Assembly (NCBI RefSeq): GCF_003129485.1
Contig: NZ_QFFG01000001.1
Span: forward strand, 1-64,000
Length of the DNA: 64,000 nt
Source: Polaribacter aquimarinus
GTDB taxonomy: Bacteria; Bacteroidota; Bacteroidia; Flavobacteriales; Flavobacteriaceae
Reading direction: 5' to 3'
Shown here: in pieces, positions 1 through 64,000 of the stretch
How the letters are laid out: each line of letters starts with the position of its first letter
Numbering within the stretch: the first letter of the stretch is position 1
Position numbers and translations under genes: made by a program
Notes under the pieces: generated by a model
What the model was told of the DNA's origin: nothing
Databases searched by the model: none
The model's input: only the letters and a program-made list of their open reading frames with translations

Positions 1-54
1 TTTAAAAAATTAATATGATATTTTAATTATTCTATTAATCTTTAAAAACACTAG

Positions 55-125
55 AAGCTCATGTTAGGGATTGAAACGACATCCTTTTGTGAGGAACGAA
101 CAAAAGATATAGTGGAAAACCCGAC
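55..125. repeat. Flavobacterial intergenic stem-loop repeat, copy 1
   Basis: The arms ATCCTTTTGT and ACAAAAGATAT pair around a GAGGAACGA loop, followed by AGTGGAAAACCCG. A second copy lies at about 63643-63715 with the same order of blocks (GATTGAAA, CATCCTTTT, hairpin loop, AAAAGATATA, then GGAAA or AGCAGGAAA). I recognise this type of element as common between genes in Flavobacteriaceae; its function is not known to me. It lies just downstream of the DUF4294 gene, where it could act as a 3' end structure. The first 154 bases hold no gene. Confidence 0.7.
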
Positions 126-154
126 CTGACTATAAGGAAGGTAACACCCAAAAA

Positions 155-892
155 TTACTTTTTCTTCTTTTTTCGATTTTGTTTCTTTCTGATTTTAGCG
201 AACATTTGCTTGTAAACTTCCACATTTACTTCTGCTTTTCTTTCTGCAACGATTTTTGAGAAGTCGAAATTGAGCTTTGAATCTTGTCTTTTTAACTTAT
301 CATCTTGAAAAGCACGTTGCAAAACATCTTCAATTAGAAAATCTTCATTTTCTGATTCTGGGTGATATTCGGTTTTTAAAGAAAGCTTAAAAACATTGGC
401 GGTGGTATTGTACCAAAAGGCTTTCCAACCACTTCTGAGTTCTTTTATATTATTGAAAGCTGTTTTACCTGTTTGACGATGAATAAGTTTGATAAGAATT
501 CGACCTTCGGTCTTTGTCATTTTTTTGATTTGATCTGTAAACTCTCCTTCTATATACTTTTGAATTTGCCGAGTATATTTTTTACGTTTTCTTTTGGATT
601 TAATTCTCTCTAATCTTGCATTTAAAGAATCCAATCTTGTAGATGCCAAATGCGCATAAGGATAGGCTTTGAATACTTTTCTACGAAACCATAAATAATA
701 TCGTATATCGTTTCTTGATTTAAATTTATGTTTTGGTAACAAATCGAATCCTTTGAATTCAACTGTTAAGGAATCTCCTGGTTTTACGAAAATATAATCG
801 TCTATATTATGAGGTAAAGAATCTTTTTCTTTTACTTGAGCGAAAGAAATAATTGAACTTAATCCTATATATATGTATAGTAGTTTTTTCAA
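155..892 (-). CDS. DUF4294 domain-containing secreted protein
   Basis: This 245-residue protein matches what I know of the DUF4294 family, which is nearly confined to Bacteroidota and has no established function. Residues 1-18 look like a signal peptide ending at FAQ. The conserved core begins near residue 60 with DIRYYLWFRRKVFKAYPYA and runs to about 170 (WKAFWYNTTANVFKLSL). The tail is very basic and ends in a run of lysines. No catalytic motif is visible. It is transcribed alone, 100 bases after ligA on the same strand, with a dispersed hairpin repeat between them. The family call is from recognition of the conserved core; a periplasmic location is inferred from the leader. Confidence 0.8.
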   Translation of the reverse strand: MKKLLYIYIGLSSIISFAQVKEKDSLPHNIDDYIFVKPGDSLTVEFKGFDLLPKHKFKSRNDIRYYLWFRRKVFKAYPYAHLASTRLDSLNARLERIKSKRKRKKYTRQIQKYIEGEFTDQIKKMTKTEGRILIKLIHRQTGKTAFNNIKELRSGWKAFWYNTTANVFKLSLKTEYHPESENEDFLIEDVLQRAFQDDKLKRQDSKLNFDFSKIVAERKAEVNVEVYKQMFAKIRKKQNRKKKKK

Positions 893-902
893 ATTTTAAT
901 TT

Positions 903-949
903 GTTCTCGATACAATTTTTTCATTCTTCAAAAATCACTCGAACTGACA
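903..949. repeat. Dispersed hairpin repeat, GTTCTCGAT...CGAACTGACA type, copy 1
   Basis: The element begins GTTCTCGATACAATTTTTTC and ends ATCACTCGAACTGACA, with an imperfect stem (GTTC/GAAC, TTTTT/AAAAA). Close copies occur at 54884-54928 and 56459-56499, and an inverted copy at 54810-54861. Here it fills the space between ligA and the DUF4294 gene. Confidence 0.8.
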
Positions 950-992
950 TTCTAATCTTATCAATAAATAACAAAAAGGTTGCCAAGATATA

Positions 993-3544
<2,552 letters not shown>

Positions 3545-3550
3545 ATCAAA

Positions 3551-4108
3551 CTAACTTTTCTTTCCTCTTAAAACACTAACACCTTTTGGAAAAGGATTTC
3601 CAGATGAACGTCTAAAAGACACTACTTGACCCACATGCCAAATAGCATCTGCAATTGGCCCGTTAATAGCATTCCAAAAAGGAAATTCTGTTTTTCCGAA
3701 AATCATTTTATACTGAGAAATATCTTTACTTTCTTTTAGAATTTTACTGGCTTGTTGTAGGTTTTCTAAAGTTTTTTTTCGTTTTTCTGCAAATGACATT
3801 TTCGGTTGTTTTGCTCCATTTGCAACTTTTAAAGTTGCGTTTAAAATGACTTGTGATAATCCTAAAATATGATCTATGGTTGCTAATGTTGTTCTTGCTT
3901 CTGCATTGGGCTGAAATGCCAAATCTTTTTCAGTTAAACCTTCTGTTGCCCAATAATATCTAAAACCCAAACCATCTACCATTCTACTAGCGGTGGTTCC
4001 TGGAGTAAATTCTTTTGGTGCTTCAGGAATTTCGTAATAGGGAAGTTTTTCTTGAGATAATATAAGACAAGTATAAAATATTAAGAAAAAAAGGAAGTAC
4101 TTTTTCAT
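3551..4108 (-). CDS. Secreted DinB-like four-helix bundle protein
   Basis: After a hydrophobic leader (KKYFLFFLIFYTCLILSQ) the protein resembles the DinB/YfiT fold. It has an early helix with ATIDHILGLSQVILNATLK and a late helix with DAIWHVGQVVSFRR, whose histidines are where these proteins bind metal. DinB-fold proteins are often metal-dependent thiol transferases or hydrolases, but the substrate here is unknown. A longer frame opens at 4135, but I prefer the ATG at 4108: it directly precedes the signal peptide, and a TAnnTTTG promoter box at 4133-4140 overlaps the longer start. The gene ends 6 bases before the lipoprotein gene upstream of ligA, so the three may form one transcript. Confidence 0.7.
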   Translation of the reverse strand: MKKYFLFFLIFYTCLILSQEKLPYYEIPEAPKEFTPGTTASRMVDGLGFRYYWATEGLTEKDLAFQPNAEARTTLATIDHILGLSQVILNATLKVANGAKQPKMSFAEKRKKTLENLQQASKILKESKDISQYKMIFGKTEFPFWNAINGPIADAIWHVGQVVSFRRSSGNPFPKGVSVLRGKKS

Positions 4109-4132
4109 TCTAATTATAATTAAGTATAACTT

Positions 4133-4140
4133 CAAAAATA
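4133..4140 (-). promoter_or_regulatory. -7 box for the DinB-like gene
   Basis: TATTTTTG on the minus strand fits the Bacteroidota -7 consensus TAnnTTTG. It ends about 24 bases before the preferred ATG. No clear -33 TTTG is seen at the usual distance. Confidence 0.5.
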
Positions 4141-4200
4141 AGATAATTAAAGGAATTTACAGTTAATAAATTATTCAAATTTTTCTTTAAAACACCTGCT

Positions 4201-4220
4201 TTGTAACCTATGTTACACAA
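4201..4220 (+). promoter_or_regulatory. Palindromic operator upstream of the sulfur module
   Basis: TGTAAC-CTAT-GTTACA is a perfect 6-4-6 inverted repeat within TTGTAACCTATGTTACACAA. Its geometry is that of a Crp/Fnr-family half-site pair. It lies about 70 bases before the first gene of the sulfide oxidoreductase/TusE/DsrE2 set. Assignment to a Crp/Fnr-type redox, nitrosative or sulfide regulator is inferred from the geometry; the regulator itself is not in the window. Confidence 0.55.
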
Positions 4221-4291
4221 CTGGATTTTATGATTTTTGTCATACTGTAATTAACAATCATATTCTAAATTTGGAATATAAATCATTAATT

Positions 4292-5527
4292 ATGAAAAAC
4301 TTAGTAATTTTAGGAGCGGGAACAGCAGGAACAATGATGGCAAATCACCTTGTTTCTAAATTGCCCAAAAAAGATTGGAAAATCCATATTGTAGACCAAT
4401 TTAAAACCCATTATTATCAACCAGGGTTTCTGTTTTTACCTTTTGATATCTATACAGAAGAACAAGTAAAAAAAGTTGGAAAAAAATTTATTCCAAAAGG
4501 TGTGAATTATATTCAACAAAGAATCGAGAAAATAGATGCTGAAAATAATTTAGTGGATTTAGAAAATGGAACTTTATCTTATGATATCTTAATCATTGCA
4601 ACAGGTTCTAAAATAGCACCAGATGAAGTAGAAGGAATGATGAGCGAGGAATGGAAAAAATCTATTTTTGACTTTTACACCTATGAAGGTGCTTTGGCTT
4701 TGAGAAACAAATTAAGAGATTGGCAAGGTGGAAAATTGGTTGTCCATATTACAGAAATGCCCATAAAATGCCCAGTTGCTCCCTTAGAATTTGCATTTTT
4801 AGCTGATTCTTATTTTAAAAAGAAAAAAATTAGAGATAAAGTAGAAATTACTTATGTAACTCCATTATCTGGTGCCTTTACTAAAGAATTTTGTTCAAAA
4901 TCTTTAGGCTATTTATTAGAAGAGAAAAACATAAAGCTTGTAACTGACTTTGCAATAGAACGTGTAGATTTTGAAAACAACAAAATTATAGATTACATAG
5001 ACAAAGAGGTAGGGTACGATTTATTAGTAACAGTACCCACCAATATGGGCGATGAAGTTATTGAACGTTCTTGTTTGGGCGATGATTTAAATTTTGTTCC
5101 AACACATCCAAATACTTTACAATCTTTAGAAAATGAAAATATTTTTGTGATTGGTGATGCTACTAATGTCCCTGCATCAAAAGCTGGTTCTGTTGCCCAT
5201 TTTCAAGCAGAAACGTTAACTGATAATATTCTGCTATATATAGATAACAAACCATTAAAAGAAGAATTTGATGGACATGCTAATTGCTTTATAGAAACTG
5301 GAAATAATAAAGCTCTACTCATAGATTTTAATTATAAACAAGAACCCGTTACAGGAACTTTTCCATTTTCGGGAATTGGTCCTCTAAAACTTTTAAAGGA
5401 AAGTATTTTTAATCATTGGGGGAAATTGGCTTTCAGATGGATTTATTGGAATATGCTCTTAAAAGGAATTTCTATTCCATTTGTATCTAGAAATATGAGT
5501 CTTAAAGGAAAAAATATCAATAATTAA
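4292..5527 (+). CDS. Sulfide:quinone oxidoreductase-like FAD protein
   Basis: The protein (411 residues from the ATG at 4292) belongs to the two-dinucleotide-binding-domain flavoproteins. It has an N-terminal Rossmann motif GAGTAG at residues 8-13, IIATGSKIAP at 101-110, a cysteine in IKCPVAPLE at 160, and the FAD-closing motif FVIGDATNVPASKAGSVAHFQ. The lineage is sulfide:quinone oxidoreductase, which oxidises sulfide to sulfane sulfur at the membrane and passes electrons to quinone. Cys160 fits one redox cysteine of that family; I could not place a second with confidence. An upstream in-frame ATG is less likely because it lies outside the Rossmann start. It heads a three-gene set with TusE/DsrC and DsrE2 proteins, which supports a sulfur role. 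Confidence 0.8.
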   Translation: MKNLVILGAGTAGTMMANHLVSKLPKKDWKIHIVDQFKTHYYQPGFLFLPFDIYTEEQVKKVGKKFIPKGVNYIQQRIEKIDAENNLVDLENGTLSYDILIIATGSKIAPDEVEGMMSEEWKKSIFDFYTYEGALALRNKLRDWQGGKLVVHITEMPIKCPVAPLEFAFLADSYFKKKKIRDKVEITYVTPLSGAFTKEFCSKSLGYLLEEKNIKLVTDFAIERVDFENNKIIDYIDKEVGYDLLVTVPTNMGDEVIERSCLGDDLNFVPTHPNTLQSLENENIFVIGDATNVPASKAGSVAHFQAETLTDNILLYIDNKPLKEEFDGHANCFIETGNNKALLIDFNYKQEPVTGTFPFSGIGPLKLLKESIFNHWGKLAFRWIYWNMLLKGISIPFVSRNMSLKGKNINN

Positions 5528-5539
5528 AACTAAATAAAA

Positions 5540-5848
5540 ATGATAAAAACTATAAAACAAGTAGAAATTAATGTAAACGAAGAAGGGTATTTGACAGATC
5601 TTTCTCAATGGACAAAAGAAATTGGAGATGAAATTGCTAAAGAACATGAAATTGAAATGACAGACAAACATTGGGAAGTTGTTTCATGGATTCAAGAACA
5701 AGTAAAAGCTAATAAATCTTTATCAATAAGAGGAATTAAAAAAAGTGGTGTAATTGACATTAAACAATTTTATGCTTTATTTCCTGGAGGCCCTCTAAAA
5801 GTATCGACTAAAATAGCTGGAGTACCAAAACCTAAAAGCTGTATTTAA
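5540..5848 (+). CDS. TusE/DsrC-family sulfur carrier
   Basis: This 102-residue protein has the DsrC/TusE fold signature, with EEGYLTDLSQWT near the start and GVPKPKSCI at the end. The penultimate Cys101 on the flexible C-terminal arm carries persulfide in this family. The second cysteine that true DsrC has about ten residues earlier is absent (the arm reads KVSTKIAGVPKPKSC), so it is of the single-cysteine TusE-like type. TusE works in tRNA 2-thiolation in enterobacteria, but here it lies 12 bases after a sulfide oxidoreductase gene and before a DsrE2 gene. A role in passing sulfane sulfur produced by sulfide oxidation is the more natural reading. Confidence 0.85.
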   Translation: MIKTIKQVEINVNEEGYLTDLSQWTKEIGDEIAKEHEIEMTDKHWEVVSWIQEQVKANKSLSIRGIKKSGVIDIKQFYALFPGGPLKVSTKIAGVPKPKSCI

Positions 5849-5865
5849 CTTAAAAACTAGAAATT

Positions 5866-6342
5866 ATGGGAAAAACAAAAGTAAAAAAGATGCTTTTTAT
5901 CTTATCAAAGGCAACAATAGAAAATGTTTATGCAGCATTTATTATGGCAAATGGTGCGAGAATGGAAGGCATTGACTCTGAAATATTTTTTACTTTTTTT
6001 GGATTAGAAGCTATTCAAAAAAAGAAATTAGAAAATTTAAGGGTTGCTACAGTTGGTAATCCTGCTATGCATATCCCAACAATGCTAGGTGGTTTACCCG
6101 GTATGGAAGCTTTAGCTACAAAAATGATGAAAAAAGAAATGGATAAGTTAGACATCCCTCCTGTAGGTGAGTTTTTAGAAATTTTATCCGATTCAGGATG
6201 TAAACTTTGGGCTTGTAAATTGGCAGTGGATATGTTTCATCTTAAAAAAGAAGATTTAATTGATGAAATTGAAGACATTATAACTGTAGGTGATTTTTAT
6301 GCAAGAGCAGATCAAGAAAATACACATTTATTATTTATTTAG
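5866..6342 (+). CDS. DsrE2-like (DsrE/DsrF/DrsH family) sulfur-trafficking protein
   Basis: The 158-residue protein fits the DsrE/DsrF/DrsH-like family. It has a hydrophobic first strand (KKMLFILSKATIENVYAAFIMANGA), a central EIFFTFFGLEAI strand, and a C-terminal SGCKLWACKLAVDMF segment with Cys112 and Cys117. DsrE2 proteins carry persulfides and exchange sulfur with TusA, rhodaneses and DsrC-like partners. No transmembrane anchor is evident, unlike some DsrE2 proteins. It is the last gene of the module, 17 bases after the TusE gene, and is followed by a strong terminator. The partner relation with the TusE-like protein is inferred from the operon. Confidence 0.8.
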   Translation: MGKTKVKKMLFILSKATIENVYAAFIMANGARMEGIDSEIFFTFFGLEAIQKKKLENLRVATVGNPAMHIPTMLGGLPGMEALATKMMKKEMDKLDIPPVGEFLEILSDSGCKLWACKLAVDMFHLKKEDLIDEIEDIITVGDFYARADQENTHLLFI

Positions 6343-6351
6343 AAAAAATCA

Positions 6352-6381
6352 AAACCCGAAACAAAATATTGTTTCGGGTTT
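6352..6381. terminator. Bidirectional terminator between the sulfur module and gap
   Basis: AAACCCGAAAC and GTTTCGGGTTT form a perfect 11-bp stem around AAAATATT. It lies between converging genes and can serve both strands. Confidence 0.85.
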
Positions 6382-6414
6382 ATTTGCTTATATAATAAGC
6401 TGGGGAAATAAATT

Positions 6415-7857
6415 TTAATAATAAGTGTATCTTCTAACTTTAGAAATGTGTTTTGCAAGTCGAATTACTTGATGAGAATACCCATATTCATTATCGTACC
6501 ATACATAAATTACAATAGTTTCTTCATCTACAATTGTAGCTTTACTATCAAAAATTGATGGTGCTGTTGTTCCAACTATGTCTGAAGATACTAATTCATT
6601 ATCTAGTGAATATTTAATTTGCTCAACTAAATCACCTTCTAAAGCATATTTCTTTAAAATAGCGTTAATTCTATCTTTAGTAACTTTAGTCCTTAGTTGT
6701 AAATTTAAAATAGCCAAAGAGCCATTAGGTACTGGAACTCTAATGGCACTTGACGTCAACTTTCCATTCAAGGCTGGTATGGCTTTAGCAACTGCTTGAC
6801 CCGCTCCTGTTTCTGTAATTACCATATTTAAAGCTGCTGCCCTACCTCTTCTATACTTACTATGCATATTGTCGACCAAATTCTGATCATTTGTGTAAGC
6901 ATGAATCGTTTCTAAATGCCCTTTTAGAATTCCAAAATTATCTTCTAATACTTTTAAAACTGGTGTAATTGCATTTGTTGTACAAGAAGCAGCAGAAAAA
7001 ACATTTACTTTATCTGGACTGTATTGTTTATGATTTACACCATGCACAATATTAGGAACTCCTTTCCCTGGTGCAGTTAGAAGTACTTTATCAGCTCCTT
7101 TAGCTTTTAAATGTCTTTCTAATGCAACATCATCTCTAAACGCTCCAGTATTATCAATAACTAAAGCTTTATTAATATCGTATATTGTATAATCAATATC
7201 TTCTGGATTGTTTGCTGAAATCATATGAACTGTTGTTCCATTAATAATCAACGCATTATGTTCAGCATCTACTTGTACAGTTCCTAAAAAATCTCCGTGA
7301 ACAGAATCTATACTTAACAACGAAGCTCTTTTTTCTAAAACAGTTTTATTAATTTTACCTCGAGTTACTATAGCCCTTAAACGTAATTGAGAACCTTTCC
7401 CCATTTTAGAACTTAATTCTCTCGCTAATAAACGACCAATTCTACCAAATCCATAAAGAACCACATCTTTTGGCTGTATGTCTTTATATTCTTTAGCTCC
7501 TCTTAGTTTGTGTTTTACAAACTCTACCTTATTCGCAGATTTTTTTGGGTTTAAATGACTTTCATAGGCCAATTTACCAATATCCAACTTAGAGGAAGGC
7601 AAATCTATTTGTTTAATAGCTTTTGCAATTTCTAGAGCATCTTGAATAGAGATTGGTTTACTAACAAATTCTTTAGCATAACTAATTAAATTTAGAACTT
7701 CATTAGCTCTTTTGTCTACCAAAGGGTTTCTAAATAATACTAACTCAATAGATTTATCGTACCATAAATCGTTTACAATAGTAATAAATTCTACCGTTGC
7801 TCTTCTAAGTTGAGCTTGAGATAAAACTTCTTCTTCGTAATTAATTGCTGTCAACAT
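6415..7857 (-). CDS. gap: Glyceraldehyde-3-phosphate dehydrogenase, long N-extended form
   Basis: The enzyme interconverts glyceraldehyde-3-phosphate and 1,3-bisphosphoglycerate with NAD(P). The Rossmann motif GFGRIGR is at residues 136-142 and the catalytic Cys292 is in SAASCTTNAITP. At 480 residues it is about 140 longer than classical GAPDH. The extra N-terminal part (helical, no known catalytic motif) is typical of a second GAPDH type found in Bacteroidota and some proteobacteria. Such forms often coexist with a classical GapA and may work in the gluconeogenic direction; that is inference here. It stands alone, with a -7 box at 7887-7894 and terminators on both sides. Confidence 0.95.
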   Translation of the reverse strand: MLTAINYEEEVLSQAQLRRATVEFITIVNDLWYDKSIELVLFRNPLVDKRANEVLNLISYAKEFVSKPISIQDALEIAKAIKQIDLPSSKLDIGKLAYESHLNPKKSANKVEFVKHKLRGAKEYKDIQPKDVVLYGFGRIGRLLARELSSKMGKGSQLRLRAIVTRGKINKTVLEKRASLLSIDSVHGDFLGTVQVDAEHNALIINGTTVHMISANNPEDIDYTIYDINKALVIDNTGAFRDDVALERHLKAKGADKVLLTAPGKGVPNIVHGVNHKQYSPDKVNVFSAASCTTNAITPVLKVLEDNFGILKGHLETIHAYTNDQNLVDNMHSKYRRGRAAALNMVITETGAGQAVAKAIPALNGKLTSSAIRVPVPNGSLAILNLQLRTKVTKDRINAILKKYALEGDLVEQIKYSLDNELVSSDIVGTTAPSIFDSKATIVDEETIVIYVWYDNEYGYSHQVIRLAKHISKVRRYTYY

Positions 7858-7886
7858 TTGAATTGATTAATGTGTTAATTTTGATG

Positions 7887-7894
7887 CAAAAGTA
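7887..7894 (-). promoter_or_regulatory. -7 box for gap
   Basis: TACTTTTG on the minus strand matches TAnnTTTG and ends about 30 bases before the gap ATG. Confidence 0.5.
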
Positions 7895-7904
7895 TTTCTT
7901 TTTT

Positions 7905-7937
7905 CGAAAATACGAAATCGATTTCGTGAAATTTTCG
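7905..7937. repeat. Imperfect palindrome upstream of gap
   Basis: CGAAAATACGAAATCG and its near-complement ATTTCGTGAAATTTTCG form a long inverted repeat just upstream of the gap -7 box. It could be an operator or an extended hairpin; the sequence does not decide which. Confidence 0.5.
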
Positions 7938-7947
7938 TAAATAAAAA

Positions 7948-7970
7948 AATCCTGATAAAATATCAGGATT
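7948..7970 (-). terminator. Intrinsic terminator of htrA
   Basis: AATCCTGATA-AAA-TATCAGGATT is a perfect 10-bp stem, followed on the minus strand by a run of seven T. It lies 26 bases past the htrA stop. Confidence 0.88.
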
Positions 7971-7995
7971 TTATAAAATTATTTTAAAATTTCTT

Positions 7996-9384
7996 TTACC
8001 TAAATGCGTAACGCTCTCTTTCTCCATCTAAATTAATTACTTCGATATAAATGGGTCTTCCATTTCCATAAGAAGCATCTATTGCCTTAGCTGCTTCGCT
8101 TGCATTTAAAACTGGTTTTTTATTAATTTCCGTTATAATAAAACCTTCTTTTACACCATAATAATCTAGATTTTTATTACCATTCTGTATAATTTTAGCA
8201 CCTCCTTTTAAATCGTATTTCTTTTTCTCTTTTTTATTTAAATCTTTCAAAACAACACTTAAACTTCTTGAGATATAGGAATCTTTTTTACTAAGCTTTA
8301 CACTTTTTGTTATAAACTCTCCATCTCTATCTACAGTAATATCTACAAAATCTCCTGGTCTTTTAGCTGTTAATTGCCCTCTTAATTCGGAAAACTTAGA
8401 AATCTTAACATTATTCACTTTCTTAATTACATCTCCAGATTTTAAACCTGCTTTTTTTGCGCCGCCATCGTCTGCAACTGCTGTTATTTTTACACCGTTT
8501 ATATCTTTATCTCTTTGATCGTAATTGATTCCCAAAATTGCTTCTTGTACAGTACCAAACTCTAATAAATCGTCTACAATTTTCTTTGCAATATTAGATG
8601 GAACTGCAAATGAATATCCTATAAAAGAGCCCGTTTTAGAAGAAATTGCAGTGTTTATACCAACCAATTCTCCTCTTGTATTTACTAATGCTCCCCCACT
8701 ATTTCCAGGATTTACTGCTGCATCTGATTGTATAAAAGATTCTACACCAGCATTACCTTCTAAGTCTCTACCTTTTGCGCTTACAATTCCTGCTGTAACT
8801 GTTGATGTTAAATTATAAGGGTTACCAACTGCTAAAACCCATTCTCCAATTTTAATATTATCTGAATTTGCAAACGGAATATATGGCAAATCAACATCAG
8901 TATCAATCTTTAATAAAGCTATATCATTTTCTTTATCCGTTCCAATGAGTTCTGCAGGATATTTTTGTTTATTATTTAGAGTGATTTCTATATTTGTTGC
9001 ATTTGCAATTACGTGATTGTTTGTAACAATGTAACCATCTTGCGAAATAATCACTCCGCTGCCTGTGCCAACTTGTTCATATTTTCTTTTCCCATTTCCT
9101 CCACCAAAAATAAGATCGTAAGGGTTAACTCTGGTTCTAACTGCTGTATTTTTAACATGAACTACTGAATTCACTGATCGTTCTGCGGCTATTGTAAAAT
9201 CTATAGAATTTGCAATAATAGCATCATTTTTGTATGTAGGATTAAAATTGGTGTTAACCGTTTTAATAGGTTCTGGTAAAGTTCTTTCAACAATAACTTC
9301 TTCGTTAAATAGCATTTTGTATCCACCTAAAGTAAGAGCACCTCCTAAAACCGCCATTCCTAAAAAACCAAAAAATTTCTTCAT
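7996..9384 (-). CDS. DegP/HtrA-family periplasmic serine protease
   Basis: The 462-residue protein has an N-terminal hydrophobic anchor or signal (residues 5-25), a trypsin-like domain with the full triad His124 (TNNHVIAN), Asp154 (ENDIALLKID) and Ser229 (NPGNSGGAL), then two PDZ domains (about 275-365 and 385-460). HtrA proteins degrade or refold damaged envelope proteins. The first PDZ shows the conserved ILGINYD carboxylate-binding loop. It is a single-gene unit with a -7 box at 9405-9412 and its own terminator. Which of DegP, DegQ or DegS it corresponds to cannot be said from sequence alone. Confidence 0.95.
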   Translation of the reverse strand: MKKFFGFLGMAVLGGALTLGGYKMLFNEEVIVERTLPEPIKTVNTNFNPTYKNDAIIANSIDFTIAAERSVNSVVHVKNTAVRTRVNPYDLIFGGGNGKRKYEQVGTGSGVIISQDGYIVTNNHVIANATNIEITLNNKQKYPAELIGTDKENDIALLKIDTDVDLPYIPFANSDNIKIGEWVLAVGNPYNLTSTVTAGIVSAKGRDLEGNAGVESFIQSDAAVNPGNSGGALVNTRGELVGINTAISSKTGSFIGYSFAVPSNIAKKIVDDLLEFGTVQEAILGINYDQRDKDINGVKITAVADDGGAKKAGLKSGDVIKKVNNVKISKFSELRGQLTAKRPGDFVDITVDRDGEFITKSVKLSKKDSYISRSLSVVLKDLNKKEKKKYDLKGGAKIIQNGNKNLDYYGVKEGFIITEINKKPVLNASEAAKAIDASYGNGRPIYIEVINLDGERERYAFR

Positions 9385-9404
9385 AATCTTAATTTTTAAT
9401 AATT

Positions 9405-9412
9405 CAAATATA
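9405..9412 (-). promoter_or_regulatory. -7 box for htrA
   Basis: TATATTTG on the minus strand matches TAnnTTTG and ends about 20 bases before the htrA ATG, giving a short leader. Confidence 0.5.
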
Positions 9413-9501
9413 CAATTTTAACATTTTTAAAAAATCTGTTTAACTTGTTTTTAACGCATTTTAACCACGTATTAACAGGTTTTTTTTGAGATTGAAATCG
9501 C

Positions 9502-9509
9502 TATCTTTG
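9502..9509 (+). promoter_or_regulatory. -7 box abutting the dapF start
   Basis: TATCTTTG matches TAnnTTTG and ends only 5 bases before the dapF ATG. Transcription would begin at or next to the start codon, so the message may be leaderless. Confidence 0.55.
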
Positions 9510-9514
9510 TTCCA

Positions 9515-10285
9515 ATGAATTTAGAGTTTTACAAATACCAAGGAACAGGAAACGATTTTGTTATGATTGACAACAGAACAAAAATCTTTCCAAAAGAAAA
9601 AACTGACATAATTTCACATTTGTGTGACAGACATTTTGGAATTGGGGCTGATGGTGTTATTTTGATTGAGAATGATAAGGAATTCGATTTTAAAATGATT
9701 TATTTTAATGCTGATGGAAGTCAAACTTTTTGTGGAAATGGAGGTAGGTGTGCTGTTGCTTTTGCTAAATATTTAAATATTATCGATTCTAAAACGAAAT
9801 TTATTGCCATTGATGGAAAACATTTTGCTGAAATCGAAAACGATATTGTTTCTTTAAAAATGATTGATGTTGATGAAATTAAAATTCAAGAAAACTCGGT
9901 TTTTGCTTACACAGGTACTCAGCATCATGTAGAAATGGTTGATAATTTAGATCACTTTCCTGTTTTTGAAAAAGGAAGAAAAATTAGATATTCTTATGCT
10001 AATCCAGGAAGTAATGTGAATTTTGTACAACAAATTAACAATTCGACTTTTAGAGTAAGAACTTACGAAAAAGGTGTTGAAGACGAAACTTTAGCTTGTG
10101 GTACAGGAGTTACTGCCGTTGCAATTGCAATGCATAAAACCAATAAAACAAATAGTAATTCAATTTCCTTACCAGTTGAAGGTGGAAATTTAGAAGTTTC
10201 TTTTTCTGAAAATAATGGAGTTTACACAAACGTTTTTTTAAAAGGTCCTGCAAAATTTGTTTTTAGTGGTAAAATTCAAATTTAA
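9515..10285 (+). CDS. dapF: Diaminopimelate epimerase
   Basis: DapF converts LL- to meso-diaminopimelate for lysine and peptidoglycan synthesis. The two catalytic cysteines are present: Cys73 in FCGNGGRCA and Cys195 in LACGTGVTA. The length (256 residues) is typical. There is almost no room for a ribosome binding site between the -7 box and the ATG, which suggests leaderless translation. The GNAT and mltG genes that probably belong with it as a wall-synthesis cluster are found 3.2 kb further on, beyond two minus-strand genes. Confidence 0.97.
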   Translation: MNLEFYKYQGTGNDFVMIDNRTKIFPKEKTDIISHLCDRHFGIGADGVILIENDKEFDFKMIYFNADGSQTFCGNGGRCAVAFAKYLNIIDSKTKFIAIDGKHFAEIENDIVSLKMIDVDEIKIQENSVFAYTGTQHHVEMVDNLDHFPVFEKGRKIRYSYANPGSNVNFVQQINNSTFRVRTYEKGVEDETLACGTGVTAVAIAMHKTNKTNSNSISLPVEGGNLEVSFSENNGVYTNVFLKGPAKFVFSGKIQI

Positions 10286-10306
10286 ATTCTACCACAAAAA
10301 ACAATT

Positions 10307-10765
10307 TTAATAAACTACTTTTATTTCTCGTCTGTTTTTGTGCAATCTAAAATCTTTAAAGCTATTGTTAATATCTAGTTTTAATATATTAGAATGCTCT
10401 TTTACATTGATTAAAAATTCATTTTTAACCTTAACTATTTTGATATTTTTTTTTGATTCTGATAAGAAACAAATTACTCTTGTATGCTCTCGTTGAGACT
10501 TTATACTTAAAATTTGTGGTACAACCTCCTCACCATCAAAACTCCAACTTGTCGTTTTGTATAAATAGTTTCTAAAATCTTCTTTATTAATTTTAAGGCT
10601 TCTAGATTCAGCAAATTTTATATAATTTTCTTGGTCAAAATCAATTTCAAGTAATAACACATGCCCCCTTTCAATAACATTAAAAGTAGCTGAAACAGAA
10701 TCGTGGGTTAAAAAACTATTACCAATAGTTAAAAAAGCTACAAGTACGATTATTAATTGTTTCAT
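10307..10765 (-). CDS. Hypothetical exported protein
   Basis: I do not firmly recognise this 152-residue protein. Residues 1-18 form a likely signal peptide. The rest alternates hydrophobic and charged residues in a beta-rich pattern, with conserved-looking segments (VLLLEIDFDQENY, TTSWSFDGEEV). It resembles small exported Bacteroidota proteins of the DUF6702 kind, but that is weak. Its ATG overlaps the stop of the large sulfatase gene by 4 bases, so it is expressed with it and may serve the same exported system. It converges with dapF, leaving only 21 bases between the stops. Confidence 0.65.
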   Translation of the reverse strand: MKQLIIVLVAFLTIGNSFLTHDSVSATFNVIERGHVLLLEIDFDQENYIKFAESRSLKINKEDFRNYLYKTTSWSFDGEEVVPQILSIKSQREHTRVICFLSESKKNIKIVKVKNEFLINVKEHSNILKLDINNSFKDFRLHKNRREIKVVY

Positions 10766-13347
10766 TTTATAATTACTTTTTTAGTTCCTATTAGCTTCCC
10801 TTTTTCCACAACTCTTATTAGATAAACACTAGAAGATTTTATATTATTAAATTTTAACACACCTCTACCAGATTTGTTATCAATTAATTTTCCGGTTAAC
10901 GAAAACAAACCCACCTCATATTTTTGCAAATTTGTAGAAATTACAGAAAAACTTTCTTTAGTATTAGGGTTAGAATTTATAAAATAACCTAATTCTTCTA
11001 ACCCTAGTTTTGGCGCACTTAAAGTAGCCCCACAACTTTCATCAACAGTTGTTTCTGGATTATCAGTAGCAAAAGGATTTATATTAGCATTATTGTCATC
11101 GCAATCATAAGCACTTACAAATCCATCTGCATCTTTGTCTTCATCATTTAAAGGACCTTTACTACTAACAAAACTATCATTAAAATTCCCCTTCATACAT
11201 CTTGAAATTTGAGGAAAATCTTTTGTCACCACATAATAATATTCAAAAACCTCTTTTCCTTGCGTGGTTGTTAAAGTAATCGAAGCTTCTATACCATTGC
11301 ATTCATCTAAATCTCCTTTACCAGCGATGTACTCAAAATCGTTAGTGTATTTTCCAGAATAGGACCCACAAGGTGCACTAATACCATCACCAGGTCTTAA
11401 ACCACTTTTTAATTGGAAACTAGGGCTCATTTCCTTAACATTTCCATCCTTATCAGGACCAAATCTGTACATAATAGGAAAACCATCTGCTGCCCAACCT
11501 ACTTGTAATAGTTTTTCTGGAGCAGTTTTCCTAGTGGAAATTCCTGTTTGTAATTGCTCTACATACTCAAACATATTTCCATGATAATGATATCCTGAAT
11601 TAGGGTTTACATGTGCTGAAGCACAATCTAAACCTACAAATTCTCTTCCTTCTCCAATATTAGTAGTTGGCTCAAAAACCCAATCCCAATTATATCTTCC
11701 TGTATTTTTATCTTCAAAAATAAATGGAGTCGCAGGCGCTGGCATCATATAAACTCCATTTAAGCTAATTCCAAAGAAATTTAGTGGTCTTCCATTTGCT
11801 CTAGTTAAGCTTGTAGTAATTCCCGATAATTTAGGTTTCAAATCAATTTTATACAATCTATAATAAGGTTCTGGTGTTCGGTCAGCAACAAAACAAAAAT
11901 TATGATTTGGATAGTTATTAGAATATACAACCCTTTTTTCATCTTCTATAAACTCGTAATAAATACTTGGGTTTAAAGGTGTACCACAACACTTAATATT
12001 GTTGTAACTTAACACATCAATATCTCCACATGTATTATTACAATCGTCTATTGTGTTTTCATTTCCATTCTTTATTCCATCATTACAAGACCAATCTGTT
12101 CTTATAGTCTGAGCTTCTTGCTTTAGCATTGCTTTTATTGTTTCTTGCTCAGAAGTTAAATTGTCGATTAAATTATGTTCTTCTTTAATATCATCAATAA
12201 TATTGTAAAACTCTTCATTACCGTTTTCATCTTCGATTAATTTATAAGTTGCATTTCTAGTTGTCCAATATTCTATTCCACCACTCTCATAATCTGAATA
12301 TAGAATTTTTCTTTTGATTTGATTTTGTGATGATAAAGCTGGTTTTAAACTTAAGCTATTTTCTGTACCTCCTAATAATTTTACCCCGGCCAATTCTAAA
12401 ATTGTAGCATGTAAATCAGTTGCATGTACCAAACTTGTTTCTACTTCATTAATTCTTTCTACAGATTTACCTGTAATAATCATAGGGACTCTAATACCAC
12501 CTTCGTATAAGGAGGATTTTGCGTGTCCATTTGGCCAATAATTATTTGCCCGACCTGGAGTTCCATTGTCACCAATAAAAATAATTACAGTGTTTTCTAA
12601 GGTTTTTTCATCCATACTATTTACTAACCTATTAATTTCATAATCTAAATTTTCTATCATAGATAAATAAGTATTTCTATTGTTAGTAGGTTGTGTAGTA
12701 TAGGTTCCTGCAGGTGGTTTTTGAAAAGGTACATGAGGTGAAACATGAGACAACCACAAAAACCATGGTTTTGTTTGATTACTTACCCAAGAAATTGCTT
12801 TGTTTGTTAAATGTGTGGTAATATATTCACTTACTTGTTCTTCTTCTTGCTCAGTATTTAATTTTGTCCAATTATAATAATCTGAAACTTGAGCAGTAAA
12901 AACCCCCTCATAATAAGGAATTCCTGAATTGGCAGGATGATTAAAATTACTGCTACTATTACCTCCAATATGCCATTTGCCAATTACCGCCATACTATAA
13001 TCAGTTGAACTTTGTGTTTTAATTTTAGTAAATAAGGATGTATGACTTGGATCTAGTATTAATGGTGGTCTCATAACACCCGTTTTAATTCCATATTTAC
13101 CACTCATAATTGCTGCACGTGTTGGTGAACATTGAGGTGTTGCCCAAGTATTTGTAAACGTCACGCCTTTTTTTCTAAAAGAATCTAAAGTTGGTGTTAC
13201 TGGTAAATCATTAGATATTCCAAACCCAGGAGTAGAATCTATACCTAAATCATCTGCAATTATTAATAATATATTTGGAGATTGTTGCTGACTTAAAATT
13301 GTTGGTGCAAACAAAAATAAAAAGAGTACAGTTTTAAATAGTTTCAT
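10762..13347 (-). CDS. T9SS-exported sulfatase fused to a YHYH domain and MopE-like metal site
   Basis: This 861-residue protein combines several modules. Residues 1-19 are a signal peptide. Residues 22-410 are a sulfatase with the CSPTR motif at 73-77, whose cysteine is matured to formylglycine, and metal ligands in ADDLG (31-35) and GDNGTPG (259-265). Residues 420-440 carry a cysteine linker (CNDGIKNGNENTIDDC). Residues 450-730 hold a YHYH domain (GYHYHGN at 585-591). Residues 735-772 resemble the MopE-type calcium/copper motif (DEDKDADGF...YDCDDNNANINP). The last 70 residues are a type IX secretion sorting domain ending in KKVIIK. It probably desulfates algal polysaccharide or another sulfate ester at the cell surface; the substrate is unknown. 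It overlaps the next gene by 4 bases. Confidence 0.93.
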   Translation of the reverse strand: MKLFKTVLFLFLFAPTILSQQQSPNILLIIADDLGIDSTPGFGISNDLPVTPTLDSFRKKGVTFTNTWATPQCSPTRAAIMSGKYGIKTGVMRPPLILDPSHTSLFTKIKTQSSTDYSMAVIGKWHIGGNSSSNFNHPANSGIPYYEGVFTAQVSDYYNWTKLNTEQEEEQVSEYITTHLTNKAISWVSNQTKPWFLWLSHVSPHVPFQKPPAGTYTTQPTNNRNTYLSMIENLDYEINRLVNSMDEKTLENTVIIFIGDNGTPGRANNYWPNGHAKSSLYEGGIRVPMIITGKSVERINEVETSLVHATDLHATILELAGVKLLGGTENSLSLKPALSSQNQIKRKILYSDYESGGIEYWTTRNATYKLIEDENGNEEFYNIIDDIKEEHNLIDNLTSEQETIKAMLKQEAQTIRTDWSCNDGIKNGNENTIDDCNNTCGDIDVLSYNNIKCCGTPLNPSIYYEFIEDEKRVVYSNNYPNHNFCFVADRTPEPYYRLYKIDLKPKLSGITTSLTRANGRPLNFFGISLNGVYMMPAPATPFIFEDKNTGRYNWDWVFEPTTNIGEGREFVGLDCASAHVNPNSGYHYHGNMFEYVEQLQTGISTRKTAPEKLLQVGWAADGFPIMYRFGPDKDGNVKEMSPSFQLKSGLRPGDGISAPCGSYSGKYTNDFEYIAGKGDLDECNGIEASITLTTTQGKEVFEYYYVVTKDFPQISRCMKGNFNDSFVSSKGPLNDEDKDADGFVSAYDCDDNNANINPFATDNPETTVDESCGATLSAPKLGLEELGYFINSNPNTKESFSVISTNLQKYEVGLFSLTGKLIDNKSGRGVLKFNNIKSSSVYLIRVVEKGKLIGTKKVIIK

Positions 13348-13496
13348 AAGTTTTGTATCTTAAGTTGTTGATTCGTGTTTTTTAATGGGGAAAATATATC
13401 TAACACTGTATTTAGACATATAATTTTGGTAAAAGTTTAAAATTTAAATAAATAACATGATATTTACCATCTAAATATTGATATTTACATTTAAGA

Positions 13497-14027
13497 ATGA
13501 CAAAAAAACTCTTAGTTGGAAAAAAAATAAAACTCAGAGCTTTAGAGCCAGAAGATTTAGATTTTCTTTATAAAATAGAAAATAACGAATCTTTTTGGGA
13601 GGTAAGCCATACAAAAACTCCATTTTCTAAATATATATTAAAACAATATTTAGCAAATGCACATTTAGATATTTTTGAAGCCAAACAATTACGTTTGTTA
13701 ATTGAAGAAAAATCAACTAAAAAACAACTAGGAATGATAGACCTTTTTGATTTTAACTCACAACATCAAAGAGCTGGAATTGGTATATTAATTCATCCGA
13801 ATTATCAAAACAAAGGATACGCATCAGAAGCTTTATCAATTTTAGTTAATTATTGTTTTTCTATTTTAAATTTACATCAACTATATGCTAATATTACTTG
13901 TGACAATTCTAAAAGTATTTCACTTTTTACAAAACATTACTTTAAAAAAGTAGGTACAAAAGTAGATTGGATTCTATCTGAAGGAAATTTTAAAGATGAA
14001 ATTTTATTTCAATTGATAAAACACTAA
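13497..14027 (+). CDS. GNAT-family N-acetyltransferase (RimJ/RimL-like)
   Basis: The 176-residue protein has the GNAT fold: LRALEPEDLDFLYKIENN at the start, the acetyl-CoA loop region QRAGIGILIHPNYQNKGYASEAL (about 98-120), and a final strand with LHQLYANITCDNSKSISLFTKH. It is closest in layout to RimJ/RimL enzymes that acetylate protein N-termini or small amines, but the substrate cannot be read from sequence. Its ATG is 4 bases after TACATTTAAG, a near match to the -7 box, so it may be leaderless. It is followed after 28 bases by mltG. Confidence 0.88.
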   Translation: MTKKLLVGKKIKLRALEPEDLDFLYKIENNESFWEVSHTKTPFSKYILKQYLANAHLDIFEAKQLRLLIEEKSTKKQLGMIDLFDFNSQHQRAGIGILIHPNYQNKGYASEALSILVNYCFSILNLHQLYANITCDNSKSISLFTKHYFKKVGTKVDWILSEGNFKDEILFQLIKH

Positions 14028-14055
14028 TTTTGTTTTTTTAAAAAAACTGATTTCA

Positions 14056-15081
14056 TTGCATAAAAAAAGATTATACATATTGGGTTTCTTCCTAATTCTT
14101 GGAGGAATATTGGGTTACAATTATTATCAAAAAATATTTGGTAAAGCAATCATAAAAGAGACTGTTCTTTATGTAGACGTTTCAGATAGTTTGGTCGATG
14201 TCAAAGAAAAGATTTCTCATTTTTCTAACAAACCAAATACTTTTCTATGGGTTGCTGCAAAAAAAAATGTTTCAAAATTTAAAAAAGGGAGGTATGTTTT
14301 AAAAGAAGGAATGTCTAATAACGATTTGATAAACATGTTACGGAGTGGTTGGCAAACTCCCTTAAAAATCTCTTTTAACAATCAAGATACTATAGAAAAA
14401 CTTGCAGGAAGAATTTCTCAACAATTAGAAACTGACTCTATTTCATTGCTAAATGCGTTTACTGATAAAAAATTCTTATCAGTAAATAATTTGACAAAAA
14501 AATCTGTACTCCAAATTTTTATTCCAAATACATATGAATTTTATTGGACTGTTTCTCCAGAAAAATTCAGAGCTAAAATGTTAGTATCTTTCAAGCGGTT
14601 TTGGAATGAAACTAGATTGCAGAAGGCTAAAGCTTTAAAACTCAACAAAGAGGAAGTAATTACTTTAGCATCTATAGTGCATAAAGAAACTGCTCAAGAA
14701 TTTGAAAGACCTATTGTGGCTGGTTTGTATTTAAATAGACTCAAAAAAGGAATTCCTTTGCAAGCAGACCCAACTATTATTTACTGTGTTAAAGAAGTAA
14801 ATGGGCAAGATTTTGTAGTAAAAAGAGTATTGAATATAGATTTGGAAATTAATTCACCCTATAACACTTACAAAAACAGAGGCTTACCTCCCACTTTAAT
14901 TGCGATGCCTGATATTTCTGCAATAGATGCGGTTTTAAATCCCACAAAACACAGTTATTATTATATGTGTGCAAGTGTAGATAAAATTGGATATCATGAA
15001 TTTGCAAAAACATTAACTCAACATAATAGAAACGCAGCAAAATACCAACGTTGGTTAAATAGACATAGAATTAATAGGTAG
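14056..15081 (+). CDS. mltG: Endolytic murein transglycosylase MltG
   Basis: MltG cleaves nascent peptidoglycan strands in the inner membrane and sets glycan length. The 341-residue protein has one N-terminal membrane helix (LYILGFFLILGGILGY), a LysM-like region, and the YceG/MltG domain with the catalytic glutamate in VHKETAQEFERP and the conserved GIPLQADPTIIY and NSPYNTYKNRGLPPT segments. The start is TTG, since no ATG lies close upstream of the membrane helix. It follows the GNAT gene closely and precedes a DUF2279 gene. Confidence 0.93.
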   Translation: MHKKRLYILGFFLILGGILGYNYYQKIFGKAIIKETVLYVDVSDSLVDVKEKISHFSNKPNTFLWVAAKKNVSKFKKGRYVLKEGMSNNDLINMLRSGWQTPLKISFNNQDTIEKLAGRISQQLETDSISLLNAFTDKKFLSVNNLTKKSVLQIFIPNTYEFYWTVSPEKFRAKMLVSFKRFWNETRLQKAKALKLNKEEVITLASIVHKETAQEFERPIVAGLYLNRLKKGIPLQADPTIIYCVKEVNGQDFVVKRVLNIDLEINSPYNTYKNRGLPPTLIAMPDISAIDAVLNPTKHSYYYMCASVDKIGYHEFAKTLTQHNRNAAKYQRWLNRHRINR

Positions 15082-15083
15082 CA

Positions 15084-15132
15084 GTTGTTAGTTGTTAGTT
15101 GTTAGTTGTTAGTTGTTAGTTGTTAGTTGTTA
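15084..15132. repeat. Tandem heptanucleotide repeat (GTTGTTA)x7
   Basis: Seven perfect head-to-tail copies of GTTGTTA lie between the mltG stop and the DUF2279 gene. Perfect identity suggests slippage-driven length change. There are no spacers, so it is not a CRISPR array. Confidence 0.97.
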
Positions 15133-15151
15133 GAGAATAAAAAAAATACTT

Positions 15152-16054
15152 TTGATCAAAAAAAAAACAATCTCCTTTTTTGTAGCTTTATTTTTCACAT
15201 TTTCCTTTTGTGCTCAAAACACATCTTTTTTTAAGAAATCCGACACACTTCATAAAAAGAGAAGAAACACTATTGTTATTGCTAAAAGTGTTCTAGCAGG
15301 AGGATCTTTACTTGCATTACATCAACTTTGGTATAAAGATTATCCTCAATCAAGTTTTCATTTTAAAAATGACAATAACGATTGGAAACAAATGGATAAA
15401 GTTGGACATTTTATGACTTCATATTATGTTGGTAAAATTGGAATGGAAACCTTAGATTGGGCTGGTGTTTCAAAAACAAATCAACTAATATATGGAGCAA
15501 CCTATGGTTTTGCTTTTTTAACTGCTGTTGAAATTTTAGACGGATTTTCTAGAGAATGGGGCGCTTCTCCTGGAGATATTTTAGCGAATGCTGCTGGTAC
15601 CGGACTATTAATTGGACAAGAATTATTATGGAAGGAACAACGAATTACAGTAAAATACTCCTTTAATCAAACTGCATATGCAAAACAAAGGCCTAATACG
15701 TTAGGTAAAAACTATTTACAACAAGCTTTAAAAGATTATAATGGACAAACATACTGGCTTTCAGCAAATATTTGGTCGTTTAATAAAAAAGGAAACTTTC
15801 CAAAATGGTTAAATGTCGCTGTGGGTTATGGAGCAGATGGAATGCTCTTTGGAAGTGAAAATCCACAGAATTTATCACTTCAATCACCCTATAGGCAGTT
15901 TTATTTGAGTCTCGATATCGATTTAGTAAAGGTTCCTACAAAATCAAAATTCTTAAAATCGGTCTTTTCTGTTATTAACTTCATAAAAATACCAGCCCCA
16001 AGTTTAGAAATTAACACCAAAGGACAAGTAAAATTTCATTATTTGTATTTCTAA
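15152..16054 (+). CDS. DUF2279 (YfiM-like) exported or membrane protein
   Basis: The 300-residue protein begins with a TTG codon and a clear signal peptide ending near FCAQ. The DUF2279 core spans roughly 70-170: WKQMDKVGHFMTSYYVGKIG, GATYGFAFLTAVEILDGFSREWGASPGDILANAAGTG. The C-terminal half contains amphipathic strands and LNVAVGYGADGMLFGSE, typical of these flavobacterial proteins and suggestive of an outer-membrane or periplasmic location. Function is unknown. It is separated from mltG by the GTTGTTA tandem array and is followed by a lysozyme-fold gene, so an envelope role is likely. Confidence 0.85.
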   Translation: MIKKKTISFFVALFFTFSFCAQNTSFFKKSDTLHKKRRNTIVIAKSVLAGGSLLALHQLWYKDYPQSSFHFKNDNNDWKQMDKVGHFMTSYYVGKIGMETLDWAGVSKTNQLIYGATYGFAFLTAVEILDGFSREWGASPGDILANAAGTGLLIGQELLWKEQRITVKYSFNQTAYAKQRPNTLGKNYLQQALKDYNGQTYWLSANIWSFNKKGNFPKWLNVAVGYGADGMLFGSENPQNLSLQSPYRQFYLSLDIDLVKVPTKSKFLKSVFSVINFIKIPAPSLEINTKGQVKFHYLYF

Positions 16055-16097
16055 AAAATTTAACACATTGATAATCAGTTAAATTAAAAATTGATTA

Positions 16098-16105
16098 TAC
16101 CTTTG
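16098..16105 (+). promoter_or_regulatory. -7 box for the lysozyme-fold gene
   Basis: TACCTTTG matches TAnnTTTG. A transcript from about 16111 would give a leader of roughly 20 nt to the ATC proposed as start at 16132, which supports that start over the GTG at 16159. Confidence 0.6.
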
Positions 16106-16131
16106 TCATGCAAAACAGAAAGATTTAATAT

Positions 16132-16710
16132 ATCAAAAAGTTTTTAGTTTTATGCATTGTGTTTTTAGGATTTATCAACGCAACAATTATTGATAAAAAA
16201 ACAAATGCAGTAGACGAAGTTACTCTTCCGAAGTTTATAGATTACAATATTCCTTATTTACAGAAAGATTTTGTAGGTTTTAAAGAAGCTTTAGCTTTTA
16301 AAGAATCTCAAGGAAAATATACCATTGTAAATACTTTAGGGTATTTAGGCAAATATCAATTTGGGAGAACAACTTTAGAAAGATTTAGAATTTACAATAC
16401 GCAAGCGTTTTTAAGAAATCCAGAATTACAAGAAAGAGCCTTTATTGCTTTATGTAAAGTAAATAAGTGGATTTTAAGAAAAGATATTAAGCGTTCAATT
16501 GGAAAAACCATTAACGGAATTAAAATTACAGAATCAGGTATTTTAGCTGCTGCTCATTTAAGTGGTGCTGGTAATGTAAAAAAATTCTTAAGAAGTAATG
16601 GTTCTGTTCGTTTTTCTGATGCTTATGGAGCAACCATTCAATCTTACTTAAAAAAGTTTGGTGGCTATAATGTTTCTAACATTAAAGCTGATAGAAAGGC
16701 GAAGGTATAA
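16132..16710 (+). CDS. Exported lysozyme-fold peptidoglycan-binding protein, apparent ATC start
   Basis: The body (DFVGFKEALAFKESQGKYTIVNTLGYLGKYQFG... then GILAAAHLSGAGNVKKFL) resembles lysozyme/transglycosylase-fold proteins of Bacteroidota. The glutamate in FKESQGKY is in the place of the catalytic acid. The first ATG/GTG/TTG in frame is GTG at 16159, but that cuts a signal peptide in half. Reading upstream in the same frame gives IKKFLVLCIVFLGFINA after a stop codon at 16126-16128, with ATC at 16132 exactly where ATG is expected. I therefore place the start at 16132. Either ATC is used, or ATG was lost and GTG makes a non-exported form. The stop is directly next to that of the converging methylase gene. 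Confidence 0.72.
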   Translation: MKKFLVLCIVFLGFINATIIDKKTNAVDEVTLPKFIDYNIPYLQKDFVGFKEALAFKESQGKYTIVNTLGYLGKYQFGRTTLERFRIYNTQAFLRNPELQERAFIALCKVNKWILRKDIKRSIGKTINGIKITESGILAAAHLSGAGNVKKFLRSNGSVRFSDAYGATIQSYLKKFGGYNVSNIKADRKAKV

Positions 16711-17415
16711 TTACTTCTGAATAATAAAAATAGCAGGCTTTTTATGTAAATCAGGTTGTTGATGTTTCCAATCCTTTATAAACATTGTTTTAATAAACTC
16801 AGTTGGCAAAGTTATATCTGCAGCAATACATAAATTGGTAGTTGGGGTTAAAGTAGCTTTTAAATCGGTAAACATCTTTTCATTTCTGTAAGGAGTTTCT
16901 ATAAAGATTTGTGATTGTTTTTTATCTTTAGACAAACGTTCTAAATCTTTAATTGCTTTTTTTCTTTCACCTTTATCTATTGGTAAATAACCGTTAAAAG
17001 CAAAATTTTGCCCATTCATTCCAGAGCTCATCATCGCCATTAAAATAGAGCTTGGTCCAACCAAAGGCACAACTTGAATATTGTTCTGATGGGCTAATTT
17101 AACGATACTTGCTCCAGGATCTGCAATAGCTGGAACTCCTGCCTCTGAAAGTAGACCAACATTGATTCCTTCTTTACAAACATCTAAATATTTTCTTGTT
17201 TCTAATTCTTCAGCGTACTTATCCAGCAACATTATTTGCAGAGAAGGTTGTGATTTTTTAGGAGATATTTTTTTGATAAATCTTCTTGCTGATTTTTCGT
17301 TCTCAACAATATAATAATCAATTTGCTCAACTACTTTTTTTACAGATAAAGGCATTACCTCTAATGGTTCAGTTTCTCCTAAAGTTGTAGGAATTAAGTA
17401 TAGTTTACCAAACAT
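16711..17415 (-). CDS. SAM-dependent methyltransferase, RsmI/tetrapyrrole methylase family
   Basis: The 234-residue protein has the tetrapyrrole (corrin/porphyrin) methylase fold used by RsmI: KLYLIPTTLG at the N-terminus, the SAM-binding LLSEAGVPAIADPGASIV around 107-124, and VVPLVGPSSILMAMMSSGMNGQNFAFNGYLP. RsmI 2'-O-methylates C1402 of 16S rRNA. This shorter Bacteroidota form carries the same motifs but lacks the RsmI C-terminal extension, so the exact target is uncertain. It starts 2 bases after the low-molecular-weight phosphatase stop and so is probably in one operon with it. Confidence 0.88.
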   Translation of the reverse strand: MFGKLYLIPTTLGETEPLEVMPLSVKKVVEQIDYYIVENEKSARRFIKKISPKKSQPSLQIMLLDKYAEELETRKYLDVCKEGINVGLLSEAGVPAIADPGASIVKLAHQNNIQVVPLVGPSSILMAMMSSGMNGQNFAFNGYLPIDKGERKKAIKDLERLSKDKKQSQIFIETPYRNEKMFTDLKATLTPTTNLCIAADITLPTEFIKTMFIKDWKHQQPDLHKKPAIFIIQK

Positions 17416-17417
17416 TT

Positions 17418-17867
17418 TTATAATTTTTTAGCAATGATTTCACAAGCTTCATCAAGCATTTTATAGACATTTTCAAAACCTTGATTTCCTCCATAATATG
17501 GATCTGGAACATTTAGATTAGAATTGGGGTTTGATTCGTTCAAAATAAGTTGTACTTTCTGCTCATCATCTTTATTTCTTGCTACATCAAGTATATTCTG
17601 ATAATTACTTTCATCCATCGCATAAATCATATCAAACTCATCAAAATCTGATACAGAAAATTTTCTTGCTCTTTGATTTCTAATATTTAACCCATATTTA
17701 GCAGCAACATCAATTGAACGTTCATCTGGTTTATTTCCTATATGATAGGCAGCAGTACCTGCAGAATCTACAAAAACTGTATCAGCATTCACTTTAGATT
17801 GTAAAATCCCTTCAGCTAAAGGAGAACGACAGATGTTTCCTAAACAAACCATCAATATTTTATACAT
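17418..17867 (-). CDS. Low-molecular-weight protein-tyrosine phosphatase
   Basis: The protein (149 residues) has the N-terminal P-loop CLGNICRS with nucleophile Cys8 and Arg14 (C-X5-R), and the late acid loop VPDPYYGG that supplies the general-acid aspartate. Members dephosphorylate protein tyrosine or, in a related branch, arginine. In bacteria they often pair with tyrosine kinases of exopolysaccharide synthesis, but no kinase is in this window. It lies between dnaA and the RsmI-like gene on the same strand. Confidence 0.95.
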   Translation of the reverse strand: MYKILMVCLGNICRSPLAEGILQSKVNADTVFVDSAGTAAYHIGNKPDERSIDVAAKYGLNIRNQRARKFSVSDFDEFDMIYAMDESNYQNILDVARNKDDEQKVQLILNESNPNSNLNVPDPYYGGNQGFENVYKMLDEACEIIAKKL

Positions 17868-17895
17868 AAAGTATTTTTGTTAAAAATAAGAAATA

Positions 17896-17920
17896 GATTC
17901 CTGATTGTAGAGGAATGACA
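17896..17920. repeat. Covarying hairpin repeat (GATTCC...GGAATGACA)
   Basis: GATTCCT and AGGAATGACA pair around a short loop. It belongs to the same family as 53892-53916 and 63742-63766, and to the copies inside ribD and prmC. It lies between dnaA and the phosphatase gene. Confidence 0.75.
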
Positions 17921-17942
17921 AATAAAAAAATTTTCGAAAGTT

Positions 17943-19370
17943 TTAGAAAGTCAACTTTTTTGTTAAGTCGTCTACATATTTTCTAAACTGCTTGTCTGTT
18001 TCTGTTAAGTTGTCTACAGTTTTACAAGCGTGCAACACTGTTGCGTGATCTCTTTGTCCTATTTGATTACCAATACTTGCTAGAGAGGTTTTAGTTAATC
18101 GTTTCGCAAAAAACATTGCTAACTGTCTAGCTTGTACTATATGACGCTTACGTGTTTTAGATTGTAAAGTAGCTACATCCATATCAAAGTACTTAGATAC
18201 TTCTTTCTGAATATAATCTATAGATACTTCTTTTTTAGTGTTTTTAACAAACTTATCTACAATCTGTTTAGCCAATTCTATAGAGAATTCTCTTCTATTA
18301 AAAGAGGCTTGAGCAATCATAGAAATGATAACACCTTCTAATTCTCTTACATTAGATTTGATGTTTTTAGCAATATACTCTATAATTTCCTCTGGCATTT
18401 CTACACCATCTCTAAACAATTTATTTTCTAAAATAGAAATTCTTGTTTCGTAATCTGGTGCTTGTAATTCTGCTGACAATCCCCATTTGAAACGAGATAA
18501 TAAACGTTGCTCGATATCTTGCATGTCTACAGGCGCTTTATCCGAAGTTAAAATTACCTGTTTCCCATTTTGATGTAAATGGTTAAAAATATGGAAGAAC
18601 ACATCTTGTGTTCCTGCTTTTCCTGATAAGAATTGAACATCATCAATAATTAACACATCTATCATCTGATAGAAATGAATAAAATCATTTCTAGTATTCG
18701 ACTTTACAGAATCTATAAATTGCTGTGTGAATTTTTCTGAAGAAATATATAAAACTGTTTTGTCTGGATATTTATCTTTAATATCAACACCAATAGCATG
18801 TGCCAAATGTGTTTTTCCTAAACCAACACCACCATAAATTAAAAGAGGATTAAAAGAGGTTCCTCCTGGTTTGTTTGCAACTGCCATACCTGCAGAACGT
18901 GCTAATCTATTTGAATCTCCTTCAACAAAATTTGCAAAACTATAGTTTGGATTTAATTGAGATTCTATCTTCACTTTTTGCAATCCAGGAATTACAAAAG
19001 GATTTCTTAATTCTCTTTTATTAGATTCTAAAGGAACTGTAACTTTTTGAGGTTTTAAAGGATCTCTATTGGAACTAGGAATTTTAACAATTTGTGGTCT
19101 GTTACTACTATAATTGTTTTCCATTTTCACATCGTAAATCAATTTGGCATCATTTCCTAATTGTCTTACCAATGCTACACGTAATAATTTAATGTAGTGT
19201 TCTTCTAACCATTCATAAAAAAATTTACTGGGTACTTGAATTGTTAATGCTTCTCCTGAAAGTTTTACCGGCTTTATTGGTTCGAACCAAGTTTTATAAG
19301 CTTGTGGTTTAATATTATCCTTTATAAAAGTCAAACATTCATTCCAAACTGAGTCAGCAGTTACAGTCAT
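17943..19370 (-). CDS. dnaA: Chromosomal replication initiator DnaA
   Basis: DnaA binds DnaA boxes at oriC and opens the duplex. The 475-residue protein has domain I (1-85), a linker, the AAA+ domain with Walker A GGVGLGKTH (180-188) and Walker B VLIIDDVQFL, and the C-terminal DNA-binding domain with the signature GQRDHATVLHACKTV. All motifs are intact. One DnaA box (TTATTCACA) at 19452-19460 lies in its upstream region, consistent with autoregulation. There is no cluster of boxes here, so oriC is not shown to be adjacent. Confidence 0.98.
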   Translation of the reverse strand: MTVTADSVWNECLTFIKDNIKPQAYKTWFEPIKPVKLSGEALTIQVPSKFFYEWLEEHYIKLLRVALVRQLGNDAKLIYDVKMENNYSSNRPQIVKIPSSNRDPLKPQKVTVPLESNKRELRNPFVIPGLQKVKIESQLNPNYSFANFVEGDSNRLARSAGMAVANKPGGTSFNPLLIYGGVGLGKTHLAHAIGVDIKDKYPDKTVLYISSEKFTQQFIDSVKSNTRNDFIHFYQMIDVLIIDDVQFLSGKAGTQDVFFHIFNHLHQNGKQVILTSDKAPVDMQDIEQRLLSRFKWGLSAELQAPDYETRISILENKLFRDGVEMPEEIIEYIAKNIKSNVRELEGVIISMIAQASFNRREFSIELAKQIVDKFVKNTKKEVSIDYIQKEVSKYFDMDVATLQSKTRKRHIVQARQLAMFFAKRLTKTSLASIGNQIGQRDHATVLHACKTVDNLTETDKQFRKYVDDLTKKLTF

Positions 19371-19451
19371 TTAGTTAAAGTAAATTTTTTTAGGTTAATA
19401 ATTTTGGTTAAAAATGGACTTTTTGAACCTTTTTCTAAAGCCTTACAAAAG

Positions 19452-19460
19452 TGTGAATAA
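19452..19460 (-). promoter_or_regulatory. DnaA box upstream of dnaA
   Basis: TTATTCACA on the minus strand fits the consensus TTATnCACA exactly. It is about 85 bases upstream of dnaA, a common place for autoregulation. Confidence 0.5.
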
Positions 19461-19543
19461 AATTCATTAAAAAAAAATGAAATTGCTATTGATTATTAAT
19501 TATTTTTTACGTAAAATGCTTTTATAAAATTTGTCTATTACAA

Positions 19544-19942
19544 TTGAAAAAATCATCAACAAAAACTAGAATACGATATTCAGAAACCGACCAAATGGGC
19601 GTTGTATATCACGGAAACTACGCTCAATTTTTCGAATTGGGCCGAACTGAATGGCTGCGTTCTTTAGGAGTTACTTACAAAGATATGGAAATCAGCGGAA
19701 TAATGCTCCCTGTTATTTCTTTAAGTTGCAATTTTATAAAATCGGCTTTGTATGATGATGTTTTAACCATACATACAATCTTGAAAAAAAAACCAATGGT
19801 AAAGATTGAATTTGATTATGAAATTAAAAACCAAAGTGACGAATTAATTTGCACAGGAAATACAGTTTTGGCTTTTATGAACAGAAAAACGATGAAACCA
19901 GCAAGATGCCCTGATTATTTATTAGAAGGTTTGGGATATTAA
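19544..19942 (+). CDS. Acyl-CoA thioesterase, YbgC/4-hydroxybenzoyl-CoA type
   Basis: The 132-residue hotdog-fold protein has the YbgC-type active site: SETDQMGVVYHGNYAQFFELGRTEWLR, where Asp16 and the following YHGNY loop hydrolyse acyl-CoA thioesters. The start is TTG, as the next ATG would remove the active site. YbgC proteins often sit with the Tol-Pal system, but no tol genes are present here. The likely role is hydrolysis of short or medium acyl-CoA; the substrate is unknown. It diverges from dnaA. Confidence 0.92.
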   Translation: MKKSSTKTRIRYSETDQMGVVYHGNYAQFFELGRTEWLRSLGVTYKDMEISGIMLPVISLSCNFIKSALYDDVLTIHTILKKKPMVKIEFDYEIKNQSDELICTGNTVLAFMNRKTMKPARCPDYLLEGLGY

Positions 19943-19954
19943 AAAAATGAAATA

Positions 19955-20917
19955 TTAGCTTACAACATTTATTGGGTTATTTTCTATAAAAGCTTCTAAA
20001 TTACCAATAGCAGTATTCATTAAACGTAATCTAGCTTCTTTTGATGCCCAAGCAATATGCGGAGTTATAATACAATTTTTAGCATTTCGTAACGGATTGT
20101 CTTTTTTCATTGGTTCTTCCGAAATTACATCTACAGCAGCTGCCATTAAATTATTTGTATTTAACGCATTTGCTAAATCTTTTTCATCAACCAAAGGACC
20201 TCTAGATGTATTGATTAATATTGCTGTTTTTTTCATTTTAGAAATATTTTCAGCATTTATAATCCCTTCTGTTTCTTTATTTAAAGGACAGTGAAGGCTT
20301 ACAAAATCTGATTGCAGGAGCAAATCATCCAAAGCAACAAATTGAAGGTTTTCATTTTCAAAGTCTTTATATATAGTCCTACTATATACCAAAACTTTTA
20401 AACCAAATGCAATTGCCAATTTAGCTGTTGCTTGCCCAATTTTACCAAAACCAATTAACCCAATTGTTTTTCCAGATAACTCTATTAATGGACTATTCCA
20501 ATAACTAAAATCTTTGCTAGAAACCCAATCTCCATTTTTTACAGAAATATGATGAGCTCCTATATGATGGCATAATTCTAATAAAAGCGCCATTGTAAAT
20601 TGTGCTACTGCACCAGAACTATAATCTGGAATATTAGTGACTATAATATTGTGCCTTTTTGCAGCTTCTATAGCTACAACATTAAACCCAGTTGCCAATA
20701 CTCCTATATATTCTACAGAAGGCACTTGCGCTAAAACCTCTTCATTTAAAGGTGTTTTGTTTGTAAAAACAATTGTTGCATCTGCAATATTTTCTATAAT
20801 ACTATTTGAATCGTATGCTGTTCTATCATAAATGGTTACATCTCCTAATTCTTCCAAGGCGGTCCAACTAATATCTCCTGGATTTAACGTATATCCATCT
20901 AAAACTACTATTTTCAT
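19955..20917 (-). CDS. D-2-hydroxyacid dehydrogenase (glycerate/hydroxypyruvate reductase-like)
   Basis: The 320-residue protein is a D-isomer-specific 2-hydroxyacid dehydrogenase. The NAD-binding motif is GLIGFGKIGQA (about 153-163), the substrate arginine is in NTSRGPLVDE, and the catalytic histidine is in TPHIAWAS. The overall sequence is closest to glycerate dehydrogenase/hydroxypyruvate reductases. It would reduce hydroxypyruvate or glyoxylate with NAD(P)H; substrate choice is inferred. It lies 28 bases after the YigZ gene on the same strand. Confidence 0.93.
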   Translation of the reverse strand: MKIVVLDGYTLNPGDISWTALEELGDVTIYDRTAYDSNSIIENIADATIVFTNKTPLNEEVLAQVPSVEYIGVLATGFNVVAIEAAKRHNIIVTNIPDYSSGAVAQFTMALLLELCHHIGAHHISVKNGDWVSSKDFSYWNSPLIELSGKTIGLIGFGKIGQATAKLAIAFGLKVLVYSRTIYKDFENENLQFVALDDLLLQSDFVSLHCPLNKETEGIINAENISKMKKTAILINTSRGPLVDEKDLANALNTNNLMAAAVDVISEEPMKKDNPLRNAKNCIITPHIAWASKEARLRLMNTAIGNLEAFIENNPINVVS

Positions 20918-20945
20918 ATTCTATCCTTTTTGATAAACTTAAACA

Positions 20946-21554
20946 CTATACTATTCTTTTTATATCAACTTTATACAAAGTATTAAAAATACTAAAAATA
21001 GCATCCGCATCATTTTTACGAGTAGAAATTGTATACTCACAATCCATTTCTAATTTTTGTTTGATAATTTCAATGTTTTTCTCTTTGATGATTCTTTGCA
21101 CGGCATTCATCATATCATAGTTGAATTTTAAAGCAAAATGAACATCAATCGTTTTTTCTAAAATATCTGATGCTTCTAAAGCCAACTGTGCAGATGTTTT
21201 ATATGCTGAAATTAATCCGCCAACTCCTAGTTTTGTTCCTCCAAAATAACGAACTGAAACGACTAAAATATTGGTAACTTCAAAAGATTGAATTTGTCCA
21301 TAAATAGGCAAACCCGCAGAATTATTAGGTTCTCCATCATCATTTGCTCTAAACCTTATTTTTTCAATTCCTAATTGATACGCATAACAAAAATGTCTTG
21401 CAGCATGATGTTTTTTCTTGAGTTCTTCTAAACATTCTTTTACATCATCTTCGTTTTTAACAGGAAAAGCATATCCAAAAAACTTGCTTCCTTTTTCCTT
21501 AAAAAGTGTTTCCTCAGATGGTTTTTCTATGGTTTTATATGCGTCTTCTATCAT
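20946..21554 (-). CDS. YigZ/IMPACT-family protein
   Basis: The 202-residue protein has the UPF0029/IMPACT N-terminal domain: KGSKFFGYAFPVKNEDDVKECLEELKKKHHAARHFCYAYQLG, then NDDGEPNNSAGLPIYGQI and VVSVRYFGGTKLGVGGLISAYKTSA. This is followed by a DUF1949-type C-terminal domain (about 135-200). Bacterial YigZ proteins have unclear roles. It begins directly after the DMT transporter stop, so the run HAD hydrolase-DMT-YigZ is probably co-transcribed. Confidence 0.93.
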   Translation of the reverse strand: MIEDAYKTIEKPSEETLFKEKGSKFFGYAFPVKNEDDVKECLEELKKKHHAARHFCYAYQLGIEKIRFRANDDGEPNNSAGLPIYGQIQSFEVTNILVVSVRYFGGTKLGVGGLISAYKTSAQLALEASDILEKTIDVHFALKFNYDMMNAVQRIIKEKNIEIIKQKLEMDCEYTISTRKNDADAIFSIFNTLYKVDIKRIV

Positions 21555-22418
21555 TTAAGCTATAGTTACTAGGATAATTCCAAGAATTGCTAAAAAGACT
21601 CCTATTTTATTTTTAAGGCTAAAATGTTCTTTAAATAATAACAAACCTACCAAAGTAGAAACAATTACAATACCTACATTATTTATGGTGAACAAAGTTG
21701 AACTTTCGAAACCATCTACTTGCAAAGCTTTAATTAAAAATATAATCGAATAATAATTAGGTATTCCTAAAACAACACCAGCAATTACATTTTTTACACC
21801 AAAAGATTCTTGTTTTTTTATGGATTTCACTCCTAGAATAATCAGTCCAAAAAAAGCTGCTATTGCGAATAAACTTCCAGAAAAAATTGCAACTTCTTCT
21901 TTGGGAACAAAGTTTACTTCAATATATTTTAATAGGGTATCTATTGCTCCAGAACCAAAAAACAAAAGGATTGGAAATAGTAACCCAGCTTTTTTAACGT
22001 TTCTTTTTTCTTCTTTTACAGATGCTAAATAGACAGCAATAACTGCTATTATAATTCCGATAACTTTTAAAAAAGTAACAGACTCATTGTACAAAAAAAG
22101 CCCGAATAAAACAGGTATAACCACAGACATTTTACCTGCCACAGAAGCTACTGAAACTCCATTTTTTTGAGCTGCCATTGCCATTACAAAAAAAATAGAA
22201 ACAAATAATGCACCCAATAATATAGCACCAAAAAACCAAGTTTGATTTGGAATTTCTGCAAACGGAATTCTTTTTTCTGCGGATACAAAACCTATCATAA
22301 AAGCAACAATATAGTTTACAACTATAGCTTTTAAAACATCAATTTTATAAATACCAAAGTATTTAAAGATGACAAACAAACCTGTTGAAAAAAGAATACT
22401 TAGCAGTAAATAAATCAA
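21555..22418 (-). CDS. EamA/DMT-family transporter
   Basis: The protein has about ten hydrophobic helices in the repeated five-plus-five EamA layout (first helix IYLLLSILFSTGLFVIFKYF, last helix IGVFLAILGIILVTIA), typical of drug/metabolite exporters of unknown substrate. The frame extends upstream to 22481, but that stretch (FNSRRRRCNS...) overlaps the HAD hydrolase coding end and is not membrane-like. The likely start is TTG at 22418, within TTGA where it overlaps the HAD stop codon, giving 287 residues. Such overlap implies translational coupling with the HAD gene. Confidence 0.88.
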   Translation of the reverse strand: MIYLLLSILFSTGLFVIFKYFGIYKIDVLKAIVVNYIVAFMIGFVSAEKRIPFAEIPNQTWFFGAILLGALFVSIFFVMAMAAQKNGVSVASVAGKMSVVIPVLFGLFLYNESVTFLKVIGIIIAVIAVYLASVKEEKRNVKKAGLLFPILLFFGSGAIDTLLKYIEVNFVPKEEVAIFSGSLFAIAAFFGLIILGVKSIKKQESFGVKNVIAGVVLGIPNYYSIIFLIKALQVDGFESSTLFTINNVGIVIVSTLVGLLLFKEHFSLKNKIGVFLAILGIILVTIA

Positions 22419-23026
22419 AATAAATCTTCTTTTTTCGTGAATAATTGAGTTACATCTTCTTCTCCTGGAATTAAATTCCAAGTATGAATTCCAAGTAGAT
22501 TTGCAGCATCTGTATTCTCTTTTGTATCATCAATAAAAATAGTTTCTTCTGCGATTAAATTATTTTCATTCAATACAAACTTATAAATGTCTGCATTGGG
22601 TTTTTTTAAATGAATTTCATAAGTCAAATAAAATTTTTCAAAACAGCTTTTAAAATCATTATAAAGTTCCATTCCCCAATCTTTTTGAATCCAAGAAATG
22701 TGTAAATCGTTTGTATTGCTTAATAAAAACAATCTATATTTTTTACTTTCTGCCAACTTTTTTAAAAACTCTAATCGTTTTAAAGGAAAATCTAACAAAA
22801 TAGAATTCCAAGCTAAAACCAATGCTTCTTTAGGTTTTTTAAGATTTTGATTGAAAAAAGTTAAAAAATCTTCAGTAGAAATTAATCCCATTTCATAATC
22901 ATCTAAAATATTTTTTACTGCTTCATCTACTTGAGAAACACCTAATTTCTCTATCTCTTTTGCAAAGCGTTTTTTATCTAAGTTGATAAAAATATCGCCA
23001 AAATCGAAAATGATATTTTTAATCAT
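22415..23026 (-). CDS. HAD-superfamily phosphatase (YihX-like)
   Basis: The 203-residue protein has the HAD motifs in order: IIFDFGDIFINLD (motif I, nucleophile Asp9), LLSNTND (motif II), a lysine in HLKKPNADIY (motif III), and FIDDTKENTDAA (motif IV). The cap is the small helical C1 type seen in YihX, an alpha-D-glucose-1-phosphatase, and in haloacid dehalogenases. Substrate not determinable. It overlaps ribD by 8 bases at its start and the DMT gene by 4 bases at its end. Confidence 0.92.
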   Translation of the reverse strand: MIKNIIFDFGDIFINLDKKRFAKEIEKLGVSQVDEAVKNILDDYEMGLISTEDFLTFFNQNLKKPKEALVLAWNSILLDFPLKRLEFLKKLAESKKYRLFLLSNTNDLHISWIQKDWGMELYNDFKSCFEKFYLTYEIHLKKPNADIYKFVLNENNLIAEETIFIDDTKENTDAANLLGIHTWNLIPGEEDVTQLFTKKEDLF

Positions 23027-24083
23027 TTGAATATATTTTTAAAACATCTCTTTTAATGTTTTTCTCTTCTAAAACTGTTTTATTAAAAATTGGAGATTTT
23101 ACCCCCATTCCAAACTCACAATCACCTATAAAAATCATTGCTTCATCCCATAAGTTCTCATCAATAAATGTTTGTAATGTATGAGTACCTCCTTCTATAA
23201 TTAAAGATTGAATATGGTGTTTTTGTAAAACTTCACAAATTTGAGAAGCTATTTTTTTAGTAAAATCAATCTCTTCATAAATTAGTTGAGATTTCTCGAC
23301 ATTGTTCGAAATGACATTTTTATTCTTTAGACTTCTTGATTCTGTAATAACGATTGTCTTCACACTTTTATCAAAAACATTGGCGCTTTTTGGTATTCTT
23401 AAATTTCTATCCAATACAATTCTAATTGGATTTTCTCCATACCAACTTCTTACATTTAGTTTAGGGTTATCAGCAATAACCGTATTTGTCCCTACTAAAA
23501 TAGCGTGCTCTTTACTTCTTAATTGGTGCACTAATTGCTGTGAATAAGGATTGGAAATCCAAACGGGTCTGTTTTCGCCTTTGGTTAATGGAGCAATACA
23601 TCCATCTTTGGTTTCTGCCCATTTAAGCATAATAAAAGGTCTTTTTTTTTCTTGACTTGTAAAAAAACGTTTGTGATGCTCTCTACATTCATCTTCCAAT
23701 ACACCAACAACTACTTCTATTCCTGCTATTTTTAATCGCTCAATTCCTTTACCAGCAACCAAACTATTAGAATCTACACAACCAATAACCACTTTTTTAA
23801 ATTGATATTTTACAATTAAATCTGCACAAGGTGGTGTTTTACCAAAATGTGCACAAGGTTCTAAGGTTACATAAATTGTTGCTTCTTTTAAAAGTGATTT
23901 ATCTTTTACCGATTCAATTGCATTTACTTCGGCGTGTTTACCACTGTAAGAAGAAGTAAAACCTTCTCCTATAATTGTATCATTATAAACTACAACCGCG
24001 CCAACAGAAGGATTAGGACGTGCAGTTCCAATTCCATTTTTAGCGATTTGCAAACAACGTTTTATGTAAAACTCGTGATTAAT
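23019..24083 (-). CDS. ribD: Riboflavin biosynthesis deaminase/reductase RibD, apparent ATT start
   Basis: RibD deaminates the GTP-cyclohydrolase II product and reduces its ribosyl side chain in riboflavin synthesis. The deaminase domain shows the zinc motifs HAEVNAIE and CAHFGKTPPC; the reductase domain follows (MLKWAETKDGCIA, VGTNTVIADNPKLNVR). Canonical starts give only MQIAKNG from a TTG at 24053, which removes the conserved first helix. The frame upstream reads INHEFYIKRCLQIAKNG with ATT at 24083, just 3 bases after the stop of the upstream gene. I place the start there. About 15 residues in the reductase domain (NVISNNVEKS) are encoded by a dispersed hairpin repeat. Confidence 0.9.
   Translation of the reverse strand: MNHEFYIKRCLQIAKNGIGTARPNPSVGAVVVYNDTIIGEGFTSSYSGKHAEVNAIESVKDKSLLKEATIYVTLEPCAHFGKTPPCADLIVKYQFKKVVIGCVDSNSLVAGKGIERLKIAGIEVVVGVLEDECREHHKRFFTSQEKKRPFIMLKWAETKDGCIAPLTKGENRPVWISNPYSQQLVHQLRSKEHAILVGTNTVIADNPKLNVRSWYGENPIRIVLDRNLRIPKSANVFDKSVKTIVITESRSLKNKNVISNNVEKSQLIYEEIDFTKKIASQICEVLQKHHIQSLIIEGGTHTLQTFIDENLWDEAMIFIGDCEFGMGVKSPIFNKTVLEEKNIKRDVLKIYSND
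23288..23314. repeat. Hairpin repeat read in frame inside ribD
   Basis: GAGATTTCTCG and TCGAAATGAC match the covarying repeat family. On the ribD strand it reads GTC ATT TCG AAC ... GAG AAA TCT, giving VISNNVEKS. The same frame and strand sense are used by the copy in prmC. Confidence 0.8.
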
Positions 24084-24086
24084 AAC

Positions 24087-24551
24087 TTACAATTTAATCT
24101 TTATTTCTTGCGACTTATCTACAACAAATTCTTTCTTAAAACCAAAAACAACATATTCTAAATTACCTTTAATTCTAACATTTATCTTATTGGTTAAAAT
24201 AGAATTGATCAAACCTCCTAAAACTCCATTTTTGTTGGTATTTAATAATTTCTTAGTAGGTATACTTGCAAATAGCGGAATGGAGAATTCTTTTCTAGCG
24301 GGCACTTTAAATTCATCGGCAGTTACTTGTGCAACCTCATGTTCGTTCACCATAATTTGAATTTCATCTGTAGAAATTTTTCCGCCAACATCATTTGGAT
24401 TCTCGAAAAAAGCAAACGCTTTTAAAACGACTGTATCGCTTTTAATACTCACTAATTTTATATCATCAACTTTAATAAAAATAGGTTCTTTATTCACAGA
24501 ACAGCTTGTTATCAATAAAAATATAAAAGTAAAATATAGAAGATTTTTCAT
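24087..24551 (-). CDS. LEA-like (LEA14/WHy domain) lipoprotein
   Basis: The 154-residue protein has a signal peptide with lipobox ITSC (Cys17) and a beta-sandwich domain of the late-embryogenesis-abundant group-2 (LEA14/WHy) kind: ASFENPN-like FAFFENPNDVGGKIS, then EVAQVTADEFKVPARKEFSIPLFASIP. Bacterial members are small envelope lipoproteins of unknown role. It precedes ribD by 3 bases and shares its promoter (-7 box at 24587-24594). Confidence 0.75.
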   Translation of the reverse strand: MKNLLYFTFIFLLITSCSVNKEPIFIKVDDIKLVSIKSDTVVLKAFAFFENPNDVGGKISTDEIQIMVNEHEVAQVTADEFKVPARKEFSIPLFASIPTKKLLNTNKNGVLGGLINSILTNKINVRIKGNLEYVVFGFKKEFVVDKSQEIKIKL

Positions 24552-24586
24552 CTAAATAAATTAAAAAATTAGGTAAATTGCTCTTG

Positions 24587-24594
24587 CAAAAATA
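24587..24594 (-). promoter_or_regulatory. -7 box for the LEA lipoprotein-ribD-HAD-DMT-yigZ run
   Basis: TATTTTTG on the minus strand matches TAnnTTTG, 36 bases before the lipoprotein ATG. Confidence 0.5.
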
Positions 24595-24603
24595 CAGTAT
24601 TAA

Positions 24604-25095
24604 ATGACACCTCAAGATTTTATCATTCGAGAAATTCAACCTAAAGATAATCGTGAACTTGCAAAAGTTGTGAGAGCCGTTATTTTAGAAATGGGAGCTC
24701 CCAAGACAGGAACTGCTTACGAAGATAAAGCTACAGACCAAATGTTTGAAACCTATCAAAAAGAAAAAGCTATTTATTATGTGGTAGAACATGAAGGAAA
24801 AGTTGTTGGCGGAGCAGGAATTGCACAATTAGATAATTTTAAAGGCAATACTTGTGAATTGCAAAAAATGTATTTTTTGCCCATTGCAAGAGGAAAAGGA
24901 TTAGGCACCAAACTGATTTCTACCTGTTTAGAAAAAGCCAAAGAATTTGGTTTCGAAAACTGTTATTTAGAAACGCTTCCTTATATGAAAGCGGCCGTTA
25001 AATTGTATAAAAAATATGGTTTTACTGCTTTAGATGCACCAATGGGAAACACTTGCCACTATTCTTGTAACGTTTGGATGATTAAAAAAATATGA
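24604..25095 (+). CDS. GNAT-family N-acetyltransferase
   Basis: The 163-residue protein has a full GNAT core: IREIQPKDNRELAKVVRAVI at the start, the acetyl-CoA loop ARGKGLGTKLIS (about 97-108), and ENCYLETLPYMKAAVKLYKKYGF. The layout matches small-molecule acetyltransferases; the substrate is unknown. It overlaps prmC by 4 bases (ATGA) and is therefore co-translated with it. Confidence 0.9.
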   Translation: MTPQDFIIREIQPKDNRELAKVVRAVILEMGAPKTGTAYEDKATDQMFETYQKEKAIYYVVEHEGKVVGGAGIAQLDNFKGNTCELQKMYFLPIARGKGLGTKLISTCLEKAKEFGFENCYLETLPYMKAAVKLYKKYGFTALDAPMGNTCHYSCNVWMIKKI

Positions 25096-25979
25096 TTTTA
25101 AAAGAATTTAGAAACTATTTTTCGGAAGCACTTTCAGAAATCTATCCAAAAACAGAAATCGATACTTTTTTCTTTTTATTGATTGAAGAAAAACTTCATT
25201 TGCAAAGAATAGACACGGTTTTAAAACCAGATTTTTTAATTGATGATGACATGCTTCTTCGATTAAAAAACATTACAAAAAGATTACAAAAAGAAGAACC
25301 GATTCAATATATTTTAGGAAAAACGGAGTTCTATGGATTGCCTTTTATTGTAAATGAAAACACTTTGATACCAAGACCAGAAACAGAAGAATTGGTGGAG
25401 TGGATTATAAAAGAGATTCAAGAAAAAAGAATAAAGAGTAAGGATGTCATTTCGAATATTAATGAGAAATCTCTTTCAATTCTTGATATTGGAACAGGAA
25501 CAGGTTGTATCCCTATTTCATTAGCGAATAACCTAAAATGTGTAAAAATTTCTGCTATTGATGTCTCTAAAAAAGCTTTGCAAATTGCACGTAAAAACGC
25601 TAATTTAAATAATGCTGAAGTCGATTTTATAGAAATGGATATTTTAAATACTAACAAATTAAATCAGCAATATGATATTATTATTTCTAATCCTCCTTAT
25701 GTTCGAGAATTAGAAAAAGTTGAAATCAATAATAATGTGTTAGAAAATGAACCACATTTGGCTTTATTTGTTACTGATGAAAATCCACTAATCTTCTACA
25801 AAAAAATTACAGATTTAGCCAAACAACATCTTACTAAAAACGGAGTATTATTTTTTGAAATCAATCAATATTTAGGCAAAGAAACTGTTGAAATGTTAGC
25901 AGAAAAAGATTTTAAAAATATCATTCTTAAAAAAGATTTATTTGGGAACAATAGAATGCTAAAAGCGAGTTTCATTTAG
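25092..25979 (+). CDS. prmC: Release-factor glutamine methyltransferase PrmC
   Basis: PrmC methylates the GGQ glutamine of release factors 1 and 2. The 295-residue protein has the N-terminal helical domain (EPIQYILGKTEFYGLPFIV...NTLIPRPETEELVEWI), the SAM motif SILDIGTGTGCIPISLA and the catalytic IISNPPYVRE. Between the two domains there are about 15 extra residues (KSKDVISNINEKS) made by a dispersed hairpin repeat at 25446-25474 that is read in frame. The insert sits in a surface linker and need not harm function. Confidence 0.95.
   Translation: MILKEFRNYFSEALSEIYPKTEIDTFFFLLIEEKLHLQRIDTVLKPDFLIDDDMLLRLKNITKRLQKEEPIQYILGKTEFYGLPFIVNENTLIPRPETEELVEWIIKEIQEKRIKSKDVISNINEKSLSILDIGTGTGCIPISLANNLKCVKISAIDVSKKALQIARKNANLNNAEVDFIEMDILNTNKLNQQYDIIISNPPYVRELEKVEINNNVLENEPHLALFVTDENPLIFYKKITDLAKQHLTKNGVLFFEINQYLGKETVEMLAEKDFKNIILKKDLFGNNRMLKASFI
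25446..25474. repeat. Hairpin repeat read in frame inside prmC
   Basis: GTCATTTCGAA...GAGAAATCTC is the same element as in ribD, here on the plus strand in the sense direction. It reads GTC ATT TCG AAT ... GAG AAA TCT, giving VISNINEKS. Confidence 0.8.
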
Positions 25980-26007
25980 TTTGTTTCTAAACTTATTTTC
26001 TGATAAC

Positions 26008-26066
26008 TTCGCTAACTACGAATATAAAACATTGAAACGTTGCATATTCGTCACTACGTTAGCGAA
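26008..26066. repeat. Large imperfect inverted repeat after prmC
   Basis: TTCGCTAAC-TA-CGAATAT is complementary to ATATTCG-TCACTAC-GTTAGCGAA, with an 18-base loop and a bulge on one arm. It is related to no other element found in the window. It could act as a 3' end for the GNAT-prmC message. Confidence 0.8.
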
Positions 26067-26118
26067 TCTTCCAGTAAATTCTATTGAATTATCATCAATA
26101 CTCAGTCTTTAATTTGAT

Positions 26119-26126
26119 TACTTTTG
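26119..26126 (+). promoter_or_regulatory. -7 box abutting the flavoprotein start
   Basis: TACTTTTG matches TAnnTTTG and ends 4 bases before the ATG at 26131, suggesting a leaderless message. Confidence 0.55.
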
Positions 26127-26130
26127 CAGA

Positions 26131-27687
26131 ATGGTTAAAGAAATTCAACTTCGTGTAAATTTAATTGAAGAACGTAAAGAGAATACGCTATTATATAAAG
26201 CTGCAAAACAATTAGGTGTTGAAACCTCAGAAATAACTGCAGTAAAAGTGTTACGTAAATCAATTGATGCTCGTAAAAAAAACATCATCTTTAATTATAA
26301 AGTTGCGGTATACATAAACGAAGCCGTTCCTGAAAAATCGGATTATATTTTTGAGTATAAAGACGTTTCTAAGGCTAAAGAAATTCACATTGTTGGTTTT
26401 GGTCCTGCAGGAATGTATGCAGCTTTGCGTTGCATAGAATTGGGGTACAAACCTATAGTCTTAGAACGTGGAAAAAACGTACAAGACAGACGTAGAGATT
26501 TACGTGCAATTAATCAAGAACATTTTGTAAACGAAGATTCTAATTATTGTTTTGGTGAAGGTGGTGCAGGAACCTATTCTGATGGAAAATTGTATACACG
26601 TTCTTTGAAAAGAGGTGATGTTCGTAGAATTTTCGAAAATTTAGTTTTTCACGGAGCTACAGAACAAATTCTAATTGATGCACATCCACATATTGGAACG
26701 AATAAATTACCAAAAATCATTCAGAATATTCGTGAGAATATCTTAAAGTTTGGTGGCGAAATTCATTTTGAAACGAGAGTGACAGATTTTATTGTTAAGA
26801 ACAACAAATTACTTGCCATTCAGCTTCAAAATGGAGAAGAAATGACTGTAAATTCTGTAATTTTAGCTACGGGGCATTCAGCGAGAGATATTTACGAATT
26901 GTTGCACAAAAAAGAAATCGCTTTAAAAGCAAAATCTTTTGCAATGGGTGTTCGTGTAGAACATCCGCAAGAAATTATCGACCAAATTCAATATCATTGT
27001 TCTGGCGAAAGAGACGAATTGTTACCTGCGGCCGCTTACAGTTTGGTGCATCAAGTAAACAACAGAGGGGTATATTCTTTTTGCATGTGTCCTGGCGGAT
27101 TTATAGTTCCTGCAGCCACGGCAAATGGCGAAGTTGTTGTAAACGGAATGTCTCCTTCTCGTAGAAATAATAAGTTTGCCAATTCTGGTATTGTGGTTGA
27201 ATTAGATATTGACAAAGATTTTAAAAAGTACGAACATTTAGGTGCTTTAAAAGGATTACAATTTCAAAAAGATTTAGAAAAAATTGCTTTTTATGCAGGT
27301 GGTAGAACGCAAACTGCACCCGCTCAAAGATTGGTAGATTTTGTAGATGGAAAACTCTCTCCAGAATTAAACGATTGTTCTTATCAGCCAGGTTTAAAAT
27401 CGGCTCCACTACACTCGCTTTTACCAAAAATTATTGGAAGTAGATTGCGAAAAGGCTTTGCAGCATTCGGTCAAAAAATGCACGGTTATCATACAAATGA
27501 AGCCAATATTATTGGTGTAGAATCTAGAACTTCATCCCCGGTTAATATTCCAAGAAAAGAAAATTTAGAGCACACAGAAATAGAAGGTTTATTTCCTTGT
27601 GGAGAAGGTGGTGGTTATGCTGGTGGAATTGTTTCTGCCGCTATGGACGGCGAACGTTGTGCCGAAGCTGCCATTGCTAAATCTTAG
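26131..27687 (+). CDS. FAD-dependent oxidoreductase of the COG2509 type
   Basis: The 518-residue protein has an N-terminal RNA-binding-like or ferredoxin-like domain (1-85), a Rossmann motif HIVGFGPAGMYAALR near 88-102, GEGGAGTYSDGKLYTR, a substrate region with FCMCPGGFIVPAATANGEVVVNGMS, and the C-terminal GLFPCGEGGGYAGGIVSAAMDGE FAD site. This is a widely conserved bacterial family annotated only as NAD(P)/FAD-dependent dehydrogenase, with no proven reaction. It is a single gene with its own promoter. Confidence 0.88.
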   Translation: MVKEIQLRVNLIEERKENTLLYKAAKQLGVETSEITAVKVLRKSIDARKKNIIFNYKVAVYINEAVPEKSDYIFEYKDVSKAKEIHIVGFGPAGMYAALRCIELGYKPIVLERGKNVQDRRRDLRAINQEHFVNEDSNYCFGEGGAGTYSDGKLYTRSLKRGDVRRIFENLVFHGATEQILIDAHPHIGTNKLPKIIQNIRENILKFGGEIHFETRVTDFIVKNNKLLAIQLQNGEEMTVNSVILATGHSARDIYELLHKKEIALKAKSFAMGVRVEHPQEIIDQIQYHCSGERDELLPAAAYSLVHQVNNRGVYSFCMCPGGFIVPAATANGEVVVNGMSPSRRNNKFANSGIVVELDIDKDFKKYEHLGALKGLQFQKDLEKIAFYAGGRTQTAPAQRLVDFVDGKLSPELNDCSYQPGLKSAPLHSLLPKIIGSRLRKGFAAFGQKMHGYHTNEANIIGVESRTSSPVNIPRKENLEHTEIEGLFPCGEGGGYAGGIVSAAMDGERCAEAAIAKS

Positions 27688-27719
27688 CAGTAAAAAATTT
27701 ATCACATAAAATAAATTCA

Positions 27720-28313
27720 ATGAAGTTTAGTTTTATAATTTTTCTAATATTTATTACTTCAATTACGTATTCTCAAAGAAAACTAAACCTAGAGATCACC
27801 TTTAAAAATGGTAAAGTAATTCAAGGTGATTTTAATGTAAGTATTAAGAAAATTGAGGATGCAAAAACAAAAAAAGAATACAATTATGATAGCATAACAA
27901 CTATGATTATTGATAAAAAAAATCCTAGACTTGACGCTTATATTATTAATATAAAAAAAAATGTAAACTCTAAAAAAATACTTCAAGGCATCGGTTACAT
28001 TATACATCAAAATAAACATTTAGAGCTTTATCAAGTAGCTTTTCATATTAAAGACAGCTATCAAAGTAATATCAGCAGGGAATTTAGAAAAGGTTCAGAA
28101 CTTTATATTAAAAGAAAAAATGAAAGTTATGCATTTAATATTGGTTTTATAGATGGTAAGGGTTGGCATAAAATAAAAAAGAGAGTAATCACTTTTTTTA
28201 AAGATTGTCCAAAAATTGTAAAATACATCAAACAAGGAAAGTTAGATGTAAAAGAAACCATAAAATTAATTGATTTCTACAATGAATATTGCTATTCTAA
28301 TATTAAAAACTAA
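27720..28313 (+). CDS. Hypothetical exported protein
   Basis: I do not recognise this 197-residue protein. It starts with a signal peptide ([17 protein letters not shown]). The body is lysine-rich, with two halves: a beta-rich part with [17 protein letters not shown] and a part with [15 protein letters not shown]. The latter resembles segments of Bacteroidota exported proteins that react to stress, but no domain can be named. It lies 32 bases after the large flavoprotein gene and before trmD, which has its own promoter. Confidence 0.65.
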
Positions 28314-28332
28314 TTTATAAACTTAAAGTTTT

Positions 28333-28340
28333 TACATTTG
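28333..28340 (+). promoter_or_regulatory. -7 box abutting the trmD start
   Basis: TACATTTG matches TAnnTTTG and ends 5 bases before the trmD ATG, again a leaderless layout. Confidence 0.55.
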
Positions 28341-28345
28341 CAAAC

Positions 28346-29023
28346 ATGCGAATAGACATTATTTCAGTAGCTCCAGATTTACTAAAAAGCCCTTTTAATC
28401 ATTCTATTATAAAGCGTGCACAAAAAAAAGGGTTGGTAGAAATTATGGTGCACGATTTGCGTAAATATGGTTTGGGCAATTACAAACAAATAGATGATAC
28501 ACAATTTGGAGGAGGCGCAGGAATGGTAATGATGATTGAACCCATTTCGAATTGCATCAAAAAATTACAATCAGAGAGATCTTATGATGAAATTATCTAT
28601 ATGACTCCAGATGCGAAAACATTAAATCAATCGATCGCAAATACGCTTTCATTGAAAGAAAACATTTTAATTCTTACGGGGCATTATAAAGGTGTAGATC
28701 AAAGAATTAGAGACAAATACATTACCAAAGAAATTTCTATTGGTGATTATGTATTAACAGGTGGCGAATTAGCCGCAGCAGTTTTAGTAGATGCTGTTGT
28801 CCGTTTAATTCCAGGTGTTATTGGTGATGAACAATCGGCTTTAACCGATTCTTTTCAAGACAATTTACTATCACCTCCCGTTTACACAAGACCTGCAGAA
28901 TTTGAAGGAATGAAAGTTCCTGCTATTTTATTGTCTGGTAATTTTCCTAAAATTGACGATTGGAGAAGCGAACAAGCCTATAAACGAACAGAAGAAATAA
29001 GACCTGATCTTTTAGATGAATAA
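28346..29023 (+). CDS. trmD: tRNA (guanine37-N1)-methyltransferase TrmD
   Basis: TrmD methylates G37 next to the anticodon and prevents frameshifting. The 225-residue protein shows the SPOUT knot: [61 protein letters not shown], and the catalytic aspartate in LTDSFQ. Length and motifs are typical. It overlaps the glycosyltransferase gene by 8 bases, and rplS follows further on, a loose echo of the usual trmD-rplS pairing. Confidence 0.97.
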
Positions 29024-30494
29024 GATTTTATTACTAATAAAAAACAACAAAGCCATTTCTTGGGTTTTAGGTTTTCAACTTTTTAGGTTGATATTACTCC
29101 CATTTATGGGTTTAATGCCTCAAGATGCCTATTATTATTTATATGGGCAAAACTTATCTTTATCCTATTTTGATCATCCAGGAATGATAGGATACATTTT
29201 AAGAATCTTTACCGATATTTTTGGACAATCTGTATTTACCATAAAATTTGCTGATTTTATAATTACTTCTTTAACTATTCTGAGTTTTTACAAATTAGCC
29301 TCTTACTTTTTATCCAAAAGAAAACTACAAAGAGCTATTGTTTTATTGGTCTCAACCATTTTTGTTTCCATTTTATCTTTTAATTCTACTCCAGATGTTC
29401 CTTTACTTTTATTCTGGACACTGAGTTTAATCTGCTTATACAAAGCCATTTTCGAAGAAAAAAAATGGTATTGGATTCTTGGTGGTATTGCAATGGGATT
29501 AGCTTTTAACAGTAAGTACACAGCCTTATTATTACAAATCGGACTAATTGCTTTTCTTATTTTTTCTAACAAATACAGAAAATTTTTAATTTCTCCGTGG
29601 CTATGGGTTTCAATTATAATATCTGTGGGAGTCATGTTTCCTGTATGGTGGTGGAATTATCAAAATGAATTTGCTTCGTTTGCTTTTCAATCTTCAGAAA
29701 GAACAAATTCTATCTCAGAATTTAAAATTTCCCCAAAAAATTTCTTCGGGGCTATTGGGCATCAGATGTTCTTACTATTACCTATTTTATTTTTCATTTT
29801 CATCACTTTTACATTTAAATATTTAAAAAGAGCATTGCTGAAATTTAAAATTCCGGAGGGTAAAACCTTATTTTTACTGGCTTTTTTTATTCCTACTTTT
29901 GTTGGCTTTTTTAGCCTCACGCCAATTTATTGGGTAAAACTAAACTGGATGATGCCTTCCTATATAACAGGAATCATTTTAGCAGGAATGTTTATCAACA
30001 AAAAATTATTGAAAAGTCAAATTATACTTTCTATTGTTTTTCATGTTTTAGTAGGTTTGCAAGTTTTATTTTATCTCGTTCCAATTAAAAGTGATGACAC
30101 TTGGATTGGATGGAAAGAACTGGCCACTGAAACCAAAAAATTGCAGGAAAAATACCCAAATACATTTGTTTTCTCTGAAGATAATTATAAAACATCAGCT
30201 TGTTTAAACTTTTATATGGATGATAAAGTTTATGCGCAAAACATTATTGGGTTACCTGCTTTACATTTCGATTATTTAGGTGATAATCTATCTACCTTAA
30301 ACTCTAAAAATGCTATTTTTATTGATTCTGACAAACGTTTTAAAAACAAAAACAAAAAAGGAGACCTTCACCCTTTACTAAAAGATTATTTTAATAATGT
30401 TACCGAATTAGAACCCATCATTATTAAAATTAATAACAAAGAATCTCGCAAGTTTTGGGTTTTCTATTGTACTAATTATCAATCAAAAAAATAA
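29016..30494 (+). CDS. ArnT/GT39-like membrane glycosyltransferase
   Basis: The 492-residue protein has about 10-12 membrane helices with the first periplasmic loop containing [12 protein letters not shown] and YFDHPGM. These acidic residues are where GT-C enzymes such as ArnT bind metal and the lipid-linked sugar donor. The C-terminal 120 residues form a soluble domain. It would transfer a sugar from a polyprenyl-phosphate donor to lipid A, protein or another envelope acceptor; which is unknown. It overlaps trmD by 8 bases. Confidence 0.88.
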
Positions 30495-30527
30495 TTGTTT
30501 TTAGTTTTTTGAACAAAAAATAATGAT

Positions 30528-30535
30528 TACTTTTG
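30528..30535 (+). promoter_or_regulatory. -7 box for rplS
   Basis: TACTTTTG matches TAnnTTTG. A TTTG at 30508-30511 lies 16 bases upstream, somewhat closer than the usual -33 spacing. The leader would be about 60 nt. Confidence 0.55.
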
Positions 30536-30601
30536 CAACCGCTAAATTAACCTCTGACGAGAATCGTGAATGTTACTTTACAAAACTATAAATATTAAGA
30601 T

Positions 30602-30952
30602 ATGGAATCTTTAGTAAAATTTGTTCAAGACGAATTCGTAACAAAAAAAGAATTTGCAGAATTTGCTGCTGGTGATACAATTACAGTGTATTACGAAATT
30701 AAAGAAGGAAACAAAACTAGAACTCAGTTTTTTAGAGGTGTAGTAATTCAAAGAAGAGGATCTGGAACTTCAGAAACATTTACAATCAGAAAAATGTCTG
30801 GTACTGTTGGTGTAGAAAGAATATTCCCAATAAACTTACCTTCTATTCAAAAAATTGAAGTTAATAAAAGAGGTAAAGTACGTAGAGCACGTATTTTCTA
30901 CTTTAGAGGTCTTACTGGTAAAAAAGCCAGAATTACTGAGAAAAGAAGATAA
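30602..30952 (+). CDS. rplS: 50S ribosomal protein L19
   Basis: L19 sits at the 30S-50S interface. The 116-residue protein shows the family features [32 protein letters not shown], and [24 protein letters not shown], with a C-terminal basic tail. It has its own promoter and a strong terminator at 30972-31008. Confidence 0.98.
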
Positions 30953-30971
30953 TCTCTCTTTAAAAAAATAT

Positions 30972-31008
30972 AAAAAAAGCGTTGTGAATATTTCACAACG
31001 CTTTTTTT
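30972..31008 (+). terminator. Intrinsic terminator of rplS
   Basis: GCGTTGTGAA-TAT-TTCACAACGC is a perfect 10-bp stem flanked by A and T runs, about 20 bases past the stop. Confidence 0.95.
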
Positions 31009-34030
<3,022 letters not shown>

Positions 34031-34047
34031 ATAGAACATAGCACAAA

Positions 34048-34081
34048 TAAAAAGTCGGTCTATATAAGACCGACTTTTTTA
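34048..34081 (+). terminator. Intrinsic terminator of idh
   Basis: AAAGTCGGTC-TATATAA-GACCGACTTT is a perfect 10-bp stem ending in a T run. Confidence 0.95.
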
Positions 34082-34136
34082 TTTAAATAGATAAGTATTT
34101 GTTATTATTTTAACGTTTTCTTAAAGTTTAGAATTG

Positions 34137-34144
34137 TATTTTTG
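34137..34144 (+). promoter_or_regulatory. -7 box for the TonB receptor operon
   Basis: TATTTTTG matches TAnnTTTG, 30 bases before the receptor ATG. Confidence 0.5.
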
Positions 34145-34174
34145 TTTATTAAATTAATTTAATAATTAAACAAA

Positions 34175-36553
34175 ATGTGCAACACAAAAAAATTGCTCTT
34201 TTTATTACTTTTTTTGACTACATCAATGTATGGTCAAGAAAGATACACCATAAGTGGTACTATTTACGATAATAGTAGCAACGAAACTTTAATTGGTGTT
34301 TCTGTTTATTTTCCCGAGTTAAATTCTGGAACTACAACAAACGAATATGGTTTTTATTCAATAACATTACCTAAAGGAAGCTACAAAGTGCAAATAAGCT
34401 ATTTGGGGTTTTCAACAATTGAAGAGACTATTAATCTAGACAAGAAATTAACCAAAAGTTTTAAATTAAAAGAAGAAGCCGAAAGTTTAGATGAAATCAT
34501 AATAGAAACTAATATAGAAAACCTAAACGTAAGAACACCTCAGATGAGTGTTAATAAGCTTACAGCTGCCTCAATAAAACAAATTCCTGTTGTATTGGGT
34601 GAAGCAGATATTATAAAATCAATTATTCTATTACCCGGAGTAACTAGTGCTGGTGAAGGGGCTTCCGGATTTAATGTGCGTGGTGGAGCTGTTGATCAAA
34701 ACTTAATTCTATTAGATGAAGCAATTGTATTTAACTCCTCTCACCTATTTGGTTTTTTCTCAGTTTTTAACCCAGATGTTATTAAAGACATTCGACTATA
34801 TAAAGGAGGAATCCCTGCAAAATATGGAGGAAGATTATCATCTGTTTTAGATATTTATCAAAAAGAGGGAAATAGCAAAGAGTTTAAAGTCACAGGAGGT
34901 ATTGGTTTAATTTCTAGTAGATTATTAGTTGAAGGACCAATTAAAGAAGAAAAAGTATCCTTTTTAGTAGGTGGAAGATCCTCTTATGCACACCTTTTTT
35001 TACCACTTTTTGACAATGACAATACCGCCTATTTTTATGATTTAAATACTAAAGTAAATTATAGAATTAATGATAGAAACAGCCTTTATTTCTCAGGTTA
35101 TTTTGGGAAAGATGTCTTCGGTGTAAGTGAAAATTTTGTAAATACTTACGGAAACCAAGTTGCCAACCTACGGTGGAATCACTTATTTTCTGATAAACTA
35201 TTCTCTAATTTATCACTAATTTATTCTGATTATTTCTACGGTTTAACTCTTGATTTTGTTGGATTTGAATGGGATTCTGGAATTACAAACTACAATTTAA
35301 AATACGATTTCAATCACTTTGTAAGCGATAAAATAAAATTAAGTTACGGTATCAATAATATTTATACCAAATTTAATCCAGGTAATATTTTCCCAAACAG
35401 AGATGACTCCGGTATTGTTGCAGAAAAATTAATTGATAAATATGCCAATGAATTTGCCACTTACCTAGATGTAGAGCATAAAATAAGTGACAAATTTAGA
35501 TTACAATATGGTATTCGTTTTAGTAATTTTACTCGTTTAGGTCAAGATGAATTAAATGTTTATCAAAACAACCAACCTGTAATATATAATTCTCAATTTA
35601 AAGTTTATGAATCAGCGACTCCTACTGGTACAGAAAATTTTAACAGAAGTAAGGTCATCGCCAGTTTTAACAACTTTGAACCTAGAATTTCAATGTCATA
35701 TGTTTTAAATGATAACACTTCAATTAAAACCAGTTATAATAGAATGGCACAATATTTACATTTACTCTCAAATACTGCCTCTCCTACTCCATTAGATGTT
35801 TGGGCTCCAAGTGGCCGTTATATTAAACCTCAGCTACTAGATCAGTATGCCATTGGATATTTTAAATCTTTAAAAGAAGGAAGATATTCCTTAGAAACTG
35901 AAATATTCTATAAAGACATTCAGAATAGAATTGATTATATAAATGGTGCCAATCTTGTAGCAAATAATGAAATTGAAACAGTAATTTTAAATGGACAAGC
36001 AAAAGCATACGGATTAGAAGTTTTATTTAAAAAAAATAAAGGAAATTTAAAAGGATGGTTAGCATATACCTTATCAAGATCAGAACAACAAACGTTGGGA
36101 AGAACAACCAATGAACCCGGTATTAACAGGGGTGAATGGTACAGTACCCCTTTTGATAAAACCCACGATTTCTCTTTAAATGCAAGTTACAAATTGAATA
36201 AAAAATGGAAATTCAATACAAATTTTGTCTTTCAAACTGGTCAACCCACAAATTACCCCGTTGGTCAATATGAAATACAAGGTTTAAATGTTCCTGTTTA
36301 TGATGACAACAGAAGAAATGCAGATAGATTACCAGCATATCATAGATTAGATGTTTCTGCAACATTAACTCCTAAAAAAAATAAAAACAGAAAATGGCAA
36401 GCAGAATGGGTATTTGGTATTTATAATTTATATGGCCGACAAAATGCAGCTTCTATTAGTTTTAGACAAAACAGAGAAACCATGCGAAATGAAGCTATAC
36501 AAACATCTATTTTTGGAATTGTTCCATCAGTAACTTATAATTTTAAATTCTAA
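34175..36553 (+). CDS. TonB-dependent receptor with carboxypeptidase-like N-terminal domain
   Basis: The 792-residue outer-membrane protein has a signal peptide, a carboxypeptidase-D-like regulatory domain (about 25-105, GTIYDNSSNETLIGVSVYFPELNSGTTTNEYGFYSI), a plug domain (115-220, GASGFNVRGGAVDQNLILLDEA) and a 22-strand barrel ending in the aromatic NFKF. Such receptors import siderophores, glycans or peptides with energy from TonB. The following lipoprotein gene (4 bases later) is DUF4249, which is the usual partner of this non-SusC receptor type. The ligand is unknown. Confidence 0.95.
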   Translation: MCNTKKLLFLLLFLTTSMYGQERYTISGTIYDNSSNETLIGVSVYFPELNSGTTTNEYGFYSITLPKGSYKVQISYLGFSTIEETINLDKKLTKSFKLKEEAESLDEIIIETNIENLNVRTPQMSVNKLTAASIKQIPVVLGEADIIKSIILLPGVTSAGEGASGFNVRGGAVDQNLILLDEAIVFNSSHLFGFFSVFNPDVIKDIRLYKGGIPAKYGGRLSSVLDIYQKEGNSKEFKVTGGIGLISSRLLVEGPIKEEKVSFLVGGRSSYAHLFLPLFDNDNTAYFYDLNTKVNYRINDRNSLYFSGYFGKDVFGVSENFVNTYGNQVANLRWNHLFSDKLFSNLSLIYSDYFYGLTLDFVGFEWDSGITNYNLKYDFNHFVSDKIKLSYGINNIYTKFNPGNIFPNRDDSGIVAEKLIDKYANEFATYLDVEHKISDKFRLQYGIRFSNFTRLGQDELNVYQNNQPVIYNSQFKVYESATPTGTENFNRSKVIASFNNFEPRISMSYVLNDNTSIKTSYNRMAQYLHLLSNTASPTPLDVWAPSGRYIKPQLLDQYAIGYFKSLKEGRYSLETEIFYKDIQNRIDYINGANLVANNEIETVILNGQAKAYGLEVLFKKNKGNLKGWLAYTLSRSEQQTLGRTTNEPGINRGEWYSTPFDKTHDFSLNASYKLNKKWKFNTNFVFQTGQPTNYPVGQYEIQGLNVPVYDDNRRNADRLPAYHRLDVSATLTPKKNKNRKWQAEWVFGIYNLYGRQNAASISFRQNRETMRNEAIQTSIFGIVPSVTYNFKF

Positions 36554-36557
36554 AAAA

Positions 36558-37388
36558 ATGAAAAAGACATATTCACTTTCAATTTTACTGTGCTTCTTTT
36601 TATTAAATTGTGAGAAAGTAGTTGATGTCGAAGTACCATCAATTTCACCAAAATTAATTATAGATGCTTCGTTTGAGGTTCTATTTGATGAAACTCCTGT
36701 AACCGCAAACACAACTGTAAAACTTCGATTAACAGCAGATTATTTTGAAGAAACAATCCCGTCAGTTACCAATGCTACTGTATTTTTAACAGACTTATCA
36801 AATAATACAATTATTAACTTTTCTGACACAAATGGTGATGGAAACTATAAGCCTGCAAATACTTTTATCCCAAAAGATAATGCTTCTTATGAGCTCACTG
36901 TAATTTATGATAATGAAACTTACAAAGGAACTGCAACAAAAATAAAATCTACTCCATTCTCTAAAGTTGAACAGGGAGATAAAACTCTGTTTTCTGGTAA
37001 TGAAACAGAATTAAAAATAGCGTTTAAAGATGAAGCTAATGTAGAGAATTATTATTTATTTAATTTATCTAATAATTTATTCTTATCTATTGAAGATCGA
37101 TTTTTTGATGGTTCAGATTATAATTTTTCCTATTTTTATAGTGAAGATGATCTAGAAGTTCCTGCAACTGTTAACATTAAAATGTCTGGTATTAGTAAAG
37201 AATATTTCACCTATTTTAGAGTATTGGTCGATCAAAGTGGGCAAAATGCTGGAGGTCCGTTTGAAACTGTACCTTCATCCCTATTAGGAAATATGACAAA
37301 TATAACCAATCAAGATAATTTTCCTTTAGGATATTTTCATATTTCAGAGACTGATACTTTTACCATTAGTTTGGTAAAAAAAGAATAA
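36558..37388 (+). CDS. DUF4249 lipoprotein partner of the TonB receptor
   Basis: The 276-residue protein has a signal peptide with lipobox LLNC (Cys15) and a DUF4249 body: EVPSISPKLIIDASFE, then PSVTNATVFLTDLSNNTII and NASYELTVIYDNETYKGTA. DUF4249 lipoproteins of Bacteroidota are encoded next to TonB receptors and probably cap or feed the barrel at the cell surface, by analogy with SusD. It begins 4 bases after the receptor stop, so the pair is co-transcribed. Confidence 0.9.
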   Translation: MKKTYSLSILLCFFLLNCEKVVDVEVPSISPKLIIDASFEVLFDETPVTANTTVKLRLTADYFEETIPSVTNATVFLTDLSNNTIINFSDTNGDGNYKPANTFIPKDNASYELTVIYDNETYKGTATKIKSTPFSKVEQGDKTLFSGNETELKIAFKDEANVENYYLFNLSNNLFLSIEDRFFDGSDYNFSYFYSEDDLEVPATVNIKMSGISKEYFTYFRVLVDQSGQNAGGPFETVPSSLLGNMTNITNQDNFPLGYFHISETDTFTISLVKKE

Positions 37389-37429
37389 CTTCTTATAAAA
37401 ATTCATTACTTAAAATGCAATAAAAACTG

Positions 37430-37437
37430 TATTTTTG
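37430..37437 (+). promoter_or_regulatory. -7 box abutting the murQ start
   Basis: TATTTTTG matches TAnnTTTG and ends 4 bases before the ATG at 37442, a leaderless layout. Confidence 0.55.
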
Positions 37438-37441
37438 AGTG

Positions 37442-38251
37442 ATGGATTTTACAAAAACTACTGAGCAAGACTCTCACTATAATAATCTAGAAAAGATGTC
37501 CGTTTCTAATTTATTAATCAATATTAATAATGAGGATAAAACTGTTCCTTTGGCTGTAGAAAAATCGTTGCCACAAATAGAAGCTCTAACGTATCAAATA
37601 ACCCATAAACTTAAAAACGATGGAAGGTTATTTTATATTGGCGCCGGAACTTCAGGAAGACTTGGTATTGTTGATGCTTCTGAATGTCCGCCAACATTTG
37701 GTGTTCCTCACGAATTGGTTGTCGGATTAATTGCTGGAGGTGATATTGCTATTCGAAAAGCCGTGGAATTTGCAGAAGATTCTACAAATCAAGGTTGGAC
37801 AGATTTACAAGAACATCAAATATCAGAAAAAGATGTAGTTGTTGGTATTGCCGCTTCTGGAACAACACCTTATGTAATTGCTGCATTAGAAAAATGCAAC
37901 GAAAATAAAATTACAACAGGTTGTATAACTTGTAATAAAAATAGTCCACTTTCAAAAACTGCTCAATTTCCTATAGAAGTAATCGTTGGCCCAGAATTTG
38001 TTACTGGAAGTTCTAGAATGAAAGCAGGAACTGCACAAAAATTGGTCTTAAATATGCTATCTACAGCTTCTATGATTCAATTAGGAAGAATAAAAGGAAA
38101 CAAAATGGTAGACATGCAATTATCTAATAATAAATTAGTTGAAAGAGGACAAAAAATGTTAGCCAAAGAACTAAATATCAACTTAAATAAAGCTAGCCAA
38201 TTAATTAAAAAATATGGTAATGTTAGAAATGCTTTAAAAAATTATAATTAA
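37442..38251 (+). CDS. murQ: N-acetylmuramic acid 6-phosphate etherase
   Basis: MurQ cleaves the lactyl ether of MurNAc-6-phosphate to give GlcNAc-6-phosphate and D-lactate in wall recycling. The 269-residue protein has a SIS fold with FYIGAGTSGRLGIVDASECPPTFG, the catalytic-region EDSTNQG, GIAASGTTPYVIAAL, and VGPEFVTGSSRMKAGTAQK. The ATG at 37442 is preferred to the in-frame GTG just before it. It overlaps the DUF6095 gene by 1 base (TAATG). Confidence 0.96.
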   Translation: MDFTKTTEQDSHYNNLEKMSVSNLLININNEDKTVPLAVEKSLPQIEALTYQITHKLKNDGRLFYIGAGTSGRLGIVDASECPPTFGVPHELVVGLIAGGDIAIRKAVEFAEDSTNQGWTDLQEHQISEKDVVVGIAASGTTPYVIAALEKCNENKITTGCITCNKNSPLSKTAQFPIEVIVGPEFVTGSSRMKAGTAQKLVLNMLSTASMIQLGRIKGNKMVDMQLSNNKLVERGQKMLAKELNINLNKASQLIKKYGNVRNALKNYN

Positions 38252-38493
38252 TGAGCACCGATGTAAATGCACTCGGAAAAGGGTTAAGAAATTTAGGAAT
38301 TTTAGTTTTTTTATTTATAGCATCTCCGATTGCGCTAACTATGGGGTTTAAAGCATTAGAAAAGTTTGAAAACACCAATAAAGAGTTTATATCTTACCTT
38401 ATTTTAACAATAGCCGGTATCTTAATTATTTTCACCATTTTCTTTGCTTTTAAAACCTTTAACACTTTATTAAAAGCTTTTTTTAAAGATTAA
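38251..38493 (+). CDS. DUF6095-type small membrane protein
   Basis: The 80-residue protein has two membrane helices (LGILVFLFIASPIALTMGF and YLILTIAGILIIFTIFFAF) and matches the flavobacterial DUF6095 family, whose role is unknown. It begins on the murQ stop (TAATG) and precedes the next gene by 2 bases, so it is part of the murQ operon. Confidence 0.85.
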   Translation: MSTDVNALGKGLRNLGILVFLFIASPIALTMGFKALEKFENTNKEFISYLILTIAGILIIFTIFFAFKTFNTLLKAFFKD

Positions 38494-38495
38494 AT

Positions 38496-39497
38496 ATGCA
38501 AAATTCTGACGGAATTATCGTCATTCTTTCTTATCCAGACACCATTGTAAGACCAGCATATTGGGAGTTTTCTAGTAAAATTTGGCCATTAATAGGTATT
38601 GGTGGTAAACATGCTGTACAAGCTGGTCATGCAGCTTTTTTATTAATCAAAAAAGAAGAAACTGAAATTAATTATTTTGATTTTGGCAGGTATATTACTA
38701 GTTATGGAAATGGTAGAGTGCGATCTAAAGAAACCGATCCGGAATTAGTAATTCCTGTTTTAGCTAACTTTAAAAATGGTAGACTAACTAACTTAAAAGA
38801 AATTTTACTTTGGTTAGATAAACATCCTGAAAAAACACATGGAGAGGGACGATTAGTTGCAACTATAAATAATAGAATTGATTATAAGAAAGCAAAAGCT
38901 TTTATAATATCGCTCATAAATAAAAAAGAAATTCCATACGGAGCTTTTATTAAAAAGGGGACTAATTGTGCTCGTTTTGTAACCGATACTATTATTACTG
39001 CATCTACTTTTAAAAAAATTAAATCAAGATTAAAAAAGTCAAATTTATTCACACCTAGCCCTATTGGAAATGTAATTAAAGGAACGACCACAAATTTAAT
39101 TTTTGAAGTTATAAATCAGCAAACTAAAACCTACCAAAATAGATCTATCATCAAAGAATACAAAACTTCTTTTTTAAAAAAGTTTGATATAAAACCAAAT
39201 TTAATTGGTACAGAATTACCTAATAAAAATGTTTTTGATTTAAAAAAAGCAACTTGGTTGGGCGGAATTGGAAGTGGAGCTTGGTTTAAAATTGAAGAAA
39301 AAATTAATGCTAAAAACTATATCATTGCAAGATATACTTCTGAGGGTTTTAAAGACTTTGAAGGTGATTTCTATGTTGATAAAAAAGGTTTTAAAATCCA
39401 AAAACCGCATCAGTTTTTACATTCTACAAACTGTAATGAAGCATTTATTAAACAAAACAAACAAGTGTTTTGTTTTAAATCTAGACCTTTAACTTAG
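38496..39497 (+). CDS. DUF6695-like protein, probable permuted NlpC/P60 (YiiX-type) thiol hydrolase
   Basis: The 333-residue protein resembles flavobacterial proteins of the DUF6695 kind. Its first half has the order expected of circularly permuted NlpC/P60 enzymes: histidines first (GKHAVQAGHAAFLLI, about 37-51), then a cysteine much later in KKGTNCARFVTDT (about Cys158). The C-terminal 130 residues form a second beta-rich domain. Permuted NlpC/P60 proteins hydrolyse peptide or acyl amide bonds. Placement after murQ suggests a role in wall recycling or turnover, but that is inference. No signal peptide is seen. It overlaps the converging DinB gene by 17 bases. Confidence 0.75.
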   Translation: MQNSDGIIVILSYPDTIVRPAYWEFSSKIWPLIGIGGKHAVQAGHAAFLLIKKEETEINYFDFGRYITSYGNGRVRSKETDPELVIPVLANFKNGRLTNLKEILLWLDKHPEKTHGEGRLVATINNRIDYKKAKAFIISLINKKEIPYGAFIKKGTNCARFVTDTIITASTFKKIKSRLKKSNLFTPSPIGNVIKGTTTNLIFEVINQQTKTYQNRSIIKEYKTSFLKKFDIKPNLIGTELPNKNVFDLKKATWLGGIGSGAWFKIEEKINAKNYIIARYTSEGFKDFEGDFYVDKKGFKIQKPHQFLHSTNCNEAFIKQNKQVFCFKSRPLT

Positions 39498-39969
39498 GTG
39501 TTGTTGGATTAAAACCAAAATCTTCATCAGGTAATTCAATTCCTAATTGATAAATAACATAACCAACACTTGCAAAATGATGTATTGCATGACTATGTGC
39601 TTGCATTAAAATAGCACCTAAAGTATAAGTTGCAGATTCCAATCCTAATCCTAAATCATCTATAACTTCAATTTTTTGTTCAAGTTTTTTTTTATCAATT
39701 TCAATTAATTGATGAATTATTTCATCAAAATATTGTAAACCTAAGTTCGCTTGCAACTCTACTATTTGATTTCGATTTCGTTTATTTAAATATACATTTT
39801 TAGTTTCTAAACCCTCAAAAACACAAGAAAACACATCTAAAACATGACGCATATGGCAACCAATACTAGAATAATAGGGAGCTACAGAGGTGTTTGAATA
39901 TTGTTCATCAGAAATTGAGTTTAATAATTTTATACCTCTTTGTAAATTTTTCGCTATTGCTTCAATCAT
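39481..39969 (-). CDS. DinB-family protein
   Basis: The 162-residue protein has the DinB four-helix layout with possible metal ligands: His in CHMRHVLDVF (about 38-47) and the late HSHAIHHFASVGYVIYQLG. DinB-fold proteins include metal-dependent thiol transferases and damage-induced proteins; this one has no signal peptide and is cytoplasmic. Its 3' end overlaps the converging DUF6695 gene by 17 bases. No promoter box was clearly seen in front of it. Confidence 0.85.
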   Translation of the reverse strand: MIEAIAKNLQRGIKLLNSISDEQYSNTSVAPYYSSIGCHMRHVLDVFSCVFEGLETKNVYLNKRNRNQIVELQANLGLQYFDEIIHQLIEIDKKKLEQKIEVIDDLGLGLESATYTLGAILMQAHSHAIHHFASVGYVIYQLGIELPDEDFGFNPTTPKLKV

Positions 39970-40132
39970 ATTATATATCTAAATCAACTCAGTCGTAAAA
40001 AGTTTTGTCAATTTACGAGTTCTAATTGATTTTTAAAAAAAAAATCAACAACTTTTAAAAACCTTAAAACCATACAAATACAAATAGTTTATTACATGCA
40101 TAAAACCTATTAAAACTATACTTTTTAGATTA

Positions 40133-40147
40133 TGGCACGCTCTTTGA
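40133..40147 (+). promoter_or_regulatory. Candidate sigma-54 promoter (-24/-12)
   Basis: TGGCAC-GCTCT-TTGA is a near-perfect match to the sigma-54 consensus TGGCAC-N5-TTGC, with the correct 10-base gap between the GG and the G of the -12 element. It lies 69 bases upstream of the exported repeat protein. The intervening leader is less AT-rich than its surroundings (GATGCCGAAAAG...GGCGAAACCC). No TAnnTTTG box is present, which fits a different sigma factor. Confidence 0.65.
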
Positions 40148-40215
40148 AAATATATAAATCAAACGCGGATGCCGAAAAGCAAATAGAGTAGGCGAAACCC
40201 TTAAAACCATAAATT

Positions 40216-41085
40216 ATGAAAAGAGGTTTACTTTTATTATTAGGAATGTTCATGATGGTTTCTACTGTTGAAGCCAATAATGGCAATAACTTACCAAACA
40301 GAATTGGGTTTAATTACTCTTACCAAAATTCGGTGAATTTTGTTGAGCGAGGAATTGAATTTTTTGTTTTTACTAATGGCGAATTTGATTTTGACACCAA
40401 TTACAATAGCGTATATTTCGATTACAACGGAAGACGTACAAGAAGAAATAATGGTGTAAGTATTGATAGAGATTTTAGAGGAAGAGTTAGACGAATTGGT
40501 GGCACTTTTATAAATTATGATTTTAGAGGAAATGTTACAAGGATCGGAAACGTATTTATGAGGTATCATAGAGGAAGATTAACCAAAGTTGGTAACTTAA
40601 GAGTACGTTATGATAGGTGGGGTTACCCTGCTTTTTATGGCACTGTTAGAAATAACATCTACACTCATAATGGGGTTCGATTCAACTTAAATATTGGAGA
40701 TATTTGTGATTATAATGATCGATATTTCTTTGGAAGAGAGTTTCGAAGTAACTATTCTCAAATTAGAGAAGATAGAAACTACTATTATTACAAAGCAAAT
40801 ACTAATGCGAAAATTGGGAAAAGAAGTCAGATTTTAAGAAGAAAAAAGCCTGGTTCTAAAAGAATTGAAAATAGTTCTATCAAAAGAAAAAGAAATAACT
40901 CTTATAGAAAACCAGCATCTGCTGTTAATTCTAAAAGAAAAATAAAAAAAGATAGAAGGTTATCTACAAATAGAAACAGTAGTGCCACCTATAGAAAATT
41001 AGATAACTCTAAAAGAGAGGTAAATAAAACAATCAAAAGAAGTTCAGATAGAAAAGAAAAAATTGTTAAAAAAAGAAGAAATTAA
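40216..41085 (+). CDS. Exported beta-repeat protein with strongly basic tail
   Basis: I do not recognise this 289-residue protein as a named family, though similar ones occur in Flavobacteriia. A signal peptide (residues 1-20) is followed by short repeats built around RIGGTFINYDFRGNVTRIG, then RYHRGRLTKVGNLRVRYDRWG, which look like YD/RHS-style beta hairpins. The C-terminal 95 residues are dominated by lysine, arginine and serine (KKDRR, KRSSDRKEK, ending KKRRN) and are probably disordered and able to bind anionic polymer. The gene stands alone after a candidate sigma-54 promoter, so it may respond to a specific activator. Confidence 0.75.
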   Translation: MKRGLLLLLGMFMMVSTVEANNGNNLPNRIGFNYSYQNSVNFVERGIEFFVFTNGEFDFDTNYNSVYFDYNGRRTRRNNGVSIDRDFRGRVRRIGGTFINYDFRGNVTRIGNVFMRYHRGRLTKVGNLRVRYDRWGYPAFYGTVRNNIYTHNGVRFNLNIGDICDYNDRYFFGREFRSNYSQIREDRNYYYYKANTNAKIGKRSQILRRKKPGSKRIENSSIKRKRNNSYRKPASAVNSKRKIKKDRRLSTNRNSSATYRKLDNSKREVNKTIKRSSDRKEKIVKKRRN

Positions 41086-41201
41086 AAAACAGGTATTTAT
41101 ACGTGTTTTTAATTAATAGCACTTATTTAAATTTGTAATATCATTATTTGAAATATAAACTTATACTGTATTAAATAGTTGCGATAGAAAAAGTAGAAGT
41201 T

Positions 41202-41234
41202 AAAAGCCCCATTTCTTTTGGAAATGGGGCTTTT
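41202..41234. terminator. Bidirectional terminator between converging genes
   Basis: AAAAGCCCCATTTC and GAAATGGGGCTTTT form a perfect 14-bp stem with a TTTTG loop. It lies between the exported repeat protein gene and the protease gene. Confidence 0.93.
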
Positions 41235-41244
41235 TAATATTTAA

Positions 41245-42498
41245 TTAATTATGAGTGGCTATAGGATCTGGATTACCATCTGGATCTCCATTAACGAAAC
41301 CATCAGAAATAATATTCCCTCCTAGCAGTAACATACCGCATACGTGAGGAGATGCCATAGAAGTTCCATTCAAAGTTGCATATCCACCGTCTTTATAAGT
41401 AGATTTGACATTTACACCAGGAGCTGCATAATCTACAGGTGAGCCAAAATTAGAAAAAGAAGCCCAGTTATCATTAATATCCATTGCTGAAACTGTATAG
41501 ATGTTAGGGTGATTGACCCTTGCCGGAGAATAAAATTGACTATCGTCACTAGAATTACCCGCAGCTATAGCTATTTTTATGCCTAATGAAGCCACATTTA
41601 AAGCAGCAGCATCAACTGCAGAGTCTGTATATCTTGATCTAGGTCCTAGACTCATATTAACTGCGTCTCCAGCATTTGCATTAGCAGCTACATAATCTAA
41701 AGCTTGTATTGTCCAAGAAAAACTGCCACTACCTCTATTATCTAAAACTCTAAGTGCTACAATCGTAGCTCCAGGTGCAACACCTACTACTCCAATATTA
41801 TTATCTAAAGCTGCTACGGTTCCTGCAACATGAGTACCATGACCACTCCCGTCTTCAATAGAATATTTACCTTTTGTTACATAAGACCTACTTCTTGATA
41901 TATCAACATTTAAATCCGGATGGTCTGAATCAACACCTGAATCAATTATCCAAGCCGTTTTACCAACTCCGCTAACAGCACCTCCTACTCTATTAATACC
42001 CCAAGGAATTTCTTGAGGATCAGTAGTTCCTCCACCTCCTCCTCCTCCATTTCCAGGTCCTTTACCTGGTGGTGGTGCCAAAGTAATCATGTAATCTAAC
42101 TCTATTGATTTTATTCTAGGGTCATTTTTTAATTCAAATAATTGTTCATCCGAAAGTATCGCTACAAAACCCTCTAATGCATAACCAAAAGTTGCTTTAA
42201 CATTTTGTTTAGAAATTCTAGCCTTTTTAAATTTTGATATTACTTCTTCTTTAATATTTTCTACACTTTTTTCGTAAGAAATATTAGATTTTTTTGAAGG
42301 TCTTTTAGACAATGTGTTTCCTTTAAAAGTAACAATATACTGATTAGGGATGGGGGTAAAACTTTCGCTCAAAAAATTTTGTTCGGTTAAATCTGAGTTT
42401 ACATCTAAATTTGAATCTAAATTTGAATCGTTAGAACAGCTTACTACCGCAACTCCTAGTGAAAAAATACATAAAAACTTGTAATAAATACGTTTCAT
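41245..42498 (-). CDS. Subtilisin-like (S8) serine protease lipoprotein with I9 propeptide
   Basis: The 417-residue protein begins with a lipobox leader (GVAVVSCSND, Cys21), then an inhibitor-I9 propeptide (about 50-135, IPNQYIVTFKGN...). A glycine-rich linker (GKGPGNGGGGGGG) follows, then the S8 catalytic domain with Asp in AWIIDSGVDSDHPDL, His in DGSGHGTHVAGTVAA and Ser in LNGTSMASPHVCG. It would be an outer-membrane or surface protease that matures by cutting off its own propeptide. The C-terminus is short, with no T9SS sorting domain, which fits lipid anchoring instead. Confidence 0.95.
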   Translation of the reverse strand: MKRIYYKFLCIFSLGVAVVSCSNDSNLDSNLDVNSDLTEQNFLSESFTPIPNQYIVTFKGNTLSKRPSKKSNISYEKSVENIKEEVISKFKKARISKQNVKATFGYALEGFVAILSDEQLFELKNDPRIKSIELDYMITLAPPPGKGPGNGGGGGGGTTDPQEIPWGINRVGGAVSGVGKTAWIIDSGVDSDHPDLNVDISRSRSYVTKGKYSIEDGSGHGTHVAGTVAALDNNIGVVGVAPGATIVALRVLDNRGSGSFSWTIQALDYVAANANAGDAVNMSLGPRSRYTDSAVDAAALNVASLGIKIAIAAGNSSDDSQFYSPARVNHPNIYTVSAMDINDNWASFSNFGSPVDYAAPGVNVKSTYKDGGYATLNGTSMASPHVCGMLLLGGNIISDGFVNGDPDGNPDPIATHN

Positions 42499-42615
42499 AA
42501 AAATATGTTTTAATTAATAAATTATCAGTATTTTAAAAAATACGTCTACAATATATATTATTTTTAACACATATTATGAATTAATTTATCATAATCACAT
42601 AAAATTATTTGGATT

Positions 42616-44307
42616 TTATCTAATCAATTTTTTATACTTTATACGTTTTGGCATCAAATCTCCTCCCAAACGTTTTTTCTTATTTTCTTCGTAATCAGAG
42701 AAAGAACCTTCAAAGAAATACACTTGACTATCTCCTTCAAATGCTAAAATATGTGTACATATTCTATCTAGAAACCATCTATCGTGACTAATCACAACTG
42801 CACAACCCGCAAAATTTTCCAAGCCTTCTTCTAAAGCTCGTAATGTGTTTACATCTAAATCATTTGTTGGTTCATCTAATAACAATACGTTTCCTTCTTC
42901 TTTCAATGTCATTGCCAAATGCAATCGATTTCTTTCACCTCCAGAAAGTGTAGATACTTTCTTGTTTTGCTCACTTCCTGAAAAGTTAAAACGACTTAAA
43001 TACGCTCTAGAATTAACTTGTCTTCCTCCCATCATTACCAAATCTTGTCCATCTGAAAAGTTTTCCCAAATCGTTTTATCAGGATTAATATCTGAATGCG
43101 CCTGATCTACGTATGCAATTTTAGCAGTTTCTCCTACTTTAAAACTTCCCTTATCAGCAGCTTCTTCTCCCATTATCATTTTAAAAATGGTCGTTTTTCC
43201 TGCTCCATTGGGTCCAATGATTCCAACAATTCCTGCCTGTGGTAAATTAAATTCTAAATTTTCATATAGTAATTTATCTCCATAAGCTTTAGAAACCCCT
43301 GTAGCTTCAATTACATTGGTTCCTAATCTTGGTCCATTAGGAATATAAATTTCTAGTTTAGCATCCACTTGTTTTTGATCTTGACTCATTAATTTGTCAT
43401 AGTTCTTTAAACGTGCTTTTTGCTTTGTTTGACGTCCTTTTGCTCCTTGTCTAACCCACTCTAATTCTCGTTCTAATGTTTTTTGACGCTTAGAAGCAGT
43501 TTTACTTTCTTGCGCCATTCTTTGTGATTTCTGATCTAACCAAGAAGAATAATTTCCTTTCCAAGGAATTCCTTCTCCTCTATCTAATTCTAAAATCCAA
43601 CCAGCAACATTGTCTAAGAAATATCTATCGTGCGTAACTGCTATTACAGTCCCTTTATATTGTGCTAAATGATGTTCTAACCAGTGTACAGATTCTGCAT
43701 CTAAATGGTTGGTAGGCTCATCTAATAATAAAATTTCTGGTTCTTGTAACAACAATCTACATAAAGCAACACGTCTTTTTTCTCCTCCAGAAAGTACTCC
43801 AATTTTCTTATCAGAATCTGGAGTTCTCAACGCATCCATTGCAATTTCTAGTTTAGTATCTAATTCCCAAGCATTAGCAGCATCTATTTTGTCTTGTAAT
43901 TCTGCTTGTTGATTCATTAGTTTTTCCATCTTATCAGCATCAGAATACACTTCTTCTAAACCAAACATATCATTGATTTTGTTGTATTCATCTAAAATGG
44001 CAACGGTTTCTGCAACGCCTTCTTTAACTACTTCTAAAACTGTTTTTTCTGGATCAAGTTGTGGTTCTTGTTCTAAATATCCTACTTTATAACCTGGCGA
44101 AAAAGTAACATCACCTTGAAAATTCTTTTCTACACCCGCAATAATTTTTAATAAAGTTGATTTACCTGATCCATTTAAACCAAGAATTCCAATTTTTGCT
44201 CCGTAAAAAAAACTTAGATAAATATCTTTTAAGACTTGTTTTCCTGTAGATTGATAGGTTTTAGAAACCTTATTCATCGAAAAGATGACTTTCTTATCAT
44301 CACTCAT
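42616..44307 (-). CDS. ettA: Energy-dependent translational throttle protein EttA (ABC-F)
   Basis: EttA binds the ribosomal E site and gates entry into elongation in response to ATP/ADP. The 563-residue protein has two ABC domains with Walker A GLNGSGKST and GPNGAGKTT, signatures LSGGEKRRVALCRLL and LSGGERNRLHLAM, Walker B LLLDEPTNHLDAES and LLLDEPTNDLDVNT, and the inter-domain linker with WVRQGAKGRQTKQKARLKNYDKL. The length and the arm region match EttA. It is a cytoplasmic single gene. Confidence 0.95.
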   Translation of the reverse strand: MSDDKKVIFSMNKVSKTYQSTGKQVLKDIYLSFFYGAKIGILGLNGSGKSTLLKIIAGVEKNFQGDVTFSPGYKVGYLEQEPQLDPEKTVLEVVKEGVAETVAILDEYNKINDMFGLEEVYSDADKMEKLMNQQAELQDKIDAANAWELDTKLEIAMDALRTPDSDKKIGVLSGGEKRRVALCRLLLQEPEILLLDEPTNHLDAESVHWLEHHLAQYKGTVIAVTHDRYFLDNVAGWILELDRGEGIPWKGNYSSWLDQKSQRMAQESKTASKRQKTLERELEWVRQGAKGRQTKQKARLKNYDKLMSQDQKQVDAKLEIYIPNGPRLGTNVIEATGVSKAYGDKLLYENLEFNLPQAGIVGIIGPNGAGKTTIFKMIMGEEAADKGSFKVGETAKIAYVDQAHSDINPDKTIWENFSDGQDLVMMGGRQVNSRAYLSRFNFSGSEQNKKVSTLSGGERNRLHLAMTLKEEGNVLLLDEPTNDLDVNTLRALEEGLENFAGCAVVISHDRWFLDRICTHILAFEGDSQVYFFEGSFSDYEENKKKRLGGDLMPKRIKYKKLIR

Positions 44308-44364
44308 AAATATGCTGTATTAATTTTATACTGAAAATTGCTACTGAAATACTGTAGACTTTTA

Positions 44365-44547
44365 TTAGACTCTTCCTTTTAAAGCATTAAAAACCCAAGC
44401 AATTGCGAAGAAACCTGCACCAACAGCACCAAATCCCCAACCTGCTACGTCATCATACCTAAATGCTCCTAGAGCAATTAAACCTAATCCTACTAAAATC
44501 ATTATAAACGTTGCCCAAGCGAGCACCGTATTTTTATTCATACCCAT
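44365..44547 (-). CDS. Small two-helix membrane protein (CAL67264-like)
   Basis: The 60-residue protein has two hydrophobic helices (TVLAWATFIMILVGLGLIALGAF and WGFGAVGAGFFAIAWVFNAL). It matches small flavobacterial membrane proteins annotated as the CAL67264 family, with no known function. It lies 57 bases upstream of ettA on the same strand. Confidence 0.8.
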   Translation of the reverse strand: MGMNKNTVLAWATFIMILVGLGLIALGAFRYDDVAGWGFGAVGAGFFAIAWVFNALKGRV

Positions 44548-44663
44548 AATTCGTAATTAGTTAGTTTAACTACAAATATGAGAAAAAATCAGGAGAATTC
44601 TAAAAAAATATCTTTATGTTTTTTTAGAATTCTAGTTGCGTTATTAGGTGGTAAAATTAAACA

Positions 44664-45257
44664 TCAATATCTTCTTTGTCTATTTTGATTCTGAGGTTGT
44701 TGCCTATTTTTATTTCTTTCTTGTCTTTGAGGTTTTAATTTATCTTTTTCTTTTTTCTGATATTTTAACCATTTCTTGATTTGCTTTTGAGTTAAAATAC
44801 CCTCTAAAGTTTCATTTAAAACCATTTCATGTGCTCTAATTTCTTTTCGTATTGGTCTAATAACTTCTCCAATTTTTTTTCTTAGATCACTATTTTTATT
44901 AGCTTTCCCATTGTTACTTGTTCTATTTTCTCTTAAAGATTTCATCAAGACATTAATACCTTTAAATTTATCGGAATTTAAAAATGATATTTCTTTAATT
45001 TTTGTATTGTATTTTTTTAGAGCATTAGAAACTTTTACTTTAATGTCATCATCTTTAATTTTAACTTTTTTAAGCGTACTTTTTACATCATAATAAAAAA
45101 TACCTGCAAGATCACTTGCTTTAACTTCTTTGCGTTCCGATTCAACTCTAGGTTGTCTATTTTGATTTTGAGGAGACCTCCCCCCTCTTCCTCCTTGAGC
45201 TTGCACATAAAAAATAGTGCTTAAAAATAAAGATATTGTTAAAAAGATATGTTTCAT
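44664..45257 (-). CDS. Hypothetical exported helical protein with Q/N/R-rich ends
   Basis: I do not recognise this 197-residue protein with certainty. It has a signal peptide (residues 1-20, ending VQAQ), a glycine/arginine/glutamine-rich segment after it, a helical middle (about 45-165), and a final PQNQNRQRRY tail echoing the start. The helical middle with ETLEGILTQKQIKKWLKYQKKEK is reminiscent of CpxP/Spy-like periplasmic proteins of Bacteroidota, where an LTxxQ motif recurs. A periplasmic stress or metal-related role is possible but not shown. It is alone in its unit. Confidence 0.65.
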   Translation of the reverse strand: MKHIFLTISLFLSTIFYVQAQGGRGGRSPQNQNRQPRVESERKEVKASDLAGIFYYDVKSTLKKVKIKDDDIKVKVSNALKKYNTKIKEISFLNSDKFKGINVLMKSLRENRTSNNGKANKNSDLRKKIGEVIRPIRKEIRAHEMVLNETLEGILTQKQIKKWLKYQKKEKDKLKPQRQERNKNRQQPQNQNRQRRY

Positions 45258-45333
45258 AATGGTTTTATATTGGTTTTATATTTAGATGATATTTTTCTAA
45301 AAAACTTGTTTAAAAAAAATAAAAATAACAATT

Positions 45334-47442
<2,109 letters not shown>

Positions 47443-47465
47443 CTATATTATGATGATTAATCGAA

Positions 47466-47495
47466 AAGTTCTGATAATATATACTATCAGAACTT
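47466..47495 (-). terminator. Terminator-like hairpin after the acidic-protein gene
   Basis: AAGTTCTGATA and TATCAGAACTT form a perfect 11-bp stem around ATATATAC, with T-rich sequence on both sides. It probably ends the transcript of the acidic protein gene and perhaps of the polyamine operon. Confidence 0.75.
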
Positions 47496-47519
47496 TTTAT
47501 ACTTCGGAGTGTTTAACTT

Positions 47520-47795
47520 TTATTTACTTTCATCATCATTTACATCAAAATCATCATTATCGTCAAAAAACTCTTCATCTTCTGCATATTCTTCCATAGC
47601 ATTTTCTAAACGATTACTAATTTTGACTAAGTAACAAGTATCTTCTGTTTTTACTTCAACAGCTTTCACAGTTTCTCCTTTTGCATTTTTAAAGGAAATG
47701 ATGTCTTCATAATCATAACCATCAGGATATTTTTCAATAAGCATATCTAAAATATCTTTGGTTAATTTTGCGTATTCTACAATTACTCTTTTCAT
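47520..47795 (-). CDS. Conserved small acidic protein
   Basis: The 91-residue protein has an ordered half (VIVEYAKLTKDILDMLIEKYPDGYDYEDIISFKNAKGE) and an acidic tail (EEYAEDEEFFDDNDDFDVNDDE). Similar short proteins in Flavobacteriia are sometimes labelled DNA primase, which I see no reason to accept: it has none of the primase motifs. The acidic tail recalls the RNA polymerase delta subunit in layout only. It follows the polyamine operon by 64 bases and may be transcribed with it. Confidence 0.75.
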   Translation of the reverse strand: MKRVIVEYAKLTKDILDMLIEKYPDGYDYEDIISFKNAKGETVKAVEVKTEDTCYLVKISNRLENAMEEYAEDEEFFDDNDDFDVNDDESK

Positions 47796-47859
47796 TTTTT
47801 AAATTTAATGTGATATTCTACAATAGCTTAAAAAAGCAAATTTTGGAACAACAATTGTT

Positions 47860-48840
47860 TTACATATTTAACAAGTAAGCAAAAATTAATGGTGCGACAA
47901 TGGTTGCATCACTTTCAATAATATATTTAGGAGTATCAATGTCTAGTTTACCCCAAGTAATTTTTTCATTAGGTACAGCTCCAGAATAAGAACCATAACT
48001 GGTTGTTGAATCTGATATTTGACAAAAATAACTCCAAAAAGGAGTATCTTCTCTTTCCATATCTTGGTATAACATAGGCACTACGCAAATTGGAAAATCA
48101 CCAGCAATACCTCCTCCAATTTGGAAAAATCCTATTCCATCTTTAGAATTTTCTGTATACCATTCTGCTAAAAAAGTCATGTATTCAATTCCAGATTTCA
48201 TAGTAGCAGCTTTTAACTCTCCTTTTAAAACATATGAAGCAAAAATGTTACCCATTGTTGAATCTTCCCAACCAGGAACCACCATTGGTAAGTTTTTTTG
48301 TGCTGCTGCATACATCCAAGAATCTTTTAAATCAATCTCATAATATTCTTCTAAAACACCAGACAATAACAATTTGTACATAAATTCGTGTGGAAAAAAA
48401 CGTTCTTCATTTTCTTCTGCATCTTGCCAAATTTTAAAAATATGTTTTTGCAATCTTCTAAAAGCTTCATCTTCTGGTATGCAAGTATCAGTAACTCTAT
48501 TTAATCCTTTTAGTAACAAATCCCATTCGTCTTGAGCTGTTAAATCTCTATAATTTGGTACGCGTTTATAATGAGAATGTGCTACTAAATTCATAATATC
48601 TTCTTCTAAATTTGCACCGGTACAAGAAACAATATGTACTTTTTCTTGACGAATCATTTCTGCAAATATTTTTCCTATTTCAGCAGTACTCATTGCTCCT
48701 GCTAAAGAAACCAACATTTTAGAACCCTTTTCTAATTGAGTTTCATATTCTTTAGCTGCATCCACCAAAGAAGCAGCATTAAAATGTAGAAAATATTTTT
48801 CAATAAATTCTGAAATTGGTTTTGAGTTTGTATTGATCAT
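47860..48840 (-). CDS. Deoxyhypusine synthase-like enzyme, probable homospermidine synthase
   Basis: The 326-residue protein is a clear homologue of deoxyhypusine synthase: SLAGAMSTAEIGKIFAEMIRQ, SCTGANLEEDIMNLVAHSHY, QIGGGIAGDFPICVVPMLYQDM, and the catalytic lysine in EKITWGKLDID. Bacteria lack eIF5A, so it cannot make hypusine. DHS-derived enzymes can transfer the aminobutyl group to putrescine to make homospermidine, the polyamine typical of flavobacteria. It is the last gene of an operon making putrescine from arginine, which fits that reaction. The product is inferred from the operon and from taxonomy. Confidence 0.85.
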   Translation of the reverse strand: MINTNSKPISEFIEKYFLHFNAASLVDAAKEYETQLEKGSKMLVSLAGAMSTAEIGKIFAEMIRQEKVHIVSCTGANLEEDIMNLVAHSHYKRVPNYRDLTAQDEWDLLLKGLNRVTDTCIPEDEAFRRLQKHIFKIWQDAEENEERFFPHEFMYKLLLSGVLEEYYEIDLKDSWMYAAAQKNLPMVVPGWEDSTMGNIFASYVLKGELKAATMKSGIEYMTFLAEWYTENSKDGIGFFQIGGGIAGDFPICVVPMLYQDMEREDTPFWSYFCQISDSTTSYGSYSGAVPNEKITWGKLDIDTPKYIIESDATIVAPLIFAYLLNM

Positions 48841-48846
48841 TCTAAT

Positions 48847-50379
48847 TTAATTTTTTATTTTTTTTACTTCAAAAATATCTGTTCTTCTGTCTTTTAAATT
48901 GCGCACACTGCCAAATTGATTTAAATCTTTTAGCAGGTCTAAATCCACATCAGCAATTAAAATCATTTCTGTATTGGTGGTTGCTTCTGCTTTTATTCCG
49001 TTTGCAGGAAAAGAAAAATCACAAGGTGTAAAAACCATAGATTGTGCAAACTGTATATCCATATTATTTACTTTTGGTAAATTCCCTACACTACCAGCAA
49101 TAGCCACATAACACTCGTTTTCTATAGCTCTTGCTTGTGCACAATGTCTTACTCTTGAGTATCCATTTTGTGTATCCGTTAAAAACGGGATAAATAAAAT
49201 ATCCATACCTTCTTCTGCTAATAATCTACTTAACTCAGGAAATTCTGAATCGTAACATATTAAAACACCTATTTTACCACAATCTGTATCAAACGTTTTA
49301 AGTTCATTACCTCCTTGCATTCCCCAAACCTTTGCTTCATCCGGTGTTACGTGTAATTTTTCGTAACGTTCTGTAGAACCATCTCTTCTGCACAAATACC
49401 CTACATTGTATAACATTCCGTCTTTTAATTCTGGGAAACTTCCTGTAATGATATTGATGTTGTAAGTAATTGCTAATTCAGAAAATTTCTGTACAATTTC
49501 TGGTGTAAATTTTGCCAATTCTCTAATGGCCTCTGATTCTGGTAAGTGATTATTGTCTGCCATTAATGGCGCATTAAAAAACTCTGGAAACAATGCGAAA
49601 TCTGACCTGTAAGCAGAAACTGCATCCACAAAATATTCCGCTTGTTGCATTAATTCTTCTAAGTTTTTATACAAACGCATTTGCCACTGAATCAATCCTA
49701 AACGAACTACTTTCTTTTTAATAACCGCTTTTGTAGTTTCCTTTTTATAATACACATTATCCCATTCCAACAAAACTGCAAAATCATTCGAATCAGAATC
49801 TCCCTCTATATAACCTTTCATCACTTTTGAAGGATGAAAATCATTAGAAATTTGAAAGTTTAAAACAGGATCTTGAATTTCTTTACGTTTTACTTTTTCT
49901 ATGTATTCTTTTGGTGAAATTTGTGCTGAATATTTATGATAATTCGGAATTCTTCCTCCAAATGCAATGCCTCGTAAATTCAGTTTTTCGCATAATTCTT
50001 TTCGATAATCATACAACCTTCTTCCCAAACGTAAACCTCTGTATTCTGGTTTGATAAACACATCTATTCCATATAAAACATCGCCAGAATTACTATGCGT
50101 GCTAAAAGTATAGTTGCCCGTAATTTCTTTGTATGTGTGATGATCGTCAAACTGATCGTAATTTACTCTTAACGAAAGCGCACAACCTGCAAGTTGACCA
50201 TTAATCTTTATAACTACCTGCCCATCAGGAAATTTATTAATTAAAGATTGAATTTGAGGTTCTTCCCAATAAGTGCTTTGCATATTTGCATACACCTCTA
50301 TCATTGCCTGTTTTAACTCCTGATAGTCGTTAATCGTTAAATACTGCAGCTCTATATTTTCTATGTTTTCGACTTTCAT
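48847..50379 (-). CDS. GNAT acetyltransferase fused to a carbon-nitrogen hydrolase (nitrilase family)
   Basis: The 510-residue protein joins a GNAT domain (about 1-200, with the acetyl-CoA loop YRGLRLGRRLYDYR) to a nitrilase-superfamily domain (about 225-505). The nitrilase triad is visible: Glu in DFALFPEFFN, Lys in RYEKLHVTPDE and Cys in GVLICYDSEFPE. In the same operon a separate agmatinase already makes putrescine, so this enzyme is unlikely to be needed as N-carbamoylputrescine amidase. It may acetylate a polyamine and hydrolyse an amide; which substrate is unknown. It starts 7 bases after the agmatinase stop. Confidence 0.9.
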   Translation of the reverse strand: MKVENIENIELQYLTINDYQELKQAMIEVYANMQSTYWEEPQIQSLINKFPDGQVVIKINGQLAGCALSLRVNYDQFDDHHTYKEITGNYTFSTHSNSGDVLYGIDVFIKPEYRGLRLGRRLYDYRKELCEKLNLRGIAFGGRIPNYHKYSAQISPKEYIEKVKRKEIQDPVLNFQISNDFHPSKVMKGYIEGDSDSNDFAVLLEWDNVYYKKETTKAVIKKKVVRLGLIQWQMRLYKNLEELMQQAEYFVDAVSAYRSDFALFPEFFNAPLMADNNHLPESEAIRELAKFTPEIVQKFSELAITYNINIITGSFPELKDGMLYNVGYLCRRDGSTERYEKLHVTPDEAKVWGMQGGNELKTFDTDCGKIGVLICYDSEFPELSRLLAEEGMDILFIPFLTDTQNGYSRVRHCAQARAIENECYVAIAGSVGNLPKVNNMDIQFAQSMVFTPCDFSFPANGIKAEATTNTEMILIADVDLDLLKDLNQFGSVRNLKDRRTDIFEVKKIKN

Positions 50380-50385
50380 AATTTC

Positions 50386-51327
50386 TTAAAAATCGTCGTC
50401 GTCATTTTTAAATTTAGACAATTTGCTAAACGGGTTTTCAATTTCATCATCTCCATTATCATACGTGTCATCATTTTTTGCAAACTTGTAGCTCAACATT
50501 TTGTAATATAATTTTGCTGCTAAAAAGTCAGAAGATTTTTCATTTTCATTCGGACATAATTCAACCATATCAAAACCAACTACGTTTTTCTCTTCAAACA
50601 CTTTTTTTAAGAATTCTAAAGTTTCATAGTATAATAATCCTCCTGGTTCTGGAGTTCCTGTAGAAGGCATAATAGAAGGATCTAAAGCATCTAAATCAAA
50701 CGTAATAAATACATTATCAGTTAATTGATCTACAACGTCATCCATCCAATATTCATTAATTGCCATATCATGTGCAAAAAATACTTTATCTGAATTCATT
50801 GTTCTTTTTTCAGAAATATCCATACTTCTAATACCCACTTGCACCAAATTGGTGGTTTGATTTGCTTCATAAACAGCACAAGCGTGATTGCAAGTAGAGC
50901 CACCATATTCTTTTCTTAAATCTGCGTGTGCATCTATATGCAACACCGATAAATTGTTAAAACACTCATTAAAAGCACGAATTGCACCTATTGAAACTGA
51001 ATGTTCTCCTCCAAAAACAGTGACAAACTTATTTCTATTGATATACTTTTTAGTTTCTTGATGCACAGCTTCTACCATTGCTTCTGGTGATGCATTTTCT
51101 GTTACAGCTTCTGCTAAAAAAACACCTTCTTTATATACTTCAGAATCAGTTTCTATGTCATACAATTCCATATTTTCTGAAGCGTCTAAAAACGCTTGTG
51201 GCCCTTTGTCTGCTCCTTTTTGCCAAGTGCTTGTTCCATCATAAGGAACAGGAATAATTACGATTTTTGATGTTGACAGGTTTCCATACTCTTCTGGAAT
51301 TCCTGCATAAGTTTTTGTTGTATTCAT
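50386..51327 (-). CDS. speB: Agmatinase
   Basis: Agmatinase hydrolyses agmatine to putrescine and urea with a binuclear manganese centre. The 313-residue ureohydrolase has the metal motifs GGEHSVS, LHIDAHADLR and FDLDALDPSIMPSTGTPEPGGL. The last 35 residues are acidic (DDDTYDNGDDEIENP), beyond the usual fold. It lies 17 bases after the arginine decarboxylase gene, which supplies its substrate. Confidence 0.95.
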   Translation of the reverse strand: MNTTKTYAGIPEEYGNLSTSKIVIIPVPYDGTSTWQKGADKGPQAFLDASENMELYDIETDSEVYKEGVFLAEAVTENASPEAMVEAVHQETKKYINRNKFVTVFGGEHSVSIGAIRAFNECFNNLSVLHIDAHADLRKEYGGSTCNHACAVYEANQTTNLVQVGIRSMDISEKRTMNSDKVFFAHDMAINEYWMDDVVDQLTDNVFITFDLDALDPSIMPSTGTPEPGGLLYYETLEFLKKVFEEKNVVGFDMVELCPNENEKSSDFLAAKLYYKMLSYKFAKNDDTYDNGDDEIENPFSKLSKFKNDDDDF

Positions 51328-51343
51328 TTTATAAGTTGATGTG

Positions 51344-52792
51344 TTAAAACACTTCTTGTTGTATTAATTCTTCTTCTTTTTGTGTTGTTTCTGTAGCTTC
51401 TCCATAGCCTAAAATGGACAGTAATTCGCTACTTTTTTGTTGCTCTTTAAATATTTTGGTGGTGATGTTTCCATCTTCATCTCTATCAATAATTAAATGT
51501 TTTGGATGTGGAATTAAGCAATGCTGCAATCCTCCAAAACCACCTATAGATTCTTGATACGCACCAATATTAAAAAAGCCAATATATAAAGGCTTATCTT
51601 TCTCGTAAACAGGTAAGTAAATTCCGTTTACGTGTTGTTCTGAGTTGTAATAATCATCACTATCACAAGTTAAACCACCTAATAAAACACGCTCATATTG
51701 TCTGTTCCATTTGTTTATGGGTAACATAATAAAGCGTTTATTAATAGCCCAAGAATCTGGTAAAGTGGTTATAAATGATGAGTTAATCATATTCCAACGT
51801 TCTCTATCATTTTGTTTTTTCTGATACAAAACTTCGTAAATCGCTGCTCCAGATTCGCCTACAGTAAAACTTCCAAATTCTGTAAAAATATGTGGCACAT
51901 CTACATTGGCTTCATCACAAGCCTGCTTAATTTGATTGATAATTTCATCAATCATATATTGATAATCGTACTCAAAAGCCAATGAATTTTTAATCGGAAA
52001 TCCGCCTCCAATATTTAAGCTGTCTAAAGTTGGACATACTTTTTTAAGATTGATATATACTGTTAAGCATTTCATCAACTCATTCCAATAATAAGCGTTG
52101 TCTTTAATACCAGTATTGATAAAAAAGTGTAACATTTTTAAATCTACTTGAGGGTTCTCTGCGATTTCACGCTCGTAAAAAGAAACGATATTTTTATAAC
52201 CAATACCCAATCTAGACGTATAAAATTCGAATTTTGGTTCTTCCTCAGAAGCAATTCTAATCCCTACATTTAGTTTTTGATCTGTTTCATCCATCAATAA
52301 ATTAAGCTCCTCATAATTGTCTATAATCGGAATGCAACTTTTATGTCCTGAATTGATTAAACCACCAATATTTTTGATGTATTGATCGCGTTTAAATCCG
52401 TTACAAATCACAAAAGTGGTGTCTTTTATTTTTCCATCTTTCTTCAAATTGTTAACAATATCGATATCAAAAGCAGAAGATGTTTCAATATGAATATCAT
52501 TTTTTAAAGCTTCATTTAAAATGTGTTTAAAATGAGAACTTTTAGTACAATAACTATAAAAGTATTTGCCTTTATAGTTGTATTTTTCCATACTATTTTG
52601 AAACCATCCTTTTGCTTTATTGATGTTTTCTGAAATTTTAGGTAGGTAAGTAAACTTTAATGGAGCTCCATATTTTGCTGCTAATTCCATTAAATTTACA
52701 CCATGCCAAAATAATTTATTGTTTTCTGTTTTAAATTCCTCTTGAGGAAAATCGAACGTTTGTTCGATTAAATCTATGTATTTTGTGTTCAC
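51344..52792 (-). CDS. Arginine decarboxylase, alanine-racemase-fold (type III) PLP enzyme
   Basis: The 482-residue protein is a fold-III PLP decarboxylase. The Schiff-base lysine is Lys84 in YSYCTKSSH; other features are FVICNGFKR, SRLGIGYKN, and the PLP-phosphate loop LNIGGGFPIKN. In Bacteroidota this branch makes agmatine from arginine, and the next gene is agmatinase, which supports that over ornithine or diaminopimelate. It heads a four-gene polyamine operon, preceded by a leader of about 270 nt with three hairpins. Confidence 0.9.
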   Translation of the reverse strand: MNTKYIDLIEQTFDFPQEEFKTENNKLFWHGVNLMELAAKYGAPLKFTYLPKISENINKAKGWFQNSMEKYNYKGKYFYSYCTKSSHFKHILNEALKNDIHIETSSAFDIDIVNNLKKDGKIKDTTFVICNGFKRDQYIKNIGGLINSGHKSCIPIIDNYEELNLLMDETDQKLNVGIRIASEEEPKFEFYTSRLGIGYKNIVSFYEREIAENPQVDLKMLHFFINTGIKDNAYYWNELMKCLTVYINLKKVCPTLDSLNIGGGFPIKNSLAFEYDYQYMIDEIINQIKQACDEANVDVPHIFTEFGSFTVGESGAAIYEVLYQKKQNDRERWNMINSSFITTLPDSWAINKRFIMLPINKWNRQYERVLLGGLTCDSDDYYNSEQHVNGIYLPVYEKDKPLYIGFFNIGAYQESIGGFGGLQHCLIPHPKHLIIDRDEDGNITTKIFKEQQKSSELLSILGYGEATETTQKEEELIQQEVF

Positions 52793-53071
52793 TTTATTTT
52801 AAATTAATTATAGGATAAATCAATCCTAGCTAAAACTGAAAAAAGTTAAAGCATAGCATTTACAACTCATAAAAAGAGATGATTATCACTGTAATATTTG
52901 CAAGTAAACTACATGCAGCTTAGAAAAACACTGCACTTCTTTTGGATAAGAAAACGGAGATACCTTAATTTTTTCGTTGCATTTCCAAAATGCGATATAA
53001 CTTTCATTCTCCAATGGAAAGTTATTTCCGAAATAAGAAAAACTTAACAATTTCACTTAAAATAAGTGCAA
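52793..53071 (-). promoter_or_regulatory. Structured leader of the polyamine operon
   Basis: Between the promoter and the arginine decarboxylase ATG there are three hairpins: ATAACTTTCATT with AATGGAAAGTTAT (52997-53025), GCATTT with AAATGC (52979-52993), and TGCAG with CTGCA (52914-52935). There is no gene in this stretch. A leader of this length is unusual in the window, where most genes have short or no leaders. It could be a cis-acting regulatory RNA that senses arginine or a polyamine; no known riboswitch class was recognised. Confidence 0.55.
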
Positions 53072-53079
53072 CAAATGTA
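53072..53079 (-). promoter_or_regulatory. -7 box for the polyamine operon
   Basis: TACATTTG on the minus strand matches TAnnTTTG. A TTTG at 53101-53104 (minus strand) lies 21 bases upstream, close to the usual -33 spacing. Confidence 0.6.
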
Positions 53080-53101
53080 TATATTTTTTTAATACAAAAA
53101 C

Positions 53102-53136
53102 AAAAAAAGTATTTTTTTGAAAAAAAATACTTTTTT
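53102..53136 (-). terminator. Terminator of the pirin genes
   Basis: AAAAAAGTATTTTTTT and its complement AAAAAAATACTTTTTT pair almost perfectly around a one- or two-base turn. It lies 33 bases past the pirin stop and provides a T run on the minus strand. Confidence 0.8.
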
Positions 53137-53168
53137 ATTGTTAAATCAATTCTTGATGTAATCAACTG

Positions 53169-53876
53169 TTAATCAAAAGGTACATCAATTACCAGTAACT
53201 TACTTTTTGATTTTGCTTTTACTGTAACACTTTTTGTTTCTGAAATCCCAACAGCATCTCTTTTCTGTAAGGTTTCATCAGCAACTTCAACTTTGCCATC
53301 AATTAAGAAAAAATAAGCTCCGTTTTTTAAATGATAAACAACTTCCTTTTTTTCTTCTAAATCAATCATAGATATATAACCTTGTTGATGTATTGGTAAA
53401 GAGCCTTCAACCTGATTTGTTTTTGGAGAAACTAAGGTTTGAAATCTATTTTTCCTTCCCTCTTCTTCAAAAAACTTTTGATTGTAATAAGGTTCCACTT
53501 CTTGTTGCTCAGGAATAATCCAAAGTTGTAAAAAGTTAACTTCATCAGTTTTAGAGTCGTTAAATTCTGAATGGGTTAAACCTGTTCCTGCACTCATTAC
53601 TTGCACCTCTCCTACTTCTATAGCACGTTTATTGTCCATAGAATCTTTGTGCGATAAAACTCCTGAAATCGGTATAGAAATGATTTCCATATTTCTATGA
53701 GGATGTGTTCCAAATCCCATTTTTGGTTGTACAACATCGTCATTTAAAACACGTAACATTCCAAAATTCATTCTTTCTTGATTTTGATAACTTGCAAAAC
53801 TGAAGGTATGATGTGATTTTAACCAACCGTGATTTGCATATCCTCTTGTGTCTGCTTTGTGAATTGTTTTTTTCAT
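53169..53876 (-). CDS. Pirin-family bicupin (YhaK-like)
   Basis: The 235-residue protein has the pirin pattern: TRGYANHGWLKSHHTFSFA near the start, metal-site segments GFGTHPHRNMEIISIPISGVLSHKDSMDN and MSAGTGLTHSEFN, where His and Glu bind iron. Bacterial pirins often act as quercetin dioxygenases or redox sensors; the real substrate is usually unknown. It is 41 bases after another pirin gene, with a covarying hairpin repeat (53892-53916) between them. Confidence 0.95.
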   Translation of the reverse strand: MKKTIHKADTRGYANHGWLKSHHTFSFASYQNQERMNFGMLRVLNDDVVQPKMGFGTHPHRNMEIISIPISGVLSHKDSMDNKRAIEVGEVQVMSAGTGLTHSEFNDSKTDEVNFLQLWIIPEQQEVEPYYNQKFFEEEGRKNRFQTLVSPKTNQVEGSLPIHQQGYISMIDLEEKKEVVYHLKNGAYFFLIDGKVEVADETLQKRDAVGISETKSVTVKAKSKSKLLVIDVPFD

Positions 53877-53891
53877 TTTTTTAATATTTTA

Positions 53892-53916
53892 GATTCCCGT
53901 TTTCACGGGAATGACA
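53892..53916. repeat. Covarying hairpin repeat (GATTCCC...GGGAATGACA)
   Basis: GATTCCCGT and ACGGGAATGACA pair around a TTTTC loop. It is the strongest stem of the family also found at 17896 and 63742, and inside ribD and prmC. Confidence 0.85.
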
Positions 53917-53917
53917 A

Positions 53918-54787
53918 TTAATACAAATACCCCATTTTACCTGCCTGATAATCGCGCATTGCTTCTAATATTTCAGTCTGTGTGTTCATTACATAAGGTC
54001 CATATTGGGTTACTTTTTCTTGGATTGGTGCTCCTGACAAAATCAATAAAGTACTTTTTTGAATTGCTTCAAATTTTATGGTATTTCCATCTTGATTGAA
54101 AGTAACCATCTGATTTTCGCCTTTTTTTAAATTCTCAGCATCATTTACAATCACTTCACCTTCTAACAAATAGAGCAATGATTGATGATTTTCTGGAATC
54201 TCAATTTCTATGCTCCCATTTTCATCCGCATTTGCTGTAAATACATTTACTGGAGTTTGGGTGCTAATATTTCCTGTTACTTCTTTCTGATTTCCTGCAA
54301 TCACATTGAGTTGCACTTTTTTGTCTTCAGAAAAAATCTTCGGAATTTGTTCATCTTCTAAATGTTGATAATTAGGAGTCATCATTTTATCTTTTGCTGG
54401 TAAGTTCAACCACAATTGGATTCCCTCTAACTCTCCTCCTTTTTTTACAAATTCTTTGGTTGGAGCTTCTGCGTGAATAATTCCACGTCCAGCAGTAGTC
54501 CATTGTACACCTCCTGCTTTTACAATCATTTCATTTCCTAAAGAATCTCTATGCAGTTGCTCTCCTTTGAATAATAATGTGATTGGCTCAAAACCTCTGT
54601 GTGGATGTGGACCAAGATCAAAGGGATTGTTGAATTCTGAGATGGCATAAGGCCCATAATGATGTAATAATAAAAACGGATCTACGTTTTCTATGCCTTG
54701 TGTTGGTAAGGGTTGACGCAATCTTATTGGCCCCATATTTACTAACGGACTTGTAACTTTATGTTGTATGGTTTTATATGTTTTCAT
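53918..54787 (-). CDS. Pirin-family bicupin
   Basis: The 289-residue protein has the full pirin N-domain: NVDPFLLLHHYGP, LGPHPHRGFEPITLLFKGEQLHRDSLG with the metal histidines, and TAGRGIIHAEAP. The C-terminal cupin (about 170-285) includes a pirin-C region with YVMNTQTEILEAMRDY. It is about 50 residues longer than the neighbouring pirin and only distantly related to it. An ATTTTCCAAGGAAAAT palindrome lies 160 bases upstream, as also in front of the doxX-like gene, so both are probably controlled by the nearby MarR protein. Confidence 0.95.
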   Translation of the reverse strand: MKTYKTIQHKVTSPLVNMGPIRLRQPLPTQGIENVDPFLLLHHYGPYAISEFNNPFDLGPHPHRGFEPITLLFKGEQLHRDSLGNEMIVKAGGVQWTTAGRGIIHAEAPTKEFVKKGGELEGIQLWLNLPAKDKMMTPNYQHLEDEQIPKIFSEDKKVQLNVIAGNQKEVTGNISTQTPVNVFTANADENGSIEIEIPENHQSLLYLLEGEVIVNDAENLKKGENQMVTFNQDGNTIKFEAIQKSTLLILSGAPIQEKVTQYGPYVMNTQTEILEAMRDYQAGKMGYLY

Positions 54788-54809
54788 TTTATTAAGTTTT
54801 ATAATACGC

Positions 54810-54861
54810 TGTCAATTCGAGTGAATTTTATGATTGAAATGAATAAAATTTGTATCGAGAA
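54810..54861. repeat. Dispersed hairpin repeat, inverted copy
   Basis: TGTCAATTCGAGTGAATTTT ... TTTGTATCGAGAA is the reverse complement type of the 903 element. Together with the next copy it forms a large palindrome. Confidence 0.8.
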
Positions 54862-54883
54862 TAAGAGTTTAAACTTTAAAATA

Positions 54884-54928
54884 GTTCTCGATACAATTTT
54901 TCGTTCCTCAAAATCACTCGAACTGACA
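54884..54928. repeat. Dispersed hairpin repeat, GTTCTCGAT...CGAACTGACA type, copy 2
   Basis: It starts GTTCTCGATACAATTTTTCG and ends ATCACTCGAACTGACA. It faces the inverted copy at 54810-54861 with 22 bases between. Confidence 0.85.
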
Positions 54929-54946
54929 TTTACTTAGGTTTTATTT

Positions 54947-54962
54947 ATTTTCCAAGGAAAAT
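54947..54962. promoter_or_regulatory. CCAAGG palindrome upstream of the pirin gene
   Basis: ATTTTCCAAGGAAAAT is a perfect inverted repeat. Near copies are at 57340-57355 and 57355-57370 before the doxX-like gene. A MarR-family gene lies between these sites, so it is the likely binding protein. Confidence 0.55.
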
Positions 54963-55015
54963 ATTTTTATAAAAAAAACCTTTCTTTTTTTTTGAAACAA
55001 TATTAAGTAATAATT

Positions 55016-55453
55016 CTATCGTAATTTATCTAGTAAGTTGCTTAATGTTTCTGCTTCTTCATCTGTCAAATTTTCTAAAAAAGACAAGTTCTTATTGTCA
55101 TCAATAGTAGCTAATAATTCCAATCCTTGATTGGTGATTTTCACATACACCACTCTCCTATCGTGCTCACAACGTTCTCTGGCAATTAAACTTTTATCGC
55201 ACAATTTATCCATTAAACGGGTTGCATTTGGTGCTCTTTCTATCATTCTGTCTTTTACAATTTGCACCTTTGTTCTCTCTTTTGCGCCTCTTAAAATTCG
55301 CAAAATATTGTATTGTTGTGGCGAAATTCCATAAGGTTTAAAAAACTCATTTTCTTTACTACTCAACCAATTGGAAGTGTACTTGATATTGATTAAAGCT
55401 TTGACTTTATTACTTACAAATTTTGATTTTATGTCTTTAGAAATGTCACCCAT
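55016..55453 (-). CDS. MarR-family transcriptional regulator
   Basis: The 145-residue protein has the winged-helix MarR layout: YNILRILRGAKERTKVQIVKDRMIERAPNATRLMDKLCDKSLIARERCEHDRRVVYVKITNQGLELL, in which the wing DRRVVYVKI is well conserved. MarR proteins often repress detoxification genes and respond to electrophiles, oxidants or phenolics. The genes around it (DoxX, OsmC, FMN reductase, glutaredoxin-like, two pirins) fit that kind of regulon. Cysteines are present but no clear redox pair can be assigned. Confidence 0.93.
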   Translation of the reverse strand: MGDISKDIKSKFVSNKVKALINIKYTSNWLSSKENEFFKPYGISPQQYNILRILRGAKERTKVQIVKDRMIERAPNATRLMDKLCDKSLIARERCEHDRRVVYVKITNQGLELLATIDDNKNLSFLENLTDEEAETLSNLLDKLR

Positions 55454-55454
55454 T

Positions 55455-55640
55455 ATTTAGTTTTTGGTTTTAAGTTTTTAGTTTTTGGTTGTTGGTTGTT
55501 GGTTTTTGGTTGTTGGCTAATAAGTTTGATTTTTTTCTATTTAGTTCTTCTTTCTTCAAACTCCAATCTTCCATCTTCATTCTACAAACTCCCAACTCCC
55601 ATCTTCCAACTTCATTCTTCACTCTTCCAACTCCCAATTC
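55455..55640. repeat. Low-complexity minisatellite region
   Basis: Imperfect GTTTTTGGTT/GGTTGTTG units (55455-55516) are followed by a long one-sided pyrimidine tract with repeats of CTTCCAACTCCCA type (55545-55640). No gene is credible here. It lies between the MarR and glutaredoxin-like genes. Confidence 0.8.
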
Positions 55641-55641
55641 A

Positions 55642-55890
55642 TCACGCTCTCAACTTTAAATCTTGCATTATTTTGTTAAACTCTTCTGTTGTTGGTGTTA
55701 AATACACATCATCATCCACAAATAAAGTAGGAAACTTGGCAATACCTCCATACAATTCTTTGCTGTGTTCTCTTGCCTCAACATCCTTAGAAATATCTTT
55801 ATAAATATAAGGAACATCTGTAGAATTTAAAAAGTTTTTAAATGCAACTGTATAGGCGTGTCCTTGTTTTCCGTATAAAGTAATTTTCAT
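55642..55890 (-). CDS. Glutaredoxin-fold (UXX-star-like) protein lacking the redox cysteine
   Basis: The 82-residue protein has the glutaredoxin/thioredoxin fold: ITLYGKQGHAYTVAFKNFL, DVPYIYKDISKD, and the cis-proline in AKFPTLFVDDDVYL. The position of the catalytic Cys or Sec in the usual (C/U)xxT motif is His (HAYT), and there is no other cysteine. It cannot be a normal thiol-disulfide catalyst. It probably binds a ligand or metal. It is 3 bases after the FMN reductase gene and is almost certainly co-transcribed with it. Confidence 0.8.
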   Translation of the reverse strand: MKITLYGKQGHAYTVAFKNFLNSTDVPYIYKDISKDVEAREHSKELYGGIAKFPTLFVDDDVYLTPTTEEFNKIMQDLKLRA

Positions 55891-55893
55891 TTT

Positions 55894-56427
55894 TTATTGA
55901 TTTACTGAATTTTCAAATTCACGAACTCGTTCTTTTAAAGAAGCTGATAATTCGTCATTTACGATTGTACCGTCTTTAAAATTATCGTAAAAATTGGGTA
56001 AAGAGAATGATATTACTTCTTTTGCTCCTTGTCTTGGAAATCTCTGTACTCCTGCTGCCAACACAAATTTACCTCCCATTCCTCCTGGAGACGTTGCCAT
56101 TAATAATAAAGGTTTGTCTCTAAATACACTTTTCTCGATTCTAGAACTCCAATCAAAAATGTTTTTGAACGCTGCTGCATAAGAACCATTGTGTTCTGCT
56201 AAAGACAGTATAAAACCATCGTAATTGTCTAACAAATCAGAGAATTTTTGTGCGTCTTCTGGAATTCCGTTTTGCTCTTCGTCTGAACTATAAATGGGCA
56301 AAGTAAAATCTCTTAAATCGATCACATCAAAAGCCGTATTTTTTAAATTTTCTGCTGCAAATGTTGCTAATTTTTTATTGATGGATGTTGAGCTTGTGCT
56401 CCCTGCAAATGCTAGTATTTTTTTCAT
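55894..56427 (-). CDS. NAD(P)H-dependent FMN reductase
   Basis: The 177-residue flavodoxin-like protein shows FAGSTSSTSINKKLATFA (FMN-phosphate loop near 8-22), FILSLAEHNGSYAAAFKNIFDW, and LLLMATSPGGMGGKFVL. Such enzymes reduce FMN, quinones, chromate or azo dyes. With OsmC and pirin neighbours it is likely to protect against quinones or electrophiles. It is followed at once by the glutaredoxin-like gene. Confidence 0.93.
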   Translation of the reverse strand: MKKILAFAGSTSSTSINKKLATFAAENLKNTAFDVIDLRDFTLPIYSSDEEQNGIPEDAQKFSDLLDNYDGFILSLAEHNGSYAAAFKNIFDWSSRIEKSVFRDKPLLLMATSPGGMGGKFVLAAGVQRFPRQGAKEVISFSLPNFYDNFKDGTIVNDELSASLKERVREFENSVNQ

Positions 56428-56458
56428 ATTTTAAAATGTTTATTTGTGTAATTGTGTT

Positions 56459-56499
56459 TGATACAATTTTTTCATTCTTCAAAATCACTCGAACTGACA
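56459..56499. repeat. Dispersed hairpin repeat, CGATACAA...CGAACTGACA type, copy 3
   Basis: It lacks the first GTTCTC bases of the other copies but is otherwise the same up to CACTCGAACTGACAG. Short CTGAACTA/CTGAATACTG repeats follow up to the OsmC gene. Confidence 0.75.
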
Positions 56500-56534
56500 G
56501 ACTGTAAACTGCGACCGCAAACTGAACTACTGAA

Positions 56535-56942
56535 CTACTGAATACTGCTAACTATTTCAGTTTCTCCTTTTATCATTTTTGCCACAGGACATTTTCCTGC
56601 TATTTCTAATAATTTTGTTTTTTGGTCTTCTGTAATTTCGTTTTCAAAAGAAATTTCTTCTACCAAACTTTTTTTGATACCTGCTTTGGTTAACTCTTCT
56701 TTTTGAGAAACGTTTACGGTTATTTTACCCACATCCCAACCTTTTCTTTCTGCATACATTCTTAGTGTGATGGATACACAACCTCCTACTGCCGTTAATA
56801 AATACTCAACTGGTGTTGGGCCATTATCATCACCTCCAGAAGCAACAGGTTCATCTATGGTTAAAAAATGGTTTCTCGTTTTTGCTTCTGCCAAATAGTT
56901 TTTATTGGATAAAACTACTGCTGCGTTTTTTGTTTTAGCCAT
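56535..56942 (-). CDS. OsmC/Ohr-family protein
   Basis: The 135-residue protein fits the OsmC family: the peroxidatic region GPTPVEYLLTAVGGCVSITLRMYAERKG (cysteine in GGCVS) and the second cysteine in IAGKCPVAKMI. OsmC proteins reduce organic peroxides with thiols. The ATG at 56942 is preferred to an upstream frame start because that extension runs into the DoxX coding end. It overlaps the DoxX gene by 8 bases. Confidence 0.93.
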   Translation of the reverse strand: MAKTKNAAVVLSNKNYLAEAKTRNHFLTIDEPVASGGDDNGPTPVEYLLTAVGGCVSITLRMYAERKGWDVGKITVNVSQKEELTKAGIKKSLVEEISFENEITEDQKTKLLEIAGKCPVAKMIKGETEIVSSIQ

Positions 56943-57294
56943 TTGCAATTTTCTTATGAGTAACGTAAGAAGCAATTAACAACACCATTGCTACCACTGC
57001 GCCCATTTGTTTTCCATCTCCAATCATTACGTGTGCAAAAAATGCGAGTATAAATGCGAAGAAAAAACCTGCATATGCCCATTCTTTAATAGTTTTATTC
57101 GCTATAAACCAAATTGCGATTATTCCTAAAACTTTTGCTGCACCATAAGGATAAATAATATAAGTTGGATAGCCAAAACTGGTAAACATTGTTGCCACTT
57201 CTGCGTGATTGAAAAAATACATTCCTGCTGAAAAAAGCATTAATACCGTTAACAAACCTGTAGAAATGTAATATATAATTTTTGTTGTTTTCAT
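56935..57294 (-). CDS. DoxX-like membrane protein
   Basis: The 119-residue protein has four membrane helices, with the DoxX layout YYISTGLLTVLMLFSAGMYFF, YPYGAAKVLGIIAIWFI and GFFFAFILAFFAHVMIGDG. DoxX-like proteins accompany oxidoreductases of sulfur or quinone metabolism and may mediate electron or thiol flow at the membrane. It is first in the stress cluster. Two CCAAGG sites lie directly in front of it (57340-57370). Confidence 0.9.
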   Translation of the reverse strand: MKTTKIIYYISTGLLTVLMLFSAGMYFFNHAEVATMFTSFGYPTYIIYPYGAAKVLGIIAIWFIANKTIKEWAYAGFFFAFILAFFAHVMIGDGKQMGAVVAMVLLIASYVTHKKIANG

Positions 57295-57339
57295 CTTGAT
57301 TATTTTTAAATTCTAGACAAAGTTACAACAAATACTTTT

Positions 57340-57370
57340 ATTTACCAAGGAAAATATACCCAAGGAAATA
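57340..57370. promoter_or_regulatory. Two CCAAGG operator-like sites upstream of the doxX-like gene
   Basis: ATTTACCAAGGAAAAT (57340-57355) and a second overlapping ACCCAAGGAAATAT match the palindrome in front of the pirin gene. They lie 46-76 bases upstream of the doxX-like ATG and also 125-155 bases upstream of the methyltransferase gene on the other strand. Confidence 0.55.
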
Positions 57371-57494
57371 TAATTCAATTGATTTTTATTAAAAAGAGTG
57401 TTTATACGTGTTGATTTCTTGTTAAAAATTGGTAAATTGGCTATCTATAGTTGTAATTAATAAAAAAAGAAAAAAACGTAGATTTAACCTACAT

Positions 57495-59204
57495 ATGAAT
57501 AAACTAACTGTAATAGATTTTTTTTGTGGAGCTGGTGGATTTTCTGAGGGTTTTAGACAACAAGGTTACAAGATTGTAGCTGGATATGACCATTGGAAAC
57601 CAGCAATAGATTCCTTTAACCATAATTATGGAACATCTTCAAAAGTAACAAATATTTTAGATTTTAAAGAATCTATTGAAAAAATTGATAAATTACCGAA
57701 TACAGATGTCATTATTGGATCACCTCCTTGTGTTTCATTTTCAAGTTCTAATATTTCGGGGAAAGCAGATAAAGAATCTGGAGTCCTACTTACCAAAGTA
57801 TTTTTGAGAATTGTAGCTGTTAAAAAATTCCAGCCAAATTCAACTCTTAAAGCTTGGTATATGGAAAATGTAGCAAATTCAAGAAATTATTTAGCTGACT
57901 ATTACACTTTCAATGATTTAGGACTTGGAGAATGGGCTAAAAAACATCGTTTAAGTCCTAAAAAAAAAGCAATAATTTTAAAAGATAATCAACCATTAAT
58001 CAACTCTGCTGATTATGGTTCTTATCAAGCAAGAAAAAGAGCAATTTCTGGTGAAATAATTAAGCTTCAAAAGTTAGTTATTCCAAAACCAACAAACTCT
58101 AAAGAAAATTCAAGTAATTTACCAAAATGGAGGTCACTAGGCGAACTTCTTAAAAAAATGCCTTCTCCTACTGAACAGAATTTGAAGAAAAGAATAACAG
58201 ATCCTATTTACAATGAAATCAAATTAACTGTTTCAAAATTAACTGATCATTTCTATGATTCTGGTTTATATAAAAGTGAGTGGAAACAATCGGAATATTT
58301 AAAAACAAATCATCCATATATGGGAAAAATGTCATTTCCCGAAAACCTAAATAATCCAAGTAGAACAGTTACAGCAACTAAATCTGGTACATCTAGAGAA
58401 GCTTTGATTTATAAATCTGAATATAGTAGATTAGGTAATGGCGAATATAGGAATCCTACAATTCGAGAGATTGCTAGTGTAATGGGTTTTCCATATACAT
58501 ATCAATTTTTGGGAAGTGAAAATAGTAAATGGCGTCTTGTCGGGAATGCGGTTTGTCCTTCAGTTAGTAGAGCTTTCGCTCGTAACTTAATATCCCTATT
58601 AGAGATTCCTCAAATTGACGGTTTATTTTTAGAGAAAAAACCAAACCTAAATGATGTTCCAAATCTAAATACATTCTCTGAAAAAGTGTTTAATAATCAG
58701 CCAAAAAGAAATAAAAATTCAAGATTTAGAAGACAGCCATTAAAAGAAGGGAATTTGACTGTAACATTATCAAACTATGATATAGTTAAAAATAATCAAC
58801 CAAAAAACAAATGGTTTACTTCTATACAATATGGGACTGGAGAAGGTTTCCCAACACAAAATATTAGAAATAATTTTTATAAAGAAATAGAGCCAATTAT
58901 TTTAAAATTTAAAGAAGGTAAACAGTTCCTTAACATAATCAATAATGGCTTCACTGATAAAATTGGATCTTCTACAGAATTGCAAAAATATTATGAACTT
59001 CAAGTTTCTGATAGTAAAATTTCAATTCCAACAGAATTAGTGGAAGAAGTAAGTGCTATTTTAAATCAATTATCATTTGAACAAAGTGAGTTTGAGCAAA
59101 GTGGCACCAATGTTTTTAAGTATAAAAAAAGAATTCCAGTAAAACAACTGTTCGCTCTTTATGCAATCAATAAAATATCATCAATCGCTAATAAGAAATC
59201 TTAA
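57495..59204 (+). CDS. DNA cytosine-5 methyltransferase with long C-terminal extension
   Basis: This 569-residue enzyme transfers a methyl group to C5 of cytosine. Motif I is DFFCGAGGFSEGF (8-20), motif IV GSPPCVSFSSSN with catalytic Cys79, motif VI ENVAN (124-128), motif VIII QARKR (178-182) and motif X GNAVCPSVSRAF (350-361). The target-recognition region would be about 200-310. After motif X come about 190 further residues that are not part of usual C5 methyltransferases (GNLTVTLSNYDIVK, IQYGTGEGFPTQNIRNNF). The in-frame extension before the ATG is not conserved. It heads a four-gene set and probably protects host DNA while the other products attack foreign DNA. Confidence 0.95.
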   Translation: MNKLTVIDFFCGAGGFSEGFRQQGYKIVAGYDHWKPAIDSFNHNYGTSSKVTNILDFKESIEKIDKLPNTDVIIGSPPCVSFSSSNISGKADKESGVLLTKVFLRIVAVKKFQPNSTLKAWYMENVANSRNYLADYYTFNDLGLGEWAKKHRLSPKKKAIILKDNQPLINSADYGSYQARKRAISGEIIKLQKLVIPKPTNSKENSSNLPKWRSLGELLKKMPSPTEQNLKKRITDPIYNEIKLTVSKLTDHFYDSGLYKSEWKQSEYLKTNHPYMGKMSFPENLNNPSRTVTATKSGTSREALIYKSEYSRLGNGEYRNPTIREIASVMGFPYTYQFLGSENSKWRLVGNAVCPSVSRAFARNLISLLEIPQIDGLFLEKKPNLNDVPNLNTFSEKVFNNQPKRNKNSRFRRQPLKEGNLTVTLSNYDIVKNNQPKNKWFTSIQYGTGEGFPTQNIRNNFYKEIEPIILKFKEGKQFLNIINNGFTDKIGSSTELQKYYELQVSDSKISIPTELVEEVSAILNQLSFEQSEFEQSGTNVFKYKKRIPVKQLFALYAINKISSIANKKS

Positions 59205-59206
59205 TA

Positions 59207-60589
59207 ATGAATAACATTAATATTGAAAAAGAGATAAAAGACATTAAAAATAAAAAAAAACCAATAGGGACATACCCAATTTTTTATTTAGGCAAATTAA
59301 GACAGGCAAAAGTGTATGAGGTGCCGCCAAACCTATTAAGATTTAACTATTTAAATGGTAGAATTGGAACTGAAGTAAGTGAATTTACTCAAATTAATGG
59401 TACAGAATTATCAACACTTAGCATCGATGATATTAACGATAAAATTCATAACTGGATTTGGGAAAAGTCGTTAAGTGACAATAAAAAAACTTTAAATGAT
59501 ATACGTGACAAGGAACAAATAACACCAGGTGTAATTACAAGAGACGGTATAGTAGTAGATGGGAATCGACGTTTTATGATTTCTAGGATATTAAATAAAG
59601 AAGGGTTAAACAGACAGTTTAAAACAATAATACTCGATGATACCTATAGCGATGGTGGTGAAAAAGAATACCAAATAAAACGTCTTGAAGCTGAAATTCA
59701 AATGGGTCAAGATGAAAAAGTTAAATATGGCGCTATTGAACCTTATATAAGAGTGATGGACTTTGTCGATAATTTTATTAATATTTCATCACCCAAAATG
59801 AAATATGAAGAGTTATGTAAAGTAATGAACATCAAGGATCCAAAAAAAGATGGCAAGAAAGCTAAAACAATGTATAGAATTGGAAAACTTATGCTCGAGT
59901 ATTTAGAATATATTGGTTTTGATAAAATGTGGAGTCGACTTGAAAATACTGAAGACTTATTTATCAAACTTGAATATATGAATAAACTATATTCTGATGG
60001 TAAAGGAATTGCTGGTTGGGAGAGAGATGATGATGATCTTGAAAAATATAAGTATTTAGGCTTTGATTTAATAAGGTGGAATTATAATGCAGATTCTAAG
60101 TTAAAAAATGGATGGGATTCTAAGAAGATAAGGGAAAAGTACTTTAAAAACAGTAAGGAGAAAGCAATATTCAGTAAAAAAAGAATCTGGGAAGAGTTTA
60201 ATGAAAATCTAGAATCAATTGATGACATTGAAGTACCTGATTTAAAGTCAGTAGTCAACGAAGAAGGTTTATCACATTCAGATGCTGCTAAAAAAATAGA
60301 CAATATTTGGGCTAAAAAAGCTTCTCCTTTTTTTAAAGAAGCTTTAGGAAAAGCTGAGTCAAAATTACTTGACAATGAAAATAAAAATAAGCCTGAAGAA
60401 TTTTTACGTGACGCTTTAGGTAAACTATATAATTTAATAGATGAAGATTTATTTGAGTCGACTGGTAAAGTAGAACTTAAAGAAGACCTGTTAAACCTCC
60501 TAATAGAAGAAGATAATATTCAAAGAAATTATAATTATGTGAATAAAATTAGGAAAATCTCTGAATCCCTTAAGAAATCACTTAAATAA
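59207..60589 (+). CDS. ParB/Srx-like protein with DGNRR motif, defence cassette
   Basis: I recognise no named family over the whole 460 residues. Residues 36-55 (YEVPPNLLRFNYLNGRIGT) and 105-127 (TPGVITRDGIVVDGNRRFMISR) look like boxes I and II of a ParB/sulfiredoxin-like domain, with DGNRR at 118-122 at the nucleotide-phosphate site. A helix-turn-helix-like stretch follows at about 195-240 (KYEELCKVMNIK...AKTMYRIGKLMLEYLEYI). The C-terminal half is helical and charged. DndB of the Dnd system has a comparable DGQHR motif. It starts 2 bases after the methyltransferase stop and ends 1 base before the helicase. A DNA-binding or regulatory role is inferred. Confidence 0.75.
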   Translation: MNNINIEKEIKDIKNKKKPIGTYPIFYLGKLRQAKVYEVPPNLLRFNYLNGRIGTEVSEFTQINGTELSTLSIDDINDKIHNWIWEKSLSDNKKTLNDIRDKEQITPGVITRDGIVVDGNRRFMISRILNKEGLNRQFKTIILDDTYSDGGEKEYQIKRLEAEIQMGQDEKVKYGAIEPYIRVMDFVDNFINISSPKMKYEELCKVMNIKDPKKDGKKAKTMYRIGKLMLEYLEYIGFDKMWSRLENTEDLFIKLEYMNKLYSDGKGIAGWERDDDDLEKYKYLGFDLIRWNYNADSKLKNGWDSKKIREKYFKNSKEKAIFSKKRIWEEFNENLESIDDIEVPDLKSVVNEEGLSHSDAAKKIDNIWAKKASPFFKEALGKAESKLLDNENKNKPEEFLRDALGKLYNLIDEDLFESTGKVELKEDLLNLLIEEDNIQRNYNYVNKIRKISESLKKSLK

Positions 60590-62541
60590 TGTCTAATTTA
60601 AAAATCTCTTATTATGGAACTAAAGTTGAGATATCAGGTGAATTAGATATTTTTAATAAACCAAAACTAAGACATTGGTTAAAGACAAGTTTTGAAAGAG
60701 ACCTTTCTGACAATTCTAAAATTGTATTAATAAAAGAAGAATTTTCTGATAGTGATTTTCTCTATAAATTTCAGAAATCCATTACTAAAAAATTAAAAAC
60801 TTTTGATATAAAATTTGATTCTGCATTTAATGATGTTATAGAAAAGGAGATTAATATTCAGCAAAATTTCATAGACTTTTCTGAGGAAGCGCAAAAAATC
60901 TGGGAAAATAATTATGATATTGAAGACTTTGGTAAATTTTGTAACGTAATAGAACAAAGGCTTTCAAATAGGAGACTTTATAAATTACAAGCATTAAGCG
61001 GTTATCATATGTCTTTTTCGCAAAATTCTTGTAATTTTTCAGTCCCAGGTGCTGGAAAAACATCTATTGTTTATTCTGCATATGCTTACTTAAACAGTCT
61101 AAAAGAGAACTCAAATAAATTTGTTAATAAACTATTAATAATTGGTCCTCCATCATCATTTAAACCCTGGGAAGATGAATATGAGGAATGTTTTGGGGAA
61201 AAAGTAAAATCTTTTAGAATTAACGGAGAAGTTCCTGTGAATAAAAAAAAAGATACATTAAAAGGAATCACAAATGAAGACTTTGAATTGTATTTGATTA
61301 CATACCAATCTGTTCCTTCTTTATTTGACGAATTATTAATATTTTTAAAGAAAGAAGCGAATGATGTAATGCTTGTTTGCGATGAAGCTCATAAATTTAA
61401 GGGTTTAGATGGAGTTTGGGCTAGTAATATTCTCAACTTAGCAAATTGGGCAAAATCGAGAATAATTCTTACTGGTACACCTGTTCCAAATGGATATGAG
61501 GATCTTTATAATATTTTTAAATTTATATATCCTGAAAGAAATGTAACTGGTTTTAGACCTGATTTTTTAAGAGGACTAACACAGAACCCAGTTCAATCAA
61601 ACATTAATCAATTGATCGACAATATTAAACCCTTTTTCGTTAGGATTAAAAAATCAAATTTAAATTTACCTGATTTCACTAATCATCCAATTATTGAAAA
61701 TCAATTATCTAAACTTGAATCTGAAGTATATGATAGATTAGAAACTGCTATTGCTAATAATACAAGTGATGGAAATAAGCAAAGTTTACATTTTCGAATG
61801 ATTCAAAGTTGTAATAATTTAAACTTATTAAATAAATCGTTATTAAGTTTTGAAGAAGAGAACTTTGAATTATTTGATTCTAAATTAATGCTAGAAGATG
61901 TACTAGGTAGTTTTTTGTCCAACAAAGTAAAAAATCTTAATTTTCAATATATACCATCAAAACACATTTTAGTGAAAAACCTTGTTTTGGAGATTGTGAG
62001 AAATAACGGTAAAGTAATTTTATGGGGTATTTTTATCGACTCAATTAAACGTCTTCATAAATTTCTGGAATCGTGTGGTTTGAAAGGCGGTTATGTAATT
62101 GGTGAAACTAAGAAGAAATCTAAAAATAATAATGAAGATGATATAACAAGAGAAAATATAATCAATAGCTTCAAGAATTCGGAATTAGATTATATTATTT
62201 CAAATCCTGTAGTATTAGGTGAGTCAATATCCTTGCACAAAGTTTGTCATAATGCAATTTATTTTGAACAATGGTATGCCGCAGCTCCATATGTTCAATC
62301 TAGAGATAGAATTCATAGAGTATGGCTAGATGATGATATGAATCAAATCTCTTATGAAACGAATTATTATCATATTATTTCAAATAGAAGAACGGATAGT
62401 GACATCCATAATCGTGTACAATCTAAGTTTAGACGTATGATGGACGTTATTGAGCACGATATTCCTTTTTTTGATGAAAACATTGATAGTGAAAGATCCA
62501 TATTAATTCAAAATATTATTGATGATTATAGATCTAGATAA
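60589..62541 (+). CDS. SNF2-type DEAH-box helicase/translocase, defence cassette
   Basis: The 650-residue protein is a superfamily-2 ATPase of the SNF2 group. Walker A is VPGAGKTS (152-159), the DEAH box is in LVCDEAHKFKG (Asp265), motif III is ILTGTPVPN (294-301), and motif VI is VQSRDRIHR near residue 580, with an intervening helicase C domain (KVILWGIFIDSIKRL...). The first 140 residues are a separate domain of unknown type. Such ATPases translocate on duplex DNA and in restriction systems bring nuclease and methylation state together. It is 1 base after the ParB-like gene and overlaps the nuclease gene by 20 bases. Confidence 0.93.
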   Translation: MSNLKISYYGTKVEISGELDIFNKPKLRHWLKTSFERDLSDNSKIVLIKEEFSDSDFLYKFQKSITKKLKTFDIKFDSAFNDVIEKEINIQQNFIDFSEEAQKIWENNYDIEDFGKFCNVIEQRLSNRRLYKLQALSGYHMSFSQNSCNFSVPGAGKTSIVYSAYAYLNSLKENSNKFVNKLLIIGPPSSFKPWEDEYEECFGEKVKSFRINGEVPVNKKKDTLKGITNEDFELYLITYQSVPSLFDELLIFLKKEANDVMLVCDEAHKFKGLDGVWASNILNLANWAKSRIILTGTPVPNGYEDLYNIFKFIYPERNVTGFRPDFLRGLTQNPVQSNINQLIDNIKPFFVRIKKSNLNLPDFTNHPIIENQLSKLESEVYDRLETAIANNTSDGNKQSLHFRMIQSCNNLNLLNKSLLSFEEENFELFDSKLMLEDVLGSFLSNKVKNLNFQYIPSKHILVKNLVLEIVRNNGKVILWGIFIDSIKRLHKFLESCGLKGGYVIGETKKKSKNNNEDDITRENIINSFKNSELDYIISNPVVLGESISLHKVCHNAIYFEQWYAAAPYVQSRDRIHRVWLDDDMNQISYETNYYHIISNRRTDSDIHNRVQSKFRRMMDVIEHDIPFFDENIDSERSILIQNIIDDYRSR

Positions 62542-63463
62542 CACTGATAATTTATTACTCAAATCAAATAGAGTAACTCTAAAAAAGGGACTTGAATATT
62601 TCTCTAAAATTAAATCAGAGAACACAAAAAATATTTTTTATAATCTTACTCGTACTACAAGTTTAAAAGATCTTGATATAAAATTCATTCTTACATTTCT
62701 TTCAAAGACAAGACATATAGAATACAACAATGACAAAATTACTAAACGAATACAGTTTGAGTCCAATACAATTATAGATGAATTAATTTTTTTTTATTAT
62801 TCTATTTTAACAAACAATAGACAATTAAACAATGCTTTGTTTGTTAATTCAAAATTCACAATTAATGAAGATGAAATCTCAATTGACATTTTTTCGGTTC
62901 AAATTAAGTATAGAGTATTTTTCACAATACTTCAAAATTTAGGGCTACTTATAAAAACTGACAACAAAGGAATAGTGATTATTAAAAATTATGCTTTAGC
63001 AAAAAAGTTTTTGGGAAGGCCTTTAAAAAAAATTTCCCCAGAAGAATTTGAAAAGGAACAAGAGCAAAAACGAATTAATGGGATTGAAGCAGAAAAATTT
63101 GTATTGGCATTTGAAAATAAAAGATTAGGCGAAAAACAAATTGATTGGGTCGCGCAGTATATTGTAAATGAAGGGTATGATATTGCTTCCTATAATAAGA
63201 TAGATGATATAGAATATAATAGATTTATAGAAGTCAAATCTTATGAGGGAAAAATACCCTACTTTTATTGGTCGAGAAATGAAGTTAATGTCGCAAAACG
63301 AAAATTAGAAAAGTATTGGATATATTTAGTTAATAGATCGGAAATGAATAATAAAGATTATGAACCCATTATGAAACAAAATCCAATAGAGAGTGTTTTA
63401 AATAATGAAAATTGGGACAAACAAGTTGAAAATTATAAGATTAAATTAATTAGCCAACCCTAA
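62522..63463 (+). CDS. DUF3883 PD-(D/E)XK-like nuclease, defence cassette
   Basis: The 313-residue protein has an N-terminal helical domain of unknown type (1-170) and a C-terminal DUF3883 (NOV-type) domain: GIEAEKFVLAFENKRLG, IDWVAQYIVNEGYDIASYN, FIEVKSYEGKIPYFYWSRNEVNVAKRK and YWIYLVNR. Glu190, Asp220, Glu237 and Lys239 (EVK) fit a PD-(D/E)XK nuclease core. DUF3883 is often found in defence loci, either fused or next to helicases. The ATG at 62522 lies 20 bases inside the end of the helicase gene; a TTG codon directly precedes it. It is probably the effector of the system. Confidence 0.85.
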   Translation: MIIDLDNTDNLLLKSNRVTLKKGLEYFSKIKSENTKNIFYNLTRTTSLKDLDIKFILTFLSKTRHIEYNNDKITKRIQFESNTIIDELIFFYYSILTNNRQLNNALFVNSKFTINEDEISIDIFSVQIKYRVFFTILQNLGLLIKTDNKGIVIIKNYALAKKFLGRPLKKISPEEFEKEQEQKRINGIEAEKFVLAFENKRLGEKQIDWVAQYIVNEGYDIASYNKIDDIEYNRFIEVKSYEGKIPYFYWSRNEVNVAKRKLEKYWIYLVNRSEMNNKDYEPIMKQNPIESVLNNENWDKQVENYKIKLISQP

Positions 63464-63642
63464 AAGCCCTACACATTTGCAATTCACTTCAATCAAGAAA
63501 AAAGTTTAAAGTGCAAAAGAGTAATTTTTCTAACACTAGCTGTTTTCAGCAAAAATAAGGTATAAAATACACCTTTGGTTGTATAAACCCAATAACAAAA
63601 TAACACAAAACTGTCTTACATCTAATAGCCAGCAAACAAGTC

Positions 63643-63715
63643 TAGCCCTGATTGAAATGGCATCCTTTTTTGAGAAACGAAAAAAAGATATAATGAAAAG
63701 CAGGAAATAGCTTCA
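63643..63715. repeat. Flavobacterial intergenic stem-loop repeat, copy 2
   Basis: TAGCCCTGATTGAAATGGCA is followed by CATCCTTTTTT and AAAAAAAGATATA arms around GAGAAACG, then AAAAGCAGGAAATAGC. It matches the element at 55-125. It lies in the 304-base gap after the defence cassette, in which no gene is seen. Confidence 0.75.
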
Positions 63716-63741
63716 AAAAAAACACACAACCTATATAAAAA

Positions 63742-63766
63742 GATTGCTTCGTAAACTCGCAATGAC
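63742..63766. repeat. Covarying hairpin repeat (GATTGC...GCAATGAC)
   Basis: GATTGCTTCG and CTCGCAATGAC pair through ATTGC/GCAAT. It is the G-C variant of the family, directly next to the stop of the partial gene on the minus strand. Confidence 0.8.
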
Positions 63767-63767
63767 G

Positions 63768-64000
63768 CTATTGATTCATTTTAATAGAATCGATTTGCTT
63801 TTGCAATCGTTGAATTTCTTTGATGTCTTTGGCTTGTTTAGAAATGAGCTTGATAGAATCTAAAATCTGACGATTGGTTTCTAAAATGCTTTGCTCTTTT
63901 TCGAAATAGATATTCTGGTTTTCGCTAGTTCTCCAAGCTTCATTGAGTTGTTTGTACACTTCTTCATTCCACTTGCTTGGGTGTTTTGCGTCTATCCAAA
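63768..64000 (-). CDS. Partial CDS at the window edge, coiled-coil C-terminus
   Basis: The frame is open from the window end to a stop at 63768, giving the last 77 residues of a longer protein. Visible are KHPSKWNEEVYKQLNEAWR and a heptad-like coiled coil up to IQRLQKQIDSIKMNQ. An internal GTG could be misread as a start, but the frame continues upstream of it. I do not recognise the family. Confidence 0.7.
   Translation of the reverse strand, partial: WIDAKHPSKWNEEVYKQLNEAWRTSENQNIYFEKEQSILETNRQILDSIKLISKQAKDIKEIQRLQKQIDSIKMNQ

Follow-up and report, generated by a model that had tools for sequence, protein, structure and literature searches.

Two in-frame copies of one short repeat

The window analysed here is a stretch of 64,000 nucleotides from Polaribacter aquimarinus (contig NZ_QFFG01000001.1, positions 1 to 64,000), and it includes the genes for RibD and PrmC, two presumably essential enzymes. 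Each gene contains a copy of the same 27-nt core in sense orientation, and the reading phase is identical in the two, beginning GTC ATT TCG AAY (Table 1). The original prediction, that one element adds VISN-x-x-EKS to both proteins in the same frame, was borne out; it had pointed to the right sites, but with coordinates that were 1 to 2 bases off. The RibD insert belongs to the reductase part of the enzyme (the RibD_C match spans residues 139-316), where it occupies a stretch inside the domain that aligns poorly to a PDB structure. The PrmC insert lies between RPETEELV and ILDIGTGTG, and in an alignment to the PDB entry for T. maritima HemK it falls in a 13-residue gap.

Table 1. Repeat copies and their host genes, in window positions.
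Feature	Positions	Strand	Remarks
ribD, bifunctional deaminase/reductase	23019-24053	minus	TIGR00326, 286.6 bits, above cut-off
27-nt repeat core in ribD	23289-23315	minus	VISNNVEKS, RibD residues 247-255 of 344
Presumed 30-nt unit in ribD	23287-23316	minus	core plus 1 base before and 2 after
prmC, release factor glutamine methyltransferase	25092-25979	plus	TIGR03534, 245.9 bits, above cut-off
27-nt repeat core in prmC	25446-25472	plus	VISNINEKS, PrmC residues 119-127 of 295
Presumed 30-nt unit in prmC	25445-25474	plus	

As the sequence is AT-rich, two stretches might resemble each other by chance, and the halves of the motif taken alone are weakly enriched: GTCATTTCGA with at most one mismatch had 8 matches for 3.5 expected (a count reached by 7 of 100 shuffles), and GAGAAATCT had 4 for 1.1 expected (3 of 100 shuffles). 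The whole motif, GTCATTTCGA-N8-GAGAAATCT, had no match in 100 dinucleotide-preserving shuffles, however, and the genome of P. aquimarinus holds 14 exact-ended copies where the reversed pattern, used as a control here and in two further repeat scans, gave none; one relative has up to 187. Chance similarity, to which we attach a vanishingly small probability, is thus already refuted. The four genomic copies with a 27-nt core are all coding, in RibD, PrmC, an Eco57I-like protein (peptide VISSAVEKS) and the predicted N-terminus of a TIGR04282 protein. The Eco57I-like protein, together with more examples in relatives, also answers the suggestion that further proteins with VISN-x-x-EKS be sought.

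Distribution of the insert in RibD and PrmC

Aligning relatives revealed that the insert is missing from most RibD and PrmC sequences. Within Polaribacter, clear copies occurred in 10 of 81 RibD sequences (a set that leaves out 28 of the 108 other genus genomes with a RibD match) and in 3 of 80 PrmC sequences, and trees built without G120, G004, G056 and G111 placed them in separate clades. G120 had no data at the RibD site, and in G004 PrmC was missing from its stretch. The RibD copies of G043, G048, G093 and G124 were recognised by eye rather than by the search pattern. Possible remnants were present in RibD of G015 and in PrmC of G005, G043 and G111; of these genomes, G043, G111 and G015 have copies that look decayed by eye.

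An ancestral, conserved peptide would be expected in distant relatives, and sharing does extend beyond single genomes, since RibD copies are common to G000 and G005 and to five members of one eight-member clade. The low counts within the genus argue against this reading, as do the seven RibD and seven PrmC sequences displayed from the same order (15 genomes searched), which lack the peptide, and the presence of the same DNA in unrelated proteins. We consider ancestry very improbable, and the alignments rule it out. Comparison of the sister genomes G000 and G005 isolated no clean 30-nt empty site, because further indels also separate their genes and spacers.

The repeat unit, its pairing and its folding

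Copies were compared in a census of 146 from three relatives, one of which (G051) was sampled at 41 of its 187 copies; two N-terminal copies (L378 and L440), neither with a start codon upstream, were left out. The copies included classes with 27-, 26- and 37-nt cores. A T precedes GTC in 40 of 41, 62 of 62 and 26 of 26 of these, respectively, forming a TGTC tag, and in the 27-nt class GAGAAATCT is followed by T or C in 36 of 41 copies and then by A in 34 of 41, an ending that we compared with a CCA tail. The unit is accordingly about TGTC-ATTTCGA-N8-GAGAAATCT-YA, or 30 nt.

The element had been described as a hairpin, a description that is not borne out for single copies. None of six single units, folded as DNA, was clearly better than 200 shuffles (z from -0.79 to +0.55), and the ribD and prmC copies themselves scored +0.52 and +0.28, so that a single-copy hairpin beyond chance was rejected. 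Three hand-picked intergenic inverted pairs fold strongly. By a relaxed criterion, an inverted partner lies within 110 nt of 49 of 60 extragenic 26-nt copies and all 26 of the 37-nt copies; in the 27-nt class this applies to 12 of 30 extragenic and none of 11 internal copies. Rfam gave no match at the gathering threshold for positions 22500-26500 of the window.

Length class and reading frame of copies within genes

Fourteen of the 146 census copies lie inside ORFs, and they are distributed unevenly: 11 of 41 copies with the 27-nt core are internal vs 3 of 105 others (Fisher p = 5e-5), and a single frame accounts for 8 of these 11 (binomial p = 2e-4, one frame out of five). Both p-values are optimistic, given the modest size of the census, the repeated counting of orthologous sites (MobA, PurL) and the role of RibD as the gene in which the repeat was discovered. 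In relatives the frame shared by ribD and prmC is preferred but not invariant. Other frames are represented by two sense copies reading CHFERSREI, one antisense copy reading RDFSTSLEMT and the PurL insert, which uses the antisense KISPQGRND frame of the 26-nt class.

A ranking of the frames by hydropathy failed to explain the bias, VISSAVEKS being among the more hydrophobic peptides. Absence of F, W, Y and C does account for it: by this criterion, picked after the frames had been seen, the favoured frame is free of these residues in 41 of 41 copies of the 27-nt class, one other frame in 2 of 41 and the remaining frames in no copy. Among copies with the 26-nt core, 39 of 62 lack all four residues in the KISPQGRND frame and 2 of 62 in another frame.

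Other host proteins include MetH, PurL, thymidine kinase, TrpF, MobA, mevalonate decarboxylase and an E2 acyltransferase, and in other genera MnmE. The idea that the inserts occupy linkers fits the gap in PrmC, and the inserts of PurL and the E2 acyltransferase sit between domains; those of RibD, MetH, MobA, TrpF, MnmE and mevalonate decarboxylase, however, fall inside stretches covered by a Pfam domain, where a loop position is presumed.

Spread of the repeat beyond P. aquimarinus

The repeat is patchy in the genus, occurring in 62 of 116 genomes (0 to 187 copies per genome), and the 27-nt form is present in 29 of 299 family genomes (a count that leaves out L501). The view of a flavobacterial repeat family thus captures its scatter across genus and family, but among the matches listed the DNA motif also occurs in contigs of other phyla. 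We scanned named genomes and examined 80 loci with 100 copies among the matches listed; 14 of these 100 overlap an ORF of at least 200 codons, most of them near ORF ends or in competing frames, and two of those examined are mid-protein copies with Pfam support (L276, VISSEVEKS; L312, QISRQARND). In other genera, five of six internal copies use the same frame, the remaining one being antisense (RFLTNVRND), and MnmE of two other genera carries VIS..EKS at the same place. Among the open-licence papers listed, titles and abstracts gave no description of the repeat in Polaribacter or Flavobacteriaceae genes.

That VIS..EKS recurs at matching sites in separate clades, and at one place in MnmE of two genera, could mean that the peptide has a positive function, for instance as a binding or degradation tag, for which the insert is retained and the same peptide arises repeatedly. 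We regard this as improbable: the same RibD and PrmC stretches also hold unrelated peptides from other repeats (KGFQPLEN, KVAKSL and EPFDSAHDKL), there are also copies in other frames and copies with the 26-nt KISPQGRND peptide, some copies look decayed, and frame neutrality accounts for the bias without function.

Candidate mobilisers and modes of entry

A search of the genome for transposases of the Y1_Tnp type gave one match, a RAYT-type gene (25 bits, cut-off 23), which lies about 2.2 kb from one repeat copy and near a degenerate second one (L043:3997-4025). It is a candidate mobiliser of the repeat, as RAYTs are thought to be for GTAG REPs, but the palindrome found on either side of it, 29 nt long, is unrelated in sequence to the TGTC repeat. 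These flanks reject the gene as owner of the repeat and make its role as mobiliser unlikely. A DUF559 endonuclease, an idea taken from MetH of another genome, was rejected in the absence of a PF04480 match in the genome. Our comparison of sequences revealed neither a mobile event nor a mobilising enzyme.

Alternatively, host AAATCT words might serve as entry points for copies through microhomology or template switching, which would fix both site and frame. Native TIGR04282 starts such as ATGAATAAAAATCTT (L459) suggest this, in that the invaded forms have their junction at AAATCT, with the start codon's TG, and among native PrmC dipeptides at the junction K-S ranks second in frequency (6 of 77). 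Yet of the 77 PrmC genes that lack a clear copy, just 5 have AA[AG]TCT at the junction, a weak basis for a determinant of site and frame; many native TIGR04282 starts lack AAATCT, and in AT-rich genes such words are likely to arise by chance. We judge this route about as doubtful as mobilisation by the RAYT.

Discussion

The repeat is dispersed through the genome and across the genus, is absent from both sites in most relatives examined and recurs there in separate clades; in three relatives most of its ORF-internal copies belong to the class with a unit length divisible by three, and most share one reading frame. From these sequence comparisons, the ribD and prmC segments are very probably insertions of a dispersed, REP-like, non-autonomous repeat that is tolerated where its length and frame do no harm. 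A process acting in trans would spread copies that land widely; those that shift the frame, strike folded cores or encode a harmful peptide would be purged, and the survivors within genes would be those adding a nearly neutral peptide of nine residues without bulky aromatics or Cys. A more tentative possibility, and one that we favour far less, is that copies with the 27-nt core form a subfamily adapted to genes: their unit of about 30 nt is made of whole codons, one frame is open and lacks F, W, Y and C (41 of 41), and they could therefore persist in coding DNA as a selfish peptide, intein-like without splicing. The sister forms with 26- and 37-nt cores would be mostly intergenic hairpin pairs, and the RibD, PrmC, MetH, MobA and MnmE stretches recurrent landing pads.

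The original prediction drew a parallel to the Rickettsia palindromic elements (RPE; Ogata 2000 and 2002, as reviewed in PMC10969869), which is apt in one respect: a dispersed repeat is read in frame inside many unrelated genes. It is less apt in size and structure, since RPEs measure about 150 bp by the description in a review (PMC10969869), as compared with a 27-nt core and a unit of about 30 nt here, and our single copies do not fold. This size difference does not extend to RPE-4 and RPE-6, short CGTC repeats that, as outlined in PMC3733652, are assigned to the CGTC-tagged REP superfamily. As characterised there in outline (Di Nocera et al. 2013), CGTC-tagged REPs list Bacteroidetes among their phyla, form a class without a known transposase and have some copies inside genes, intragenic REPs being listed in several other bacteria. 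Our repeat resembles them in its tag, which in that superfamily reads CGTC, TGTC or CCTC and here TGTC, and also in its short unit, lack of a dedicated transposase of the Y1_Tnp type, intragenic copies and frequent inverted pairs (here mainly of the 26- and 37-nt classes), but its single copies lack the 8-9 bp stem and 4-5 nt loop given in that outline. The main text of PMC3733652, in the form available, does not contain the word "Flavobacter-", and we saw in it no filter by length class and frame. GTAG REPs, as sketched in PMC6006769 and PMC3733652, are likewise short, dispersed and often in inverted pairs; unlike them, the repeat here has no GTAG/GTGG tag and does not flank the RAYT gene.

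In-frame invasion of genes by short repeats is best known from the intracellular Rickettsia. Here it recurs across a genus, which we take to be marine and free-living, and in core enzymes; copies number in the hundreds, and many orthologous sites without one are available for comparison. The tolerance of genes for new peptides becomes a countable natural experiment, in which each surviving copy can be classified by length class, reading frame and position. Caution is needed before short insertions in RibD, PrmC, MetH, PurL, MnmE and other proteins of this group are taken for functional motifs, since they can derive from a repeat.

An in-frame repeat in RibD and PrmC

The pattern GTCATTTCGA-N2..12-GAGAAATCT has 2 matches in the window against 0 in 100 shuffles; its half-motifs, taken singly, are weakly enriched. 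Both copies lie in the sense direction and share a phase, as originally noted, and their hosts score above cut-off as RibD (NCBIfam TIGR00326) and PrmC (NCBIfam TIGR03534). Inter-motif linkers had been proposed as the sites of both inserts. By sequence alignment to solved structures, the PrmC insert lies in a gap of 13 residues against T. maritima HemK, between the RPETEELV region and DIGTG, and the RibD insert in a part of the reductase domain that aligns poorly.

Coordinates of repeat copies and of the Y1/RAYT transposase gene in the window's genome (G000; L043, a locus in it)
Feature	Position	Strand	Detail
Repeat copy in RibD	23289-23315	minus	VISNNVEKS, residues 247-255 of 344
Repeat copy in PrmC	25446-25472	plus	VISNINEKS, residues 119-127 of 295
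Repeat copy in TIGR04282 gene	L043:4593-4622		overlaps likely start codon
Y1/RAYT transposase gene	L043:6752-7396 = G000:C1:766751-767395

Insertion or ancestral peptide

Of the 108 other genomes in the genus that have a RibD match, 80 entered the comparison of the RibD-PrmC region. Had the peptide been ancestral, it should recur in relatives; clear copies occupy 10 of 81 RibD sequences (G000, G005, G020, G042, G043, G048, G089, G093, G097 and G124; four identified by eye alone, with G015 doubtful and G120 lacking data at the site) and 3 of 80 PrmC sequences (G000, G083 and G091), and the peptide is absent from the 7 RibD and 7 PrmC same-order sequences displayed. This distribution upholds the proposed insertion. 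On trees built with the linker columns removed, the fewest gains plus losses that account for the label under parsimony are 7 for RibD and 3 for PrmC. Among genomes lacking the PrmC copy, G114 is closest to G091 and G108 to G083 (support 1.0, RibD+PrmC tree). The PrmC stretches of G111 and G043 may be decayed copies. G005, the sister of G000, has a shorter, remnant-looking stretch at the PrmC site, and the PrmC insertion may therefore be older than the split between them. Other repeat-like peptides (KGFQPLEN, KVAKSL, EPFDSAHDKL) occupy the same RibD and PrmC stretches in other species, so that these stretches look like general sinks for repeats.

Between the two sisters RibD is 92% identical and PrmC just 72-73%, a contrast that points to recombination or unequal divergence at one gene. 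In G013 (L227) the PrmC reading frame is broken into two, with intervening stops, possibly through a sequencing error, and its second part has an element-like stretch. The reductase domain of RibD from G078, G083 and G099 (L228-L230) carries ~22-32 extra residues of unrelated sequences at a second site in its first part, near residue 156.

Distribution of the family

At 3.37 Mb in 20 contigs, the window's genome contains 14 exact-ended copies, 17 with slightly relaxed ends and 24 under a broader pattern (cores of 25-49 nt), and a reversed control pattern gave 0 matches there at each of three stringencies. All four exact-ended copies with a 27-nt core are coding: in RibD, in PrmC, in an Eco57I-like protein (L044) and at the predicted N-terminus, MSFRAHSRNLLLIF, of a TIGR04282 protein. 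The Eco57I-like protein carries VISSAVEKS, so the suggested genome search for further VISN-x-x-EKS-type proteins did find one. Across the genus set, 62 of 116 genomes have copies (own included), 1 to 187 in each; at family level, 29 of 299 genomes and 27 of 236 genera have the 27-nt form. Contigs labelled Clostridia, Spirochaetes, Chloroflexi, Proteobacteria and others are also among the matches listed, many of them from metagenome bins. Three orthologous intergenic spacers of the sisters G005/G000 (L372/L045, L403/L050, L415/L051) hold differing sets of this and related repeats, and a fourth (L406/L052) has one copy in common.

Fold and relation to described repeats

The repeat had been taken for a hairpin. 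This was not borne out for single units, since none of six showed a clear folding advantage over its shuffles (z -0.79 to +0.55). Three intergenic inverted pairs of ~90 nt fold strongly (z -4.1 to -5.4; 0/200 shuffles each). Intragenic 27-nt copies are single in 11 of 11 cases, two 26-nt PurL copies belong to a pair, and extragenic 26- and 37-nt copies are mostly paired. One RAYT-type Y1 transposase gene was found in the window's genome; the two 29-nt palindromes that flank it, ACCTTTCAGGTTTTAAAAACCTGAAAGGT and ACCCTTCAGGTTTTGAAAACCTGAAGGGT, bear no relation to the repeat.

The nearest described kinds are CGTC-tagged REPs (PMC3733652) and Rickettsia palindromic elements (RPEs; PMC10969869). 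The former include Rickettsia RPE-4 and RPE-6, have some intragenic members and are without transposase. The TGTC tag of our repeat fits them, as does inverted pairing for two of its three classes, but their single-unit stem does not (PMC3733652). We call the repeat a REP-like family working like RPEs, claiming proven membership in neither. A literature search (titles and abstracts shown) found no description of it in this bacterial group.

Host proteins

By Pfam, the PurL insert directly precedes the glutamine amidotransferase domain, that of an E2 acyltransferase separates the E3-binding domain from the catalytic one, and that of thymidine kinase follows the thymidine kinase domain. A Kdo transferase and the Eco57I-like protein carry the insert outside their named domains, and a methylmalonyl-CoA mutase fusion from a different genus carries it downstream of its MeaB-like domain. 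Inserts within a domain span, in the MetH activation domain, a MobA-like transferase, TrpF, MnmE (two other genera, same place) and mevalonate diphosphate decarboxylase (other genera), are presumably at loops. Of 30 TIGR04282 loci 28 are readable, and 24 of these begin with M...KN and then LLLIF or a similar sequence. In G000 and G005 the predicted N-terminus comes from the repeat; G042, from a separate clade, has a copy at the same place, and G043 a shortened one.

A type IA DNA topoisomerase (L123, L144; two genomes) contains several differing repeat copies, in both orientations and in frame. In one genus member, MetH (L133) carries a whole DUF559 endonuclease-like domain in frame at residues 106-211 (PF04480, E 7.7e-37), between two B12-binding subdomains; MetH of G005 (L386) has no PF04480 match at that place, and the window's genome has no DUF559 match.

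Length class and reading frame

To avoid picking cases, we classified every copy of GTCAYTTCGAN{3,26}GAGAARTCT in G005 (47), G021 (58) and stretches of G051 (41), 146 in total. Fourteen were internal, that is, inside an ORF of >=140 codons with an upstream start codon (2 more N-terminal cases without a start were excluded): 11/41 of the 27-nt class, 2/62 of the 26-nt class (both PurL), 0/26 of the 37-nt class and 1/17 others (27-nt class vs all others, Fisher p = 5e-5). The 11 internal 27-nt copies use the VIS..EKS frame 8 times, CHFERSREI twice and an antisense frame once (binomial p = 2e-4 for one of five open frames). Orthology of some sites between genomes, and the fact that the G005 RibD copy is in the discovery gene, make both p-values optimistic. 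Elsewhere in the family, the 33 copies in 28 loci of other genera included 6 internal ones, 5 in the VIS..EKS frame and 1 antisense.

In the three main classes 128 of 129 copies have a T directly before GTC, and TCT is usually followed by a pyrimidine, then A; the 27-nt class unit is therefore ~30 nt, a multiple of three, which the 26- and 37-nt class units are not. Among the 41 copies of the 27-nt class, three frames are always open, another is open in 38 and one more in 19, so stop codons by themselves do not account for the frame. By a criterion picked after the frames had been seen, F, W, Y and C are missing from the VIS..EKS frame in 41/41 copies, from one other frame in 2/41 and from the remaining frames in 0; in the 26-nt class they are missing in 39/62 copies from antisense KISPQGRND, the frame used in PurL and in a type IA topoisomerase, and in 2 from a second frame. 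We infer that the bias in length and frame fits survival of the least disruptive peptide.
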